Both the position numbers and the translations under genes were made by a program. This document shows, one piece after another, positions 1 to 64,000 of a DNA stretch of 64,000 bases. This DNA comes from Ottowia testudinis (GTDB taxonomy: Bacteria > Pseudomonadota > Gammaproteobacteria > Burkholderiales > Burkholderiaceae_C). The notes beneath the pieces are model-generated. The model was given only the letters and a program-made list of their open reading frames with translations, ran no database searches and was not told the origin of the DNA. Each line of letters opens with the position of its first letter. The stretch's first letter is position 1. The stretch is taken from the NCBI RefSeq assembly GCF_017498525.1, contig NZ_CP071796.1, positions 3,534,001 through 3,598,000 of the forward strand, read 5' to 3'.

Positions 1-383
1 ATGTGGCCAAAGCCAAACTCGATGTCTGTGTCCTCTTTGAGCAGCGCAGCCGCACCAAGGTGGTGCCCAACTCGCCCGCCGGCTTTGCGCAGTTGCTGGC
101 CTGGCTGCAACAGCATTGGCCCACGCAGCCCTTGAGCGGCTTTCACGCCATTCTGGAAGGCACTGGTGCCTATCACGAAGCCGCTGCTTGCGCCCTGTTC
201 GATGCTGGCATTCGGGTGTCCATCGTCAACCCGGCGCAGGTGCGTGACTTTGCCCGGGGACTGGGCATTCGCACCAAGACCGACGGCGTGGACAGCGCCG
301 TGCTGGCGCGCTACGGGCTGCTGGTGCAACCGGCGGCCTGGACGCCCCGCCCGCGCATGTGCGCGTGCTGCAGGCCTTGCTAA
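1..383 (+). pseudogene. IS110-family transposase, N-terminal part (broken)
   Basis: This is the N-terminal DEDD-type catalytic half of an IS110-family transposase. The reading frame runs in from the left edge: bases 1-2 complete a GAT codon, giving the typical start DVAKAKLDVCV, so the true start lies outside the window. The motifs ILEGTGAYH and KTDGVDSAVLARY match the conserved acidic positions of the family. The gene is damaged twice. A one-base loss in the C run at 345-348 shifts the frame; restoring one C gives WTPPPAHVRVLQALL, which continues smoothly into the 3' part. A complete IS5-type element is then inserted after base 383. The rest of the gene resumes at 1257. It is almost certainly inactive. 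The C-run deletion could be a sequencing error; the insertion is not. Confidence 0.88.
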
Positions 384-1256
384 GAGCGGCTAACAAAAGC
401 CTGTCATCGCCCGTTGCACGGTATGCGTTTGATGGGGCATGGGCAAGAACAGGAACAAAGAGATCAGCACGGCTCTGTTCAAAAGGATTGAGCCGCTGTT
501 GCCCGCAGTCAAGCCTTGTGCCAAAGGAGGCCGGCCCCGACTCAGCGATGAAAGGGCTTTGAATGGCATCCTGTTTGTACTGCGCACAGGCACGCCTTGG
601 GAGCATTTGCCCCAAGAGCTGGGCTTTGGCAGCGGCATGACTTGCTGGAGACGACTGCGCGACTGGCAGGCCGCTGGCGTATGGCACCGTCTGCATCTGG
701 CGCTGTTGGCCGAACTGCGAGGAGCTGGCAAACTGGATTTCAGCCGCGCCAGCATCGATGGGGCCAGCGTAGCCAGCCCCCGGGGGGCCCGCACACGGGG
801 GCCAACCCGACCGACCGGGGCAAGCTTGGCAGCAAGCGCCACATCATCACAGACCGCCGGGGCATCCCCTTGATCTTTTGCGTCACCGGGGCCAACCGCC
901 ATGACTCGGTAGTCTTCGAGGAGCTGATTGACGCCTTGCCTGCGGTGCGCGGCAAACCTGGCCGGCCGCGCCACTGGCCGGACAAGCTGCATGCGGACAA
1001 GGGCTACGACTATGCGCGCTGCCGCGCCCATCTCAAGCGACGGGGTATTTGCGATCGCATTGCCCGTAAAGGCGTTGAACGCAATGACAGGCTGGGCCGT
1101 CATCGATGGGTTGTCGAGCGCACTCATGCCTGGCTGGCTGCCTTTGGCAAGCTGCGTACCCGCTTTGAGCGTCGTATTGACATTCATCTGGCTCTGCTCA
1201 GTCTGGCTTGCTCTGTCATCTGCGTTCGCAATCTTGAACCGTTTTGTTAGCCGCTC
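384..1256 (+). mobile_element. IS5-family (IS427-like) insertion sequence, complete
   Basis: A complete 873-bp insertion sequence. Its ends are perfect 15-bp inverted repeats: GAGCGGCTAACAAAA at 384-398 and its complement at 1242-1256. A 3-bp target duplication, TAA, flanks it at 381-383 and 1257-1259. Removing the element and one TAA rejoins the host IS110 reading frame exactly (LQALLSRREAIAQDL), which fixes the boundaries. The size, TNA target and two overlapping transposase frames fit the IS427 subgroup of IS5. With intact ends and frames the element may still be mobile. Confidence 0.93.
439..1250 (+). CDS. IS5-family transposase made by -1 frameshift (orfA/orfB)
   Basis: This is the DDE transposase of the insertion sequence. 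OrfA starts at ATG 439 and carries the N-terminal helix-turn-helix type region (RPRLSDERALNGILFVLRTG) and the first catalytic Asp in SIDGAS. OrfA alone would stop at 873. The -1 frame, open to the stop at 1250, holds the second Asp (TGANRHDS) and the catalytic Glu (VVERTHAWL). The frames join around a run of six G at 782-787 preceded by five C, a plausible slippery site. The fused product would be about 270 residues, the usual size for the subgroup. Programmed frameshifting is known in this group; that it happens here is inferred from the two overlapping open frames. Confidence 0.87.
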
Positions 1257-1840
1257 TAAGCCGGCGCGAGGCGATCGCCCAGGACTTGCGGCGTGAGCGC
1301 AACCGGCTGGAGAAGCAACAGGCCGGCCAGCCCGTGGTGCTGGTGCAGTCGTCCTTGGAGGACTCGATTGCCTTCTTGCAGCAGCAGCTCAAGGACATTG
1401 AGCGGCAGATTGATCGGCACATTGACAGCCACCCGGATCTGAAGGGCGATGAGCAACTTCTGCAAAGCATCCCTGCGGTAGGTGAGAAGGTCAGCACACA
1501 GATGCTGAGTCTGCTGCGCAGCCGCAGTTTCGACACCGCCGAGCAACTGGCCGCTTATCTGGGGTTGGTGCCTGTTGAGCGGCAGTCGGGCTCTTCGCTC
1601 CTGGGCAGGGCGAGGCTGTCGAAGGCGGGGCCGGCCAAGCTCAGAGCCACGTTGTACATGGCAGCGGTGGTGGGCACTCGATACAACCCGCATGTGAAGG
1701 CTCTGTACGAGCGGCTGCTGGCCAACGGCAAGCCCAAGATGGCTGCGCTGGGCGCGGCCATGCGCAAGCTGGTGCATCTGTGCTTCGGGGTGTGGAAACA
1801 TCAGCAGCCTTATCGGGCAGATTTGGTAAATGCCGCTTGA
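1257..1840 (+). pseudogene. IS110-family transposase, C-terminal part
   Basis: This is the continuation of the IS110 transposase beyond the inserted element. It encodes the coiled linker (EAIAQDLRRERNRLEK) and the C-terminal Transposase_20-type domain: LLQSIPAVGEKVSTQML, then the serine-containing segment VERQSGSSLLGRARLSK, AALGAAMRKLVHLCFGV and a stop at 1838-1840. IS110 elements usually lack terminal inverted repeats, so the right end of the host element cannot be placed; it probably lies in the 65 bases before the permease gene. An ATG inside the IS5 right end could start translation of this part alone, but it would lack the catalytic N-terminal domain. Confidence 0.88.
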
Positions 1841-1905
1841 CAGGCAAGACGGTATCTACGGGGATTTGCATGGCGCCAGCAACCCGATTTGGCGCCCGCA
1901 CCCGG

Positions 1906-3318
1906 TCAGAACGACCCGAACGCCGTGCCCAGCGCGATCACCACCGACAGCGCGATCAGCGGAATCACGATCGTCATGGCGGCAATGTTCAGGTACGACT
2001 GCCGGTGCGTCAGCTTGCAGATCGACAGCAGCGTGATGATGGCGCCGCAGTGCGGCAGCGAATCGAACACGCCGGCCGACATCACCGCCACGCGGTGCAT
2101 CAGATCGGGGCTGATGCCGGCCTCGTTGGCCATGCGCAGGTAGTCGGCGCCCAGCGTTTGCAGCGCGATCGACAGGCCGCCCGACGACGAGCCGGTGATG
2201 CCGGCCAGCACGTTCATGGCCACGGCCTCGCTGATCAGCGGGTTGCTCGACACGTTGAGCACCGCATCGCGGATGATGGCAAAGCCCGCCAGGCTGGCAA
2301 TGACCGCCCCGTAACCCACTTCCGAAGCGGTGTTGAAGATCGGCAACATCGAGCCCAGCACGCCCTTGTTGATGGTCTGCTGCAAGTTGGCCCAGCGGCC
2401 CAGGCTGATCAACAGCAGCACCACGCACGACACCACCAGCGCGATGATCAGCGCCCACATGCCCGTCTGCCGGGTGGCGTCCATGGTCGGAAAGCGCTCC
2501 TTGATGAAGCCCCAGTCCATGCCCGGGAAGATGCCGTAGGTGAACAGCGCGTTGATGCCGATCACCAGCACCAGCGGCAGCAGGGCCAGCGCCAGCGGCA
2601 TGGTGCGGCTGGCATCGCCGCCCATGTCGGCCTCGCCGACCATGCCGCGCGGGCCCACATCGCTGTCGTCGTGGTCGCCATAGCCCTCGCCGGCGGCGCG
2701 CGCGGCCTTCTCGCGCGAGCGCAGCCACAGAATGCCCAGCGTGAACATGATGGCGCCGCCGATCAAGCCCAGCCCAGGCGCCGAAAAGGTGTTGGTGCCG
2801 AAGAACTTGATAGGGATCGCGTTCTGGATCGACGGCGTGCCCGGCAGCGCCGTCATGGTGAAGGTGAACGAGCCCAGCGCAATGGCCGGCGCCACCAGGC
2901 GCTTGGGGATGTCGGCGTCGCGGAACAGCGACTTGGCGATGGGGTAGATGGCAAACGCCACCACGAACAGCGACACGCCGCCATAGGTGAGGATGCCGCA
3001 GGCCAGCACCACCGTCAGGATGGCGTGCCGGCTGCCCAGCGTGCGCTCGATCCATTGGGCGATGGCCGTGGCCGCGCCCGAGTCGGCCATCAGCTGGCCG
3101 AACAGCGCCCCCAGCAGGAAGATGGGGAAAAATGCGAGCATGTAGTTGCCCAATGCGCGCATGAAGGTTTCGGTGTAGATGGGCAGCATCTGGGCGATGT
3201 CGCCCGACAGCAGCACCGCCAGCGCCGCCATGATGGGCGCCAGCAGCAGCACCGTGTAGCCTCTGTAGGCAAAGAACATCAACAATAGCAGTGACAAGAC
3301 AATCGCAAACGTGCTCAT
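1906..3318 (-). CDS. GntP-family permease (organic acid/gluconate type)
   Basis: A 470-residue inner-membrane transporter of the GntP/CitMHS type, which imports small organic acids such as gluconate or hydroxybutyrate with protons. It is hydrophobic throughout, with about a dozen membrane segments, starting with FAIVLSLLLLMFFAYRG. Family-like stretches include LALGSFTFTMTALPGTP-type residues in the middle and ITGSSSGGLSIAL near the C-terminus. A hydrophilic loop rich in Asp and Gly lies near residue 230. The start is the ATG at 3318 because AAGGA sits just upstream and the next residues form the first membrane helix; a longer frame to 3390 has no support. It is transcribed away from panC. A near-perfect 20-bp palindrome 73 bp upstream may be its operator. 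The substrate cannot be told. Confidence 0.85.
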   Translation of the reverse strand: MSTFAIVLSLLLLMFFAYRGYTVLLLAPIMAALAVLLSGDIAQMLPIYTETFMRALGNYMLAFFPIFLLGALFGQLMADSGAATAIAQWIERTLGSRHAILTVVLACGILTYGGVSLFVVAFAIYPIAKSLFRDADIPKRLVAPAIALGSFTFTMTALPGTPSIQNAIPIKFFGTNTFSAPGLGLIGGAIMFTLGILWLRSREKAARAAGEGYGDHDDSDVGPRGMVGEADMGGDASRTMPLALALLPLVLVIGINALFTYGIFPGMDWGFIKERFPTMDATRQTGMWALIIALVVSCVVLLLISLGRWANLQQTINKGVLGSMLPIFNTASEVGYGAVIASLAGFAIIRDAVLNVSSNPLISEAVAMNVLAGITGSSSGGLSIALQTLGADYLRMANEAGISPDLMHRVAVMSAGVFDSLPHCGAIITLLSICKLTHRQSYLNIAAMTIVIPLIALSVVIALGTAFGSF

Positions 3319-3390
3319 GAAGTCCTTTCCACGGGGAAAACCTGTGATTGTGCGAAACGCACCGCACCCAGGGCTTACGCGCCCACGCAA

Positions 3391-3410
3391 GGTGTCTCTT
3401 AAGCGACACC
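3391..3410. promoter_or_regulatory. 20-bp palindrome, candidate operator
   Basis: GGTGTCTCTTAAGCGACACC is a palindrome in 18 of 20 positions, with CTTAAG at its centre. It lies between the divergent permease and panC genes, 73 bp from the permease start and 72 bp from panC. The size and symmetry suit a dimeric repressor such as a GntR- or IclR-type regulator, but no regulator gene is adjacent, so its role is inferred. Confidence 0.45.
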
Positions 3411-3472
3411 AGAGAAAATAACGTCGAATACATCCTTTTATATCAATAAACCCGATAAATAACGCCTTTTAG

Positions 3473-4339
<867 letters not shown>

Positions 4340-4480
4340 CCACCCTCTGAGGCGCCTGCGGCGCCTTCCCCCAGGGGACAACGCTGATGGCCGGGGGACC
4401 CCGGCCACGGCGTTTCCGCGCGGCCTGCTCCGCGGCCCTTTGAACAGGCTGGCCAGCGCGGCACGGTTACTATTAACTTC
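4340..4480. repeat. GC-rich intergenic repeat after panC
   Basis: No gene is supported in 4340-4958. Just after panC comes a stem AGGCGCC-TGC-GGCGCCT followed by TCCCCC, then complementary blocks such as GGCCGGGG/CCCCGGCC and CCGCGCGG/CCGCGG. The CTGAGGCGCC..GGCGCCTTCCCCC layout is a pattern I associate with Comamonadaceae intergenic DNA, and it may end panC transcription. It leads directly into a short palindromic repeat and then a GCGTCCTTTGCG repeat. Confidence 0.5.
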
Positions 4481-4516
4481 ATAGCTGCCCGCGCTTGCCA
4501 GGCAAGCGCGGGCAGC
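4481..4516 (+). repeat. REP-like palindrome, copy 1 (perfect)
   Basis: This is the most regular copy of the short palindrome: ATA followed by a perfect 16-bp stem beginning GCTGCCCGCGCTTGCC, with a one-base centre. A TTACTATTAACTTC lead-in matches the ACTAT..TTTTATAG shoulder seen at other copies. It lies in a gene-free stretch. Confidence 0.8.
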
Positions 4517-4564
4517 CTAATTTGCTTGATTAGAACCATGCCTCAGGCGATGGAGCGCGAGCCG

Positions 4565-4752
4565 TGAACAGCCCATACGCGAAGAACGCGAAGATGGCGC
4601 GAAGGACGCGAAAAAAATTCAAGAACGTGGTGAACTGACATGTGACGTGCCGTCCGTGATGGCCGGATGGATGAACCCATGACCAAACTTTTCTCTTTTT
4701 GCGTCCTTCGCGAATCCTTTGCGTCCTTTGCGTCCTTTGCGTCCGGTTTTGG
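4565..4752. repeat. GCGTCCTTTGCG-type long inverted repeat
   Basis: The left part reads GAACGCGAAG and GCGCGAAGGACGCGAAAA. The right part reads TTTTTGCGTCCTTCGCG, then three tandem units of TTTGCGTCC. The arms are complementary and separated by about 70 bases of unrelated sequence. The same family occurs twice in the ugp cluster at 44296 and 45282. Small reading frames across it are spurious. Confidence 0.65.
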
Positions 4753-4958
4753 GCTTTTTGGCGGCGCCTGAAATACAGGGCCAATCAAGCTAATTTGTCT
4801 GTAATTCAGCGGGTGGCCGACGAGTGCTTGCGTGGTGCCCACCCCACAAGCTTGCGACAAAAGGCCGAACCCCGGCTCGCGGTCTCGCACACGGGGCTGC
4901 GCGGGCGCACAATGCGCCGCCTCCCATTCATTCACCTTGTGTTCAAAGGACGTTCACC

Positions 4959-5462
4959 ATGGGTCTCCTCGATTCGGTCATTGGTTCGGTGCTGGCGGGT
5001 CAAAACCAGCAAGGCGGCGGCCTGGGCAATGTGCTCGGTGGCTTGCTGGGCGGCCAGCAGGCGCCGCAGCAGCAAGGCCCAGGCGGCCTGAACATGGGCC
5101 TCGTCGCCGCGCTGGCGCCGGTGCTCATGGGCATGCTGGCCAACAACAGCCAGCACGGCGGCCTGGGCGGCCTGCTGGATCAGTTCACCCGCGCTGGCGC
5201 GGGCGATGCGGCGCAGTCGTGGGTCGGCACCGGCGCCAACCAGCCGGTCAGCCCCGAAGTGGTGACGCAGGCGCTGGGCCCCAACGTGATCGGCGACATC
5301 GCCGCCAAACTGGGCGTGGGCCACGCCGACGCGGCCGGCGGCATCGCGCAGATCCTGCCCGAGCTGATCGACAAGCTGACGCCGCACGGCCAGGCGCCGC
5401 AGGGCGGGCTGGGCAGCGAAGGCGACATCGTCGGCATGCTGGGCAAGATGCTGGGGCGCTGA
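4959..5462 (+). CDS. YidB-like protein (DUF937)
   Basis: A small protein of 167 residues resembling the YidB/DUF937 family, whose biochemical role is not known. The N-terminus MGLLDSVIGSVL is characteristic. It is followed by a Gly/Gln-rich linker (GGGLGNVLGGLLGG, QQAPQQQGPGG), a hydrophobic helix (GLVAALAPVLMGMLANN), and a conserved C-terminal half with QPVSPEVVTQALG and IAQILPELIDKLTPHG, where the last segment is the family hallmark. It has no clear signal peptide. The start at ATG 4959 is set by AAGGA about ten bases upstream and by the family N-terminus, although the frame is open further upstream. A strong hairpin terminator follows. It appears monocistronic. Confidence 0.83.
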   Translation: MGLLDSVIGSVLAGQNQQGGGLGNVLGGLLGGQQAPQQQGPGGLNMGLVAALAPVLMGMLANNSQHGGLGGLLDQFTRAGAGDAAQSWVGTGANQPVSPEVVTQALGPNVIGDIAAKLGVGHADAAGGIAQILPELIDKLTPHGQAPQGGLGSEGDIVGMLGKMLGR

Positions 5463-5495
5463 GTCAGCACTGGTTTTTAGCTACCAAAAAAAGAG

Positions 5496-5533
5496 CGGCC
5501 TGCGCTCGCCCCATGGGCGCCGCAGGCCGTTTT
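5496..5533. terminator. Bidirectional hairpin terminator
   Basis: A perfect 9-bp stem, CGGCCTGCG with CGCAGGCCG, encloses a smaller CGCCC/GGGCG hairpin. TTTT follows on the right and AAAAAAAG precedes it on the left. It sits between two convergent genes, the YidB-like gene and gpsA, and could stop transcription from both sides. Confidence 0.75.
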
Positions 5534-5579
5534 CATGCATCAACGCGGGGGCGGGCAGCGCGCGGCCTGGGTATGTGGC

Positions 5580-6605
5580 TCAGAGCAGCTCACCCTTCGG
5601 GTCGCGCCCCATCAGCGCCGCCACGGCTTCGACGGGTTTCAGCTCGCCGGCCAGCAGCGCCACCATGCATTCGGTGATCGGCATCTCGACGCCGAGGTGC
5701 CGCGCGCGCTGCAGCACGGTGCGGGCGCTGTACACGCCTTCAGCCACGTGGCCGAGCGATTGCACGGCGTCCTGCAGCGTTTTGCCCTCGGCCAGCAGCA
5801 GGCCGACCTTGCGGTTGCGGCTCAAATCGCCGGTGGCCGTCAGCACCAGATCGCCCAGGCCAGACAAGCCCATGAAGGATTCCTGCCGGCCGCCCAGCGC
5901 CAGCCCCAGCCGCGCCATCTCGGCCAGGCCGCGCGTGATCAGCGCGGCGCGCGCGTTCAATCCCAGGTTCAGGCCGTCGGCCAGGCCGGTAGCGATGGCG
6001 AGCACGTTCTTCACCGCGCCGCCGACTTCGACGCCCACCAGGTCGTCGTTGCCATACACGCGCAGCGTGGGGCCGTGGAAGGCGTCGACCAGCGCCTGCC
6101 GCACCTCGGCGTGGCGGCTGGCGGCCACCAGCGCGGTGGGCTGGCCGCGCGCCACTTCCTGTGCGAAGCTGGGACCGCTCAGGGCGCCGGCGCGCAAGCC
6201 CGGCGCCACCTGACGCTGGATTTCGTGCGGCATCAAGCCGAACGGGTGCGCCGCGCCAGGGTCTTGCGCCGGCTCGAAGCCCTTGCACAGCCAGGCGGCC
6301 GGCACCTCGACGCCTTGCAGCAGCGCCAGCGCCGGCCGCAGGCCGGCGACGGGCGTGGCCACGACCAGCAGTTCGGCCGCGGACACGGCATCGAGCAGCC
6401 CCTGCACGTCGCCGCCACGCACATGCAGCTCGCGCGGCAGCGGAATGCCCGGCAGGTAGCGCGCGTTCTCGCGCGTGTCGTGGATGTTGGCGGCCTGCGC
6501 GCCGTCGCGCGCCCACAGCACGACGCGGTGGCCGAGCGGGTTGCGCGCCGCGCTGACGGCCAGCGCCGTACCCCAGGCACCCGCACCGATTACTATGATT
6601 TTCAT
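5580..6605 (-). CDS. gpsA: Glycerol-3-phosphate dehydrogenase [NAD(P)+]
   Basis: This cytoplasmic enzyme reduces dihydroxyacetone phosphate to sn-glycerol-3-phosphate for phospholipid synthesis. The product has 341 residues. It opens with the dinucleotide-binding motif [23 protein letters not shown], then [16 protein letters not shown] (containing the catalytic Lys), and GLAEMARLG follow, with [13 protein letters not shown] and [13 protein letters not shown] towards the end. It is last in the set rhodanese-grxC-secB-gpsA. Its initiation region is unusual: the first six codons lie in the end of a REP-like palindrome, and the likely ribosome site AGGAAAG lies in that palindrome's stem, so translation could be affected by the hairpin. 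The N-terminus is normal for the family. Confidence 0.96.
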
Positions 6606-6648
6606 AGCTGCCCGCGCTTTCCTGGCAAGCGCCAGAGGCGTTTTTAGC
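6591..6648 (+). repeat. REP-like palindrome, copy 2 (over gpsA start)
   Basis: TACTATGATTTTCATAGCTG, then CCGCGCTTTCC..GGCAAGCGCCAGAGGCG and a TTTTT tail, match the family. One stem arm is decayed. The element fills the whole gap between secB and gpsA and extends 15 bases into gpsA. Confidence 0.75.
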
Positions 6649-7101
6649 TTACTGCGTGATGACGGGCGTGCCGTCGGCCTGCGCGGCCTGCTGCTGTTCG
6701 TACATGGACTGGAAGTTGATCTCGGCCAAGTGCACGGGCGGAAAGCCGGCGCGCTGGATCAGATCGGCCACGTTGCCGCGCAGGTAGGGATAGACGATTT
6801 GCGGGCAGGCCACACCCACCACGGCGCCCATCTGGTCCTCGGGGATGTTGCGCATTTCGAAGATGCCGGCCTGCTTGCATTCGGCCAGGAACACCGTTTT
6901 GTCCTTGATCTTGGTCTGCACGGTGGCGGTGACGGTGATCTCGAACACGCCGTCGGCGATGTTGTCGGCACCGACGCCCAGGTTGATTTCGACCGAGGGC
7001 TGCTCCTGCTCCAGCAGGATGGCGGGGGAATTGGGTTGCTCGAGCGAGGCTTCCTTGAGGTAGACGCGCTGGATGTTGAACACGGGATCCTGATCGGCCA
7101 T
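6649..7101 (-). CDS. secB: Protein-export chaperone SecB
   Basis: SecB keeps precursor proteins unfolded and delivers them to SecA for export. The product has 150 residues, the typical length. Conserved stretches are [19 protein letters not shown] near the N-terminus, [14 protein letters not shown] in the central sheet, ECKQAGIF, and [16 protein letters not shown] with [12 protein letters not shown] near the C-terminus. The start is ATG 7101 ([11 protein letters not shown]); the frame is open further upstream but the extension has no family character. GAGA lies upstream as a weak ribosome site. It sits between grxC and gpsA, a common proteobacterial arrangement, with about 100 bases to grxC. 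Confidence 0.96.
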
Positions 7102-7201
7102 GTGATGTCTCGGTTGAAAGGGAGTTGGGAAAAGCGGCTGCCGCCCGGCGGGCGGCATCGGGCCATTATCTCAGGCGCGCGTTACGGCTCGGCACGCGGG
7201 C

Positions 7202-7465
7202 TCAGGCGCCGCCGGCCAGCAGAGGATCAAGCCCGCCGCGCTGGTCGAGCGCGACCAAATCGTCGTGGCCGCCCACGTGGGTGCCGCCAATGAAAATCTG
7301 CGGCACGGTGCGGCGGCCGGTCATCTGCATCATGGTGGCGCGTTGTGCCGGATCGAGGTCAACGCGAATCTCTTCGATCTCGGTCACGCCCTTGGCCTTG
7401 AGGATCTGCTTGGCACGAATGCAGTACGGGCAGGTGCCGGTGGAATACATCTTGATGGCTTGCAT
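7202..7465 (-). CDS. grxC: Glutaredoxin 3
   Basis: A small cytoplasmic dithiol glutaredoxin of 87 residues that reduces disulfides with glutathione. The active-site motif CPYC is at residues 12-15 (TGTCPYCIRAK). The glutathione-binding segment RRTVPQIFIGGTHVGG includes the cis-proline TVP, and DDLVALDQRGGLDPLL closes the fold. The ATG start and length are typical. It lies upstream of secB and downstream of the rhodanese gene, matching the usual proteobacterial cluster. Confidence 0.96.
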   Translation of the reverse strand: MQAIKMYSTGTCPYCIRAKQILKAKGVTEIEEIRVDLDPAQRATMMQMTGRRTVPQIFIGGTHVGGHDDLVALDQRGGLDPLLAGGA

Positions 7466-7708
7466 GGTGCAACCTGGAAACTGTGGTTGAACGCGCCCGA
7501 GCGTGCCGCGATGGGCGCGGCAGGCAAGGCGCGAGGACGTGGCAGGCTCGTGCCTGCCAGGACGAGCAACGCCACATGGCGTGGCCAGCGCGGTGCGATC
7601 GGGTGCGTAGCGCGCTCAACCCACAGGTGAGCGTCATCGAAGCTGCGAAAGTCAATGCCCATGCGGGGTTTGCCAAGGAGCGAAAGCGGTCGACTGCCGT
7701 TTCCAGGT
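7466..7708. other. Gene-free gap with a short hairpin
   Basis: About 240 bases lie between the rhodanese and grxC genes. I see no convincing gene. A perfect 8-bp hairpin, TGGCAGGC-TCGT-GCCTGCCA, occurs near 7540-7560 without a T run, so it is not a clear terminator. Confidence 0.4.
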
Positions 7709-8116
7709 TCAGGCCTTTTCAATCGGCAGGTTGGCCTCGCGCCAGCTCTTCAGGCCGCCAGCCAGCGATTGGGCGTTGTCGTAGCCCAGCTTCTTGGCAG
7801 CAGCCACCGCACGGCCCGAGCGCATGCCCGAGGCGCACACCAACACCAGCGGCGTGGCCTTGTTCTTGACCACCGCCGGCAGCTTGGCCTCCAGCTCGGC
7901 CAGCGGAATACTCTTGGCGCCGCCGACGTGGCCGGCCTGGTACTCGGCGGTCTCGCAGACGTCGATCACCACCGCTTTTTCGCGGTTGATCAACTGCACC
8001 GCCGCTGCGGGCGAGATGCCCGCGCCGCCGCCGCCCGTCACCATCGGCGCCAGCAGCATGCTGCCCGAGATGAGCGCCACCAGGATCAGCATCCAGTTCG
8101 CCAATAGAAAATCCAC
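7709..8116 (-). CDS. Membrane-anchored rhodanese-like protein
   Basis: A single-domain sulfurtransferase-like protein of 135 residues. An N-terminal membrane helix (WMLILVALISGSMLLAPMV) precedes the rhodanese fold. Features of the fold are VVIDVCETAEYQAGHVGGAKSIP-type residues at about 49-70 and the active-site loop VCASGMRSGRA, whose Cys would carry the persulfide. GGLKSWREANLPIEK closes the domain. The ATG start places the helix directly at the N-terminus. It heads the minus-strand set with grxC, secB and gpsA and is divergent from gpmA. Its sulfur acceptor is not known. Confidence 0.9.
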   Translation of the reverse strand: MDFLLANWMLILVALISGSMLLAPMVTGGGGAGISPAAAVQLINREKAVVIDVCETAEYQAGHVGGAKSIPLAELEAKLPAVVKNKATPLVLVCASGMRSGRAVAAAKKLGYDNAQSLAGGLKSWREANLPIEKA

Positions 8117-8256
8117 GTTGTTCGTCCTTGTTGCGGGTTGGTGCGGCGCACCGGCGCCGCGGGTGTTCCAGGATGCGCCCGATGCGGACGCGGCTGGAGA
8201 TTCTAGAATGGCCGGTTTTGGCCCGCGCGCCGCTGGGCATTAGCCGTCTTTAACCC

Positions 8257-9000
8257 ATGCACAAACTCGTTCTGATCCGTCACGGCGAATCCACCTGGAA
8301 CCTCGAAAACCGCTTCACCGGCTGGACCGATGTGGACCTGACGCCTGCCGGCATCGAGCAAGCCGTTCAGGCGGGCCGCCTGCTGAAGGCCGAAGGCTAC
8401 GACTTCGATGCCGCCTACACCAGCGTGCTGACGCGCGCCATCCGCACCTTGCACCTGGCGTTGGACGAGATGGATCGCCTGTGGCTGCCCACGGTCAAGC
8501 ACTGGCGCCTGAACGAGCGCCACTACGGCGCGCTGCAGGGCTTGAACAAGGCCGAAACCGCCCAGAAATATGGCGAAAGCCAAGTGATGGTCTGGCGCCG
8601 CAGCTACGACACGCCGCCGCCCGCGCTGGATGCTGGCGATGCGCGCGGCGAGCGCGCCGACCCGCGCTACGCCCAGCTGAAGCCCGAGGAAGTGCCGCTG
8701 ACCGAATGCCTGAAGGACACCGTGGCGCGCGTGCTGCCGTTGTGGACCGAATCCATGGCGCCCGCCATCCAGGCCGGCCAGCGCCTGGTGGTAGCGGCGC
8801 ACGGCAATTCGATCCGCGCGCTGGTCAAGTATCTGGATGGCATTTCCGACGCCGACATCGTGGGCCTGAACATTCCCAATGGCATTCCGCTGGTGTACGA
8901 GTTGGACGCCAGCCTCCAGCCGATTCGCCGCTACTACCTGGGCAATGCCGAAGCCGCCGCCCAGGCCGCGGCGGCCGTTGCCAGCCAGGGCAAGGCTTGA
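8257..9000 (+). CDS. gpmA: 2,3-bisphosphoglycerate-dependent phosphoglycerate mutase
   Basis: A glycolytic and gluconeogenic enzyme that interconverts 3- and 2-phosphoglycerate through a phosphohistidine. The product has 247 residues, as expected. The phosphate-accepting His is residue 9 in [12 protein letters not shown]. Further hallmarks are [38 protein letters not shown], and the second catalytic His in [14 protein letters not shown]. The family ending VYELD..RRYYLG is present, followed by a short Ala-rich tail. It is divergent from the rhodanese gene, and ctpA follows on the same strand after 120 bases containing a perfect hairpin. Confidence 0.97.
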
Positions 9001-9050
9001 AGTCCTGAATGTGAATCCGGCGTCGACGCGGGCGCCGGTCACGGAACTTC

Positions 9051-9079
9051 GTGGCTGCTTTCGAGCCGAAAGCAGCCAC
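9051..9079. promoter_or_regulatory. Perfect 13-bp stem hairpin upstream of ctpA
   Basis: GTGGCTGCTTTCG and its exact complement CGAAAGCAGCCAC are separated only by AGC. There is no T run, so it is not a classic terminator. It lies between gpmA and ctpA, just before an AT-rich stretch (GTATATATTG). It may be a transcript-stabilising hairpin or an operator. Confidence 0.5.
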
Positions 9080-9120
9080 ACCGTATATATTGCGCGAGAA
9101 CCTCCTAGGAACAGCCACAG

Positions 9121-10554
9121 ATGAGCCAGAAAACCAAGATCGCCGGATGGATCGCCGTGGGCGCGCTGGCCGGCGCGCTGACCACGGTGTCACTGCAGAC
9201 CGTGGCGCGCGGCACCATGGCGCCTCTGCCGCTGGAAGAGTTGCAGCAACTGGCCGCCGTGTTCGGCATGATCAAGTCCGACTACGTCGAACCAGTGGAT
9301 GAGAAAAAACTCATCACCGACGCCATCTCGGGCATGGTGTCCAGCCTTGACCCGCATTCGCAGTATTTCGACAAGAAGACCTTCAAGGAATTCCGCGAAG
9401 GCACGTCGGGCAAGTTTGTTGGCGTCGGCATCGAGATCACGCAGGAAGACGGGCTGATCCGCGTGGTTTCGCCCATCGAAGGTTCACCGGCAGACCGCGC
9501 GGGACTCAAGCCGGGCGACTTGATCACCCGCATTGACGACGCCGCCGTCAAGGGCCTGTCGCTCAATGAAGCCGTCAAGCGCATGCGCGGCGAGCCGGGC
9601 ACCAAGGTGCTGCTCACCATCCTGCGCAAGGACGAGAACCGGAGCTTTCCGGTCACCATCACGCGCGAGGAAATCCGCACCCAGTCGGTCAAATCCAAGA
9701 TGGTCGAGCCGGGCTATGCCTGGCTGCGTCTTTCGCAGTTCCAAGAGCGCACGGTTGACGACTTCGTCGCCAAGCTCGAGGACATCTACAAGCGCGAGCC
9801 CAACCTGAAGGGCCTGGTACTGGATCTGCGCAACGACCCCGGCGGCTTGCTCGACGCGGCGGTGGCGGTGTCGACGGCCTTCCTGCCCGAAGGCGTGACC
9901 GTGGTGTCGACCAATGGGCAGATCGAGGAAAGCAAGTCGATCTACAAGGCGCGCCCCGAGGACTACATGCGCCGCCGCGGCGCCGATCCGCTCAAGCGGC
10001 TGCCCGCGGCGCTCAAGTCGGTGCCGATGGTGGTGCTGGTGAACGAAGGCTCGGCCTCGGCCAGCGAGATCGTGGCCGGCGCGCTGCAGGATCACAAGCG
10101 CGCGGTGGTCATGGGCAGCCAGACCTTCGGCAAGGGCTCGGTGCAGACGGTGCGCCCGCTCGGCCCCGACACAGCGCTCAAGATCACCACCGCGCGCTAC
10201 TACACGCCCAATGGCCACAGCATCCAGGCCAAGGGCATCGTGCCCGACATCATGGTCGATGACACGGCCGAGGGCAGCCCCTATGCCGTGCTGCGCATGC
10301 GCGAGGCCGACCTTGAAAAGCACCTGAGTGGCGCGCAAGAAGAAAAGAAAGATCCCGCGCTGGAAAAAGAGCGCGAGGCCGCCATGAAGCGCCTGGAGGA
10401 AGAATCGCGCAAGCCCGCCGCCCAGCGCCGCCCGCCCGAGTACGGCAGCGCGCAGGACTTCCCCCTGCTGCAGGCGCTGGCCAAGCTCAAGGGCCAGCCC
10501 GTGAAGGTCAGCAAGACGCTGGTCGAGCGCAAGGAAGAAACCAAAACCGAATAA
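9121..10554 (+). CDS. ctpA: C-terminal processing peptidase (S41 family)
   Basis: A 477-residue periplasmic serine protease that cleaves proteins from their C-termini. An N-terminal membrane anchor or signal (IAVGALAGALTTVSLQTVA) leads into a DYVEPVDEKKLITDAISGMV region. A PDZ domain follows at about residues 85-165 (GVGIEITQEDG, GLKPGDLITRID). The S41 protease core carries the catalytic Ser313 in SASASEIVAGALQDH and Lys338 in FGKGSVQTV, 25 residues apart as in Prc/CtpA proteins. The Lys/Glu-rich C-terminal tail looks disordered. AGGA lies just before the ATG. It is downstream of gpmA, an order seen in other betaproteobacteria, and 29 bases from the adenylyltransferase gene, so they may share a transcript. 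Confidence 0.94.
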   Translation: MSQKTKIAGWIAVGALAGALTTVSLQTVARGTMAPLPLEELQQLAAVFGMIKSDYVEPVDEKKLITDAISGMVSSLDPHSQYFDKKTFKEFREGTSGKFVGVGIEITQEDGLIRVVSPIEGSPADRAGLKPGDLITRIDDAAVKGLSLNEAVKRMRGEPGTKVLLTILRKDENRSFPVTITREEIRTQSVKSKMVEPGYAWLRLSQFQERTVDDFVAKLEDIYKREPNLKGLVLDLRNDPGGLLDAAVAVSTAFLPEGVTVVSTNGQIEESKSIYKARPEDYMRRRGADPLKRLPAALKSVPMVVLVNEGSASASEIVAGALQDHKRAVVMGSQTFGKGSVQTVRPLGPDTALKITTARYYTPNGHSIQAKGIVPDIMVDDTAEGSPYAVLRMREADLEKHLSGAQEEKKDPALEKEREAAMKRLEEESRKPAAQRRPPEYGSAQDFPLLQALAKLKGQPVKVSKTLVERKEETKTE

Positions 10555-10583
10555 ACCCGCGCCCGCCAGGGCCGGATGCGCAG

Positions 10584-11342
10584 ATGGACGACCGGCAACT
10601 GCTGCGCTATTCGCGCCACCTGCTGCTCGACGACATCGGCGTCGAAGGGCAGCAGCGTCTGCTGGACTCGCACGCGCTGATCGTCGGCGCCGGCGGCTTG
10701 GGCTCGCCGGTGGCGCTTTACCTCGCCAGCGCTGGCGTCGGGCAGATCACCATCGTCGATGACGACGCGGTCGACCTGACCAACCTGCAGCGCCAGATCA
10801 TGCACACCGAGGCGCGCGTGGGCCATCCCAAGGTGGCTTCGGCCGAAGCAGCCATCGCCGCCATCAATCCCGGCGTGCGCGTGCACGCGCTCGCCGAGCG
10901 GGCCGACGAACAGCGGCTCACCGCGCTGACGGCCAGCGTCGATGTGGTTCTGGACTGCACCGACAACTTCGCCACCCGCCACGCGATCAACCGCGCATGC
11001 GTCGCCACGCGCCGGCCGCTGGTGGCGGGCGCGGCGATCGGCTTCGACGGCCAACTGTCGGTGTACGACCTGCGCCGGGCCGATTCGCCGTGCTACGCCT
11101 GCGTGTTTCCGCCCAGTCAAACCGTCGAAGAGGCACGCTGCGCCACCATGGGGGTGTTCGCGCCGCTGGTGGGGGTGATCGGCACGCTGCAGGCCAGCGA
11201 GGCGATCAAGCTGATTTGCGCCGTTGGCCTGCCCCTGGTCGGGCGCCTGCTGCTGTTGGATGCCCGGCGCACTGAGTGGACCGAGTTGCGGGTGCCGCGG
11301 CAGCCCGATTGTCCGGTTTGCGGCCACCGCCACGCCACGTAA
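10584..11342 (+). CDS. moeB: HesA/MoeB/ThiF-family adenylyltransferase
   Basis: An E1-like enzyme of 252 residues that adenylates the C-terminal Gly-Gly of a sulfur-carrier protein (MoaD or ThiS) in molybdopterin or thiamine synthesis. It starts RYSRHLLLDDIGVEGQQRL, then the nucleotide-binding GAGGLGSPVALYLASAGVG, DDAVDLTNLQRQI, and DCTDNFATRHAINRAC. CYAC and CPVC are the paired zinc-binding cysteines. GVFAPLVGVIGTLQASEAIKL is typical for MoeB. No carrier or other cofactor gene is nearby, so MoeB and ThiF cannot be separated; many betaproteobacteria use one protein for both. It follows ctpA closely. Confidence 0.88.
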   Translation: MDDRQLLRYSRHLLLDDIGVEGQQRLLDSHALIVGAGGLGSPVALYLASAGVGQITIVDDDAVDLTNLQRQIMHTEARVGHPKVASAEAAIAAINPGVRVHALAERADEQRLTALTASVDVVLDCTDNFATRHAINRACVATRRPLVAGAAIGFDGQLSVYDLRRADSPCYACVFPPSQTVEEARCATMGVFAPLVGVIGTLQASEAIKLICAVGLPLVGRLLLLDARRTEWTELRVPRQPDCPVCGHRHAT

Positions 11343-11475
11343 GCGTTTTCCTACAGGCGGGCGCTGCGCATGCTGTCAGGCCGCGCGGCGCGGCGACCCT
11401 AAACTGCTTCCATATTTTCTCGGTCTTGCCGAATATCAAAGAACAACCCATCACGGCCATCCGTTTCACCATGCC

Positions 11476-11865
11476 ATGCCCGGCCCCAGTGCAGTGCGAG
11501 CCTATTTCGTCGAAGATAACCCCACCATCCGCGAGAACCTGATCGCCACCCTTGAAGAACTGGGCGGCGTGGCCCCGATCGGTTATGCCGAGACGGAGCA
11601 GCAGGGCAGCGAATGGCTGACCCAACACACCTCGCAGTGGGATCTGGCGATCGTTGACCTGTTTCTCAAGCAAGGCAGCGGGCTCGGTGTGCTGCAGGCT
11701 TGCCGCGCGCGCAACCCCGAACAAAAAGTGGTCGTGCTCACCAACTATGCAACCCCGGATATCCGTGTGCGCTGCCAGCAGCTGGGTGTCGACGCCGTAT
11801 TCGACAAATCCAACGACATCGAAGCCTTGATCGAGTTCTGCCTTGAGATGAAGGGCACGGCCTGA
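11476..11865 (+). CDS. Single-domain response regulator
   Basis: A CheY-like receiver without an output domain, 129 residues. The acidic pocket (YFVEDN near the N-terminus), phospho-acceptor Asp61 in LAIVDLFLKQGSG, Thr in VVVLTNYATPD and Lys in VFDKSND are all present. The start is uncertain: ATG 11476 is in frame but has a weak ribosome site, and a GTG at 11491 just before the receiver is possible. The frame is open upstream without family character. A strong bidirectional terminator follows, shared with the convergent NarL-type regulator. It may work with the nearby histidine kinase, but this is inferred from position only. Confidence 0.87.
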   Translation: MPGPSAVRAYFVEDNPTIRENLIATLEELGGVAPIGYAETEQQGSEWLTQHTSQWDLAIVDLFLKQGSGLGVLQACRARNPEQKVVVLTNYATPDIRVRCQQLGVDAVFDKSNDIEALIEFCLEMKGTA

Positions 11866-11895
11866 TTCGGCACGCCCGCGCCGCGCCGCCACAAA

Positions 11896-11923
11896 AAAAC
11901 CGCCCATGGCGGTTTTCTTTTTT
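11896..11923. terminator. Bidirectional terminator
   Basis: AAAACCGCC-CAT-GGCGGTTTT is a perfect 9-bp stem, preceded by an A run and followed by TTTTCTTTTTT. It lies between two convergent response-regulator genes and should work in both directions. Confidence 0.88.
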
Positions 11924-11956
11924 GGCCGCGCGCGCCCGGCACCGCGCGTGCGCCGA

Positions 11957-12589
11957 TCAATCGATCAGCTTGTTTTTCAGCGCATAGTAGGTCAGGTCGC
12001 TGTTGGAGCTGAGGCTCATCTTCTCCATCAGACGCGTGCGGTAGGTGCTCACCGTCTTCACCGACAGCGACAACGACTCGGCGATGTCGCCCGCCGTCTG
12101 CCCCTTGGCAAGCTTGAGGAACACCTGGAACTCGCGCTCGGACAGCTGCTCGTGCGGCAGCGCGTCGTTCTTGCGGTTGAGCTGCTGGGCCAGCAACTCG
12201 GCCACCGTGGGCGTGATGTAGCGCTTGCCCAGCGCGATGGTGCGGATCGCCTCCACGATCTCGCCCGGTTCGCACTCCTTGTTCAGGTAACCACTGGCGC
12301 CCTGCCGGATCAGGTTCATGGCGTAGTGTTCTTCCGGATACCCCGACAGGATCAGGATGCCGACGTCCGGCGCCTTGGCGCGGATCATGGCCAGCGCGTC
12401 GATGCCGCTCTGCCCCGGCATCGACAAGTCCATCACCAGCACGTCCATCTCGGTGACGCGCACCAGGTCGATCGCTTCCCGGCCGCTGGCCGCCTCGCCG
12501 ACGACCCGCAAGTCCACATGCTCCGAGAAAAACTGCTTCAGTCCAGAACGCACAATGGCGTGGTCGTCCACAATACCGATTCTGATCAC
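11957..12589 (-). CDS. NarL/FixJ-family response regulator
   Basis: A two-domain DNA-binding regulator of 210 residues. The receiver starts IRIGIVDDHAIVRSGLKQF, with phospho-acceptor Asp54 in LVMDLSMPGQSG and Lys in YLNKECEP. The LuxR-type helix-turn-helix occupies about 145-205: LSEREFQVFLKLAKGQ, then AESLSLSVKTVSTYRTRLMEKM. It is transcribed away from the histidine kinase 74 bases upstream, which has a HisKA_3-type core, the usual partner class for NarL-like regulators, so the two probably form one system. The inducing signal is unknown. Confidence 0.93.
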   Translation of the reverse strand: MIRIGIVDDHAIVRSGLKQFFSEHVDLRVVGEAASGREAIDLVRVTEMDVLVMDLSMPGQSGIDALAMIRAKAPDVGILILSGYPEEHYAMNLIRQGASGYLNKECEPGEIVEAIRTIALGKRYITPTVAELLAQQLNRKNDALPHEQLSEREFQVFLKLAKGQTAGDIAESLSLSVKTVSTYRTRLMEKMSLSSNSDLTYYALKNKLID

Positions 12590-12663
12590 GGTGCGCCTTC
12601 CGCATTGAGGTTAACGCGGCCGCGCCACGCGGCCGCAAGAGCAGGATTCTAGTTCTCCAAGAC

Positions 12664-14139
12664 ATGGTTGATCCCAACACCCAGATTCCCGACGGCACCA
12701 AGCGCAGCCGTGGCCCCCTGTCGCTGCGCATGACACTGGTCATCGCCGCGATGTGCGCCATGGCCATCATGTGGCTGAACGAGGACACCTACCGCCGTAC
12801 CACGCAAACGCTGACCCAGATCCAAAAGGGCCACGCCGCGCGCGCCACCATCAACACGCTGCTGCGGCGGCTGGTCGAGGCCGAGTCTGGCCAGCGTGGC
12901 TACATCCTCACCGGCGACCGGGCATACCTGGAGTCCTACGACGTGGCACTCAAGGAAATGAATGCCCTGCTGCAACGCATGAACAGCATCGTTCCGCGCG
13001 AGATGCACGAAAGCGAAGCCATGCTCGCCTTTCGCCATCTGCTGTCGCAAAAAGTCGGCGAAATGGCGCTCACCGTGCGCATGCGGCAGGAAGAGCGCCC
13101 GGAGGTCGTCAACTTCGTCATGACGTCGAACATCGGGCTGGAGCAGATGCACGCCTTCAAACTGCAGGGCGACGCACTGCTGGCACAAGCCGATGCCGTG
13201 GTGGCCACCAGTCGGGCCGAGCTCTACCGGCTGCTCAATGTCTCGCGCTTCGGGCTGGCCGCCGGTGTGCTGGCGGCGTTCTTCGCCTTCTTCCTCTACG
13301 TGAACCAGACGCGCGCGCTGCGCCAGACCGACGAGCGCCAGAAGCAATTGCTGGAGGATGAGCGCGACGCGCTCGAATCGCAGGTGCGCGAGCGCACCGC
13401 GCGCCTGACCGAGTTGGCGAGCTATCTGCAGCAGGCGGTCGAGGAAGAGCGCGCCCACCTGGCGCGCGAGCTGCACGACGAGCTGGGCGCGCTGCTGACG
13501 GCGGCCAAGCTGAACGTGGCGCGCATCAAGTCCAAATTGCCCAAGGACGCCGACGAGCTGGCCGAGCGCTTGAAGCACCTGACCGAAACGCTCAACCAGG
13601 GCATCGCGCTCAAGCGCCGCATCATCGAGGACCTGCGACCATCCTCGTTGTCGAACCTGGGCCTGGTGGCGTCGCTCGAAATCCTGACGCGCGAATTCGC
13701 CGACCGATCGGGCGTCGAGATGGAAACCTCGCTCGAACCCGTGTCGCTGGACGAGGTGAGCGAGCTGACCATCTACCGCATGGTGCAGGAGGCGCTGACC
13801 AACATCGGCAAATACGCCCAGGCCAGCAAGGTCACGGTGCGGCTGCAGAACTACGTCTACCACGCCGAAGTCACGGTGCAGGACAACGGCGTGGGCTTCG
13901 ACCCCACGCAACTGCCGCAGGCCTCGCACGGGCTGATCGGCATGCGCCATCGGGTCGAAGCCAGCGGTGGGCGGCTGGATGTCAGCTCGCGCCCCGGCCA
14001 CGGTTCGCGCATCTCCGGCACCATTCCGCGCGCGGCGCCCAAGCCGCAGCAGGAGCTGGCCGCAGCAGTGGGCGCCATGTCATCCGATTCCTACAAGGCC
14101 GCACCGCCCGCGCTGACAGCGCCCGACGCGGCGCGCTGA
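12664..14139 (+). CDS. Sensor histidine kinase, CHASE3-like and HisKA_3
   Basis: A membrane sensor kinase of 491 residues. A first membrane helix (MTLVIAAMCAMAIMWL, about 23-38) and a second (GLAAGVLAAFFAFFLYV, about 198-215) bracket a periplasmic helical sensor. That sensor contains RLVEAESGQRGYILTGDRAY, the hallmark of CHASE3 domains. A coiled coil leads to the dimerisation motif EERAHLARELHDELGALLT, with phospho-acceptor His271. The ATPase part has VQEALTNIGKYAQAS (N box), VQDNGVGFD (G1), GLIGMRHRVE and GHGSRISGTIP. The last 35 residues are Ala-rich and look unstructured. It pairs naturally with the divergent NarL-type regulator. The ligand is unknown, since CHASE3 often senses without a clear small molecule. 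Confidence 0.9.
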   Translation: MVDPNTQIPDGTKRSRGPLSLRMTLVIAAMCAMAIMWLNEDTYRRTTQTLTQIQKGHAARATINTLLRRLVEAESGQRGYILTGDRAYLESYDVALKEMNALLQRMNSIVPREMHESEAMLAFRHLLSQKVGEMALTVRMRQEERPEVVNFVMTSNIGLEQMHAFKLQGDALLAQADAVVATSRAELYRLLNVSRFGLAAGVLAAFFAFFLYVNQTRALRQTDERQKQLLEDERDALESQVRERTARLTELASYLQQAVEEERAHLARELHDELGALLTAAKLNVARIKSKLPKDADELAERLKHLTETLNQGIALKRRIIEDLRPSSLSNLGLVASLEILTREFADRSGVEMETSLEPVSLDEVSELTIYRMVQEALTNIGKYAQASKVTVRLQNYVYHAEVTVQDNGVGFDPTQLPQASHGLIGMRHRVEASGGRLDVSSRPGHGSRISGTIPRAAPKPQQELAAAVGAMSSDSYKAAPPALTAPDAAR

Positions 14140-14265
14140 TGGGCCGCGCGGGCCGCACGGCCCAAGATATGCCCTACGCTTACGTTCCGCGGCAAACTGC
14201 TTGACCAAGCGCCGCCTCATCCCTGCATCACCCGTCCCGACACCCCCAGAAAGGAAACTCACGCC

Positions 14266-14643
14266 ATGAACACCCATTCCACCGTCGAAAAAATCGCCGA
14301 CAAGGCTGAAAACGCCACCGACAAACTGGCCGGCAAGGCCGAACGCTCGGTTGAATCGGCCCGCCTATACGCGAACGAGGCGCTCGACAAGGCCGACGCC
14401 AAGGTGCGCAGCCTGCGCGAAGATGTCAAACCCGCGATCGACGCCATCTCGGCCCGCGTGCAGGATATGGCCGCGCGCAGCAAGGCCGCCGCCGCCGAAA
14501 CCTCCGCGCAAACGCGCGACAAGCTGAACGAGTACACCGACAAGACCAGCGCCTACGTGGCCGAGCAGCCCCTGAAATCCATGGCCATCGCCGCCGCCGC
14601 GGGCGCAGCTCTGGCGATCCTGCTGGGCCGCCGCCGCGGTTGA
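14266..14643 (+). CDS. DUF883 (ElaB/YqjD-like) membrane-anchored protein
   Basis: A 125-residue protein of the ElaB/YqjD/DUF883 class. In E. coli such proteins sit at the inner membrane and bind ribosomes in stationary phase. Most of the chain is a long charged amphipathic helix rich in Ala, Lys, Asp and Glu (KAENATDKLAGKAERS, ARSKAAAAETSAQTRDK). The C-terminus has the family pattern YVAEQPLKSMAIAAAAGAAL-type helix followed by LLGRRRG. GAAAGGAA before the ATG is a good ribosome site. It ends in a strong terminator, so it is monocistronic. A second member of the family lies at 21304. Confidence 0.87.
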   Translation: MNTHSTVEKIADKAENATDKLAGKAERSVESARLYANEALDKADAKVRSLREDVKPAIDAISARVQDMAARSKAAAAETSAQTRDKLNEYTDKTSAYVAEQPLKSMAIAAAAGAALAILLGRRRG

Positions 14644-14685
14644 TCGCATGCCGGCCGCCGCCATGGCGTGCCGGATCACGCCAAA

Positions 14686-14716
14686 AGCCCTGTGGTTCAG
14701 CCACAGGGCTTTTTTT
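14686..14716 (+). terminator. Rho-independent terminator
   Basis: AGCCCTGTGG-TTCAG-CCACAGGGCT is a perfect 10-bp stem followed by seven T. It ends the DUF883 gene. Confidence 0.92.
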
Positions 14717-14730
14717 CTTGCCCGCCCGCA

Positions 14731-14792
14731 CGAAATTACTATGATTTGTATAGCTGCTTGCGCTTGATGCACAAGCGCAAGCAGCCAAAATC
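14731..14792 (+). repeat. REP-like palindrome, copy 3
   Basis: ATTACTATGATTTGTATAG leads into a perfect 14-bp stem (GCTGCTTGCGCTTG with CAAGCGCAAGCAGC) around ATGCA. It lies between the terminator and the convergent DUF4124 gene. No gene is seen between 14717 and 14937. Confidence 0.85.
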
Positions 14793-14937
14793 ATTCATCA
14801 AGCGAGCCACCCTGCCTGGGTGCCCTGCGCGATGCGTGGGAGCAGTGGAATGCTGGCATGCCCACCACTGCGGCCGCCGCCACCGGCAGCCTGGATCATG
14901 GAGCCGAGGACATGCCCCAGCGTGGTGGCGCATGGGG

Positions 14938-15582
14938 TCAGCGCGCCGTAGGTGGCCGCACCAGCACTGGGACGGGCTCCGTGCCGGGTTCATAGCGCGG
15001 ACGCGCCGGGGCCGGCCGCGGCATGCCAAAGCCATCGCCCCAGCCCGGCGGATGGACGCGGTCGCCATGACCCGGATAGGGGTAAGGGTGCGGGTGGGGA
15101 TACGGCCGCCGCTGCGGCACCACCGGCGCATACGGCTGCACCACCACGATGTCAGCCGGCGGCTGCTGGCCGCAGGCCAGGGCGGCGTTGTAGCGCGCGG
15201 TGCGAATCTCTTCCGGGCTGGCCGAAAAGCTGCCGGCGCGAAACGCCGCCTCGGCGCGCGCGGCGCGGCAGGCATCCGACTCGGCCTGCGCGGCTGATGC
15301 GTACGCGGGCTCCGGCACACGGACGGGGGCTGCCAGGCGCTGCTGCTCGCGCTGCCAGGCGGCGTCTTCCCGCTGTTGCAGGGCGCGCTCGCGCGCCGCG
15401 GCGGCCTCGGCGTCCTGACGCACCTCTTCCGCGGTGCGGCGCGGCACCACCACCGCGCCGCCCTTGCACGGTTGGTCGGTGTACAGAGTCTTGCCGGTGG
15501 CGGGATCGGTGCACTTGATGGCCTGCGCGCCTGCCATCAGCGGCAGGGCCAGGGCGAAAGACAGCAAAACGGGGCGGATCAT
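14938..15582 (-). CDS. DUF4124-domain secreted protein
   Basis: A 214-residue exported protein of unknown function. A signal peptide (MIRPVLLSFALALPLMAGAQA) is followed at once by the DUF4124 core with its paired cysteines, IKCTDPATGKTLYTDQPCKG. Next come a charged helical stretch (RRTAEEVRQDAEAAAARERA) and a Pro/His/Tyr-rich C-terminal tail with repeats such as YPHPHPYPYPGHGD. The ATG at 15582 is preferred over that at 15588 because GAAAGA then lies at a proper distance. A much longer upstream frame is not supported. It is divergent from the SulP transporter. The low-complexity tail could bind metal, but this is only a guess from composition. Confidence 0.78.
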   Translation of the reverse strand: MIRPVLLSFALALPLMAGAQAIKCTDPATGKTLYTDQPCKGGAVVVPRRTAEEVRQDAEAAAARERALQQREDAAWQREQQRLAAPVRVPEPAYASAAQAESDACRAARAEAAFRAGSFSASPEEIRTARYNAALACGQQPPADIVVVQPYAPVVPQRRPYPHPHPYPYPGHGDRVHPPGWGDGFGMPRPAPARPRYEPGTEPVPVLVRPPTAR

Positions 15583-15764
15583 GGTCATTCTTTCAGCAGC
15601 GGCCGCGGCGGTGCGGCACGGTATCTTTTTACAACGCGCGCGCCGGCCGGCGCGCCGACCGCGCACCGCCATTGCGGCCCAGGGCCTGTGCCTTAGCCAC
15701 TCCGGTAAGGCGTGCCCGCTGAGCCGCGCCGCAAGCACCGCCCCCGCTGCCGTACCATCGCGCC

Positions 15765-17465
15765 ATGCCGCCACCCATTGAGCGACTGCTGCCCTTTTTG
15801 CGCTGGCCGCGCCCGTCCGCGGACCTGCTGCGCGGCGAGGCGGTGGCGGGTCTCACGGTCGGTCTGATGGTCATTCCGCAGGGCGTGGCCTACGCCCAGC
15901 TGGCCGGCATGCCGCTGGTGACGGGCATTTATGCCTCGATGCTGCCCGCGCTCATCGCCGTGATGTTCTCGGCCTCGGCGCGGCTGTCGGTCGGGCCGAC
16001 GGCGTTGACCAGCCTGTTGATCCATGCCTCGCTCAGCCCGCTGGCGGCGCCGGGCAGCCCCGAATGGGTGGCGCTGGCGGTGTGGCTGGCGCTGATGTCG
16101 GGCGTGCTGCAGGTGGCGCTCGGCATGTTCAGGTTCGGCTGGCTGCTCAACCTGATCAACGCGCCGGTGCTGATGGCCTTCACGCAGGCGGCGGCGGCGC
16201 TCATCATCGGCTCACAGCTGCCGGCACTGCTGGGTTTTCGCGGTGGCTGGGGCGAGATGCTGCATCGGCCGAGCATCAACCCCCTGGCCGCCGCCTTCGG
16301 CGTGCTGGCGCTGGCGCTGCTGCTGCTGGCGCGCCGCTGGCGGCCGACGTTTCCGACCGTGCTGGTGATCGTCGTCGCGGCGGCGGCCTTGGGCTGGGCA
16401 CTCGGTTTTGAAGCCAGCGGCGGCGCCGTGGTGGGCCCGCTGCCTCGGGGCCTGCCGGCGCCTTACCTGCCCGGCTGGCCGGGCTGGCATGCGTTGGGCC
16501 AGTTGCTGATGCCGACGCTGGTCATCACGCTGGTGAGTTTTCTGGAGACCGCCTCCAGCGCCAAGGTGGACAGCCAGCGCAAGGGCGAACGCTGGGACCA
16601 AGACCAGGATCTGATCGGCCAGGGCCTGGCCAAGATCGCCTCGGGCTTTTCGGGTGCCTTTGCCACCAGCTCGTCGTTTTCGCGCTCGGCGCTCAATCTG
16701 TACGCTGGCGCGCGGACCGGCTGGGCGACGGTGGCGTCGGTGTTGTTGGTGCTGGCGGCGCTGCTGCTGTTCACGCCAGTGCTGCGCCACGTGCCACAGG
16801 CGGTGCTGGCGGCCATCGTCGTGGCGGCGGTGCTGGGCTTGCTCAAGCCGCGCGAATTCGTGCGGCTGTGGCACATCTCGCGCGTCGAAGCGGTGACGGC
16901 TGCGCTGACCTTCGGGGTCACCCTCGCGGCCGCGCCAGCGCTGTACTGGGGCGTGCTGACCGGGGTGCTGATGTCGCTGTCGCTGTTCCTCTTCCAGCGC
17001 CTGCACCCGCGCATCATCGAAGTCGGCCTGCACGCGGACGGCAGCCTGCGCGACCGCCACCTGTGGCATCTGCCGGCACTGGCGCCGCACACGTACGCGC
17101 TGCGCATGGATGCGGCACTCGACTTCGCCACCGCCGCGCAGTTCGAGCGCGAGGTGTCCGAATACCTGAGCCAGCACCCCCACACGCGCCACGTCTGCCT
17201 GTTCGCGCAGCCCATCAACCGCATCGACGCCACCGGTGCCGAAGCCTTCGTGCGCCTGATGTCGCTGCTGCACCAGCGGCGCGTGACGCTGCACGTGAGC
17301 GGCATCAAGTTGCCGGTCGAACGCGTGCTGCACGCCGCCGGCGCGCTGGCGCCCCACCCGCTGCTGCAGCTGTACCGCACCGACGCCGAGGCGCTGGCGG
17401 CACTGCGCGCCATCGCCGAGGCCGAGCGCGCGGAGCCTGCCGACTTGCCGGCAACGGCGATCTGA
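15765..17465 (+). CDS. SulP-family anion transporter with STAS domain
   Basis: An inner-membrane transporter of 566 residues in the SulP family, which moves sulfate, bicarbonate or other anions. The SulP signature is near the N-terminus: AGLTVGLMVIPQGVAYAQLAG, then GIYASMLPALIAVMF and SVGPTALTSLL. SGAFATSSSFSRSALNLYAG follows in the second half of the membrane domain. The cytoplasmic STAS domain occupies about 445-545 (YALRMDAALDFATAAQFE, INRIDATGAEAF). The substrate cannot be assigned. It stands alone, divergent from the DUF4124 gene, and is followed by repeats. There is no carbonic anhydrase gene next to it that would hint at bicarbonate. Confidence 0.92.
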   Translation: MPPPIERLLPFLRWPRPSADLLRGEAVAGLTVGLMVIPQGVAYAQLAGMPLVTGIYASMLPALIAVMFSASARLSVGPTALTSLLIHASLSPLAAPGSPEWVALAVWLALMSGVLQVALGMFRFGWLLNLINAPVLMAFTQAAAALIIGSQLPALLGFRGGWGEMLHRPSINPLAAAFGVLALALLLLARRWRPTFPTVLVIVVAAAALGWALGFEASGGAVVGPLPRGLPAPYLPGWPGWHALGQLLMPTLVITLVSFLETASSAKVDSQRKGERWDQDQDLIGQGLAKIASGFSGAFATSSSFSRSALNLYAGARTGWATVASVLLVLAALLLFTPVLRHVPQAVLAAIVVAAVLGLLKPREFVRLWHISRVEAVTAALTFGVTLAAAPALYWGVLTGVLMSLSLFLFQRLHPRIIEVGLHADGSLRDRHLWHLPALAPHTYALRMDAALDFATAAQFEREVSEYLSQHPHTRHVCLFAQPINRIDATGAEAFVRLMSLLHQRRVTLHVSGIKLPVERVLHAAGALAPHPLLQLYRTDAEALAALRAIAEAERAEPADLPATAI

Positions 17466-17520
17466 TTGCTATTTTTTTGAGAGCTTCTTGCGCTTGATGG
17501 ACGGGCGCTGGGGGCTGATT
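17466..17520 (+). repeat. REP-like palindrome, copy 4 (decayed)
   Basis: TTGCTATTTTTTTGAGAGCT, then TCTTGCGCTTGATGGACGGGCGCTGGGGGCTGA-type sequence, is a degenerate copy directly after the SulP stop. The right arm has diverged and no longer pairs well. Confidence 0.5.
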
Positions 17521-18016
17521 TCTCTTGAATCAGCTTGATGAAAACCATGGGCTTGATTGGCGCGCGGCGGTTTTGTTCCGAACGGCGTCGCCTTCACCCC
17601 AACCCTCTCCCAGAGGGAGAGGGGGCAAGACAAAAGGCCGAGAGCAGCGATGGCCCGAGTGGGCTTTCAACCCCTTCTGGCCGTGCCGAGAAGCACAGGG
17701 CGTGGGGCGGGCCGGCAGCGCAGCATGCCGGCTTTGTGCTCTGACTCGCTGCCGCTGTTTGAGCGAAGAGAACGCAGTGAACGAAGCGAGTTCGGCAGCG
17801 CCGCCCTACGACCGAGCATCGCAGGTTGCCCCGAAGGGGACACAGCCAGTGGGGCCGCCTTTCTTTGCCTACTTTCTTTGGCGGAGCAAAGAAAGTAGGT
17901 CGCCCGCCGGGGCGAACTCCCGGCCGACCGCGCGCCCAACACCACAACACCCGTTATCACCCCAAAAGCAGGCAGGACGAGAGCCACAGCAAACCCCAGT
18001 GTCTTTCAAGCCCCCG
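17521..18016. repeat. Gene-free block of intergenic repeats
   Basis: I see no credible gene in these 500 bases. They hold CCCTCTCCC-AGAGG-GAGAGGG near 17600, a block with GAACGCAGTGAACGAAGCGA near 17770, and a perfect 13-bp stem CCTACTTTCTTTG/CAAAGAAAGTAGG around GCGGAG near 17870-17900, followed by GTCGCCCGCCGGGGCGAA. Such blocks, as I recall them, recur between genes in many Beta- and Gammaproteobacteria. Small frames over the block on both strands have no domain content. Confidence 0.6.
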
Positions 18017-18439
18017 TCAGGTGTGACCCACGACGCTCGCCGTCGCCATCAAGTCCTCGATCAAGGCCAGCGAGGCGCGGCCCGACACCGCATACGGATC
18101 GAGCACCGCGCGCTCCGAATACTTCAGCAGCACGCTGGCGTTGACGCGCTCGGCATTGACCAGCCCCATCGTCCAGCCGCCAAAGCGGCGCTCGGTGATC
18201 TCTTCGTAATGCAACAGCACCACGTCCTGGTGGCGCGCATCCTTGTGGATCACGCCATACAGGTCGCTGATGGTCTGGCGGCCGCCTTCGATGCATTGCA
18301 TGAAGATGCCGCCGCCAAATACCAGCACGCCGGTGACGCCATGGTCGGCGTTGTGCTGGCGCGCGCTGGCGCAAATGGCGTTGACGGCGGCGGCCGATGA
18401 ATCGACAGCGCGGCTGGCGTAAAGCAGGCGAACGAGCAT
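18017..18439 (-). CDS. BLUF-domain blue-light photoreceptor
   Basis: A 140-residue short BLUF protein that would bind FAD and sense blue light. All four key residues are present with normal spacing: Tyr7 (LLYASR), Asn30 (ARQHNADHGVTGVLVF), Gln48 (FMQCIEGG) and Trp89 (FGGWTMG). The Tyr-Gln pair and Asn form the hydrogen-bond network that switches on illumination. There is no output domain, only a C-terminal helical cap, so it must act through a partner protein. The ATG is 2 bp after the folE stop, so the two genes are probably translated together. No cyclase, phosphodiesterase or MerR regulator, common BLUF partners, is nearby. Its target is unknown. Confidence 0.92.
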   Translation of the reverse strand: MLVRLLYASRAVDSSAAAVNAICASARQHNADHGVTGVLVFGGGIFMQCIEGGRQTISDLYGVIHKDARHQDVVLLHYEEITERRFGGWTMGLVNAERVNASVLLKYSERAVLDPYAVSGRASLALIEDLMATASVVGHT

Positions 18440-18441
18440 GG

Positions 18442-19167
18442 TCAGTTCTTTTGCGGGATGAGGGAGAGAAATTCGCGCCGCAGGTTGGCGTCCTTCAGGA
18501 ACACGCCGCGCATGACCGAGTTGATCATCTTGCTGTCCATGTCCTTCACGCCGCGCCAGGCCATGCAGAAGTGGGTGGCCTCCATCACCAGCGCCAGGCC
18601 GTCGGGCTTGGTTTTTTGCTGGATCAGGTCGGCCAGCTGCACCACGGCTTCTTCCTGGATCTGCGGGCGGCCCATGATCCATTCGGCCAGGCGGGCGTAT
18701 TTCGAGAGGCCGATGACGTTGGTGCGCTCGTTGGGCATGACGCCGATCCACAGCCTGCCGATGACCGGGCAGAAGTGGTGGCTGCAGGCGCTGCGCACGG
18801 TGATGGGGCCGACGATCATCAGCTCGTTCAGCCGCTCGGCGTTGGGAAACTCGGTGATCTCGGGCGCCTTGACGTAGCGGCCCTTGAACACCTCATGGAC
18901 ATACATCTTGGCCACGCGGCGCGCGGTGTTGCCGGTATTGTGGTCGCGCTCGGTGTCGATCACCATGCTGTCAAGCACGCCTTCCATCTTGGCCGTCACT
19001 TCGTCGAGCAGATTCTCGAGTTCGCCGGGTTCGATGAAGTCGGCGATGTTGTCGTTGGCGTTGAAGCGGCGGCGCGCGGCCTGCAGGCGCTCGCGGATCT
19101 TCACCGAGACGGGTGTGCCTTCGTCGGTGGCGTCGGCCGCCGGGGAGAGATCGGGGGAGGATTTCAT
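18442..19167 (-). CDS. folE: GTP cyclohydrolase I
   Basis: This enzyme opens GTP to 7,8-dihydroneopterin triphosphate, the first step of folate and pterin synthesis. The product has 241 residues. The core is clear: VKIRERLQAARRRFNANDN, NTARRVAKMYVHEVF, the zinc and active-site segment RSACSHHFCPVIGRL, ERTNVIGLSKYARL, and ATHFCMAWRGV with the second zinc Cys. The usual EHH is SHH here, a variant in the residue before the histidines. The ATG at 19167 removes a poorly conserved upstream extension. nudB, which acts on the FolE product, lies two genes upstream on the same strand. The BLUF gene follows after 2 bp. Confidence 0.93.
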   Translation of the reverse strand: MKSSPDLSPAADATDEGTPVSVKIRERLQAARRRFNANDNIADFIEPGELENLLDEVTAKMEGVLDSMVIDTERDHNTGNTARRVAKMYVHEVFKGRYVKAPEITEFPNAERLNELMIVGPITVRSACSHHFCPVIGRLWIGVMPNERTNVIGLSKYARLAEWIMGRPQIQEEAVVQLADLIQQKTKPDGLALVMEATHFCMAWRGVKDMDSKMINSVMRGVFLKDANLRREFLSLIPQKN

Positions 19168-19210
19168 GGGCGCACCGATGGTAGCAGCAAAGGATTTTGC
19201 ATTGAACAAG

Positions 19211-19258
19211 GCCCTGGCGCTTGCAGGACAAGCGCGAGCAGCTATACTTTTTATAGTT
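19211..19258 (-). repeat. REP-like palindrome, copy 5
   Basis: Read on the minus strand: AACTATAAAAAGTATAGCTG, then CTCGCGCTTGTCCTGCAAGCGCCAGGG. It sits between the EEP-family gene and folE, and its outer end touches the stop codon of the former. Confidence 0.8.
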
Positions 19259-20045
19259 AACCGACGGGGGCGTTGGGCGCCTGTTGCGGCAAATGGAACT
19301 CGGCGATCAGCGGCAAATGGTCCGACATGCGGCTCCACACGCGCCCGCGCGGCGCCGCCAGGCTCAAGGGGCGCAGGCCGCGCGCATAGATGTGGTCGAG
19401 CTGCGCCACGGGATAGCGCGACGGATAGGTCAGCGTGCGCGGGCCTTCAAACGCGTGCAGCGAATCGACGCGCAGCAGCCGCCGCACGCGCGTGCCCCAG
19501 TCGTTGAAGTCCCCGGCCACCACCACCGGCTCGTCGAGCGGGATCTCGCGCGCGATATAGGCTTTCAGGCGCGCGGTCTGGCGCACGCGGCTGGAAGGGA
19601 TCAACCCGAAATGCACCACGATGGCGTGCACCGTCACGCCCGCCACCAGCAGCTTGGCGTGCAGCAGGCCGCGCTGCTCGAAGCGGTGGTCGGACATGTC
19701 TTCGTGCTGGCAGCCGATGACGGGCCAACGCGACAGCAGCGCGTTGCCGTGTTCGCCATGCTTGGTGACGGCGTTGGTGCGGTACACCGCCTCATAACCC
19801 TCGGGCGCCAGGAACTGGGCCTGCGGCAGATCGGGCCAGCCGGTGAAATAGCTGGCCTCCTTGCGGTTGCCTTGCCGCACCTCTTGCAAGCAGACGATGT
19901 CGGCGTCGAGCGTCTCGACGGCCAGCGCGAGGTTGTGGATTTCGAGCCGGCGCGCGGGGCCCAGCCCCTGCACGCCCTTGTGGATGTTGTAGGTGGCGAC
20001 GCGCAGAACATCTTGGCGCTCGCCGAAAGTCGAATCCACCGTCAT
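19257..20045 (-). CDS. Endonuclease/exonuclease/phosphatase (EEP) family protein
   Basis: A 262-residue metal-dependent hydrolase of the EEP fold, which cleaves phosphodiester or phosphate esters. Catalytic landmarks are in order: VATYNIHKGVQG (metal Asn), IVCLQEVRQG (metal Glu), HGNALLSRWP, HAIVVHFGLIP (His), VVVAGDFNDWG (Asp/Asn), LDHIYARGL, and MSDHLPLIAEF (catalytic Asp-His). The ATG overlaps the nudB stop as ATGA, so the two are coupled. In other betaproteobacteria this gene is often next to a cardiolipin-synthase-like gene, which is absent here. The substrate is unknown. The stop lies in a REP-like palindrome. Confidence 0.9.
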   Translation of the reverse strand: MTVDSTFGERQDVLRVATYNIHKGVQGLGPARRLEIHNLALAVETLDADIVCLQEVRQGNRKEASYFTGWPDLPQAQFLAPEGYEAVYRTNAVTKHGEHGNALLSRWPVIGCQHEDMSDHRFEQRGLLHAKLLVAGVTVHAIVVHFGLIPSSRVRQTARLKAYIAREIPLDEPVVVAGDFNDWGTRVRRLLRVDSLHAFEGPRTLTYPSRYPVAQLDHIYARGLRPLSLAAPRGRVWSRMSDHLPLIAEFHLPQQAPNAPVG

Positions 20046-20530
20046 GCGGTCACCTTGGAAAAGCGCGGCAGCAACAGACACGCCTCTGCATTGGAGGGCG
20101 AGAAGCATTGGCCGGCCGCCTCGCGATAGGGCAGCCAAACAAAGGCTGAATGCTCGCGTGGGTTGAGCGTCACGGTGGCATCGGGCGGCACGCACAGCCC
20201 AAAGACGTGCTCGCGGTTGCGTGTCACGCCGGGGGCGTAACGCGCGCGCCAGCGGGGATAGATGTCATACACGTTCTCGAGCTGCCAATCGGTCAGCCGG
20301 CAGCCGGGCGCCTGCGGGTCTAGGCCCGTCTCTTCGCGCACCTCGCGCGCGGCCGTGTGCGCCAAGGGCTCATCCACGGTGTCCTTGCTGCCGGTGACCG
20401 ATTGCCAGAATTCACCCGGCGCCACATCGGCGCGCCGCATCAGCAACACATCGAGCGCCGGCGTGTGCACGACCACCAGAACGGATTCGGGAATCTTGAA
20501 GCGATGGGGCGCGACCGGGTTCACAGGCAT
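20042..20530 (-). CDS. nudB: Dihydroneopterin triphosphate diphosphatase (Nudix)
   Basis: A Nudix hydrolase that removes pyrophosphate from dihydroneopterin triphosphate, the product of FolE, in folate synthesis. The product has 162 residues. It starts RFKIPESVLVVVHTP, as NudB proteins do. The Nudix box reads GSKDTVDEPLAHTAAREVREETGL in pattern (GX5EX7REVXEEXG), and the later YDIYPRWRARYAPGVTRNREHVF stretch is typical of NudB. ATG 20530 is preferred; a GTG three codons upstream is also possible. It is coupled to the EEP gene by an ATGA overlap. Its closeness to folE supports a role in the same pathway. Confidence 0.92.
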   Translation of the reverse strand: MPVNPVAPHRFKIPESVLVVVHTPALDVLLMRRADVAPGEFWQSVTGSKDTVDEPLAHTAAREVREETGLDPQAPGCRLTDWQLENVYDIYPRWRARYAPGVTRNREHVFGLCVPPDATVTLNPREHSAFVWLPYREAAGQCFSPSNAEACLLLPRFSKVTA

Positions 20531-20566
20531 TTGCGGCACCAGGCCCCGTCGCGCGGCAGCCGGCGC

Positions 20567-20893
20567 TCAGCCCAACTGGCGCAACACGCTGTTGACCAAG
20601 GGCCGCATGCGGCGATACACCTGCCAGCCCGACCAGGCCCGCACGGCCAGCTGTACCGCGGCGCGTGGACGCACCGACAGGGCACCGACCGCGGCCGCGC
20701 CGGCCAGCAGCAGCAGCGCGCCCTTGCCTTTCGCTCCCTGGACGCTGCGCACGCCGCCACGCACGCGGTCGGTCGCGCGCAACACGGGGCGAAACACATG
20801 GCTGCGCACGGCGATCTGCTCGCGCAGCTGGGCCGAACGCAGGCGCAGCTGTTCGCGCCGCGTGGCCAGATCGACGGGGAATTCGCGCTTCAT
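20567..20893 (-). CDS. yqjK: YqjK-like protein
   Basis: A 108-residue basic protein. It has an N-terminal charged helix (ATRREQLRLRSAQLREQIA), one central hydrophobic segment (GALLLLAGAAAVGALSV) and a C-terminal VYRRMRPLVNSVLRQLG. The layout fits the loosely conserved YqjK family. Its ATG overlaps the yqjE stop as ATGA, so it is translated with the upstream gene. Assignment rests more on the yqjD-yqjE-yqjK order than on strong sequence motifs. Confidence 0.7.
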   Translation of the reverse strand: MKREFPVDLATRREQLRLRSAQLREQIAVRSHVFRPVLRATDRVRGGVRSVQGAKGKGALLLLAGAAAVGALSVRPRAAVQLAVRAWSGWQVYRRMRPLVNSVLRQLG

Positions 20894-21273
20894 GACGCAC
20901 GCAACCTTTCCTGATCGCGCTGGAGCTCGGAGCGCGTGGCGCCGAACATGCGAAAGCCTTGCTTCGCCTTGTGCCACGCCAGCAGCCCCAGCACCGCGCC
21001 GCCGCCGAGAAAGATCGACGTGAAGATGCCCAGCGCCAACAGCCGCTGAGAATCCCACAGCAGCACCGTGAGAAAGATGGCGAGAAAGATCAAACCGAAG
21101 CTGACGAAGACCACCGCCAACGCCCCCATCACGGCCATGCCGGCCAGGCGCGCCAGCTCTTCACGGGCTTCGACCGTGAAGAGCTCGAAACGCACCTGCG
21201 CCAACTCGATCACGTCGGCGAACAGGCCGCGCACGCGGCTCGCCGTGCTGTCGTCGGTGGAGGGCAAGCTCAT
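20890..21273 (-). CDS. yqjE: Phage-holin-like YqjE family membrane protein
   Basis: An inner-membrane protein of 127 residues resembling YqjE (DUF1469). A short cytoplasmic N-terminus (SRVRGLFADVIELAQVRFEL) is followed by two close membrane helices (GMAVMGALAVVFVSFGLIFLA and LLALGIFTSIFLGGGAVLGLL) and a charged tail. ATG 21273 is chosen over an in-frame TTG at 21291. It is the middle gene of yqjD-yqjE-yqjK. In E. coli the same trio is an envelope-stress or stationary-phase group of unclear function. Confidence 0.82.
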   Translation of the reverse strand: MSLPSTDDSTASRVRGLFADVIELAQVRFELFTVEAREELARLAGMAVMGALAVVFVSFGLIFLAIFLTVLLWDSQRLLALGIFTSIFLGGGAVLGLLAWHKAKQGFRMFGATRSELQRDQERLRAS

Positions 21274-21303
21274 GTTGGGCGAATGGTGCAACGCGGATAG
21301 AAA

Positions 21304-21633
21304 TCAGCGGCGGCCGAGCAGCACGCCAATCAGGATGCCCAGGGCAGCAGCGGCGCCGATGGACGACCAGGGGTTGTCGTGCACGTACTCGTCGGTCACG
21401 GCCGCGGCCTGGCGCGCGCGCGCGCGCATGGCGGCGTCGGCATCGGCCAGCTTCTCGCGTGCCACCAAAAGATTTTCCTTGGCGCGGGCGCGCAGCTCGG
21501 TGATCTTCGAGTCGGTCTGGCCCGCGGTGGCGGCCAGCAGATCTTCCGCGTCAGACACCACGCGGCGCAGATTGGAGACCAGTTGCTCCTTGGTTTCGGT
21601 GGCGGAATCGACGAGGTCAGAGGTGTAGGACAT
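21304..21633 (-). CDS. yqjD: YqjD-like DUF883 protein
   Basis: A second DUF883-family protein, 109 residues. It has a long charged helix (TETKEQLVSNLRRVVSDAE, ELRARAKENLLVAREK) and a C-terminal anchor in the family pattern YVHDNPWSSIGAAAALGI then LIGVLLGRR, ending right after the arginines. E. coli YqjD uses this type of tail to sit in the membrane and bind ribosomes. The gene heads the yqjDEK set. GGAG before the ATG is a good ribosome site. About 220 bases separate it from aspS. Confidence 0.88.
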   Translation of the reverse strand: MSYTSDLVDSATETKEQLVSNLRRVVSDAEDLLAATAGQTDSKITELRARAKENLLVAREKLADADAAMRARARQAAAVTDEYVHDNPWSSIGAAAALGILIGVLLGRR

Positions 21634-21854
21634 GGGTTTCTCCAAATGAGAAAGCCATGCTAGCAGAGCGGCCGCGGGCACCGCGTAGGACGGCGCCCAA
21701 GCCGCGGCGCGGCGCGGCGCACTCAGACTCTGCCTGCGATCGCGGCGCGAGGTGCTGGGATGCGGTGATGCATGGGCTGCAAAGCACGACGCTTGCCCTT
21801 GGCAGGACCGCAATCCGCCCTCGCACGGCCGTGGCGAGAGCGTCGACAGGCTCT

Positions 21855-23648
21855 CTAGACAGCGGCCGGATTGCGCAGGCGGATATGCAGCTCGCGCAGC
21901 TGCTTTTCATCCACCGGGCTGGGTGCCTGCGTCAGCAAATCCTGCGCGCGCTGCGTCTTGGGGAAGGCGATCACGTCACGGATCGACTCGGCCTTGGTCA
22001 TCAGCGTGACCAGCCGGTCGAGGCCGAAGGCCAGGCCGCCGTGCGGTGGCGCGCCGTACTGCAGGGCGTCCAGCAGAAAGCCGAACTTGAGCTGCGCATC
22101 CTCGGGCGAGATCTTGAGCGCATCGAACACCTTGCTCTGCACCTCGGCGCGGTGAATACGCACCGAGCCGCCACCCAGCTCCCAGCCGTTGAGCACCATG
22201 TCGTAAGCCTTGGCGACGCACTTGCCGGGGTCGGAATCCATGTCATCCTCGTGCCCGTCCTTGGGCGCGGTGAACGGATGGTGCACGGCGTTCCAGCGGT
22301 GATCGTCCTCGTCGAATTCGAACATCGGAAAGTCGACCACCCACAGCGGTGCCCAACGGTCTTCGAATAGGCCCGTCTTCTTGGCCAGCTCGCCGTGGCC
22401 GATCTTCAGGCGCAGCGCGCCGATGGCATCGTTGACCACCTTGGCCTTGTCGGCGCCGAAAAACAGGATGTCGCCGCTGCGCGCGCCGGTGCGCTCCAAA
22501 ATGGCGGTGATGGCCGCGTCGTGCAGATTCTTGACGATGGGCGACTGCAGGCCGTCACGGCCGGCCGCCACGTCGTTCACCTTGATCCACGCCAAGCCCT
22601 TGGCGCCATAGATCTTGACAAATTCGGTGTAAGCGTCGATCTCGCTGCGGCTGATTTCGCTGCCGCCCGGCACGCGCAGCGCCACCACACGGCCGCCGGG
22701 CGTGGTGGCCGGACCACTGAACACCTTGAAGTCCACGTCCTTCATCACATCGGTGAGTTCGGTGAATTCAAGCTTGACGCGCAGGTCGGGTTTGTCGGAG
22801 CCGTACTTGAACATGGCCTCGGCGTAAGGCATGACCGGGAACTCACCCAGATCGACGTTCATCGTCTGCCGGAAGACGTGCGTGATCATGCGCTGGAACA
22901 GATCGCGGATTTCCTGCTCGCCCAGAAAGGACGTCTCAATATCGATCTGCGTGAATTCGGGCTGGCGGTCGGCGCGCAAGTCTTCGTCGCGGAAGCACTT
23001 GGTGATCTGGTAGTAACGGTCGTACCCGGCCACCATCAGCAATTGCTTGAACAGCTGCGGCGACTGCGGCAGCGCGAAGAAATGGCCGTCGTGCACGCGG
23101 CTGGGCACCAGATAGTCGCGCGCGCCTTCGGGCGTGCTCTTGGTGAGCATAGGGGTCTCGATGTCGATGAAGCCGTGCTCGTCGAGAAACTTGCGCACTT
23201 CCATCGTCACGCGGTAGCGCAGCATCAGGTTGTTCTGCATGTAGGGCCGGCGCAGGTCGAGCACGCGGTGCGTGAGGCGCGTGGTTTCCGACAGGTTCTC
23301 GTCGTCCAGCTGGAACGGCGGCGTGACCGAGGGGTTGAGCACCGTCAGCTCGTGGCACAGCACCTCGATCTTGCCGCTTTTCAGGTTGTCGTTGGTGGTG
23401 CCTTCTGGGCGTGCGCGCACCAAGCCCTTGACCTGGATGCAGAACTCGTTGCGCAGGTCTTCGGCGATGGCGAACATCTCGGGCCGGTCGGGGTCGCACA
23501 CCACCTGCACATAACCTTCGCGGTCGCGCAAGTCGACAAAGATCACGCCGCCGTGGTCGCGCCGGCGGTTGACCCAGCCGCACAGGGTAACAGTGTGGCC
23601 GATCAGGTCTTCGGTCACCAGACCGCAATAGTGGGAACGCATGGACAT
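21855..23648 (-). CDS. aspS: Aspartyl-tRNA synthetase
   Basis: A class II tRNA synthetase that loads aspartate on tRNA-Asp. The 597-residue product is the usual bacterial length. The N-terminal anticodon-binding OB fold begins [31 protein letters not shown]. Class II motif 1 is near [21 protein letters not shown], motif 2 is [18 protein letters not shown], and motif 3 is [14 protein letters not shown]. The bacterial GAD insert lies between. The start is ATG 23648 or 23642; a TTG at 23666 is less likely. It follows DUF502 and fmdB on the same strand, a common betaproteobacterial order. Whether it also charges tRNA-Asn cannot be told. Confidence 0.97.
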
Positions 23649-23662
23649 GGGAACGATCGCTT

Positions 23663-24409
23663 TCAAGGTTCTGGTCGGGAGATGGCGGCATCGGCCATCG
23701 AAGGGGCGGCGGGCGGCGGTGCCGCGGTGACCGGGCCGGTCACGCCCGGCACCTGCGCCGGCACGGGCTGGCCTGGGCGCGGCTCGCGCATCGGCGGCAC
23801 CACCACGCCCATCGAAATCACGTACTTGAGCGCTTCGTCCACGCTCATCTGCAACTCGATCACGTCGGCGCGCGGCACCATCAGGAAAAAACCGGAAGTA
23901 GGGTTGGGCGTGGTCGGCACGTAGACGCTGAGGTAGTCACCGTCCAGATGCCGCGCCACCTCGCCGCCCGGCTTGCCGGTGAGAAAGGCAATGGTCCAGG
24001 CACCCTGGCGCGGGTACTGCACCAGCAGCGCTCGCGAAAAAGCCTGGCCCGAGCCGGAAAACAGCGTATCCGAGACCTGCTTGACGCTGGAGTAGATGCT
24101 GCGCACCACCGGAATGCGCGTCATGAGCTTGTCCCACTGGCGCACCGCCCACTGGCCGAACATGTTGGCCACGAACACACCGGTGCCAAAGATGACGATG
24201 GCCACCAGGATCACGCCCAGCCCGGGAATGCGGCGCAGCTGGTCGGCCAGCGGCGTCAAGCCCGGCGTGACGGCCTCGGCGGCCGCCAGCACCCCCAGGA
24301 AAATACCGTCCAGAATGCCGACCAGCCACAGCAGCACCCACACCGTGACGCCCATGGGCAACCACACCAGCAGGCCGGTGATGAAGTACTGCCGCAGGCG
24401 TGACATCAT
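23663..24409 (-). CDS. DUF502-family membrane protein
   Basis: A 248-residue inner-membrane protein of the DUF502 family, function unknown. Two N-terminal membrane helices ([21 protein letters not shown] and [21 protein letters not shown]) precede the conserved [20 protein letters not shown] segment and [20 protein letters not shown]-like region, here [18 protein letters not shown]. The last 50 residues are Pro/Ala-rich and poorly conserved. Two ATG codons in tandem are possible starts. The gene lies between fmdB and aspS with short gaps, which suggests one transcript. Confidence 0.9.
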
Positions 24410-24424
24410 GGTGCGGGGCAGACT

Positions 24425-24790
24425 TCAAGTATCAGACGACGATCCGCCGCCGCCCGCGGGCGCCGCCGCCGCAGGCGCGGGGCTGCTGGCGCTGGCGGGC
24501 GCGGCAGCGGAGGCAGGCGCAGCGGCAGGGCTGCCACTGCCGGATGTCGTGGTGTCGGGCTTGGCGCCCGCCGCAGCCGGCTCCTTGGAACCGACTGTTT
24601 TATTTTGCCCGTCGCGAAAATCGGTCACATACCAGCCTGAACCCTTGAGCTGAAAACCGGCTGCCGTGAGCTGCTTGGAAAACGCCGCCTCGCCACACGA
24701 CGGACACACCGTCAGCGGTGCGTCGGACATCTTTTGCAAAACATCCTTGGCGAAGCCGCAGGCGGCGCATTTGTAGGCATAGATGGGCAT
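24425..24790 (-). CDS. FmdB-family zinc-ribbon protein
   Basis: A small zinc-ribbon protein of 121 residues, named after FmdB but without a proven role. The N-terminus MPIYAYKCAACGFAKDV and a second pair in LTVCPSCGEAAF give the four metal cysteines. GFQLKGSGWYVTDFR is the other family hallmark. The last 55 residues are an Ala/Pro/Ser/Gly low-complexity tail that differs between species. It is first in the fmdB-DUF502-aspS set. ATG 24790 gives the standard start. Confidence 0.91.
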   Translation of the reverse strand: MPIYAYKCAACGFAKDVLQKMSDAPLTVCPSCGEAAFSKQLTAAGFQLKGSGWYVTDFRDGQNKTVGSKEPAAAGAKPDTTTSGSGSPAAAPASAAAPASASSPAPAAAAPAGGGGSSSDT

Positions 24791-24909
24791 GACGTGCAAT
24801 CACGGAAAAACGAAGGGGCGCAAACGCGAAAAACCTTTGATTATAAAAGCGCGCCCCAATTTCCCGCCGCGCGCGCCAGGTCAATTGCCGCTGGGCGGAA
24901 TGTGCCGGC

Positions 24910-26361
24910 TCATGCCCCGGCGCTGCCCTCGTAGTGGTGCACATGACCCTTGTGATCGGCCAGCCATTGCGGCGCCAGTGAGCCAAGCACCATCCCGGCC
25001 ATGGCCGCCAGCACGCCCGCCAGTTGCTGCGGGAAAGCCTGGTGCAGCGGCGCGATGGCGACAAACAGCAGCCACACGCCGAGGCCCATCACCACCGAGC
25101 ACAGCGCGCCTTGGGTGGTGGCGCGTTTCCAGTACACCCCGAAGGCCAGCGGCACGAAGGCGCCGACCAGCGGCACCTGGTAGGCGCCGGCCACCAGCTC
25201 ATAGATGGACGAACCCTCCATGGTGATGGCATAGGCCAGCACGCAAAACGTGAACACCAAAACGCTGATGCGCATGGCCTTGAGCGTCTGCACGTCGGAC
25301 ATGCCGGGCTTCACGTTGCGCAGAATGTTCTCGACGAACGTGGTCGACGGGGCCAGCAGCGTGGCCGAGGCGGTGGACATGATGGCCGACAGCAGCGCGC
25401 CGAAGAAGGCCACCTGCAGCGCCACCGGCATGTGGTCCATCACCAGGCGCGGCAGCACCTTTTGCGGGTCGTCGGCCAACAGGGTGCGCACTTCTGGCAT
25501 CACCATCAGCGCGGCCACCACGATGAACATGGGCACGAAGGCGAAGCCAATGTAGAGCAGCCCGCCGATCACTGGACCGCGCTGCGCGGTTGTCACGTCC
25601 TTCGACGACATCACGCGCTGGAACACGTCCTGCTGCGGGATCGAGCCCAGCATCATCGTGATGCCCGCGCCGATGAAGAACAACCACTCCTTGGCGCCGC
25701 CGGTGGGCCAGAAATGGAGTTTGCCCTCTCGCGCCGCATATTCGATCACCTTGCCCGCGCCGCCTGCCATGTCGGCCGCGAACCAGGCGATCGCCAGCAG
25801 CCCCACGGTGATCACGATCATCTGCACAAAATCCGTCAGCGCCACCGACCACATGCCGCCGTACAGCGTGTACACCAACACCACCAGCGTGCCGATGGTC
25901 ATGCCCCACGCCATGGACAGGGCGCCCTGGCTCAGCAGGGTGAACACCAGCCCGAGCGCAGTGACCTGCGCCCCGACCCAACCCAGGTAGCTGAAGATGA
26001 TGATCAGCGAGCACACCACCTCGATCACCCGCCCGTAGCGCTGCCGGTAGTAGTCGCCAATGGTGATGATGTTGCGCAGGTACAGCTTGCGGGCAAAGAA
26101 CAGGCCAACCAGCACCAGACACATGCCGGCGCCGAACGGATCTTCCACCACGCCGCCCAGGCCGTCGCTGACGAACTTGGCCGGGGCACCCAGCACCGAT
26201 TCAGAGCCGAACCAGGTGGCGAAGGTGGTGGCGATGACCACCGCCAGCGGCAGACTGCGGCCAGCCACGGCGTAGTCGGCGGTGTTCTTGACGCGGGTGG
26301 CCGCGTACAGGCCGATCGCGATCGAGACCAGCAGATACAGCACGATGAAGCTCACCAGCAT
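24910..26361 (-). CDS. Sodium:solute symporter (SSS family)
   Basis: An inner-membrane symporter of 483 residues that couples sodium flow to uptake of a small solute. About 13 hydrophobic helices are present. Family landmarks are YAVAGRSLPLAVVIATTFATW, ITIGDYYRQRYGR, YTLYGGMWSVALTDFVQM, and IPQQDVFQRVMSSKD, which is typical of the group. FFGALLSAIMSTASATLLAPS carries the sodium-site serines and threonines. The C-terminal tail has His residues (DHKGHVHHYEG). The substrate is not predictable. It lies between ubiB and fmdB, which are often adjacent in betaproteobacteria, and is separated from ubiB by two REP-like palindromes, so it may be a later arrival. Confidence 0.93.
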   Translation of the reverse strand: MLVSFIVLYLLVSIAIGLYAATRVKNTADYAVAGRSLPLAVVIATTFATWFGSESVLGAPAKFVSDGLGGVVEDPFGAGMCLVLVGLFFARKLYLRNIITIGDYYRQRYGRVIEVVCSLIIIFSYLGWVGAQVTALGLVFTLLSQGALSMAWGMTIGTLVVLVYTLYGGMWSVALTDFVQMIVITVGLLAIAWFAADMAGGAGKVIEYAAREGKLHFWPTGGAKEWLFFIGAGITMMLGSIPQQDVFQRVMSSKDVTTAQRGPVIGGLLYIGFAFVPMFIVVAALMVMPEVRTLLADDPQKVLPRLVMDHMPVALQVAFFGALLSAIMSTASATLLAPSTTFVENILRNVKPGMSDVQTLKAMRISVLVFTFCVLAYAITMEGSSIYELVAGAYQVPLVGAFVPLAFGVYWKRATTQGALCSVVMGLGVWLLFVAIAPLHQAFPQQLAGVLAAMAGMVLGSLAPQWLADHKGHVHHYEGSAGA

Positions 26362-26414
26362 GACCACACCCTCCGCTCTTCATCCACCCGCCAAGCGCCC
26401 ATAACGCCACCCCT

Positions 26415-26475
26415 TTAGAACTATGGTTTTTATAGCTGCTTGCGCTTGTCCATCAAGCGCTGCAGCACGTTTTTA
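26415..26475 (+). repeat. REP-like palindrome, copy 6
   Basis: AGAACTATGGTTTTTATAGC, then TGCTTGCGCTTGTCC..CAAGCGCTGCAGC and a TTTTT tail. It is the first of two copies in one orientation in the 240-base gap between ubiB and the symporter gene. Confidence 0.85.
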
Positions 26476-26540
26476 CTTAAAGCTCACCCACCCAATGCAC
26501 GCCGCACCGCAGCCCGGGTAGAGCGAAGCGAAACGCAGCA

Positions 26541-26602
26541 TGAAAACTATCATTTAAATAGCTGCCCGCGCTTGCTGATCAAGCGCTGGAGCCAGTTTTG
26601 GC
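26541..26602 (+). repeat. REP-like palindrome, copy 7
   Basis: GAAAACTATCATTTAAATAG, then CTGCCCGCGCTTGCTGATCAAGCGCTGGAGC. The right arm is partly decayed. Its TTGGCTTAAAAAA tail ends exactly at the ubiB stop codon. Confidence 0.75.
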
Positions 26603-28171
26603 TTAAAAAATCCGAACCGGCCCGAACAGCACCAGCGCGACCAACGCCAGCAACACCACCACGCCGCCCACAACAATGCGCCGCAGCAGCCGGTTGGTCT
26701 GCTGTTGCGCCAGCGTCAGCGCCTGCAGCTCGGCCCGCAGCGCGTCCACCGGCCGCTGCTGAAGGTAGCCGTGCAGCAGGCGCGGCAGATCGGGCAGCAT
26801 TTTGGCGTAATACGGAGCCTGCTCCTTCAGCTCCGTCCACAACCGCTTGGGGCCAATCTGCTCGTGCATCCACTTTTCGAGGAACGGCTTGGCGGTGTGC
26901 CACAAATCCAGGTCGGGGTCGAGCTGGCGCCCCAGCCCCTCGACGTTGAGCAGGGTTTTTTGCAGCAGCACCAGCTGCGGCTGGATCACCACATTGAAGC
27001 GGCGCGAGATCTGAAACAGCCGCAGCAGCACCATGCCGAGCGAGATGTCCTTCAGCGGGCGGTCGAAGTACGGCTCGCACACGCTGCGGATGCCGGCCTC
27101 CAGCTCGTCAATGCGCGTGTCGGCGGGCACCCAGCCGCTTTCCACGTGCAGTTCGGCCACGCGCTTGTAATCACGGCGAAAGAAGGCGGCAAAGTTCTGC
27201 GCCAGGTATTCCTTATCGACCTGCGTCAGCGTGCCGACGATGCCGAAGTCGAGCGAGATATAGCGCCCAAACGTCGCCGGCTCGATGCTGACCATGATGT
27301 TGCCGGGGTGCATGTCGGCGTGGAAGAAGCCGTCGCGGAACACCTGGGTGAAGAAGATGGTCACGCCGTCGCGCGCCAGCTTGGGGATGTCGACACCGGC
27401 CGCGCGCAGGCGCTCGATCTGGTTGACCGGCACGCCCTTCATGCGCTCCATCACCAGCACCTCGGGGCGGATCAGGTCCCAGAACATCTCGGGGATCATC
27501 ACCAGACCCAGCCCCGCCATGTTGCGCCGCAGCTGCGCGGCGCCGGCGGCCTCGCGCACCAGGTCCAGCTCGTCGTGCAGGTACTTGTCGAACTCGGCCA
27601 CCACCTCGCGCGGCTTCAGGCGCTTGCCGTCGGGCGCCAGGCGCTCGACCCAGCCGGCCATCATGCGGATCAGCGCCATGTCCTGGTCGATCACCTTCAG
27701 CATGCCGGGGCGCAGCACCTTGACGGCGACCTCGCGCTCGCGGCCGTTCTCGTCGCGCACGGTGGCGAAGTGCACCTGGGCGATGGAGGCGCTGGCGACC
27801 GGCGTGCGATCGAAACTGGTGAAGACCTCGCCGATCGGCTTGCGGAAGGCGCGCTCGATGGTGGCCACCGCCACCTCGCCCGGGAACGGCGGCACCTGGT
27901 CTTGCAACAGCGCCAGTTCATCGGCCAGGTCGAGCGGCAACAGGTCGCGCCGCGTCGACAGCACTTGCCCGAACTTGACGAAAATCGGCCCCAATTTTTG
28001 TAGCGCCTCGCGCAGGCGCTGCCCACGCGGCGCCGACAAATCGCGCCCCATCGAGGCGATGCGGGCCGTCAGGCGCAGCCAGGGATGCTGAAAACTGGTG
28101 AGCACCAGCTCATCCAGTCCGTAGCGCATGGCAATCCAGACGATGGTGACCGCGCGCGCCACGCGCGTCAT
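26603..28171 (-). CDS. ubiB: Ubiquinone biosynthesis protein UbiB
   Basis: An atypical protein-kinase-like ATPase of 522 residues needed for ubiquinone synthesis. UbiB motifs are visible: [20 protein letters not shown] with the KxGQ signature, the Ala-rich loop [35 protein letters not shown] and LDFGIVGTL. The C-terminus has two hydrophobic segments close together ([21 protein letters not shown]), the membrane anchor. The ATG overlaps the ubiJ stop as ATGA, so the two are coupled. It ends the ubiE-Tim44-ubiJ-ubiB run. Confidence 0.96.
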
Positions 28172-28707
28172 GCGCCGCCCTTGTCCTGACCCGGCAGCTT
28201 GCTGACGAAGCTTCTGAGCGCCTCGGCCGCGCTGCGGCCGACCTTGGCCAGCGTGTGGGACGGCGCGTCGCCGATAAGGCGCGACAGGTCTTCCTCGGCG
28301 TCCCAGCGCACATGCTCGACCAGCCAGTTGACTTCGGCCGCGAACTCCACATCGCCCTCGATGCGCACGCCGGGCTTTTCGCCGCGCAACGCATTTTTCG
28401 CCAAATCGAGCGGCGACGTGTCGGTGACGGTAAGCAGCAGATCGGGCGTGGCCGCCGGTGACAGCTCGCACAGCCCGGCCGGCGTGGCGGCCAGCTGCAT
28501 GGAAAAGTCGCGCCACTGCAGGCGCACCACGCGGCCGCTCTGGCGCTTCAGGCGCGCCTGCGCCTCGGGCTCCTGCAGCAGCACGTGGTTGATGAACAGA
28601 ACCGCGCGGTGCTGCAGCTCATCCACCAGCCAAGCGGGCGCCTTCAGCTGATCGCCCAGCTTGCCGAGCGCGTCCGAGAGCAAAGAAAAAGGGGACTGTG
28701 TGACCAT
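28168..28707 (-). CDS. ubiJ: Ubiquinone biosynthesis accessory factor UbiJ (SCP2 domain)
   Basis: A 179-residue cytoplasmic protein with an SCP2-type lipid-binding fold. UbiJ is thought to hold the prenylated ring intermediates for the Ubi enzymes. Visible features are the N-terminal helix ([17 protein letters not shown]), the SCP2 core ([52 protein letters not shown] in its family order) and a C-terminal helical part. Its end overlaps the ubiB start (ATGA). The translation start lies in the loop of a perfect hairpin in the mRNA, which is unusual. Confidence 0.9.
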
Positions 28708-28714
28708 AGTCCCC
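28691..28714 (-). promoter_or_regulatory. ubiJ: Hairpin over the ubiJ ribosome site and start codon
   Basis: In the ubiJ mRNA, GGGGACT (also the best ribosome site) pairs perfectly with AGTCCCC. The 10-base loop contains the AUG, and UUUUU follows. The stem could block translation or act as a weak attenuator for ubiJ-ubiB. It is seen directly in the sequence; its function is inferred. Confidence 0.5.
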
Positions 28715-28767
28715 TGATTATCACTGCGCCACCCGGGCAAAGCGCCCGCTGGCGCGGTGCACAGCGC

Positions 28768-29757
28768 TTACTGCAGCGCCTGCACGCCCGCCACCAGCCA
28801 GCCGCCGCGGCCGTTCCTGGGCTTGGTCATGTTCCAGACCTCGCGGAAGGGGTTGGGGCCGGCGGAGGGGTCTTCGACCATCACGCCGCTGAATTCGACG
28901 CTGGCCATGTACGCGTCGTCCGTTTCCTCGATGCCCAGCAGCTGGGCGTTGAGCGACTGCACCTCGGTTCTGTTGACCTGCCCGCGCGCGCTGCGCTCGC
29001 GCTCGGCCAGCTGCGACTGGATCTCGGCCAGCATGCCGTCGGTCATCATGGCGCGCAGTGCGGGAATGTCGGAGCGGTCCCAGGCGTCCTGCAGGGTGAT
29101 GAAGTTGCGCTTGGCTGCATCGGTGAAGCCGCCAATGTCGAAATCGGCCGGAATGCCCCAGCTCTGCGGGCCGCCCAGCGCCGAGCCGATCATGGAACCG
29201 CCCGCCGCGCTGCCGTCAAACGCGGCGGCCTGGCCTTCCCAAGGCCGGGCCGAAGCGTCGTTGCCGACCTTGGTGGGGTTGTATTGCGGCGGCGTCACGG
29301 GGCTGCCGGCGGCGCCCTGGTACGCCAGCCCGCCAGACGGCTGGCCGCCCGCGCGCGAGCGGCGGATCATGCCGATGACGGCCAGCACGACCACGCCCAG
29401 CAGCAGGATCAGCAGGAAGTTGCCAAACGCCGCGCCGAGCCCGAGCGAATGGGCCAGCCACGCCAGCCCCAGGCCAGCGGCCAGGCCACCCAGCATGGCG
29501 CCCCAAGGCTTGCGAGCGGCGGCGCCAGCCGCCGCGGTGCCCGCAGCACCCGCGCCGGCCGCCGTCTGACCCGCCTGTTGGGCGGGCGCGGCAGGCGGCG
29601 TGCGCGCCGCTTCGCGCTGTGTCACGTTGCTCGATTGGCGGCCCATCGACTTGCCGCCACCCAGGCGGCGCGCCTCGGCGTCGAAGGTGAAAGCGCCGAC
29701 CAGCACGACCGCCAGCAGCAGCGTGAAGAGACGCGAAACGATGTGCTTGAGTTTCAT
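28768..29757 (-). CDS. Tim44-like domain membrane protein
   Basis: A 329-residue protein. A signal or anchor (LFTLLLAVVLVGAFTFDAEA) is followed by the RRLGGGKSMGRQS motif typical of bacterial Tim44-like proteins, an Ala/Pro-rich linker, two membrane helices (LLGGLAAGLGLAWLAHSLG, NFLLILLLGVVVLAVIGMI), and the C-terminal Tim44 fold from about residue 190 (FITLQDAWDRSDIPALRAMM, YMASVEFSGVMVEDP). The bacterial function is unknown. It lies between ubiE and ubiJ, as in other betaproteobacteria. Confidence 0.88.
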   Translation of the reverse strand: MKLKHIVSRLFTLLLAVVLVGAFTFDAEARRLGGGKSMGRQSSNVTQREAARTPPAAPAQQAGQTAAGAGAAGTAAAGAAARKPWGAMLGGLAAGLGLAWLAHSLGLGAAFGNFLLILLLGVVVLAVIGMIRRSRAGGQPSGGLAYQGAAGSPVTPPQYNPTKVGNDASARPWEGQAAAFDGSAAGGSMIGSALGGPQSWGIPADFDIGGFTDAAKRNFITLQDAWDRSDIPALRAMMTDGMLAEIQSQLAERERSARGQVNRTEVQSLNAQLLGIEETDDAYMASVEFSGVMVEDPSAGPNPFREVWNMTKPRNGRGGWLVAGVQALQ

Positions 29758-29822
29758 CCTGCCCTGTCCTCGAAAAGTAAGAGATGTGAATGTGCGGCCA
29801 AAAAGCCCTGTTTAAAGAGAGG

Positions 29823-30557
29823 CTAACCGCATTTGATGCCGACGTGAAGTGCCACCACCCCACCGGTCATGTTGTGATAGTCCACGTGGCCGAAGCCGTT
29901 GGACTTCATCAGGGCTTTTAGTTCCTGCTGATTGGGGTGCATGCGGATCGATTCGGCCAAATAGCGATAGCTGCCGGCGTCGCCCGCCACCAGCCGCCCC
30001 AGGCGCGGCAGCACGCTGAAAGAATAGACATCGTAGGCCTTGCGCAGCGGCCGCGCGACCTGCGAGAACTCCAGCACCAGCAGCTTGCCGCCGTCTTTCA
30101 GCACGCGCGCCATCTCGCGCAGGGCGGCGTCCTTGTGGGTCATGTTGCGCAAACCAAACGCCACGGTGACCAGATCGAAATAACCGCCGGGAAAAGGCAG
30201 CTGCTCGGCGTCGCAGACGGTGGTGGGCAGGATGACGCCGGCGTCCAGCAGGCGGTCGCGGCCGGTGCGCAGCATGGCTTCGTTGATGTCGGTGTGCACC
30301 ACTTCGCCGGCCGGTCCGACCTTCTTGGCAAAGGCCCGCGCCAGATCGCCCGTGCCGCCGGCGATGTCGAGCACGCGCTGGCCCGGCTGCGGGTTGGCCA
30401 CCATCACGGTGTAAGCCTTCCAGGCCCGGTGCAGGCCACCGGACATCAGGTCGTTCATCAAGTCGTAGCGGCTGGCGACGGAATCGAACACGCCACGCAC
30501 GCGGCGCGCCTTGTCCTGCTCGTCGACCGACTGGTAGCCGAAATGGGTGGTGGCCAT
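29823..30557 (-). CDS. ubiE: Ubiquinone/menaquinone C-methyltransferase
   Basis: A SAM-dependent methyltransferase of 244 residues that adds the C-methyl group in ubiquinone and menaquinone synthesis. The N-terminus [33 protein letters not shown] is typical. The SAM site is [15 protein letters not shown], with [16 protein letters not shown] and the family signature [19 protein letters not shown]. The C-terminus [15 protein letters not shown] is conserved. It heads the ubiE-Tim44-ubiJ-ubiB run and is preceded by a REP-like palindrome. Confidence 0.97.
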
Positions 30558-30583
30558 GAGGATTCTCTGCGTTTTAATGAAAT

Positions 30584-30632
30584 CGGCCTCTAGCGCTTTT
30601 CCATCAAGCGCGAGCAGCTATATAAATGTGAG
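30584..30632 (-). repeat. REP-like palindrome, copy 8
   Basis: On the minus strand: CATTTATATAGCTGCTCGCG, then CTTGATGGAAAAGCGCTAGAGG. One arm is shortened. It lies between the DUF971 gene and ubiE. Confidence 0.75.
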
Positions 30633-30661
30633 CAAACAACACGCCGCAAACCCTCTGGGCG

Positions 30662-31069
30662 TCAATGTTGGCCGCAGGCGCCGCCGGCCTTGATGGGCAT
30701 CGGCGCGTCGCGGTCCATGCCGGCGGCCGCCAGCTTGCCCTCGTATTCGCGCCACAGCTCGTCCTGCTTCTCGCCCAGAAAATACAAATATTCCCAGGTA
30801 AAGATGCCGGTGTCGTGTCCGTCGGAAAAATGCGGCTGCACCGCGTAGTTGCCCACGGGCGCCAGCGCGGTCAGCTCAACGCCGCGTTTGCCGGTCTGCA
30901 GCACCTCTTGCCCGGGGCCGTGGCCTTGCACCTCGGCCGAGGGCGAATAGACGCGCATCAGCTCGAACGGGATGCGGAAATGCGCGCCATCGGGGTACAC
31001 CAGCTCCAGCACGCGCGACTTGGCGTGCACGGTCAGCGTCTGGGGAGGGGCAACGTGGGCAGCGGGCAT
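30662..31069 (-). CDS. DUF971 protein (gamma-butyrobetaine-hydroxylase-like)
   Basis: A 135-residue protein of the DUF971 family, a small domain otherwise found at the N-terminus of gamma-butyrobetaine hydroxylase and in iron-sulfur-related proteins. Visible features are LTVHAKSRVLELVYPDGAHF, the RVYSPSAEVQGHG segment, VELTALAPVGNYAVQPHFSDGHDTGIFTWEYLYFL in family order, and a C-terminal CGQH. ATG 31069 gives the usual start. It is divergent from the AI-2E permease and upstream of ubiE, a common betaproteobacterial layout. Its role is unknown. Confidence 0.9.
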   Translation of the reverse strand: MPAAHVAPPQTLTVHAKSRVLELVYPDGAHFRIPFELMRVYSPSAEVQGHGPGQEVLQTGKRGVELTALAPVGNYAVQPHFSDGHDTGIFTWEYLYFLGEKQDELWREYEGKLAAAGMDRDAPMPIKAGGACGQH

Positions 31070-31158
31070 GGCAAGCAGGATGCAAATCTCAAGATAAAGG
31101 CATTGTGCCCTGTGGCGCCCATCAAGCGCCCGGCTCAAGGGTATAGTCAGCGCCCATC

Positions 31159-32313
31159 ATGAACACCCCCGCGCTGCAACGCGCCGCCTTTTTGCTGCTG
31201 CTGGCGCTGGTCACGGTGGCGTTCTTCTGGATCATCGCGCCCTTCTTTGGTGCCGTGTTCTGGGCCATGGTGCTGGCGCTGATGTTCATGCCGGTGCACC
31301 GGCGGTTGCGCGCCTGGATGCGCGGGCGCGACACGCTGGCGGCGTTGGGCACGCTGCTGTTCTGCCTGGTGATCGTGGTCGTGCCCTTGATCTTCGTCGT
31401 GGGTGCGATGGTGGACGAGGCGGCCAGCTTCACCCAGCGCCTGCGCACGGGCGAATTCAACCCGCGCAGCTATTTCGAGCAGATCCAGAACGCGCTGCCC
31501 GCCTGGGTGCGCGATCTGCTCGGCCGCTTCGGCCTGTTCAACATGCAGGACGTGGTGGACAAGCTCACGGCCGCCGTGGTGCAGGGCGGCCAGGCGCTGA
31601 CCACGCGCGCGCTGGCGATCGGGCAGAACACGCTGATGCTGCTGGTCAACCTGGGCATCACGCTGTATCTGCTGTTCTTCTTCCTGCGCGACGGGCGCGA
31701 TCTGGCGCGCTCGATTCGAAGCGCGGTGCCCCTGGACGTCGCGCACACCGACTTTTTGCTGCGCAAGTTCGCCACCGTGGTGCGCGCCACCGTGAAGGGC
31801 ACCGTGGTGGTGGCGCTGGTGCAGGGCATGCTGGGCGGGCTGGCGTTCGCCGTGCTGGGCATTCACGGCGCGGTGCTGTGGGGCGTGGTGATGGCCTTCC
31901 TGTCGCTGCTGCCCGCCGTGGGCGCGGCGCTGGTGTGGGCGCCGGTGGCCATCTATCTGGCGGCCACGGGTTCGCTGATCGAAGGCATCGGCCTGGCGGC
32001 GTGGGGCGCGGGCGTGATGGGCATGGTGGACAACGTGCTGCGCCCGATCCTGGTCGGCAAGGAAACCAAGCTGCCCGACTACCTGGTGCTGCTGTCGACG
32101 ATCGGCGGGCTGTCGATCTTCGGGCTCAACGGCTTCGTCATCGGCCCGGCCATCGCGGCGCTGTTCGTGGCGGCCTGGGCCTTGTTCGCCGCCGAGGAGC
32201 AAGCAGAACCGGTGCCCGCGCCCATCGTGGAGGGCGCTGTGGCGACGCTTCCGGATTCGCCCGCCCATGCGGGAGGCTCAGAAGCAGAAACGGACGCCGA
32301 GCGTCCGTTCTGA
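31159..32313 (+). CDS. AI-2E-type transporter (PerM/YdiK family)
   Basis: An inner-membrane protein of 384 residues in the AI-2E transporter superfamily, whose members include exporters and sodium/proton antiporters. Eight or so helices are arranged as two pairs, a soluble coiled part (about 75-150), and four more. LLLVNLGITLYLLFFFLRDGRDLAR and GVVMAFLSLLPAVGAALVWAP are typical, as is VDNVLRPILVGKETKLPDYLVLLSTIGGL in outline. The acidic C-terminal tail is variable. It stands alone. The substrate is unknown despite the family name. Confidence 0.92.
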   Translation: MNTPALQRAAFLLLLALVTVAFFWIIAPFFGAVFWAMVLALMFMPVHRRLRAWMRGRDTLAALGTLLFCLVIVVVPLIFVVGAMVDEAASFTQRLRTGEFNPRSYFEQIQNALPAWVRDLLGRFGLFNMQDVVDKLTAAVVQGGQALTTRALAIGQNTLMLLVNLGITLYLLFFFLRDGRDLARSIRSAVPLDVAHTDFLLRKFATVVRATVKGTVVVALVQGMLGGLAFAVLGIHGAVLWGVVMAFLSLLPAVGAALVWAPVAIYLAATGSLIEGIGLAAWGAGVMGMVDNVLRPILVGKETKLPDYLVLLSTIGGLSIFGLNGFVIGPAIAALFVAAWALFAAEEQAEPVPAPIVEGAVATLPDSPAHAGGSEAETDAERPF

Positions 32314-32354
32314 AGGCAGGCGCAGGGCAGGCGGCCGCGACGGCCGCCAGGCGC

Positions 32355-32828
32355 TTACTCGAACACCGTCTTCTTCTTGCCCTCGAACAGTTCGGCGGTG
32401 CCGCCACCGCCACGGCTGATGAGCGTGGTGGAGGCGCCATCGCCGTAGACCGGATCGCCCTTGTCTTCGGTCACCTTGCTCATGTCGAGCACGGGGCCGC
32501 CGTCGATCTGCACCTTGGCCTTGTGCACTTCATCGGGCACGCCGGGCTCTTTGGCTTCGTAGAAGGTGACCTTCAGGCTGCGGCCATCGGCGGACTTGTA
32601 GGCCACGGTGGTGTGCTGATCGGCCATTTCGGCCTGTTCCTTCTGCGGGCTGGCCGCGTCGGCCGCCACGCCGGTGGGCGCTGGGGCGGCGGCTGGAGCG
32701 GGCGCCGGCGCGGCCACTGGTGCAGGTGGTGCAGGCGGCGGTGCCGGGGGCGGCGGCTGATCGCAGGCGGCCAGCGCACCCGCGGCAAGCAGGGCCAGGC
32801 TGAGTTTGTTCAGTCGAGTCAGTGTCAT
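32355..32828 (-). CDS. Proline-rich lipoprotein, unknown function
   Basis: A 157-residue lipoprotein. The signal peptide ends in the lipobox LAACDQ (LALLAAGALAAC), then a Pro/Ala linker (QPPPPAPPPAPPAP), then a small folded part with YKSADGRSLKVTFYE, VQIDGGPVLDMSKV and ISRGGGGTAELFEGKKK. I do not recognise the folded part with confidence; it resembles small membrane-bound lysozyme-inhibitor-like (MliC) proteins in its size and its YKSADG..L and F-E-G-KK stretches, but lacks their cysteines. It is convergent with the AI-2E gene and downstream of the large oxidoreductase. Confidence 0.72.
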   Translation of the reverse strand: MTLTRLNKLSLALLAAGALAACDQPPPPAPPPAPPAPVAAPAPAPAAAPAPTGVAADAASPQKEQAEMADQHTTVAYKSADGRSLKVTFYEAKEPGVPDEVHKAKVQIDGGPVLDMSKVTEDKGDPVYGDGASTTLISRGGGGTAELFEGKKKTVFE

Positions 32829-32878
32829 GGGTTCAAAAATAGTACACAAGTGTTCATTATCGGCCACTACCCAGGCGT

Positions 32879-35800
32879 TCAGACCAACACACGCTCGATC
32901 CCGCCCGCGTTGGCGCGGTCGACATATTCCTTCAGCCAGTTCTCGCCCAGGATGTGGCGCGCCATCTCGATGACGATGTAGTCTGCTTCGAGCAGGCCGT
33001 TTTGCAGGTCGTCCTCGTAGCGCTTCAAGCCTTGCAGGCAACTGGGGCAGCTGGTCAGGATCTTGACGTTGGCCTTTCCGGCCACCGCGCCCGACGCACG
33101 CAGCGCCGCCGCGCCCTGGCGGATTTCCTCTTCCTTGCGAAAACGCACCTGCGTGGCGATGTCGGGCCGGGTCACGCCCAGCGTGCCGCTTTCGCCGCAG
33201 CAGCGGTTGTTCTTGAGCACGTTCTCGCCCACCAATGCCTTCACCGTCTTGGTCGAGTCCTGCAGCTTCATCGGGTTGTGGCAGGGCTCGTGGTACAGGT
33301 AGGCACCCTGGCTGGCCGCGGGCAGCGTGATGCCTTTTTCGAGCAAATATTCGTGGATGTCGATGATGCGGCTGCCGGGGAATATCTTGTCGAATTCGTA
33401 GCCCGCCAGCTGGTCGTAACAGGTGCCGCAGCTGACCACCACGGTCTTGATGTCGAGGTAGTTCAGCGTCGTCGCCAGCCGGTGGAAGAGCACCCGGTTG
33501 TCGGTGATCATCTTCTCGGCGCGGTCGTTCTGGCCTGAGCCACGCTGCGGGTAGCCGCAGCACAGGTAGCCGGGCGGCAACACCGTCTGCACGCCGGCGT
33601 GCCACAGCATGGCTTGCGTGGCCAGCCCGACCTGGCTGAACAGGCGCTCAGAGCCACAGCCGGGAAAGTAGAACACCGCCTCGGTGTCGGCCGACGTCTT
33701 CGGGTCGCGGATCACCGGCACATAGGCGCGGTCTTCAATGTCGAGCAGCGCGCGCGCCGTCTTGCTGGGCAACCCGGCAGGCAGCTTCTTGTTGACGAAG
33801 TGGATGACCTCCTCGCGCAACGGCGGCTTGCCCACGGTGGCGGGTGGATGCTTCGTCTGATGACGGCCCGCGACCTTGAAGAAATCCACCGCCGCGCGCT
33901 GCGCCTTGAAGGCCACGCCCGTCATCGCCGCGCGCGTGGTGTTGATAACGCGCGGGTCGGTCGCGTTCAGGAAGAACATGGCCGCCGCGTTGCCGGGGCG
34001 CACGCTCTTCTTGCCCATCTTGCGCAGCAGGTTGCGCATGGCCATGGTGACGTCGCCGAAGTCGATCTTCACCGGGCAGGGCGACAGGCACTTGTGGCAC
34101 ACCGTGCAGTGGTCGGCCACGTCCTCGAACTCTTCCCAATGCCGCAGCGAGACACCGCGACGCGTCTGCTCTTCGTACAAAAAAGCCTCGACCAGCAGCG
34201 ACGTGGCCAGGATCTTGTTGCGCGGGCTGTACAGCAGGTTGGCACGCGGCACGTGGGTGCTGCAATCCGGCTTGCACTTGCCGCAGCGCAGGCAGTCCTT
34301 GATCGAGTCGGCGATAGCGCCAATGTCGCTCTGCCGCATGATGATCGACTCGTGCCCCATCAGCCCGAAGCTGGGCGTGTAGGCATTGCTCAGATCGGCC
34401 CGCAGCCTGCGCCCGGGGTGCGCGGGCAGCTCCTTGTTTCGCAGCAGCTTGCCGCGGTTGAAGTGGCCTTGCGGGTCCACTCGCCGCTTGTAGTCGGCAA
34501 AGGGCGCCAGCTCGTCGTCCGTCAGGTATTCGAGCTTGGTGATGCCGATGCCGTGCTCGCCCGAGATCACGCCATCCAGGCTGCGCGCCAGCGCCATCAC
34601 GCGGTCGACCGCCTGGTGCGCGGTTTGCAGCATCGCGTAGTTGTCGCTGTGCACGGGGATGTTGGTGTGCACGTTGCCGTCGCCGGCGTGCATGTGCAGG
34701 GCGATCCACACACGCCCTTTCAGCACGCGCTGTTGCACCTCACCCAGCGCCTTCATCAGCGGCTCGAAGTCGCTGCCGGTGAAGATGTCCTGCAGCGGCG
34801 CGCGGATCTGCGTCTTCCAGCTGGCGCGCAGGCTGTGGTCCTGCAACTGCGGAAACAGCGTGTCGATGCCCTGCAACCAGTCTTGCCACAGCATGCGCGC
34901 ATCGCGCACCACGGCCAGGGCCAGTTGCACTTTCTCGGCCAGCAGTTCGGGCGCAGGTGCCGTGGCGCCGCCCAAGGGCAGGTTGCCGCTGCTCAAAAAA
35001 AGCTCCAGCTCGTCGGCCAGTTTGATCTTGTTGGCCAGCGACAGTTCGATGTTGATGCGCTCGATGCCGTCGGTGTATTCGGCCATGCGCGGCAGCGGGA
35101 TCACCACGTCTTCGTTGATCTTGAAGGCGTTGGTGTGGCGGCTGATGGCGGCCGTCTTCTTGCGGTCGGCCCAGAATTTCTTGCGCGCCTGAGGGTCGAC
35201 GGCGATGAAGCCCTCGCCCGCGCGCGAATTGGCGATGCGCACCACCTCGCTGGTGGCGCGCGCCACGGCGTCGGGGTCGTCGCCGGCAATGTCGCCGATC
35301 AGCACCATCTTCGGCAAACCGCCGCGCTTGGACTTGGTGCTGTAGCCCACGGCGCGCAGGTAACGGTCGTCCAGGTGCTCCAGGCCGGCCAGCAGCACAC
35401 CCGTGCGCTTGGCCTCGGCAAACATGAAGTCCTTGATCTCGACGATGCTGGGCACCGCGTCCTTGGCGTGGCCGAAAAATTCGAGGCACACGGTGCGCGT
35501 GTGCTCGGGCATGCGGTGCAACACCCAGCGCGCGCTGGTGATCAGACCGTCGCAGCCTTCCTTCTGCACGCCCGGCAGGCCTGCCAGGAATTTGTCCGTC
35601 ACGTCCTTGCCCAACCCGGCCTTGCGGAAGGTGGCACCAGGAATGTCGAGCCGCTCCGTGCGCAGCGGCTTTTTGCCGCTGGCGTCGAAATACTGCAATT
35701 CGAAACTGGCCACTTCGGCGTCGTGGATCTTGCCCAAGTTGTGGCCCACGCGCGTGACTTCCAGCCACTGGGCATCGGGCGTCACCATGCGCCAGCTGGC

Positions 35801-36748
35801 CAGGTTGTCCAGCGCGGTGCCCCATAGCACTGCCTTCTTGCCGCCGGCGTTCATGGCGATGTTGCCGCCGATGCACGAGGCCTCGGCGCTGGTCGGATCG
35901 CACGCGAACACCAGCCCGGCAGCTTCAGCCGCGTCGGCCACGCGCTGCGTCACCACGCCGGCCTCGGTGTGGATGGTGGGCACCTCGTCCGCCACGCCGG
36001 GCAGCGCCATGCGCTCGACCTTGCCGAGGGTGATGAGCTTTTCGGTGTTGATGACCGCCGTCTTCCAGTCCAGCGGAATCGCGCCGCCGGTGTAGCCGGT
36101 GCCGCCGCCGCGCGGGATGATGGTCAGGCCCAGCTCGATGCAGCCCTTGACCAGCCCCGCCATCTCGGCTTCGGTGTCGGGCGTCAGCACCACCAGCGGA
36201 AACTCCACCCGCCAGTCGGTCGCGTCGGTCACGTGGCTGACGCGGCTCAAGCCGTCAAACTTGATGTTTTCCTTGTGCGTGTGCTTGCCCAGTGCCTTGG
36301 CGGTGCGCCGGCGCAGCTCGGCCACCTTGGCAAACGAGCGGTCGAACGCATCCACCACGCGGCGCGCGGCCACCAGCAATTCGGCCACCAGCGCGTCGCG
36401 GCCGGCGTCGTCGCCCGGCGTGCGGCGCTTTTCGATCTCTTGCAGGCGGTGGGTCAGCGCCTCGACCAGCATGCGCTGGCGGCGCGGGTTGTCCAGCAGG
36501 TCGTCCTGCAGGTAGGGGTTGCGCCGCACCACCCAGATGTCGCCCAGCACCTCGTACAGCATGCGTGCCGAGCGGCCGGTGTGGCGCTCGCCGCGCAGGC
36601 CGTCCAGAATCTCCCAGGCCCGCGCGCCCAGCAGCCGCAGCACGATCTCGCGGTCGGAGAAGCTGGTGTAGTTGTACGGAATCTCGCGCAGGCGCGGCGC
36701 ACCATCCGGGGCGGCAAGCAGTGGGTCAAGCGTGGCAGGAGCATTCAT
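32879..36748 (-). CDS. FAD-linked oxidase fused to Fe-S/CCG oxidoreductase (DUF3683)
   Basis: A 1289-residue fusion, probably a membrane-associated hydroxy-acid or lactate-type dehydrogenase feeding electrons to quinone. It has an N-terminal DUF3683-like part ([20 protein letters not shown]), an FAD-binding domain ([17 protein letters not shown] near 215-230; [22 protein letters not shown]), and an FAD-oxidase C-terminal domain ([27 protein letters not shown]). Two 4Fe-4S motifs follow ([17 protein letters not shown] near 815, [16 protein letters not shown] near 882). Then come CCG-type domains ([31 protein letters not shown]). It combines GlcD- and GlcF-like halves that other bacteria encode separately. 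The substrate is unknown. Confidence 0.9.
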
Positions 36749-37007
36749 AGGATGAGGCCCAGCGCGGCGCGAGAATCAACGCAGAGGCAGGACGTGCTGC
36801 AAAGAGGCGTCCGGCTGGCGGGCGATTTTACTGCGGCGCAGCATTTTTGCCGCCCGACGCGGCGCAAAGACATTGGACTCGGCCGGTCATGCGTGGGAGG
36901 GGTCAGCAACGTGACAGTCACGCAACTGTCACGCGCGCTTGATATACCCGGCACACGATGCGCCCCTGCCCTCCACGTCGATCCCCGCGCTTGAACGGGA
37001 AACCCGC
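36749..37007. other. Divergent promoter region with a dyad
   Basis: This gap between the divergent oxidoreductase and substrate-binding-like genes holds no gene. GTGACAG (36911-36917) and CTGTCAC (36926-36932) form a perfect 7-bp dyad about 75 bases before the plus-strand gene; GTCACGC is also repeated directly there. It is a candidate operator for the downstream four-gene module. Confidence 0.4.
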
Positions 37008-38120
37008 ATGAACGCGCGCCGCCTGCTCGCCTTCGGCCTGGCCGTGCTGCTGGCGGCGGCCATTGGCGGCGGCATCTGGTATTCGCGCGGCGCCGTGCAG
37101 CTGGGCCAGCAGCAGCGCATCGAGGCGCAGCAGCAGGTCAGCGCGCGCGGCCTGATCGGCTCGGAAAAAGAAGCCTTCTTCAGCGACCCGCGCGTGCAAG
37201 CCGCACTCGCCAAACACAAGGTCAGCGTGACGGTGCAAAAAGCCGGCTCGCGCGCCATTGCCAGCGGCTACGACGCCAAGGCGTTCGACTTCGGCTTTCC
37301 TTCTGGCGCGCCCGCCGCCGCGCAGCTGAAGGCGGCGGCCAAGGCGGCCAACGTCTACAACCCGTTCTACACGCCGATCGTGCTGGCCAGCTGGCGGCCG
37401 ATCGCCGACATCCTGGTGGCCAACGGCATCGCCAGCAAGCAAGGCGACTTCTATTACGTGGCCAACCTGCCGGCGCTGATGCAGCTGGCGCAGGGCGGCA
37501 AGCGCTGGCGCGACCTGAAGGACAGCGGCGCCTTCGCCACCGCCAAGGCCGTGCTGCCCGCGTCCACCGACGTGCGCACCTCCAACAGCGCCGCCATGTA
37601 CCTGGCGCTGGCCAGCTACATCGCCAACGGCGAGCAAGTGGTGCAAAGCCAGGCCGAGGTGGACCAGGTGCTGCCGCTGGTGGCGCCGCTGTTTTTGCGC
37701 CAGGGCTTTCAGGAGAGTTCGTCGGCCGGGCCATTCGAGGACTACCTGGCGCTGGGCATGGGCAAGGCGCCGCTGCTGGTGGCGTACGAATCACAGTTGG
37801 TCGAATACTGGCTCAAGCACCCGGACAAGGCCAAGGGCGACATGGTGGTGCTCTACCCCAAGCCCACCCTCTACTCCAAGCACGTGCTGGTGCCCTACAC
37901 GCCCGCCGGCGAGCGCGTGGGCCAGCTGCTCGAATCCGACCCCGAACTGCGCCAGCTGGCGCACGCCTACGGCTTTCGCACCGGCGGCGACCAGCACGGC
38001 CCCGAAACCTGGGCGGGCCAGGGCGTGAAGGTGCCCGCGCAACTGGTCGACGTGATCGATCCGCCCAGCCAGGAGTGGCTGGAACGCCTGATCGTGGGCA
38101 TCGAGCAGCGCTTCAAGTGA
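37008..38120 (+). CDS. Membrane-anchored substrate-binding-like protein
   Basis: A 370-residue exported protein with an uncleaved or signal helix (LLAFGLAVLLAAAIGGGIWY) and a periplasmic domain. Its pattern recalls class II periplasmic binding proteins: FDFGFPSGAPAAAQLKA, NPFYTPIVLASWRPIADIL, TDVRTSNSAAMYLALASYI, APLLVAYESQLVEYWL, and VVLYPKPTLYSKHVLVPY, much like the second half of molybdate- or sulfate-type binders. It has no transporter genes beside it. It is the first of four plus-strand genes with TelA, a binding-domain/VWA lipoprotein and an XpaC-like protein. ATG 37008 is chosen because the membrane helix follows at once. Function unknown. Confidence 0.78.
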   Translation: MNARRLLAFGLAVLLAAAIGGGIWYSRGAVQLGQQQRIEAQQQVSARGLIGSEKEAFFSDPRVQAALAKHKVSVTVQKAGSRAIASGYDAKAFDFGFPSGAPAAAQLKAAAKAANVYNPFYTPIVLASWRPIADILVANGIASKQGDFYYVANLPALMQLAQGGKRWRDLKDSGAFATAKAVLPASTDVRTSNSAAMYLALASYIANGEQVVQSQAEVDQVLPLVAPLFLRQGFQESSSAGPFEDYLALGMGKAPLLVAYESQLVEYWLKHPDKAKGDMVVLYPKPTLYSKHVLVPYTPAGERVGQLLESDPELRQLAHAYGFRTGGDQHGPETWAGQGVKVPAQLVDVIDPPSQEWLERLIVGIEQRFK

Positions 38121-38133
38121 TTCAGCATGTTTT

Positions 38134-38178
38134 CGGCCCCTGGCGCTTGTGCATCAAGCGCAACCAGCTACTTTTTTA
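38134..38178 (-). repeat. REP-like palindrome, copy 9
   Basis: On the minus strand: AAAAAAGTAGCTGGTTGCGC, then TTGATGCACAAGCGCCAGGGG. It fills the gap upstream of telA and stops just before telA's ribosome site AGGAG. Confidence 0.75.
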
Positions 38179-38188
38179 GGAGCAATCC

Positions 38189-39427
38189 ATGACCGGCACC
38201 GCAGCACCGTCCGTCACCGAACCCCTCACCCCTCCGCAGACCTTCACGCTGGAGCCGCCCGGCCCCGCGCTGCCGGTGCCGGTCGAATCGGCCAGCGGCA
38301 AGGTACAGCTCAAGCCCGAGGACGTGGCCGCGCTCGACGCACAGGTGGCCGGCTTCATCGACACCATCACCGCCCACGGCAACCAGTCGCCCGAGTTCAA
38401 GGACGCCGTGCAGCGCATCCACAACATGGGCAGCACCGAGGTGCAAGCGGCCGCCGCCGTCTCCAACCGCATGCTCGACAAGCCGGTGCGCAGCATGGGC
38501 ACCGGCCTGTTCGACGAAGGCAGCACCATTGGCAAGAGCCTGATCGATCTGCGCCGCACCGTGGAAGACCTGGACCCGAGCAAGCAAGGCGATCTGTTTC
38601 AGCCGCGCAAGCTGCTGGGGCTGATTCCGTTCGGCAGCAAGCTGACCGACTACTTCGACAAGTACCAGTCCAGCCAGTCGCACCTGAACGCCATCATCGA
38701 ATCGCTGCACCACGGCAAGGACGAGCTGCAACGCGACAACGCCGCCATTGAGCAGGAAAAAGCCAACCTGTGGCAGCTGATGGAGCGGCTGGAGAAATAC
38801 ATCCACATCGGCAAGAAGCTCGACGGCGCGCTGGAAGCCAAGGCCGCCGAGCTGGACGCGAGCGACCCCGACAAGGCCCGCGTGGTGCGCGAGGACATGC
38901 TGTTCTACACGCGCCAGAAGGTGACCGACCTGCTGACGCAAATGGCCGTCAACGTGCAGGGCTACCTGGCGCTGGACCTGGTGCGCAAGAACAACCTGGA
39001 GCTGATCAAGGGCGTGGACCGCGCCACCACCACCACCGTGTCGGCGCTGCGCACGGCGGTGATCGTGGCGCAGGCGCTGGCCAACCAGAAGCTGGTGCTC
39101 GACCAGATCACGGCGCTGAACACCACCACCGGCAACCTGATCGAGAACACCAGCGTGCTGCTGCGCAAGCAAAGCGCGCAGATCCACGAGCAGGCGGCCA
39201 GCGGCACCATCGAGATCGGCAAGCTGCAGCGCGCGTTCGAGAACGTGTACCAGACCATGGACGCTATGGCCGACTTCAAGGTCAAGGCACTGGCCAACAT
39301 GCAGAGAACGGTGGACACCCTCAGCACCGAGGTCGAAAAGTCCAAGACCTACCTCGAAAAAACCCGCCGTGCCGAAGCCAAGGAAGCCTTGCTGGCGCAC
39401 GCGGGAAGCGATGAGGTGCGCCTGTAG
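38189..39427 (+). CDS. telA: TelA-family (toxic anion resistance) protein
   Basis: A 412-residue cytoplasmic protein of the TelA/KlaA family, linked to tellurite and other stress resistance, mechanism unknown. It is mostly helical and coiled. Family stretches are LLGLIPFGSKLTDYFDKYQSSQSHLN, the LRRDNAAIEQEK-like region (QRDNAAIEQEKANLW), LTQMAVNVQGYLALDLVRKNNLELIKGV, and TTVSALRTAVIVAQALANQKLVLDQITALNTTT. The C-terminal helix carries MADFKVKALANMQRTVDTL. AGGAG before the ATG is a strong ribosome site. It is the second gene of the four-gene module; pairing of TelA with XpaC-like proteins is known in other bacteria. Confidence 0.93.
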   Translation: MTGTAAPSVTEPLTPPQTFTLEPPGPALPVPVESASGKVQLKPEDVAALDAQVAGFIDTITAHGNQSPEFKDAVQRIHNMGSTEVQAAAAVSNRMLDKPVRSMGTGLFDEGSTIGKSLIDLRRTVEDLDPSKQGDLFQPRKLLGLIPFGSKLTDYFDKYQSSQSHLNAIIESLHHGKDELQRDNAAIEQEKANLWQLMERLEKYIHIGKKLDGALEAKAAELDASDPDKARVVREDMLFYTRQKVTDLLTQMAVNVQGYLALDLVRKNNLELIKGVDRATTTTVSALRTAVIVAQALANQKLVLDQITALNTTTGNLIENTSVLLRKQSAQIHEQAASGTIEIGKLQRAFENVYQTMDAMADFKVKALANMQRTVDTLSTEVEKSKTYLEKTRRAEAKEALLAHAGSDEVRL

Positions 39428-39488
39428 ATGAACCGCGGGCGCTCTTGAGCCGATGCAAGTTCACATGCCAAGCGAAAGGCGCGATGCC

Positions 39489-41135
39489 ATGAACACCCGC
39501 ACGTCCCGCTTTGCGGCGAAGGCTGCCATGGCCGGTTTCATTCGAAGAATCGGCATCGCCGGGTGCGTGATGGCGTTGGTCGGCCTGGCGGCCTGCGATC
39601 CGCCGAAGGACGCCGGCGCGCCCCACACGCGCGCCGCGCAGCCCGCCAACGCCACGACACCACCCGCGCGCCCCTTCACCGTGCTGGCCGGCTCCGAGCT
39701 GAAAGACGTGGCGCCAGCCCTGGAGCAGGCCGCGCGCGCGGCCGGCGTGCAGCTGCAATTGAGCTACGCCGGCACGCTCGACATGGTCGAGCGCGTCAAC
39801 GGCGGCGAGGCGTTCGACGCCATTCTGCCGCCCAACGGCGCCTACCCCGCGCTGGCGCTGGCCGCCAAGCCGGTGGCGCGCGAAAAGCTGTTTTATTCGC
39901 GCGTGGCCCTGGGCGTGAAACCCGCCGTGCTGCAAAAGCTGGGCTGGGCGAATGCGCCGCCCACCTGGGCCGACATTGCGCGCGCCGCCGCCGCCGGCCA
40001 GTTGCGCTACGGCATGACCAACCCCACCACGTCCAACACCGGCATGAGCGCGCTGTTCGCCGTAGCCTCGGCGGCGGCGGGCAAGACGGAAGACCTGAGC
40101 GCGCAGGAAATCAAGTCCGACGTGCTGAAGAACTTTCTGAAAGGCCAGCAGCTCACCGCCGGCAGTTCGGGCTGGCTGGCCGAGGCCTTTGCGCGTGACC
40201 CGTCGGCGGTGGATGCGCTGGTCAATTACGAGGCCGTGATCCTGCGCCTGAACCCGCAGCTGCCGAAAGACCAGCAACTCGCGCTGGTGTACCCGCGCGA
40301 CGGCGTCATCACCGCCGACTACCCGCTGATGCTGCTGAAAGCCGACCAGCGCGCTGCCTTCGACGCGCTGGTGGCGCAGATCAAGGCGCCCGCGTTCCAG
40401 GGCGAGCCGCTGCGCCAGGCTTTCCTGCGCCCCGCCAACCCCGACGCGCAGGCCAACCCCGCACTGCCCGCCGGCGCCGTGGCCGAGCTGGCCTTTCCCA
40501 ACCGGCTGGAGGTGATCGACGCCGTGCTGATGGCCTACCAGAGCGATCTGCGGCGGCCCGCCACGTCCATCTTCGTGCTCGACACCAGCGGCTCGATGCG
40601 CGGGCAGCGGCTGGCCGACATGCAGCAGGCGCTCAAGCTGCTGTCGGGCGCGCAAGCCGGCGCCGCCAGCCAGCGCTACGCGGCCTTTCAGGCGCGCGAG
40701 CGGGTCACGCTGATTCCGTTCTGGGACACCGTGGGCAAGCCGGTGCACATCGCCTTCACGCCCGACACGCTGGCGCAAAGCCGCCGGCAGATCGCCGATT
40801 ACGCCGACCAGCTCAAGGCCGATGGCGGCACCGCCATTTACGACGCGCTGACCCAGGCCGCGCGGCTGGCGCGCGACGACCTGCGGCGCGACCCCGACCG
40901 CTTCGTCAGCATCGTGCTGCTGACCGATGGCGAGAACAACCGGGGCCGCAGCTTCGAGCAGTTTGCGAAGGATCAGCGCGCGCAATCGCCCATGGTGCGC
41001 GTGTTTCCCATCATGTTTGGCGAAGCCGCGCCGCACGAGATGGAGCAGTTGGCCGAGCTGACGCACGGCCGCGTGTTCGATGCCCGCAAGACCGCGCTGG
41101 CGCAGGTGTTCAAGGAAATTCGCGGGTATCAGTAG
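39489..41135 (+). CDS. Lipoprotein with substrate-binding and VWA domains
   Basis: A 548-residue protein. The signal peptide ends in the lipobox GLAAC, so it is probably a lipoprotein. Residues about 40-330 form a binding-protein-like domain (FTVLAGSELKDVAPALEQAA, FDAILPPNGAYPALAL, YGMTNPTTSNTGMSALF, YPRDGVITADYPLMLL). Residues about 355-548 form a VWA domain with a complete metal site: Asp365-x-Ser-x-Ser (DTSGSMRG), Thr448 (GGTAIYD) and Asp480 (LTDGENN). ATG 39489 is chosen because AAAGG precedes it at a good distance; two earlier in-frame ATGs lack this. Proteins with this two-domain build also occur in actinobacteria. It is third in the TelA module. Confidence 0.88.
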   Translation: MNTRTSRFAAKAAMAGFIRRIGIAGCVMALVGLAACDPPKDAGAPHTRAAQPANATTPPARPFTVLAGSELKDVAPALEQAARAAGVQLQLSYAGTLDMVERVNGGEAFDAILPPNGAYPALALAAKPVAREKLFYSRVALGVKPAVLQKLGWANAPPTWADIARAAAAGQLRYGMTNPTTSNTGMSALFAVASAAAGKTEDLSAQEIKSDVLKNFLKGQQLTAGSSGWLAEAFARDPSAVDALVNYEAVILRLNPQLPKDQQLALVYPRDGVITADYPLMLLKADQRAAFDALVAQIKAPAFQGEPLRQAFLRPANPDAQANPALPAGAVAELAFPNRLEVIDAVLMAYQSDLRRPATSIFVLDTSGSMRGQRLADMQQALKLLSGAQAGAASQRYAAFQARERVTLIPFWDTVGKPVHIAFTPDTLAQSRRQIADYADQLKADGGTAIYDALTQAARLARDDLRRDPDRFVSIVLLTDGENNRGRSFEQFAKDQRAQSPMVRVFPIMFGEAAPHEMEQLAELTHGRVFDARKTALAQVFKEIRGYQ

Positions 41136-41171
41136 AAAAAAGCACGCGAACCCTTCGCGTCCGGCCGCCTC

Positions 41172-41798
41172 ATGCAAGCCCTGCAACTGTTCTTCTACGG
41201 CAACCCCAACCTGGCCGGCATGGCGCTGGCGCTGCTGGGGCCGCTGCTGCTGGTGGCGGGGGTCATCGGCCCCGGCTGGCTGTGGATCACGGCCGGGCTG
41301 TACGCGGTGGGCCATTTGCTGGGCCGCGCGCTCACGCCGCGCGCCACGCGCTTCGAGGTGGCGCTGCAAAACCGCTATTCGGCCGACGAAATCCGCGCCC
41401 GGCTGGCCGCGCTGCTGGCCCAGGCGCGCCCCGTGCTGCCGGCCGAGATGATGCAGACGCTGGAGCGCGTGCAGGCGGCGGTGCACGAGGTGCTGCCCGC
41501 CCTGGCCGCCGCCGGCCCCAGCTTCGACGAGGGCCTGTTCACCGTGCGCGAGACCGTGCTGCGCTACCTGCCCGAAACCCTGTCGCGCTACGCCGCGCTG
41601 CCGCCCGTGTACCGCACCACCCACGTGGTGCAAAACGGCCAGACGCCCCGGCAGATACTGGCCGAGCAGCTCTCATTGCTGGAGCAGCAGATGAACCAGG
41701 TGGTGGCCAACGTCGCCGCCAGCGACACCCAGGCGCTGCTGGCCAATGGGCGCTTCTTGAAAGACAAGTTCGAGCGGCCCGACTTTCTGCCCGCGTGA
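41172..41798 (+). CDS. XpaC-like membrane protein
   Basis: A 208-residue protein. Two N-terminal membrane helices (LAGMALALLGPLLLVAGVIG and WLWITAGLYAVGHLLG) are followed by a helical cytoplasmic part. The end, LAEQLSLLEQQMNQVV then ALLANGRFLKDKFER, matches the C-terminal pattern of XpaC-type proteins (annotated as 5-bromo-4-chloroindolyl phosphate hydrolysis proteins). XpaC and TelA homologues are neighbours in Bacillus, which supports the call. No clear ribosome site precedes the ATG, so it may be translated by coupling with the VWA gene 36 bases upstream. Enzymatic activity has not been shown for the family to my knowledge. Confidence 0.72.
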   Translation: MQALQLFFYGNPNLAGMALALLGPLLLVAGVIGPGWLWITAGLYAVGHLLGRALTPRATRFEVALQNRYSADEIRARLAALLAQARPVLPAEMMQTLERVQAAVHEVLPALAAAGPSFDEGLFTVRETVLRYLPETLSRYAALPPVYRTTHVVQNGQTPRQILAEQLSLLEQQMNQVVANVAASDTQALLANGRFLKDKFERPDFLPA

Positions 41799-41953
41799 GC
41801 GCTGACTAACCCGCGCGGGTATTCCCTGAGCCGCCTCGCGCGCGCCAGCGGTGGCCTGCACGCAAAATGACGGTGCAGTGACATTACGGTGTCACACAGC
41901 TTCGCCAAGCTCCACGCTTTGTTGTTTCACGCCAACCTATTAGAGGGATTTCC

Positions 41954-43267
41954 ATGTCAATTCGACGCTTTGCCCTGGCCGCCACCGCCGTGGCCGCCTT
42001 CACCGCCCTGCCTGCCCACGCCCAGACCGAGATCCAGTGGTGGCACTCGATGGGTGGCGCCCTGGGTGAATGGGTGAACGACCTGGCCAAGGAATTCAAC
42101 GCCAGCCAGAGCGCGTACAAGGTCACGCCCACCTTCAAGGGCAGCTACAACGAATCCATGACCGCCGCCATCGCCGCCTTCCGCGCCGGCAATGCGCCGC
42201 ACATCCTGCAGGTGTTCGAGGTCGGCACCGCCACCATGATGGCCAGCAAAGGCGCCATCAAGCCGGTGGGCGAGGTGATGAAGCAGGCCGGCGTGCCCTT
42301 CGACCCCGGCGCCTACGTGCCCGCCGTGGCCGGCTACTACACCGCGCCCAATGGGCAGATGCTGAGCTTTCCGTTCAACAGCTCGACGCCGGTGTTCCAC
42401 TACAACAAGGACGCCTTCAAGGCCGCCGGCCTCGACCCCGAGAAGCCGCCTACGACCTGGCCCGAGGTGGCCAGCGCCGCCGCCAAGCTGAAGGCCGCCG
42501 GCCACAAGTGCCCGTTCACTACCAGCTGGATCAGCTGGACCCAGCTGGAGAGCTTCAGCGCCTGGCACAACGTGCTGTTCTCGTCGCAGAACAACGGCTT
42601 TGGCGGCCTGGGCACGCGCCTGCAGTTCAACACGCCGCTGCACGTGCGCCACATCGAGAACCTGGGCAACATGGCCAAGCAGGGCCTGTTCGTCTACAAG
42701 GGACGCGGCAACGCGGCCGATGCCACGTTTGTATCGGGCGAATGCGCCATGATGACCGGCTCGTCGGCGCTGTACGGCAACGTCACGCGCAACGGCAAGT
42801 TCGCCTACGGCATCGGCACCCTGCCCTATTACCCCGACGTGCCCGGCGCGCCGCAGAACACCGTCATCGGCGGGGCCAGTTTGTGGGTGATGGCGGGCAA
42901 GAAGCCGGACGAATACAAGGGCATTGGCCAGTTCTTCGCCTACCTGAGCCAGCCCGAGGTGGCCGCCAAGAGCCACCAGCGCACCGGCTACCTGCCGGTG
43001 ACCAAGGCCGCGTTCGAGCTGACCGACAAATCGGGCTTCTACAAGAAAAACCCCGGCACGGATGTGAGCGTGACGCAGATGATCCGCAAGACCACCGACA
43101 AGTCGCGCGGCGTGCGCCTGGGCAACTTCGTGCAGATCCGCACCATCATCGACGAGGAGATGGAAGGCGTGTGGGGCGGCAAGAAAGGTGCCAAGGAGGC
43201 GCTGGACGCGGCCGTGCAGCGCGGCAACGAGCAGTTGGAGCGCTTCCAGAAAGCCAACCGGGGTTGA
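41954..43267 (+). CDS. ugpB: sn-Glycerol-3-phosphate ABC transporter, binding protein
   Basis: The periplasmic receptor for glycerol-3-phosphate and its diesters, 437 residues. The signal peptide MSIRRFALAATAVAAFTALP ends at AHA. The mature start, QTEIQWWHSMGGALGEWVND, is close to that of other UgpB proteins, followed by YKVTPTFKGSYNESMTAAIAAFR in order. GTLPYYPDVPGAPQNTVIGGASLWVMAGK and TGYLPVTKAAFELT are also typical. GAGG before the ATG gives a ribosome site. It is first of the ugpBAECQ cluster; a REP-like palindrome separates it from ugpA. Confidence 0.96.
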   Translation: MSIRRFALAATAVAAFTALPAHAQTEIQWWHSMGGALGEWVNDLAKEFNASQSAYKVTPTFKGSYNESMTAAIAAFRAGNAPHILQVFEVGTATMMASKGAIKPVGEVMKQAGVPFDPGAYVPAVAGYYTAPNGQMLSFPFNSSTPVFHYNKDAFKAAGLDPEKPPTTWPEVASAAAKLKAAGHKCPFTTSWISWTQLESFSAWHNVLFSSQNNGFGGLGTRLQFNTPLHVRHIENLGNMAKQGLFVYKGRGNAADATFVSGECAMMTGSSALYGNVTRNGKFAYGIGTLPYYPDVPGAPQNTVIGGASLWVMAGKKPDEYKGIGQFFAYLSQPEVAAKSHQRTGYLPVTKAAFELTDKSGFYKKNPGTDVSVTQMIRKTTDKSRGVRLGNFVQIRTIIDEEMEGVWGGKKGAKEALDAAVQRGNEQLERFQKANRG

Positions 43268-43320
43268 TGGCCCCAGGCCCGGCGGCAGGCGCCGCCGGGC
43301 CTGGCGACTTGAGCGTCGAA

Positions 43321-43368
43321 TCGGCCTCTCGCGCTTGTCTATCCAGCGCAAGCAGCTATTGTTTTCGC
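43321..43368 (-). repeat. REP-like palindrome, copy 10
   Basis: On the minus strand: AAAACAATAGCTGCTTGCGC, then TGGATAGACAAGCGCGAGAGGC. It lies in the 140-base gap between ugpB and ugpA. Confidence 0.8.
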
Positions 43369-43409
43369 AGCAAAAGCCACGGGCCGTGCCGGCCCCATAA
43401 TCGCCCCCC

Positions 43410-44291
43410 ATGGAAAAGCGCGTCCGCTTCAAATCCGCTTGGCTGCCCTGGCTGCTGATCGCGCCGCAGATGGCGATCGTGCTTGTCTTCTTTTTCTGGC
43501 CCGCCGCCCAGGCGCTGTACCAGAGCGTGCTGCAGGAAGACGCCTTCGGCACCAGCCGCGAGTTCGTCGGCCTGGCCAATTTCGAGCGCCTGTTCAGCGA
43601 TCCGGGCTACCTTGCCTCGTTCCGCATCACCGCGCTGTTCTCGGCGCTGGTGGCCGTCATCGGCATCAGCGTGGCGCTGGTGCTGGCCGTCATGGCCAAC
43701 CGCGTGGTGCGCGGCGCCACGGTCTACAAGACACTGCTGATCTGGCCCTATGCCGTGGCGCCCGTGGTGGCGGGCGTGCTGTGGCTAATGATGTTCGCCT
43801 CGCCCTGGGGCGTGGTGTCGTATGCGCTGCAGGCCATGGGCTTTCAGTGGAACCACCTGCTCAACCCCAACCACGCCATGGCGCTGATCGTGATCGCGGC
43901 GGTGTGGAAGCAGATTTCGTACAACTTCCTGTTCTTTCTGGCGGGCCTGCAATCCATCCCCAACGCCGTGATCGAGGCCGCCACCATCGACGGTGCGTCG
44001 CCCTGGCGGCGCTTTTGGACCATCGTGTTCCCGCTGCTGTCGCCCACCACCTTCTTTTTGCTGGTGATGAACGTCATCTACGCCTTCTTCGACACCTTCG
44101 CCATCGTCGATGCCGCCACCCACGGCGGCCCGGGCAAGGACACGGCCATCCTGGTCTACAAGGTGTATTACGACGGCTTCAAGGCGCTGGACATGGGGGG
44201 CTCGGCCGCCCAGTCGGTGGTGCTGATGGCGATCGTGATTGTGCTCACCGTCTTTCAATTTCGGTTTGTTGAGAAGAAGGTGCAGTATTAA
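43410..44291 (+). CDS. ugpA: sn-Glycerol-3-phosphate ABC transporter permease UgpA
   Basis: A 293-residue inner-membrane permease, half of the Ugp channel. Six helices are visible, beginning [21 protein letters not shown]. The substrate-side loop has [27 protein letters not shown] in family order. The EAA-type loop that touches the ATPase reads [23 protein letters not shown]. It runs with UgpE, UgpB and UgpC. A long inverted repeat begins five bases after its stop. Confidence 0.96.
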
Positions 44292-44295
44292 TACC

Positions 44296-44395
44296 TTTGA
44301 ACGCAAAGGGCGCAGAGGTTTCGCAGAAATCGCAAAAAAATAATTTGGTTTTCTTCTGCATCTTTTGCGAAATCTCTGCGCCCTTTGCGTTCAAA
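44296..44395. repeat. GCGTTC-type long hairpin between ugpA and ugpE
   Basis: About 30 bases starting TTTGAACGCAAAGGGCGCAG are almost the exact reverse complement of the last 30, ending CTGCGCCCTTTGCGTTCAAA, with a 40-base AT-rich middle that also partly pairs. The RNA would fold into a long hairpin. It is the same family as the elements at 45282 and 4565. Confidence 0.8.
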
Positions 44396-44412
44396 AATAG
44401 GCATTCAAAACC

Positions 44413-45270
44413 ATGATGATCGAACGCCGCCCCGTCCTCGACTTCGTGTCGCACGCCGTGCTGATTCTTGGCGTGGTCATCGTCGCCTTTCCGGTCTACC
44501 TGGCCTTCATCGCCAGCACGCAGACGGCGCGCGAGATTGCCACCAGCCACCCCATGTCGCTGCTGCCGGGTGGCAACTTGATCAACAGTTATCAGCTCGC
44601 GCTGTGGGGCGGCAAGGTGGAAGGCGGCGGCACCATCGCCGCCGGCTGGCCCATGCTGTGGACCAGCTTCGTCATGGCGATGGTGATCGCGCTCGGCAAG
44701 ATCGCCATCTCGCTGCTGTCGGCCTTTGCGCTGGTGTACTTTCGCTTTCCGTTCCGCGGCCTGGTGTTCTGGCTGATCTTCATCACGCTGATGCTGCCGG
44801 TGGAAGTGCGCATTGGGCCGACGTATCAGGTCATTTCTGATTTGAAAATGTTGAACAGTTATGCGGGCCTGACGGTGCCGCTGATTGCTTCGGCCACGGC
44901 CACGTTTTTATTCCGCCAATTCTTTTTAACCGTGCCCGACGAGCTGGCCGAGGCCGCCCGCATTGACGGCGCCGGGCCGATGCGCTTTTTCAAGGATATT
45001 CTGCTGCCGCTGTCCAAAACCAGCATGGCGGCGCTGTTCGTGATTCAGTTCATCTACGGCTGGAACCAGTACCTGTGGCCGCTGATCGTGACCACCAGCG
45101 AAGACATGTACCCCATCGTGCTGGGCATCAAGCGCGCCATTTTTGGCGAGATTTACGTCGAATGGAACGTGGTGATGGCCACCGCCATTTTGGCCATGCT
45201 GCCGCCGGCGCTGGTGGTGATGCTGATGCAGAAATGGTTTGTGAAGGGCCTGGTGGATACGGAAAAATAA
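44413..45270 (+). CDS. ugpE: sn-Glycerol-3-phosphate ABC transporter permease UgpE
   Basis: The second Ugp permease, 285 residues with six helices ([20 protein letters not shown] first). [18 protein letters not shown] is a UgpE-type stretch. [30 protein letters not shown] precedes the ATPase-contact loop [25 protein letters not shown]. Two ATG codons in tandem start the gene; no ribosome site is obvious, and the start lies 17 bases after a long hairpin element. A sister hairpin follows the stop. Confidence 0.96.
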
Positions 45271-45281
45271 AACCAATACCC

Positions 45282-45379
45282 TTGAACGCAGAGGGCGCAA
45301 AGGCTTCGCAGAAGTCGCAAAAAATACCTTGATTTTCTTCTGCGTCCTCTGCGAAACCTCTGCGCCCTTTGCGTTCAAA
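45282..45379. repeat. GCGTTC-type long hairpin between ugpE and ugpC
   Basis: TTGAACGCAGAGGGCGCAAA at the left pairs with CTGCGCCCTTTGCGTTCAA at the right, and GCTTCGCAGAAGTCGCAAAA pairs with TTCTTCTGCGTCCTCTGCGA less exactly. It is close in sequence and position to the element between ugpA and ugpE. The 12 bases after it lead to the ugpC ATG. Confidence 0.8.
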
Positions 45380-45391
45380 AATTGACTTCTC

Positions 45392-46414
<1,023 letters not shown>

Positions 46415-46416
46415 CG

Positions 46417-46472
46417 GCAACTACTGTTTTGATAGCTGCTCGCGCTTGACCCGCCAGCGCTGAACGCCGATT
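46417..46472 (+). repeat. REP-like palindrome, copy 11
   Basis: CAACTACTGTTTTGATAGCT, then GCTCGCGCTTGACCCGCCAGCGCTG. The right arm is partly lost. It lies between ugpC and the alcohol-dehydrogenase remnant. Confidence 0.75.
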
Positions 46473-46477
46473 TGACC

Positions 46478-46714
46478 ATGAAAGCAGCCTTCCTCACCGG
46501 GCATGACGCCAATGAGGTGGTGAACGGGGAAGCGCCCCAGCCAGCGTGCGCACCGGGCGACGTGCGCGTGCGGCTGCACACCGCCATGCTCAACCGGTTC
46601 GAATCCGGGGCGCAGTTCGGCAAAATCGCGCTGGCGATCAAGTGGGTTGTCGAAATACCCGTCAGAACCTCCCTTTGTCCCCGCATGTTCTTGCTCAACA
46701 GCTATAGTTTTTGA
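46478..46714 (+). pseudogene. Remnant of a zinc-type alcohol dehydrogenase/quinone oxidoreductase
   Basis: A 78-codon frame whose first 43 residues look like the N-terminus of an MDR-family dehydrogenase (MKAAFLTGHDANEVV, APGDVRVRLHTAMLNR). It then jumps to SGAQFGKIALAI, which resembles the last residues of the same family. That suggests an internal deletion of most of the gene that joined its two ends. The remaining 22 residues are unrelated and end in a half copy of the REP-like repeat. It cannot encode an active enzyme. Confidence 0.65.
46697..46714 (-). repeat. Half REP-like element
   Basis: AACAGCTATAGTTTTTGA matches only the outer shoulder of the family (minus-strand TCAAAAACTATAGCTGTT). 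With copy 11 it brackets the dehydrogenase remnant. Confidence 0.55.
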
Positions 46715-46765
46715 TGCAATCGAACCGGGGCGACCCTCCCCAGATCCACAGCACCACCCTCGCCC

Positions 46766-47500
46766 ATGACCAACTGGCCCTACCCCTTCTGGATCGCCCA
46801 CCGTGGCGCCGGCCGGCTGGCGCCCGAGAACACGCTGGCCGCGTTCCGCCTCGGCGCGGCGCACGGCTATCGCATGGCCGAATGCGACGTCAAGCTGTCG
46901 GCCGACGGCGTGCCGTTCTTGTTGCACGACGCCACGCTGGAGCGCACCACCCAAGACGCCGGAACGGCCGGCGAGCTGCCTTGGGCCGCGCTCGCACAGC
47001 TCGACGCCGGCGGCTGGCATTCGCGCCAGTACGCGGGCGAGCCGATCCCCACGCTGCAAAACCTCGCCCGGTGGTGCCTGGCCAATGGGCAAATGCTCGA
47101 CATCGAAATCAAGCCCACGCCGGGGCTGGAGGAAAAAACCGGGCAGGTCGTTGCCGAGTTGGCGGGCCACCTGTGGCAAGGTGCCGCCGTGCCGCCGCTG
47201 CTGACGTCCTTCCGGCCCGAATCGCTCCAGGGCGCCTGGCGCGCGGCGCCGCAACTGCCGCGCGGCCTGCTGCTCGACACCCTGTGGGACGGCTGGCTGG
47301 ACATCGCCAAGCAGCTGAAGTGCGCCGCCATCGTCTGCAACCATGCGCTGTGGGATACCGCGCTGGTCGAGCGCGTCCACCGCCTGGGCCTGCGCGCCCT
47401 CAGCTACACCGTGAACGACGAATGGGCGGCCGAGCGGCTGATCGGCCTGGGCACCGACGGCATCGTGACCGACCGGGTGGATCTGTTCAGCCCGGTATAA
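46766..47500 (+). CDS. ugpQ: Glycerophosphodiester phosphodiesterase
   Basis: A 244-residue cytoplasmic enzyme that cleaves glycerophosphodiesters to glycerol-3-phosphate and an alcohol. Catalytic landmarks are IAHRGAGRLAPENTLAAF (His and metal Glu), AECDVKLSADGVPFLLHDATLERTT in order, and MLDIEIKPTPG. VNDEWAAERLIGLGTDGIVTDRVD closes the barrel. No signal peptide is present, as expected for UgpQ, which acts on diesters brought in by the Ugp transporter. It completes the ugpBAECQ set but is separated from ugpC by the dehydrogenase remnant and repeats. Confidence 0.95.
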   Translation: MTNWPYPFWIAHRGAGRLAPENTLAAFRLGAAHGYRMAECDVKLSADGVPFLLHDATLERTTQDAGTAGELPWAALAQLDAGGWHSRQYAGEPIPTLQNLARWCLANGQMLDIEIKPTPGLEEKTGQVVAELAGHLWQGAAVPPLLTSFRPESLQGAWRAAPQLPRGLLLDTLWDGWLDIAKQLKCAAIVCNHALWDTALVERVHRLGLRALSYTVNDEWAAERLIGLGTDGIVTDRVDLFSPV

Positions 47501-47503
47501 CGC

Positions 47504-47776
47504 TCAGCCGCGCCGCGCCAGCCACGCCTGCGTCGTGGCGCTTGCCAACACCAGCGCAGCATAGGTCAGCATGCGTCCGTCGTGACCCGTCAGCACCAGA
47601 CCAGCCAACAGCACGCCCACACCAACCGCAAAATTGATAGCTAGCTGCGCTTTCAAAGCAAGCGCCACCGGCGTTTTTTTATACAAAAGCCGCGCCGCCA
47701 GCACGACGCCCAACGCCACGGCCAGCGCCGGCCACGCAAAGCCCGCCAAATGCCAGATGAAGTCAACCAGGTCCAT
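47504..47776 (-). CDS. Small three-helix membrane protein
   Basis: A 90-residue protein of unknown function. It has three hydrophobic helices (FAWPALAVALGVVLAARLL, INFAVGVGVLLAGLVLTG, MLTYAALVLASATTQAWL). The first loop, YKKTPVALALKAQLAIN, is encoded wholly by a REP-like palindrome lying inside the gene. Either the repeat was captured into an existing membrane gene without breaking the frame, or this loop tolerates change. ATG 47776 is chosen because the frame upstream overlaps the hemA promoter. It is convergent with ugpQ (3 bases between stops) and divergent from hemA. Confidence 0.7.
   Translation of the reverse strand: MDLVDFIWHLAGFAWPALAVALGVVLAARLLYKKTPVALALKAQLAINFAVGVGVLLAGLVLTGHDGRMLTYAALVLASATTQAWLARRG
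47630..47684 (+). repeat. REP-like palindrome, copy 12 (inside a gene)
   Basis: GCAAAATTGATAGCTAGCTG, then CGCTTTCAAAGCAAGCGCCACCGGCG and seven T. It has the usual shoulder, core and T tail but lies within the small membrane-protein gene on the other strand. Confidence 0.75.
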
Positions 47777-47856
47777 AGCGGTGAAGTTCTTGATGCGGGT
47801 CAAGCCTGAAGCCCATCGCGGGCCACGAACGAGCGCCAAATTTTATAATCGCCGCC

Positions 47857-49134
47857 ATGGCTGTCTGGGCGTTGGGATTGAACCACCACACCGCGCCGCT
47901 TGATCTGCGCGGGCGGTTTGCGTTCGCGCTTGATCAAATGGCGCCCGCGCTGCACGGGCTGCGCCAGTCGCACCTGCGCCATCCCGAAGCGGCCATCCTT
48001 TCCACCTGCAACCGCACCGAGGTCTATTGCGCATCGGACAACGTCCAGATTGACCACACCCTGGGCTGGCTGGCACAGGCAGGCGATGTGCCCGCCCACG
48101 CGCTGCGCGACCACGCCTACGTGCTGCAGGACGGCCAGGCCGCGCGCCACGCCTTTCGCGTCGCCAGCGGGCTAGACAGCATGGTGCTCGGCGAGCCACA
48201 GATCCTGGGTCAGATGAAAAGCGCCGTGCGCGCCGCCGAGGATGCGGGTGCATTGGGCCAAACGCTGAACCAGCTTTTTCAGCGCAGCTTTGCCGTGGCC
48301 AAGCAGGTGCGTTCATCCACCGAGATTGGCGCCCACTCCATCAGCATGGCCGCCGCCGCCGTGCGCTTGGCCGGCAACCTGTTCGAGGACTTGGCGCAAA
48401 TCCGCGTGCTGTTTGTCGGCGCCGGCGAAATGATCGAGTTGGCGGCCACTCACTTTGCCGCCAAGAACCCAAAATCCATCGCCATCGCCAACCGCACGCT
48501 GGAGCGCGGCGAAAAACTCGCCGGCCGCATGGGCGCCGAGGTCATGCGTCTGGCGGACCTGCCCGAGCGTCTGCACGAGTTCGATGCGGTGGTCAGCTGC
48601 ACCGCCAGCACCCTGCCCATCATTGGCCTCGGCGCCGTCGAGCGCGCCCTCAAGAAGCGCCGCCACCGCCCCATCTTCATGGTCGATCTGGCCGTGCCGC
48701 GCGACATCGAGCCCGAAGTCAAGGCGCTGCAGGACGTATACCTGTACACCGTCGACGACCTGGCCCAGGTCGTGCAAACCGGCCACGCCAACCGCCAAGC
48801 CGCCGTGGCGCAGGCCGAAGCCATCATCGATGCCGGTGTGCAAAGCTTCATGCACTGGGTCGACCAACGCGACCCGGCCCGCGGCGTAGTCCCGCTGATC
48901 CAGCAACTCAACGCACAGGCCGACGAGTGGCGCGCTGTCGAACTCGCCCGCGCGCGCAAGCGCCTGGCCAAAGGCGAAGACGTTGAAGCCGTGCTGGAGG
49001 CCCTGTCGCGAGGGCTGACGCAGAAGATGTTGCATGGGGCGATGGCGGAGCTGCGGGGAGGCGATGCCGCAGCGCGCGATGCCACGGCTCAATCAATTGC
49101 ACGGATGTTCCTGCGCGGCAATCCTTCTGCATAG
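47857..49134 (+). CDS. hemA: Glutamyl-tRNA reductase
   Basis: This enzyme reduces glutamyl-tRNA to glutamate-1-semialdehyde, the first step of tetrapyrrole synthesis. The product has 425 residues. The N-terminal domain has [17 protein letters not shown], the catalytic Cys in [12 protein letters not shown], and [18 protein letters not shown]. The NADPH domain shows [17 protein letters not shown] and [30 protein letters not shown] and a C-terminal dimerisation region ([14 protein letters not shown]) follow. In many betaproteobacteria prfA and prmC come next; here a pilin cluster of about 7.2 kb intervenes. Confidence 0.97.
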
Positions 49135-49290
49135 CTTTCCTTTTCAAGGTTAGGGGCCAGGTGAAGGCCGCCGCCCCGTGACCACCGCCATCACCACCGT
49201 TCAGCACGCACGGTGCACCGCTGATCGGCATTGATCTAGACAAAGGCCACGCTTGTTGCGACCCTAGCGCTCTACTACTACAACAGCGCC

Positions 49291-49893
49291 ATGTTTCGCA
49301 TCATGAAAATTTTAGCGGCATTCCAACCTTCAGCGTGTTTACGCGCGGGTTCGACGCGCACGGCTTCTAAAGGGTTCACGGCCATCGAGCTCTTGGTGGT
49401 CATTTCCATCTTAGGCATTCTTGCAGCGCTGGCAGCACCCAGCTTCACACCTTTGATGGAGCGCTGGCGAGTACGACAAGTCAACGAAGCGCTGCAATCT
49501 TCTCTTTATTTAGCCCGGTCTGAAGCGATTAAGCGCGGCGGCAACGTTGTGGTGAAAAAGCTCCCCAACAACACTAATAACTGCACCACGGCAAGCGGGA
49601 CGAATGATTGGGGCTGCGGCTGGGTTGTTTGCGACGCCAGCGCGAACGCAACTTGCAACCCGAGTGGCACCATTTTGCAACGTTATGACGCCCCCCCCAA
49701 AGTGGAGGTAACGCGCTCCGCTGGAGGTGAAACCATCACCATTGATCGGTGGGGTGCGGTTACGACATACATCGGGATCAGTGTTGTCCCTCAAGGCAAA
49801 CCCACCACCGATCCTGCCACACGCGGCGTATGCATGAGCTCTGGCGGGCGCATCCGGGCCACCTTGCCAGAAGACACGCCGTGTACGAGTTGA
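49291..49893 (+). CDS. fimT: Minor type IV pilin, GspH/FimT family
   Basis: A 200-residue pseudopilin. The prepilin cleavage site is KG|FTAIELLVVISILGILAAL, with Glu at +5, after an unusually long leader (about 27 residues; a second ATG at 49303 shortens it). The C-terminal GspH-type domain has LARSEAIKRGGNVVV and four cysteines (TNDWGCGWVVCD and others) that could form disulfides. It is the first of six clustered pilin genes that are visibly richer in A+T than their surroundings. Minor pilins of this type help start pilus assembly. Confidence 0.9.
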   Translation: MFRIMKILAAFQPSACLRAGSTRTASKGFTAIELLVVISILGILAALAAPSFTPLMERWRVRQVNEALQSSLYLARSEAIKRGGNVVVKKLPNNTNNCTTASGTNDWGCGWVVCDASANATCNPSGTILQRYDAPPKVEVTRSAGGETITIDRWGAVTTYIGISVVPQGKPTTDPATRGVCMSSGGRIRATLPEDTPCTS

Positions 49894-49895
49894 TT

Positions 49896-50585
49896 ATGCT
49901 TGCCATGAAATCCAATATGTCTCTCACCAAACCAGAACAAGGTATTGCATTGCTTGAAGCCCTTGTCGCCCTGATCGTGGTGGCGCTGGGCCTACTGGGC
50001 ATACTAGGTCTGCAAACGCGAACCTTGGCTGATACCCAAACCGGCGTCCGTCAGGCCCAAGCGATTCGGCTGATCGAAAATCTCAGCGAACGCATACGGC
50101 TGAATCCCAACTCAGTTAGCCAGGAAGTCGCCGACAGCTACATCACTGATTGGGGCGATGCCACCGAATCCAACTGTGATGCGGGCTGCACTCCTGCTGA
50201 TCTAGCCAAATTTGACGTTTCAAGCTGGAAGACAACAGTTAAAAACACGCTTCCGTTGTCGGATGCCAAGGTTTTTTATGTAAATGATGAGAATGGCGTC
50301 GCGGCAGGAAATCGCAGGCAGGTTGGCGTAATGATTTCCTGGCGTGAAAACGAGCGAAATCAGGCGGGCACCAGCAGCGCTGACCAATCAAGTTATCTAA
50401 AATATTTCCATCTCAAAAGTAAAGATGCTGGAGGTGGAGCCGTGAGCTGCCCAAGCGACCGAAGCTGCCACCTGCAGTTCATCCAGTTGGCAACACGCTG
50501 CGTTGCCAACCGCTCTGGGGGAGCATCAGATATTCGATTTTTTTGTGCAGACGGCGGTATATTAAAGCTACCGGCCGCACCCTGA
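49896..50585 (+). CDS. pilV: Type IV pilus modification protein PilV
   Basis: A 229-residue minor pilin. The cleavage site is EQG|IALLEALVALIVVALGLLGI, with Glu at +5. The RLIENLSERIRLNPNSV region after the N-terminal helix is typical of PilV. Cys pairs (NCDAGCTP, SCPSDRSCHL) suggest disulfides. It begins 2 bases after the fimT stop; two further in-frame ATGs (49905, 49917) are possible starts and give shorter leaders. Minor pilins PilV, PilW and PilX with PilY1 form the priming complex at the pilus tip. Confidence 0.92.
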   Translation: MLAMKSNMSLTKPEQGIALLEALVALIVVALGLLGILGLQTRTLADTQTGVRQAQAIRLIENLSERIRLNPNSVSQEVADSYITDWGDATESNCDAGCTPADLAKFDVSSWKTTVKNTLPLSDAKVFYVNDENGVAAGNRRQVGVMISWRENERNQAGTSSADQSSYLKYFHLKSKDAGGGAVSCPSDRSCHLQFIQLATRCVANRSGGASDIRFFCADGGILKLPAAP

Positions 50586-50657
50586 TCATCAGTAACTGAA
50601 GTTCTATAATTGAAACGTTAATCTAATTTCAGATTAGCCATCGTGGGCATCGGACAT

Positions 50658-51536
50658 ATGCAAACAATTCAAAAATACCAGAGAATTCGTCGATCAACAC
50701 CGAGGGCATACTTTCAGCAGGGTGTCACATTGATCGAATTGATGATCGGCATCACCCTGGGGCTGATGGTTGTCGCAGTTGGAACGGGTGCCATTTTGGT
50801 ATCACGCAATTATTCAAGCACCATTTCAGACGCGACCCAGTTACAGCAACAGGCGGCCTACGCTTTTCGAGTGATTGGCCAGCAAGCTCGACAGGCAGGA
50901 TCGCTGGAACTCAACCTTGCGACCAACAGCGCCGATGGCAGTTTGGGCACCGTGGATCCCTCCGACCCCGTTGGGTTTGCGGTGAAATATGCTAACTTTG
51001 GGCAAATAATAAGCGGAATAGACGCGCCTGGCGCAACCGAGTATTCCTTGACGCTCGGTCAGCAAAACTATTTCGAAAAACAGGTCGATGCAGCTGCTGA
51101 AAGAACACTGTTCCGCGACTGTTTAGGCAAAGGTGGTGGCAAAGATGCCGATGAAAACTACTTACCCGTCATTAGCCGGTTTGCACTTCGCAATAATAGC
51201 TTGATGTGTGCTGGCGTAGCTTCTACCGCAGGAGACGCCGGCATACCACAGTCCCTCATCCAAAACGTGAGCGACTTTCAGGTTCGATATCACATTCAGG
51301 AAAATACCGCAGGCGGCAACCCTACAATCAAAAAGGTGAATGCCGCCGGAGTGACCAATTGGGGCAGCGTATTTGCGATCGAAGTGTGCCTGGACATGGT
51401 TGGCGATCAATCGATCGACTTACCCAGCACATCCAAATACGTCAATTGCTCTGGTGATGAGGTTTCGTACAACAAACGCATTCATCAATTATTCCGCAAC
51501 GTGTACCAGATTCGCAGTCAAGGCATCCTGAGTTAA
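50658..51536 (+). CDS. pilW: Type IV pilus minor pilin PilW
   Basis: A 292-residue minor pilin. The cleavage site is QQG|VTLIELMIGITLGLMVVAVG. A large beta-rich domain follows, with AYAFRVIGQQARQAGSLEL, a segment common in PilW, and cysteines towards the C-terminus. The C-terminal FRNVYQIRSQGILS is also typical. ATG 50658 is preferred; a GTG at 50643 adds five residues. It sits between pilV and pilX in the usual order. Confidence 0.91.
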   Translation: MQTIQKYQRIRRSTPRAYFQQGVTLIELMIGITLGLMVVAVGTGAILVSRNYSSTISDATQLQQQAAYAFRVIGQQARQAGSLELNLATNSADGSLGTVDPSDPVGFAVKYANFGQIISGIDAPGATEYSLTLGQQNYFEKQVDAAAERTLFRDCLGKGGGKDADENYLPVISRFALRNNSLMCAGVASTAGDAGIPQSLIQNVSDFQVRYHIQENTAGGNPTIKKVNAAGVTNWGSVFAIEVCLDMVGDQSIDLPSTSKYVNCSGDEVSYNKRIHQLFRNVYQIRSQGILS

Positions 51537-51575
51537 AGCGGTAACATTTAACTGTATCCAATCAAAAATTTAACC

Positions 51576-52346
51576 ATGCCACCTCGCAGAACTCTAACCC
51601 TTGCTCCAACCAGGCGCCGCCAGCACGGCATATCGCTATTCGTAGTTCTGATTTTGGTTATGCTGGCCATGTTGTTAGCGCTGTGGGCATCACGCTCCGC
51701 GCTGTTCAACCAGATGATCGTGGGTAATGATGCAGACTATCAGCGTGCTTTTGCCGCTGCTCAAGCGATGCTGCAGGATGCCGAACTGGATGTGCTTCGC
51801 AAAAATCCGGATGGTTCGGTCTGCACCAAGGACGCAAGCAAGCCGAAGGTTTGCCGTAGTCCGGGGGCTGGAGTGTTATACCCGCCGGTAGGGGCAGAAG
51901 ACGTGGGCCCATTGGTGGCGACACTAAGTGCCGTGGCCGATACCCAATGCAAAGATGGTTTGTGCAGCAAGCGAGTGGCTGCGCAGGATTTTTGGGCCGA
52001 CAGCGCACTGATGGCCAAGCTACAAAAGTCGTCTGTGGGGGCAAGATACGGCGAATATACGGGCGCGAAGATTTCGACGAGCACCAGCGAATTGGGGGCC
52101 GAAGGCAACGCCATTCTTAACCAAACGGGTGATGGCAACGTCGGCGCATGGTATTGGACCGAGGTATTGCCTTACACAGGAACCGCCACCAGCGGAGGCC
52201 TCATTGTCGGGAATGACAAAAATCTGCTCCCCCTGAACGTCAACCCATTGGTGGTATATAGAGTCACCGCAGTTGCCTATGGCCGAAAAAATGGCACCCG
52301 AGTCGTACTTCAGCAAACATTTGCACCACAAAAGCTAAAAGACTGA
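51576..52346 (+). CDS. pilX: Type IV pilus assembly protein PilX
   Basis: A 256-residue minor pilin-like protein. QHG|ISLFVVLILVMLAMLLALW is the processing site and helix; as usual for PilX, no Glu is at +5. The next part, LFNQMIVGNDADYQRAFAAAQAMLQDAE, matches the PilX N-terminal domain in pattern. The C-terminal domain ends VYRVTAVAYGRKNGTRVVLQ. It is followed by pilY1 after 25 bases. Confidence 0.9.
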   Translation: MPPRRTLTLAPTRRRQHGISLFVVLILVMLAMLLALWASRSALFNQMIVGNDADYQRAFAAAQAMLQDAELDVLRKNPDGSVCTKDASKPKVCRSPGAGVLYPPVGAEDVGPLVATLSAVADTQCKDGLCSKRVAAQDFWADSALMAKLQKSSVGARYGEYTGAKISTSTSELGAEGNAILNQTGDGNVGAWYWTEVLPYTGTATSGGLIVGNDKNLLPLNVNPLVVYRVTAVAYGRKNGTRVVLQQTFAPQKLKD

Positions 52347-52371
52347 CACCAAATCCGCAGGAGATAGCCAC

Positions 52372-55300
52372 ATGCATAAAAGAACCAAACTCTATCGAGC
52401 ACTATTCGCCACGCCCCTTGCCCTGTTTTTATCGCCGTTTGCTACACCCGCACTTGGTGCTCCCCTCAGCTTTCCCGACACACCTCCAGGCACCGGATTT
52501 AAACCTCCAAAGCCCAACGTCATCATGTCATTTGATAACTCGGGGAGCATGGCATATGATGTTGAGGGCTGCAAAACCTATGAATGGTTCCAGGCTGGGT
52601 ACGATGGCGGCCTTACAGGCAGCAACTATAAGCTCGATGGCGATCAGCTTTATATAAATGTCAACGTTAGGCAAAGCAACTGTTTATACGAAGAGGACAG
52701 CGGCAGTTACAATACCGCCGACAATGCTGGAGGCTGGTATGATTTTAGAACCTATTCATTTGGCACGGGCAGCTATTATAAAGCAAAGCCAGGAAAAAGC
52801 AGAATAAAGACGCTCAAAGAATCGCTCGGCCAAGTTATGAGAGATTCTTCTATTATTGCAGAGGGATCGATTCGCTTGGCGTGGCAAGCAATGTGGAATA
52901 ATGGGGAGACCGTCGACGCATACAGGCTGACTCGCGGCGCCGCGAACTCTATGAAGATTTATAAAGATGACGCCGCGTCCGGCTTCCAACATAAATCTAC
53001 ATTTTTATCCTACCTGGATTCTCTAACCCCAAAATCCGGCACCCCATCGCATCGACTGATGATGCAAGCATTCAATTATATGAGCAATACCACCAAGGAC
53101 AAAAATAGTCCTTGGGCCAAGGATCCAAGTATATCAGAGGGCGACAAAACAAAAGACTATCTTTCATGCCGACGTGCCTACCATATTTTTCTAACCGATG
53201 GTGCTTGGAACAGTCAGCTCAAGGACTACTGGAATACAAATCCCAGATGCACCGTCTACAATTCAAGCGGCATTTGCCAGCCGGTGGAGGCGTTTCCTGG
53301 ATTTTTTCCAACAGAAAAAATGGATACCGACTCATTCGCCTTGCCGGACGGGACGAACTCTTATGATCCATCGCAAGCTTACGCCAGAATCTTCAAAGGC
53401 AGTGATAATGGCACACTTGCTGACTGGGCGTTCAGAAGTTGGGCCACTGACCTACAACCCGGAATTGATAACAATATTGAACCAAAACCTGAGTATGTCA
53501 ATGCGCCAGCAAGTTCGACCATAGGGAGCACAACGGTTCCAAAATTTTGGGATCCGAAATTCGACCCTGCAACATGGCAGCATCTAACTACTTATTCCAT
53601 TGGTTACAGCAAGAGCGCTTACTCGTGGGCCGCTGAGCCCGCTTTTGACAGAACGTGGGAGAGCGCAGGAAGTTCCGTACTTGCAAACACTTACGGCGGG
53701 GATTTTCTTAAATTCTACAGCTCTACGCCTTCCATTACATGGCCTACCTTGAATGTCCTCACTACCAACGAAGACAATCGACAGTCCGATTTATGGCATA
53801 TGGCATTGAATGGCCGCGGCAAATTTTACCCTGTGGACAGCGGCGCACGCTTGACGGCAGCGTTCACAGAGATTTTTAAAACAATCGGCGATGACACTAA
53901 GCCGGGCTCCACAAGCACAACCGCAAGCGGGTCCAGCAATGTGCATAACGACTTGGGTCAGTTCACTGCGGTATTCGAATCCACAAAGGCTTGGAAAGGC
54001 TATGTGACCGCCGCAACTTTGGACAAGGACGGGAATACCTCTCCCAAGGCGAGTTGGGGTACGGTAGGCAGTCCTGCGCAGCCAATGTCGACTGCGGACA
54101 AGTTGGACGCACTGACTGCCGCGCAAATCAACTCTCGATTGATTTTGACCACCAATGATGCAACCAATACGGGCGTCTCGTTTGCCTGGAATTCCGATGC
54201 ATCTCTTTTGAGTGACGCCCAAAAAGCGTTTTTCACCGAAGGGGGCGCGGTGACGGATACAGTGGCTGAAAACCGCGTCAACTTCATTCGAGGTGATCGA
54301 TCAAATGAAGATGGCACGGGCTACCGCAAGCGGCAATCCCGGCAAGGCGACATCGTTAATTCAACGATTTGGTACGCAGGCAAACCTGCCAGCAACTTTA
54401 GTTACTCGGGTTATCGCGATTTTGCAAATAGCAAATCTTCGCGCACCCCGATGATATATGTCGGCGGCAATGATGGCATGCTGCATGGTTTCTCAGCCGA
54501 TGATGGGGCGGAGAAGATCGCTTATGTCCCGAAAGGCGTTATGGCTGCATTGCCAAGCCTCACAAAACCAAGTTACGGGCATCAGTTTTTTGTGGATGGT
54601 TCACCGTTTGCAGGGGATGTCGATGCAGGCGGCGCTGGCAGTCCTGATTGGCGTACGCTGTTGGTGGGTACTTTAGGTGCTGGGGGCCGGGGTTATTTCG
54701 TGCTCAACGTTACCGACCCATCCAACTTCATTGTCGGCAACGCCGCAAGCTTGGTCGTGCTGGACAGCACTTTAAAACCCCGCGTTGACGGTGTGGCGGA
54801 CCCCACGGGTACGGACCCGGACATGGGCCACATTTTTAGCGCGCCGGTGCCGCACGAGTTTTACCCAATGCGCGCATCACAGATCGTCCGCATGAACAAT
54901 GGGCGATGGGCCGTAGTGCTTGGCAACGGCTATAACAGCGCTAATGAACAACCTGTTTTGTATATTCAATACCTTACTGGCGATAAGAGCGTGAAAAAGT
55001 TGCGCGCCATAAAGGCCGGATCCACCACGGACACCACCGAAAACAAGACTAGCAACGGCTTATCGGCGCCACGCCTGGTGGATATCAATGGGGATGATTC
55101 ACCAGATGTCATCTACGCTGGTGATTTGAAGGGCAACTTGTGGAAGTTCGACGTCTCAAGCAGTGAAGATTCCGAATGGGACGTAGCGTTTTCCGGCGCG
55201 CCGCTTTTTACGGCCTATGCACGCAGTGCGACAGGCGGCGTGACGGCTGTTCGCCAGCCAATTACTGCTGCGCCCACCGTGCGTCCCAATCCGAATGGCC

Positions 55301-56061
55301 TTGGAATGATGGTTGCCTTTGGCACTGGGCGCAACCTTACATTGGCGGATCGGTCCAACAAGGACGCGCAAAGCATATATTCGGTTCTGGACAACACGCA
55401 CTACAAAAAGAGGACTAATCCCAAGTTGATAGAGGTGCATCCCGGTGAAAGCTGCAGCGGTGCGCCCGCCTCGTGTATAAAAGCTCCGACACCTGCCGTA
55501 CTGACCAGCAGTTCAAAGCTCATCAGCCAGAGCATTGGTACCACAGTGATGGCTGGTGCAGGCGTGAGTGCTGGGACGGATTTCTGGACAGGAAGCAAGA
55601 ATCCGGTGAACTGGTCTGACACGGAAGTCAAAGGCTGGTACATGAATCTTCCGGAACCAGGCGAGCGTTTGCTCACGCCAATGAACTTCTACGATGGCAG
55701 CAACATCATGACCGTGCAGTCACGGGTGCCGGCCAGCGGCTCTGGCGATTTGCTGGACGAAACCTGCACGGCTCAATCGCTTGGCTCGAAGCAGTACCTT
55801 ACCCTCATCAACATCATGAATGGCTGGCCTGCCAGCGTTCCACTCATGGATAAAAATGGCGATAAATCTTATTCAACCGCTGACGGAGGTGCGATGCGAA
55901 TGTCTTTATTGCCAGACAGCGCCAACTTCACAAAAGCCGAAGATACCACTCTGGTTACCAGCACAGGGATTAATGAAAAAGGCCAGATTATCAAGCGTAA
56001 AAACCTCCTTAATTTGATGCCGATCCAAGCCGTGCGTCCAAGCTGGCGTCAGCTTCAATAA
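52372..56061 (+). CDS. pilY1: PilY1-type pilus-tip adhesin
   Basis: A 1229-residue secreted protein that caps the pilus and supports assembly, adhesion and surface sensing. A signal peptide ([23 protein letters not shown]) is followed by a VWA-like N-terminal half starting [16 protein letters not shown], with a DxSxS metal site at Asp55. The C-terminal half is the PilC/PilY1 beta-propeller ([36 protein letters not shown]). A calcium loop DINGDDSPD lies at 904-912, and DKNGDKS later is a second possible site. The gene is AT-rich against the rest of the window, most strongly in its first half. Confidence 0.94.
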
Positions 56062-56075
56062 TCAGGAGAACTGCA

Positions 56076-56519
56076 ATGCAAGCGATAACATCAAATTCCG
56101 CATCGATGACTGGTCAACGCCAAGGAGGATTCACGCTTATCGAATTGATGATCGTGGTGGCAGTGGTAGGGATTTTGTCGGCGATTGCCTACCCTTCCTA
56201 TCAAGAATACATTCGCCGTGGTCATCGTGCGGAAGCCAAGTCTGCGCTGTTGCAGGCCAATCAGTGGATGGAACGCGCTGCCACTGCCCAAGGTACTTAT
56301 CCGACGGGGGCATTGCCTGCCGGGCTGACCACGGTGCCTGGCGATCGTTACACCATCAGCGCGAGCTCCGCCGATGGCGCGGCCTTCACACTGACGGCCA
56401 CACCGAAGGGCTCGCAAGTCGGTGACAGATGTGGCAACTTTACGCTCACCAACACAGGTCTTCGAGGTGCCAACGGCGCTACCACCGGCACCATCGTCAC
56501 CGATTGCTGGGGCAAATAA
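56076..56519 (+). CDS. pilE: Type IV pilin PilE
   Basis: A 147-residue type IVa pilin, probably a minor one here since it follows pilY1. The cleavage site is [23 protein letters not shown], with Glu at +5. The helix ends in [20 protein letters not shown], typical of PilE-type pilins. [12 protein letters not shown] and TDCWGK at the C-terminus give the disulfide-bound D-region. GGAG lies before the ATG. Two terminator-like hairpins follow and separate it from prfA. Confidence 0.93.
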
Positions 56520-56543
56520 AGTAAAGTCGGCCGACCATCACAA

Positions 56544-56584
56544 AAAGGGGGCGCCCAAGCTGGTTAGGCGTCCCCTTTGTTTTA
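56544..56584 (+). terminator. Terminator after pilE
   Basis: AAAGGGGGCGCC pairs with GGCGTCCCCTTT (one G-U), with a loop of 11 bases, and a T-rich stretch follows (TGTTTTA). It ends the pilin operon. Confidence 0.8.
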
Positions 56585-56592
56585 CGCACTCA

Positions 56593-56618
56593 AGCTGGTT
56601 GATCAACCGGCTTTTTCG
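56593..56618 (+). terminator. Second hairpin before prfA
   Basis: AGCTGGTTGATCAACCGGCT is a near-perfect palindrome followed by TTTTTCGTTTTTT. It may be a backup terminator for the pilin genes. It lies only 21-26 bases before the prfA ATG. Confidence 0.65.
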
Positions 56619-56638
56619 TTTTTTGACAATTCGGCCCG

Positions 56639-57724
56639 ATGATTCGCCACGCCCTACGGCTTCAACTTGCCCGATACGCTGAACGCATCGCCGAGCTCGA
56701 CTACCTGCTTAGTCAACCGGACGTCATGTCCGACATGGCACAGTTCTTGAAATTGTCGCGCGAGCACACAGAAATATCAGGTATCGCCGTCAAGTGGCAG
56801 CGTTACCAGCAGCGCGAAGCGGATGTAGGCGCTGCGCACGGCATGCTGCTCGACCCGGACATGGCCGGCTTGGCACGCGATGAAATCGCCGAGGCCGAGG
56901 CCGAGCTGGCCACGCTCGAAGCCGAGCTCCAGCGCATGCTCCTCCCCAAGGACCCCGATGACGCCCGCAACGCCTTCATCGAGATCCGCGCTGGCACCGG
57001 GGGCGACGAATCGGCTCTGTTCGCGGGCGATCTGGCGCGCATGTACACGCGCTATGCCGCCAACCAGGGTTGGCACGTGGAAGTCATGAGCGAGTCGCCC
57101 GCGGAATTGGGCGGCTACAAGGAGGTGGTGCTGCGCATCGAGGGCGATGGCGTGTATGGCCAGATGCGCTTTGAATCCGGCGGCCACCGCGTGCAGCGGG
57201 TGCCGGTGACCGAGACGCAAGGCCGCATCCACACGAGCGCCGCCACGGTGGCCGTGATGCCCGAGCCGGACGAGGCCGAGGCGATCACGCTCAACCCGGC
57301 GGATTTGCGCATCGACACCTTTCGGGCCTCGGGCGCGGGTGGTCAGCACATCAACAAGACCGATTCCGCCGTGCGCGTGGTGCATTTGCCCACCGGTATC
57401 GTCGCCGAATGCCAGGACGGCCGCAGCCAGCATGCCAACAAGGCGAAGGCGCTGCAGGTGCTGCAGGCACGCATTCAAGAAAAGGAGCGCAGCGAGCGCG
57501 CCACCAAGGAAGCGGCCACGCGCAAGGGCTTGATTGGCAGCGGCGACCGCAGCGACCGCATTCGCACCTACAACTTTCCGCAGGGACGCCTGACCGATCA
57601 CCGCATCAACCTGACGCTGTACAAGCTGGCGCTGGTGATGGAAGGCGATTTGTCCGATGTGATCGACGCCTTGCGCGCGGCGCGCGAAGCGGAGCAAATG
57701 GCCGAGTTGGAGGGCGCCGTTTGA
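56639..57724 (+). CDS. prfA: Peptide chain release factor 1
   Basis: Release factor that ends translation at UAA and UAG. The product has 361 residues. [23 protein letters not shown] opens domain 2. The stop-codon-reading region is near [15 protein letters not shown], the catalytic GGQ is in [21 protein letters not shown], and [19 protein letters not shown] is conserved. The GGQ glutamine is the target of PrmC, encoded downstream. The start has no clear ribosome site. Normally it follows hemA; here a pilin cluster and two terminators lie upstream, so it needs its own promoter. Confidence 0.97.
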
Positions 57725-57891
57725 CGGCAAACGCGAACCGTGTGAAAGCCGCCGCGATTGAGGATTGACGTGCCTCTGGCCGCCCCTGCCCACCCCGGCT
57801 CCCCACCCAAAAGCGCGGGCGAGCGGCACTATCATGGCCCTTCATCGTCCGATGAACCGCCTTTTGATTGCCCTTGGAGAGGAATACCGAC

Positions 57892-58290
57892 ATGCGCTCG
57901 CCGTTCTCTGCGTTGAAGCCTCACCTTGCCACCCGCTGCGGCCGCGCGCTCGCCGTGGGCGCCGCGTTGCTGGTCACCGGCTGCACCGGCGGCACGCCCT
58001 GGGGTGCCACGCCGCAGAACCTGCCGCAAGTGACGTTGCCGCGTCTCGAGCACATCCCCGCGCACGTGGATGCCGGCACCAACGCCGGCGCACAACGGCT
58101 GGCCGAGCGGGTGCGCGCGGCGCTGGCGGCGCAGCCGGCCCTCAGCGCAGTGCAGGTCGAGGGCTACGAGGGCGGCCTGATCATCCTGAGCGGCACGGCG
58201 CCCTCGCCTGCCGGCCGCGCGCAGGCCGTGCAGTTGGCGCGCCAGGTGGTCGGCGTGCGCGAGGTGGTCGATCGCCTGGCCGGCCGCTGA
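57892..58290 (+). CDS. BON-domain lipoprotein
   Basis: A 132-residue envelope protein. The signal peptide ends in the lipobox LVTGC, so it is probably a lipoprotein. The C-terminal half is a BON-type domain: AERVRAALAAQPALSAVQV, EGGLIILSGTAPSP, and AVQLARQVVGVREVVDRLAG. BON domains bind membranes or peptidoglycan-linked partners. ATG 57892 has a good ribosome site (GGAGAGG) and removes a TTG-started extension. It lies between prfA and prmC, which are often adjacent. Confidence 0.83.
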   Translation: MRSPFSALKPHLATRCGRALAVGAALLVTGCTGGTPWGATPQNLPQVTLPRLEHIPAHVDAGTNAGAQRLAERVRAALAAQPALSAVQVEGYEGGLIILSGTAPSPAGRAQAVQLARQVVGVREVVDRLAGR

Positions 58291-58307
58291 AACCGGGTTT
58301 TCAATAA

Positions 58308-58353
58308 AAAACGGCTCTAGCGCTCGCCCTTAAAGCGCGAGCAGCTATCAATT
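58308..58353 (-). repeat. REP-like palindrome, copy 13
   Basis: On the minus strand: AAAATTGATAGCTGCTCGCG, then CTTTAAGGGCGAGCGCTAGAGCC. It ends at the base before the prmC start codon. Confidence 0.8.
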
Positions 58354-59226
58354 TTGAATCGCTTGAATCTGTCGTTGGCCGAGGCTCTGAAAACGCTGCA
58401 AGCACGCGGCCTGCCGCGCCACGAAGCGCAGATGCTGTTGCTGCACGTGCTGGATCAGCCGACGCATGCGCGCGCCTGGCTGTTGGCGCACGACACCGAT
58501 GCCGTCGCCACCGACGCGCTGCTGCGCGTGCAGGCGCTGGCCGCGCGCCGCCTGGCGGGCGAGCCGATGGCTTATCTCACCGGCAGCAAGGCGTTTCATG
58601 GTCTGCAGCTGCAGGTGGATGCGCGCGTGCTGGACCCGCGCGACGACACTGAAACCCTGGTCGAGTGGGCACTCACGCTGCTGCCCCCCCAAGATACCGC
58701 GCGCGTGCTGGATCTGGGTACCGGCAGTGGCGCCGTGGCACTGGCGATTGCCCACCAGCGCCCGTTGGCGCACGTCACGGCGGTCGACGCCAGCGCGGAC
58801 GCCCTGACGGTGGCCACCGCCAACGCACACCGGCTGGGTCTGCCGGTACAGATGCTGATGGGCGACTGGTTTACACCGCTGGCGGACGAACGCTTCGACC
58901 TCATCGTCAGCAACCCGCCCTACATCGCCGCTGGCGACCCGCATCTGCCCGCGCTGGCGCACGAACCGCGCCAGGCGCTGGTGAGCGGCGCGGACGGGCT
59001 GGACGACCTTCGCCGCATCATCGCCGCCGCGCCTGGGCATCTGGTGCCCGGCGGCTGGCTTCTGCTGGAGCATGGTTGGGATCAAGCCGCCGCCGTGCAG
59101 GCGCTGCTGGCCGAGGCGGGTCTGCAGCACGTGCAATCGCGCCGCGATCTTGCGGGCATCCTGCGCTGCTCGGGCGGGCAACGCGCGCCGGGCGGCGGTC
59201 AGTCGAGCGAAAAACTGTCGATCTGA
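58354..59226 (+). CDS. prmC: Release factor glutamine methyltransferase PrmC
   Basis: A SAM-dependent enzyme of 290 residues that methylates the GGQ glutamine of release factors. The N-terminal helical domain includes LPRHEAQMLLLHVLD and RLAGEPMAYLTGSKAF. The SAM site is VLDLGTGSGAVALAIA, and the catalytic NPPY is in LIVSNPPYIAAGDPHL. LLEHGWDQAAAVQ follows. The start appears to be TTG at 58354, next to a REP-like repeat, with no clear ribosome site. The C-terminus runs about 17 residues past the normal end (RDLAGILRCSGGQ) and overlaps the convergent SEC-C gene by 28 bases. Confidence 0.94.
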   Translation: MNRLNLSLAEALKTLQARGLPRHEAQMLLLHVLDQPTHARAWLLAHDTDAVATDALLRVQALAARRLAGEPMAYLTGSKAFHGLQLQVDARVLDPRDDTETLVEWALTLLPPQDTARVLDLGTGSGAVALAIAHQRPLAHVTAVDASADALTVATANAHRLGLPVQMLMGDWFTPLADERFDLIVSNPPYIAAGDPHLPALAHEPRQALVSGADGLDDLRRIIAAAPGHLVPGGWLLLEHGWDQAAAVQALLAEAGLQHVQSRRDLAGILRCSGGQRAPGGGQSSEKLSI

Positions 59227-61931
59227 AGCGCCCCACCGGCACCGCCACGCTGGCGCGCCAAGCGGGCGGGCAACACAGCTTGCCACAGATCGGCCAGTGC
59301 CATTGCGATCTGCTCGGCAGTGTCGGCGGTGACGGCTGGCACGTCCAGGCCCTGCAGCAGCGGCTGGCCGTCGTCCTGCAGGGGCTGCCAGACTGGCGCA
59401 TCGCCGCTTGCGGCGCCCGTTGCGCGCGGCGCGCGGGCGGCCAGGGCGTAGAGCACGGAAAAGGCGCTGGCCTTGCCTGCCGGCCGGGCCTGCACCGGGC
59501 GCCCGGCGCGGCGCCAGCCGGCGGCGCCCAGTTCAGCGGCCTGCACGAAACCCGCGGCCCAGGTGTGCAACGCCTGCTGGCGCGTCACCTCGTCATCGCC
59601 TGCCGCCAGCTCGTCCGCCAGCGCCGGCAGCGGCATGGCCATGCCCGCCTGCGCGTTGGCCAGCGGCGCGTTGAGGCTGTTGTACAGGCGCATGATGGCG
59701 TCCAGATCGGTGTTGAGGGCCTTCAGTTGCGCGGCCTGGGTCTTGGGCAGCGCGCGGGTGCGCCAATCCAGCACCGATGGCACCCAGCGCCCCGGCATCA
59801 GCATGTCGGGCGACCAGGCGATGGCGGTCAGAAAGCCGTGCAAACGCGGCCAGTCGTAGTGGCCCTGCAGGTGCTGGCGCATCGGCGCGGGCAGGGCCAG
59901 GTCCTCGGTGCTGGTGCCGCCGGCCAACAAGCCGCCCTTGGTGGCACTTTTTTTGGCTCGCGTCTTGCGTGCCGGCTTGGCCGTCAGCTTCAGGCCCTTC
60001 GACCACGCCAGCGCGCCGCTCTTCACCCATGCGGCCCGGGCCTGGGTGCGGTAGTCGAAGGCGGCCAGTTCGCCACCCACGGGGATACCGGGGCCGCCGC
60101 TGTCCGGCGGCGCGTCCAGCACGTCGGGCCACAGCGCGAGCATGAAGGCGGGGTATTCGGCGTGGGCCGCGGCCAGCACGGCGGCGGCTTCGTCATGGCG
60201 GCCCAGCGTGTACAGCGCCAGTGCGCGCCGATGTTGCGCGGGCGGCCAGTCGCCAGGGTATTGGTCGAGCAGCGCCAGGGCATCGGCCGGACGGCCCTGC
60301 GCGGTGTAGGCCTGCACCACCTCGTCGCGCCAACCGTGGTTGTCGATGGGGTTGAGGGCCAGACTCCATTCGGCCAGCGCCAGCACGTCGCGCTGCGTGG
60401 CGTGGCCCACGTCAATGGCTTGCGCCAGCAGGCGCAGCAGCGGCTGGGTGGCGGGGTGCGTCCATTCGGCGCCCAGCCGCGCCTGGCGCGCGGCGGCGGC
60501 GTCGGGGGCCTGATGCCACAGCGCGCGCAGCAGGCGCAGCGCGTGCTCGGCCAGGCGCCAGGCGGATTGCCGTTCGGCGGGGCCGTCGTCCTCGGTCAGG
60601 CGCTCTTGCGCGGCCAGCAGCAGGTCATCCATCACCTGCACGCTCAGCCAGCCCTGGGGGCTGATGCGCAGGAATTCGGTGGCCCACACGGCGTCTTCGA
60701 TCAGCACGCCGGCATCACCGACCAGCAGCGTGGCATCGGGCTTGCCGACCGGAAAGCGCCGCTGCCAGCGCCGCTCGATGGCCGACAGGGTGCGCGCCGG
60801 GCGCACGCGCAGCCAGCTCATGCTGGCCACGAGGGCGTCAACGCCCGCCTCGGCCTCGGCAGCCTTCAGGCGCCGCGCGCCGCGTCGCGGCGGGCCCTGG
60901 GTGTCGATGTGGTAGAGCGCGCGGGCGGCGTCGGCGTCCAGCTCGGCCGGCGCCTGCGCGCACAAGGCCAGCCAGGCGGCCGTGATCTCGTCGGCATCGG
61001 CGCTGCCGGCGTGCTCCAGCTCGTCGTACACCGCGCGCAGGCCATGCTCGGCCAGTTGCAGCAGCACCTGCGCCAGTTCGTCGAAGCCGCCACGGCGCGC
61101 CTTGGCCGCCAGCAGCGGGCCGCGCAGCCGGGCTTCGTCGGCCCGGCCCTCGTGCAGCAGGGTGATGAGTTCCAGGTGCAGCAGTTGCGGGTCGTCCGGT
61201 GCGTCACGCTGAACCTGCTTGAACAAGGCCCAGGCCTGGGCGAAATTGCCTTCGTCGGCCAACATGCTCACTTCGCGGCAGCGCGCGGCGGTGGCCAGCG
61301 TCTTGTCGCGGCTGCGGCCGATTTGGCGCACCAGCGCGAAGCGCCGCTCCTGCCAGCCCAGCTGCTGCATGGCGCCCATCAGAACCTCGAAGGCCGGCTC
61401 GTGCCGCGCATCCAGGCCATCGGGTGGATCGAACAGCGGCAGCAGCACGCGCGCGACCTGCTCGGGGCGGCCCTCATCCATCCAGAACATGGCCGCCTGC
61501 GCCAACGCCTGCGGCGGCAATGCCCGCACGCTGGCGGGGGCCAGCGCGTCAGGGGGCGCGTGCTGAATGGCCAGCGCCAGCAGCGTGGGCGCATCAAACG
61601 GCAGCGGCACGCTGGCCCAGGTGGCGCAGCAGTGCTTGTACTTGCGGCCCGAGCCGCAGTAGCAGGGGTCGTTGCGCTCCAGCTTGGGCAGCCCGCGCGG
61701 GCGCCAACGCTCGTGCGGCATGGGCACGGCGGCCCACAGCGTGCGCGCCACGGCACGCGCGGCTCGCGGATCGGCATCGGGCGCACGGGCGCCGGGCATG
61801 GGGCCGTCGGGGCCGGCGAACCAGTCGCAAAACGCTGACAGCGATTCGCCCTGCAGCAGGCGAGAGAACATGGCGTCGACCGTGCGCTCGTTGGCGCCGG
61901 CATCGCGGCGGGGCAGGTCAAACAGGCTCAT
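59199..61931 (-). CDS. SEC-C-motif protein, 910 residues, function unknown
   Basis: A large cytoplasmic protein. Residues about 80-102 hold a SEC-C zinc motif (LERNDPCYCGSGRKYKHCC), the same type as at the C-terminus of SecA. Most of the rest is helical and Ala/Leu-rich, with repeats of about 35 residues that recall TPR-type folds (AQALFKQVQ-like units; RPADALALLDQYPGDWPPAQ). There is a Lys-rich patch KPARKTRAKKSATKGG near residue 650. No enzymatic motif is visible. Its ATG overlaps the stop of the methyltransferase gene (ATGA), so they are co-translated, and its 3' end overlaps prmC in the opposite direction. Confidence 0.8.
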   Translation of the reverse strand: MSLFDLPRRDAGANERTVDAMFSRLLQGESLSAFCDWFAGPDGPMPGARAPDADPRAARAVARTLWAAVPMPHERWRPRGLPKLERNDPCYCGSGRKYKHCCATWASVPLPFDAPTLLALAIQHAPPDALAPASVRALPPQALAQAAMFWMDEGRPEQVARVLLPLFDPPDGLDARHEPAFEVLMGAMQQLGWQERRFALVRQIGRSRDKTLATAARCREVSMLADEGNFAQAWALFKQVQRDAPDDPQLLHLELITLLHEGRADEARLRGPLLAAKARRGGFDELAQVLLQLAEHGLRAVYDELEHAGSADADEITAAWLALCAQAPAELDADAARALYHIDTQGPPRRGARRLKAAEAEAGVDALVASMSWLRVRPARTLSAIERRWQRRFPVGKPDATLLVGDAGVLIEDAVWATEFLRISPQGWLSVQVMDDLLLAAQERLTEDDGPAERQSAWRLAEHALRLLRALWHQAPDAAAARQARLGAEWTHPATQPLLRLLAQAIDVGHATQRDVLALAEWSLALNPIDNHGWRDEVVQAYTAQGRPADALALLDQYPGDWPPAQHRRALALYTLGRHDEAAAVLAAAHAEYPAFMLALWPDVLDAPPDSGGPGIPVGGELAAFDYRTQARAAWVKSGALAWSKGLKLTAKPARKTRAKKSATKGGLLAGGTSTEDLALPAPMRQHLQGHYDWPRLHGFLTAIAWSPDMLMPGRWVPSVLDWRTRALPKTQAAQLKALNTDLDAIMRLYNSLNAPLANAQAGMAMPLPALADELAAGDDEVTRQQALHTWAAGFVQAAELGAAGWRRAGRPVQARPAGKASAFSVLYALAARAPRATGAASGDAPVWQPLQDDGQPLLQGLDVPAVTADTAEQIAMALADLWQAVLPARLARQRGGAGGALQIDSFSLD

Positions 61932-62905
61932 GATGGGTCGACTTCCTGGACGATACTTTCGGGCGCGGGCGCGGCGCTGGCGGCCAGTGCCGGATAGCGC
62001 AGCGGCAGCAACGTCTGCAGGCCAAATTGCCCCAGCAGCGCGCGCAGCCGCTCGCCCGCGCTGCGCTTTTTGTGGCCGGTGTGGCGGGCGATGATCAGCT
62101 CGTTCTTCAGGCTGTGTTCCCAGCCGACCAACTCGGTCACGGTGACGCTGTAGCCCTGCGATTCGAGGTACAGGCAGCGCAGCACGTTGGTCAGTTGGCT
62201 GCCCATCTCACGCGTGTGCAGCGGGTGGCGCCACAGCTCGGCCAGCGGCGTACGCGACAGCTGCAGCGCCTTGTGCTGGCGCAGGCTGGCGGCCAGTTCG
62301 GCCTGGCAGCAGGGCACCAGCACCAGGGCCTGCGCGTGTTTCGCCAGGCCGAAGGCGATGGCGTCGTCGGTGGCGGTGTCGCAGGCGTGCAGCGCGGTCA
62401 CCACGTCGATGCGCGCGGGCAGATCGGCGTCTTGCGCCGCGTCGGCCGCGGCGATGTTCAGAAAGCGCATGCGCTCGAAGCCCAGCCGCTCAGCCAGCGC
62501 GCGCGAGCGCTCCACCAGCTCGGCCCGCGTCTCGATGCCGTACACCATGCCGCTGCCCTGCCCTTTGAGCAGCAAGTCGTACAGGATGAAGCCCAGGTAC
62601 GACTTGCCGGCGCCGTGGTCGGCCAGCGTCAGCTCGCCCGCGTGCGGCGTGGTCTCGGCCACGATTTTTTCGATGAACTGCACCAGATGATCGACCTGCT
62701 TGAGCTTGCGGCGCGAATCCTGGTTGAGCCGGCCATCGCGGGTGAGGATGTGCAGCGCTTTCAGCAGCTCGACGGACTGCCCGGGGCGCAGTTCGGCCAG
62801 CACCGCGGCTTCGGCATCTTTTGGGCCGCTGGCGCTTTCTGGACGCGCGCGAGCAGCTATAAAATCAGAAGCATCATGGCGGGGACGGGCGGGCGAACGC
62901 TTCAT
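61928..62905 (-). CDS. SAM-dependent methyltransferase (Methyltransf_32-like)
   Basis: A 325-residue class I methyltransferase. KQVDHLVQFIEKIV leads into the SAM-binding segment LTLADHGAGKSYLGFIL, an unusual motif I with DHGAGKS, then VYGIETRAELVERSRALA and VTALHACDTATDDAI. VLVPCCQAELA is reminiscent of the GSTCD/YjiN-type RNA methyltransferase-like group. The target is unknown. ATGA overlaps join it to DUF1415 upstream and the SEC-C gene downstream. Residues about 10-30 (DASDFIAARARPESASG) are encoded by a REP-like repeat, so the N-terminus is atypical. Confidence 0.85.
   Translation of the reverse strand: MKRSPARPRHDASDFIAARARPESASGPKDAEAAVLAELRPGQSVELLKALHILTRDGRLNQDSRRKLKQVDHLVQFIEKIVAETTPHAGELTLADHGAGKSYLGFILYDLLLKGQGSGMVYGIETRAELVERSRALAERLGFERMRFLNIAAADAAQDADLPARIDVVTALHACDTATDDAIAFGLAKHAQALVLVPCCQAELAASLRQHKALQLSRTPLAELWRHPLHTREMGSQLTNVLRCLYLESQGYSVTVTELVGWEHSLKNELIIARHTGHKKRSAGERLRALLGQFGLQTLLPLRYPALAASAAPAPESIVQEVDPS
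62824..62875 (-). repeat. REP-like palindrome, copy 14 (inside a gene)
   Basis: On the minus strand: TTCTGATTTTATAGCTGCTC, then GCGCGCGTCCAGAAAGCGCCAGCGG. It lies near the 5' end of the methyltransferase gene on the same strand and keeps its frame open. Confidence 0.75.
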
Positions 62906-63495
62906 GATGCGCTGCGCCCCGGCGCGCTGGCGCTCACGTCCAGCGCGGCCCAGCCTGCCTCGCCCAGCTTCTGCAGGGTGGCCATGTTGGCTTCGTAAAT
63001 CGTTTCGGCCTCGGGAAAGGCAGCGACCGCGCGATCGATGCTCTCTTCGCGGATCAGATGCAGCGTCGGGTAGGGCGACCGGTTGGTGGCGTTGGTGATG
63101 TCGTCTTCATCGGTGCCCGCGAACTGAAAGCGCGGGTGAAACGGGGCGATCTGCAGCGTGCCGTGCAGGTCCAGCTCGGTCAGCAGCGCGTCGGCTTCGT
63201 CCAGCAGATCGTTGAAATCGAGGAAGTCGTCGAAACCCTGGGGTGCCATCAGCAGCGTGGTGTCGCGCTCGGCGGCCTTCAGCGCGATCAGGGCCTGCAG
63301 CTCGGCACGCAGCGCGGCCAGCAGATCGGGCCGCGCGGCGCTGGTGCACACGGCGTAGTGGATCTGCCCCTTGGCGTGCGGCGCCTTGGCAAACGGGCAC
63401 AGGTTGAGGCCGATCACGGCGCGTTCCAGCCAGCGGCGCGTGTCAGCGATGATGGTGCCGATCGGCACGGGGTGGGCTTCAATGTCGGTGCGCAT
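62902..63495 (-). CDS. DUF1415 protein
   Basis: A 197-residue protein of the DUF1415 family, function unknown. TRRWLERAVIGLNLCPFAKAP with its conserved Cys, then IHYAVCTSA, GFDDFLDFNDLLDEADALL, GTLQIAPFHPRFQFAGT and NRSPYPTLHLIREESIDRAV are the family hallmarks in order. ATG 63495 is preferred over an extended frame. Its stop overlaps the methyltransferase ATG (ATGA). It is first in a three-gene run whose members all have unknown roles. Confidence 0.92.
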   Translation of the reverse strand: MRTDIEAHPVPIGTIIADTRRWLERAVIGLNLCPFAKAPHAKGQIHYAVCTSAARPDLLAALRAELQALIALKAAERDTTLLMAPQGFDDFLDFNDLLDEADALLTELDLHGTLQIAPFHPRFQFAGTDEDDITNATNRSPYPTLHLIREESIDRAVAAFPEAETIYEANMATLQKLGEAGWAALDVSASAPGRSAS

Positions 63496-63535
63496 GGGTC
63501 GATTGTGCCTGCGGGTGACACCTCCGAAACACTCC

Positions 63536-63590
63536 TCATTTGATAGCTGATCGCGCTTGATCAGCAAGCGCCAGGGCCTGATTTGATGCA
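63536..63590 (+). repeat. REP-like palindrome, copy 15
   Basis: TCATTTGATAGCTGATCGCG, then CTTGATCAGCAAGCGCCAGGGCC. It covers the stop codon and last 17 codons of the MFS gene on the minus strand. Confidence 0.8.
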
Positions 63591-64000
63591 TGCCGCCGTC
63601 CGGTCAGTGCCGCCAGCAGCGCGCCGGCCGCGCAGCATGCGCCTGTCAGCACCCAAGTGAACTGCCAGCCGCCCGCCTGGCTCGCGACCCAGGCCACCAG
63701 CGGCGGGCCGCTGACTTGCCCCACGGCCGACCATTGCTGCATCCAGCCGACGGTGGTGGAGATGCTGCGCTCGCCCGGCGCCAGCGTGGGCGCCAAGGCG
63801 AACAGCGTGCCGGGAATCAGCCCGCCAACACTAGAAAACAGCAGCGCGCCCGCATAGCGCAGCGGCGCGCTGCCGGCCGCTGACGCGCCAAAGGCCAGCC
63901 ACGCGCCCAGCGCCATGGCGGCAAAGCCCGCCCACAGCAATACCTGGGGCCGCACGCCGCGCGCCAGCAGGCGCCCGGCGGCGATGTTGCCGGTGATGTT
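63536..64000 (-). CDS. MFS transporter, C-terminal part (window edge)
   Basis: The last 154 residues of a major-facilitator transporter; the rest lies beyond the right edge. Four or five membrane helices are visible (VLLWAGFAAMALGAWLAFGA, GALLFSSVGGLIPGTLFAL, FTWVLTGACCAAGALLAAL). APTLAPGERSISTTVGWMQQW and GQVSGPPLVAWVAS lie between them, the latter recalling the GPPLGG-type motif of the second half. The final residues ASNQALALADQARSAIK and the stop are encoded by a REP-like palindrome, so the gene's natural end may have been replaced. The substrate is unknown. Confidence 0.85.
   Translation of the reverse strand, partial: NITGNIAAGRLLARGVRPQVLLWAGFAAMALGAWLAFGASAAGSAPLRYAGALLFSSVGGLIPGTLFALAPTLAPGERSISTTVGWMQQWSAVGQVSGPPLVAWVASQAGGWQFTWVLTGACCAAGALLAALTGRRHASNQALALADQARSAIK

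Follow-up and report, generated by a model that had tools for sequence, protein, structure and literature searches.

The folE gene of Ottowia testudinis, which encodes a divergent GTP cyclohydrolase I, is followed after two bases by a gene for a short blue-light receptor of the BLUF type. Both genes lie in the 64,000-nucleotide stretch of contig NZ_CP071796.1 that we analyzed (positions 3,534,001 to 3,598,000 of the forward strand; hereafter the window), and the features on which our argument draws are listed here in window coordinates.

18017..18439, minus strand: BLUF photoreceptor gene, 140 aa, start ATG at 18439-18437, end of frame at 18017
18440..18441, minus strand: spacer from the folE stop to the BLUF start, 2 bases
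18442..19167, minus strand: folE, divergent GTP cyclohydrolase I (CSHH subfamily), 241 aa, ATG at 19167-19165, TGA at 18444-18442
18484..18495, minus strand: codons 225-228 of FolE, loop leading into the C-terminal helix, matching human GCH1 236-239 in the alignment, beside the GFRP-contact residue R235
18607..18621, minus strand: codons 183-187 of FolE, end of the second core helix, on the same edge
18724..18732, minus strand: codons 146-148 of FolE, loop that follows strand 2, retained chiefly in the presence of BLUF
19257..20096, minus strand: endonuclease/exonuclease/phosphatase family gene between nudB and folE, context only
20042..20539, minus strand: nudB, dihydroneopterin triphosphate diphosphatase (NF006961, 199.8 bits, cut-off 103)

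A preliminary description of this DNA had the BLUF reading frame beginning 2 bp past folE and named Tyr7, Asn30, Gln48, and Trp89 in its product; the minus-strand coordinates bear out the spacing, and all four residues stand at the positions given. The direct neighbors of the BLUF gene are folE and, on the opposite strand, a sulfate permease gene. The enzyme encoded by nudB catalyzes the pterin step after FolE, and its gene lies on the same strand, one gene upstream of folE; we treat it as context and not as a demonstrated part of a folE-BLUF unit. A promoter scan of 17450-19400 predicted no site, and terminator-like sites in that interval showed no excess over shuffled sequence. Downstream of the BLUF gene, positions 17869-17898 form a perfect inverted repeat (arms of 12 bases, loop of 6), the one match in the window, where none was expected by chance. 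The genome is a single 4.32-Mb contig in which the window BLUF is the only match to PF04940 and the window FolE the only match to PF01227 (E <= 0.001). FolE2 (PF02649) had no match anywhere in it, and a second, housekeeping FolE was found with neither PF01227 nor PF02649.

The window FolE matches the Pfam model GTP_cyclohydroI (PF01227) at 145 bits (cut-off 27) and the NCBI equivalog TIGR00063 at 148.4 bits, below that model's cut-off of 181.6, and we therefore regard it as a member of a divergent subfamily. It bears the motif RSACSHH(F/L)CP; the E. coli-type and animal enzymes aligned with it show CEHH at this place. Residues C128, H130, H131, S155, K156, and C201, which we take to be the zinc site and substrate residues, are present in every aligned row readable there. 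The CSHH enzyme falls under the NCBI FolE cut-offs even though it is the only FolE match of its genome, and annotation pipelines may under-call such proteins.

The BLUF protein scores 98.1 bits against PF04940 (cut-off 25), and no other Pfam domain was matched in its 140 residues; an output domain is absent. Its closest solved structure is TePixD (Tll0078), and the alignment, covering residues 2-130, thus reaches the C-terminal region, which carries the signal in PixD (PMC5899715). A PixE-like response-regulator gene is not among the direct neighbors of the window BLUF. The flavin site consists of Y7, N30, Q48, W89, and M91, and it is conserved across the 130 BLUF proteins linked to folE: Asn30, Gln48, and Trp89 occur in all 130, Met91 in 129, and Tyr7 in 128. 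With these residues kept, light sensing appears, as judged from the alignment, to be under selection in the linked proteins, with rare natural exceptions. Two such variants, at L035:8001-8420 and L089:8001-8426, have Phe in place of Tyr7 and retain the gene pair; here the photocycle has possibly been lost and the protein retained. (We take COT in the record name of L035 to stand for canine oral taxon.) Comparison of the 130 linked proteins with 11 other BLUFs yielded V3, R10, G53, E83, N100, A125, and A134 as clade-typical positions. On the gene tree, in which L139 is a long branch joined to a second long branch, the linked proteins come close to a single clade, two changes being needed to separate them from the same 11.

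An adjacency confined to a few close strains would have told against the preliminary description; counted across genomes, it is wide. Our family sample comprised 150 genomes from the GTDB family of the window, and our order sample another 150, including four of that same family. Among the matches listed, the FolE subfamily was present in 143 of the 150 family genomes, and BLUF lay directly downstream on the same strand in 126 of these (123 by listed coordinates, two more, G012 and G086, and G008 by locus sequence). Four contigs (G074, G083, G101, and G102) end right after folE and were taken out, which leaves 139 assessable genomes: 126 with BLUF behind folE and 13 without it. One further genome had a BLUF and no FolE match (G117), and another a low-scoring FolE match only (G032). 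The order sample held this FolE in 28 genomes (at least 382 bits; the next best genome reached 127) and a high-scoring BLUF (at least 169 bits) in 18, every one of them among those 28; the genes are adjacent in 17 of the 18, and the remaining 10 FolE-bearing genomes lack such a BLUF. The exception, G170, carries FolE and BLUF near the ends of two contigs between which no overlap was found, and it was counted as nonadjacent.

Samples of 229 genomes from the class and 378 from the phylum yielded this FolE outside the order in just G445 and G807, with BLUF adjacent in both. The locus of G807 (L194) is nearest L178 in both the FolE and the BLUF gene trees, and that of G445 (L182) is placed less consistently. 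For family code f32 in the phylum sample, five of six genomes were checked, and the pair was found in G754 and G822 and not in G180, G224, or G818. All told, ten family codes of the order contain the pair, as do two genomes from beyond the order, and the link is not universal.

Searches that began from BLUF gave the same picture. Each of the best 80 of 129 named BLUF relatives is preceded by a folE match on its own strand, that of L081 being partial and broken by unread bases. Of the 30 loci around the best family-sample BLUF matches, 27 have an upstream folE, and in the other three the BLUF is just 33-38% identical. We rejected a local accident as the explanation of the adjacency, because the pair recurs across the family sample, the order sample, and the named relatives. 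The spacer measures 2 bp in 33 of 130 pair loci (22 duplicate loci left out). Nine plasmid records contain this FolE; BLUF is present in four of them, all from Cupriavidus and all adjacent, and none was found at the limit used in two Caballeronia records, two from Burkholderia, and one from Roseibium (Alphaproteobacteria). One genome, G027, holds two folE-BLUF pairs (C176:65232-66202 and C56:15583-16575). Two contigs labeled as Akkermansia muciniphila and Bordetella parapertussis metagenome bins (L078 and L112) carry folE-BLUF genes that resemble those of Comamonadaceae or Alcaligenaceae, and their species labels are probably binning or labeling errors.

The genes outside the pair are far less constant. 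Neighbors were assigned by a crude homology-based choice of open reading frames and by clustering, and by that measure the pair is unbroken in 62 of the 63 loci that could be parsed among 80 from named relatives. The commonest type of gene precedes folE in 38 of 55 cases and follows BLUF in 27 of 56. All 16 pair loci from other families of the order or from beyond it (L167-L182) keep the pair intact, and the genes flanking it belong, on either side, to 16 different clusters. The pairing is more than a shared neighborhood. Comamonadaceae relatives show a recurring run of aspS, nudB, endonuclease-family, phospholipase D-like, folE, and BLUF genes, named partly by resemblance. FolE and BLUF distances are correlated at 0.63; this figure was obtained with no control protein, and we therefore do not use it as evidence of interaction.

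Comparing loci with and without BLUF allowed us to ask which FolE residues follow its presence. We compared 32 nearest pairs of FolE proteins with and without BLUF against the expectation from with/with pairs of like identity; the 32 include L135, L137, L143, and L152, in which a contig end near folE leaves BLUF status unsettled. K225 differs in 18 pairs (2.8 expected), residue 148 in 22 (7.8), E147 in 18 (5.7), N146 in 8 (0.2), Q183 in 22 (10.1), D226 in 13 (2.5), and N228 in 25 (14.7). An excess is also seen elsewhere in FolE, as at V99 (20 of 32, 10.6 expected) and V175 (11 of 32, 2.2 expected). For contrasts that respect phylogeny, we built a FolE tree of 116 rows, 29 of them without BLUF, leaving nine of the contrasted columns out, thinning the with-BLUF rows at 93% identity (87 of 130 kept), and excluding from the tree, the independent contrasts, and the relabelings the four unsettled loci together with the canonical-like L117. 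BLUF status has changed repeatedly, with at least 19 changes needed on this tree. On the best tree, about 18 independent contrasts favor retention of K225 with BLUF and its loss without BLUF by 11.6 to 1.0, and in 16-19 contrasts the corresponding figures are 7.8 to 0 for E147, 8.8 to 0.9 for H148, 9.0 to 1.0 for N228, and 9.2 to 1.6 for Q183. The starred branches support only five independent contrasts, in which K225 stands at 3.5 to 0.1. Five with-BLUF FolEs lack K225, and after correction for 202 positions no single FolE position survives.

These positions cluster along an edge of the fold. An AlphaFold2 model of FolE (pLDDT 83.9, pTM 0.78) places strands at 117-127, 134-144, 190-199, and 214-221, and in the antiparallel order of the T-fold, the ends of strands 2 and 4 and the start of strand 3 share one edge. 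We defined this edge as residues 145-153, 183-190, and 221-229, 26 of the 202 positions, a boundary drawn after the hits were known. It contains seven of the top eight BLUF-dependent positions, and 77.8 of a total net excess of 204.7 falls there; in 150 random relabelings of with-BLUF rows, the edge never took more than 20.4 or more than three of the top eight. Without the genomes that have two FolEs, the edge holds 63.0 of 164.2 and all eight top positions (at most 17.0 and four of eight in 200 relabelings), and the opposite edge of 25 positions holds 17.9. When the 29 longest-branched with-BLUF rows were treated as pseudo-losses, the edge took 7.6 of 59.6 and none of the top eight. In 15 of 18 pairs, it is the BLUF-less FolE that sits on the longer terminal branch. 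The total excess of 204.7 for real losses exceeds the at most 69.8 of the relabelings; part of the edge excess therefore reflects faster change, and the sharper figure is the edge's share, 38% of the excess in 13% of the positions. The relabelings show that the clustering is not a general property of variable loops, and they do not by themselves establish contact as its cause. The preliminary description had suggested that BLUF may bind FolE, a suggestion to which the BLUF-dependent positions of the alignment lend indirect support.

By alignment and topology, the same edge appears to carry the loop through which animal GTP cyclohydrolase I contacts its regulatory protein, GFRP. At the C terminus, residue n of the window FolE corresponds in our alignment to residue n+11 of human GCH1, provided that the solved chain ends at 250, so that 224 pairs with R235, 225 with E236, 226 with D237, 228 with K239, 230 with R241, and 232 with E243. 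The C-terminal loop of FolE is thereby aligned with R235-R241 of the human enzyme, and according to PMC7750480 that human loop both contacts GFRP and lines the BH4 pocket, in which R235, R241, and E243 take part; GFRP pentamers are placed there on the five-fold axis of the D5 GCH1 decamer. R230 and E232 never vary among the 160 rows that could be read at these positions. Position 224 is Leu in 159 and Met in one, and the R235 contact with GFRP is therefore not itself conserved. The other two segments of the edge would, from topology, lie near the GFRP face as well.

BLUF and FolE are very likely coupled in function. We put at roughly one in two the probability that BLUF is a dedicated, light-responsive regulatory partner of FolE, like GFRP in function and a different protein. 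More tentatively, and as somewhat less likely than not, we propose a specific form of this partnership: a five-fold BLUF ring that caps the FolE decamer, a light-gated analogue of GFRP exerting direct posttranslational control over the first enzyme of pterin and folate synthesis, encoded by a two-gene unit that spans much of the Burkholderiales and was carried to a few genomes beyond. The two proteins would probably be made from one message, and a BLUF ring of the PixD type would dock on the outer face of the ten-subunit FolE, along the edge to which three segments contribute: the loop that follows strand 2, the last part of the second core helix, and the loop leading into the C-terminal helix. 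Under blue light, the contacts among the flavin, Gln48, and Tyr7 would rearrange; Trp89 and Met91 would relay the change to the C-terminal helices; and the ring would loosen or leave, altering the output of FolE. The direction is a guess by analogy with PixD-PixE, with FolE bound and restrained in the dark and released in the light to yield more pterin. Light destroys reduced pterins and folates, which is why more might be made when it is present. FolE forms stacked pentamers (PMC7750480 and PDB chain numbers), PixD crystals contain two stacked pentamer rings (PMC5899715 and PDB chain numbers), and the dark PixD-PixE complex falls apart in light (PMC5899715). Were both partners five-fold symmetric, a BLUF ring would fit naturally, in geometric terms, on the face of FolE. 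An AlphaFold2 run on a read-through FolE-BLUF chain (20 rows or loci, one chain, no oligomer) gave a pTM of 0.39 and no placement.

Known systems resemble the proposed one in part. PixD of Synechocystis and TePixD are, like the window BLUF, stand-alone short BLUF proteins with C-terminal helices, and PixD, like BLUF in our model, acts with a separate partner protein; that partner is the response-regulator-like PixE, however, and not a metabolic enzyme. GFRP offers the likeness of a small protein seated, as we propose for BLUF, on the axial face of a decameric GTP cyclohydrolase I near the C-terminal loop. BLUF differs from it in sequence, being matched in Pfam by the BLUF model alone, in the presumed signal, light rather than BH4 and phenylalanine, and in facing a FolE with Leu or Met at the position of human R235.

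The strongest rival, which we nevertheless hold to be unlikely, would have BLUF act on a transcription regulator encoded elsewhere, with folE merely cotranscribed in a light-response unit. Its models are E. coli BluF acting on BluR and Pseudomonas PmSB-LOV acting on PmlR2. E. coli BluF has an EAL domain, unlike the window BLUF, and acts on a MerR-family regulator; it shares with the present case a BLUF photoreceptor working on a separate partner. The BluF-BluR pair is named in PMC9758184. In P. mendocina, the folM-folE-folX operon lies close to pmlR2, a MerR-family gene, and to a gene for a short LOV protein; the LOV protein acts through PmlR2, and folE is light induced (PMC9758184). The likeness is thus a blue-light flavoprotein gene near folE and an effect of light on pterin genes; the differences are a LOV rather than a BLUF domain, control of transcription by a MerR-family protein, and the folM-folE-folX operon (PMC9758184). 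In our own loci, L178:7904-11803 shows MerR, folE, BLUF, DCC, and SDR genes in this order on one strand (DCC by homology to a gene of L102), and MerR or ECF sigma genes stand beside BLUF-less FolE in 6 of the 31 loci searched, two of the six being sources of the queries. ECF sigma genes lie near the BLUF-less FolE copies of L145, L148, L150, L197, L199, and L200, with MerR-family genes in L197 and L199 as well, and these surroundings are reminiscent of the Pseudomonas light-response clusters; perhaps, and this is speculation, such FolE copies have exchanged BLUF control for transcriptional control. Where both genes are present, however, a MerR, SDR, or ECF query matched in just 1 of 149 loci (some duplicates, some with 1.5-kb flanks), and transcriptional control gives no reason to expect BLUF-dependent positions along a single edge of FolE. 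The same edge signature counts against coexpression without interaction, which we consider quite improbable, whether the pair is taken as a convenient operon joining a flavin protein to a pterin enzyme or as inherited gene order. Very short spacers are compatible with translational coupling, and the nearness of the linked BLUFs to one clade does mean that much of the linkage is vertical inheritance; yet the pair stays while its outer neighbors differ, and both genes stand side by side in the two genomes outside the order that the class and phylum samples gave. Simple coexpression with flavin and pterin functions, which the preliminary description had raised, is the less likely of its suggestions.

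BLUF might also bind FolE as a structural or redox-sensing subunit for which light is not the main signal. The two Phe7 variants keep both the pair and the edge residues of FolE, and many of the sampled lineages are not known to be phototrophs; the near-universal Tyr7 and the universal Gln48, Asn30, and Trp89 of the linked proteins point instead to a selected photocycle and render this reading distinctly improbable. Least probable of all, in our estimate, is a role in photoprotection, in which light would regulate the supply of folates and pterins as cofactors of photolyases and cryptochromes. In five Zwartia-type loci (L091, L099, L102, L109, and L112), an MFS gene and genes of photolyase type come after the pair, four of the five add a pterin carbinolamine dehydratase, and six Hydrogenophaga-type loci have lumazine synthase near the pair; example loci were compared with Pfam and NCBIfam for these names. 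PF03441 is missing, however, from 19 of the 150 family genomes, 14 of which bear the pair, the genome of the window among them, and PF04244, which 70 genomes have, is missing from all of these 14 as well. Completeness reaches at least 95% in twelve of them and is 74 and 76% in the other two, G040 and G104. Since 14 genomes carry the pair without either photolyase model, we rejected photolyase-cofactor supply as its general reason; such a link may exist in some lineages.

Among the literature matches listed, a scope outside which lie most subscription papers and all bioRxiv preprints, no title or opening of an abstract dealt with a BLUF-GTP cyclohydrolase pairing, and we know of no BLUF protein that gates primary metabolism directly. 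A separate tie between light and pterins is described in PMC3546692, in which pterins and GTP cyclohydrolase affect phototaxis in Synechocystis. A short BLUF with a dedicated partner is known; what would be new is a metabolic enzyme as the kind of partner. Direct light-gated regulation is the candidate mechanism with the best support. The Pseudomonas link between LOV and folE by transcription (PMC9758184) makes a recurring tie between blue light and pterin supply testable. If our proposal is true, a partner would be assigned to a widespread clade of orphan BLUF proteins, a small capping protein that regulates GTP cyclohydrolase I would have arisen outside animals too, and a two-component optogenetic handle on folate supply would be at hand. 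For this large group of bacteria, the flow into folates and pterins would be governed by light, through direct contact between a photoreceptor and a core metabolic enzyme.
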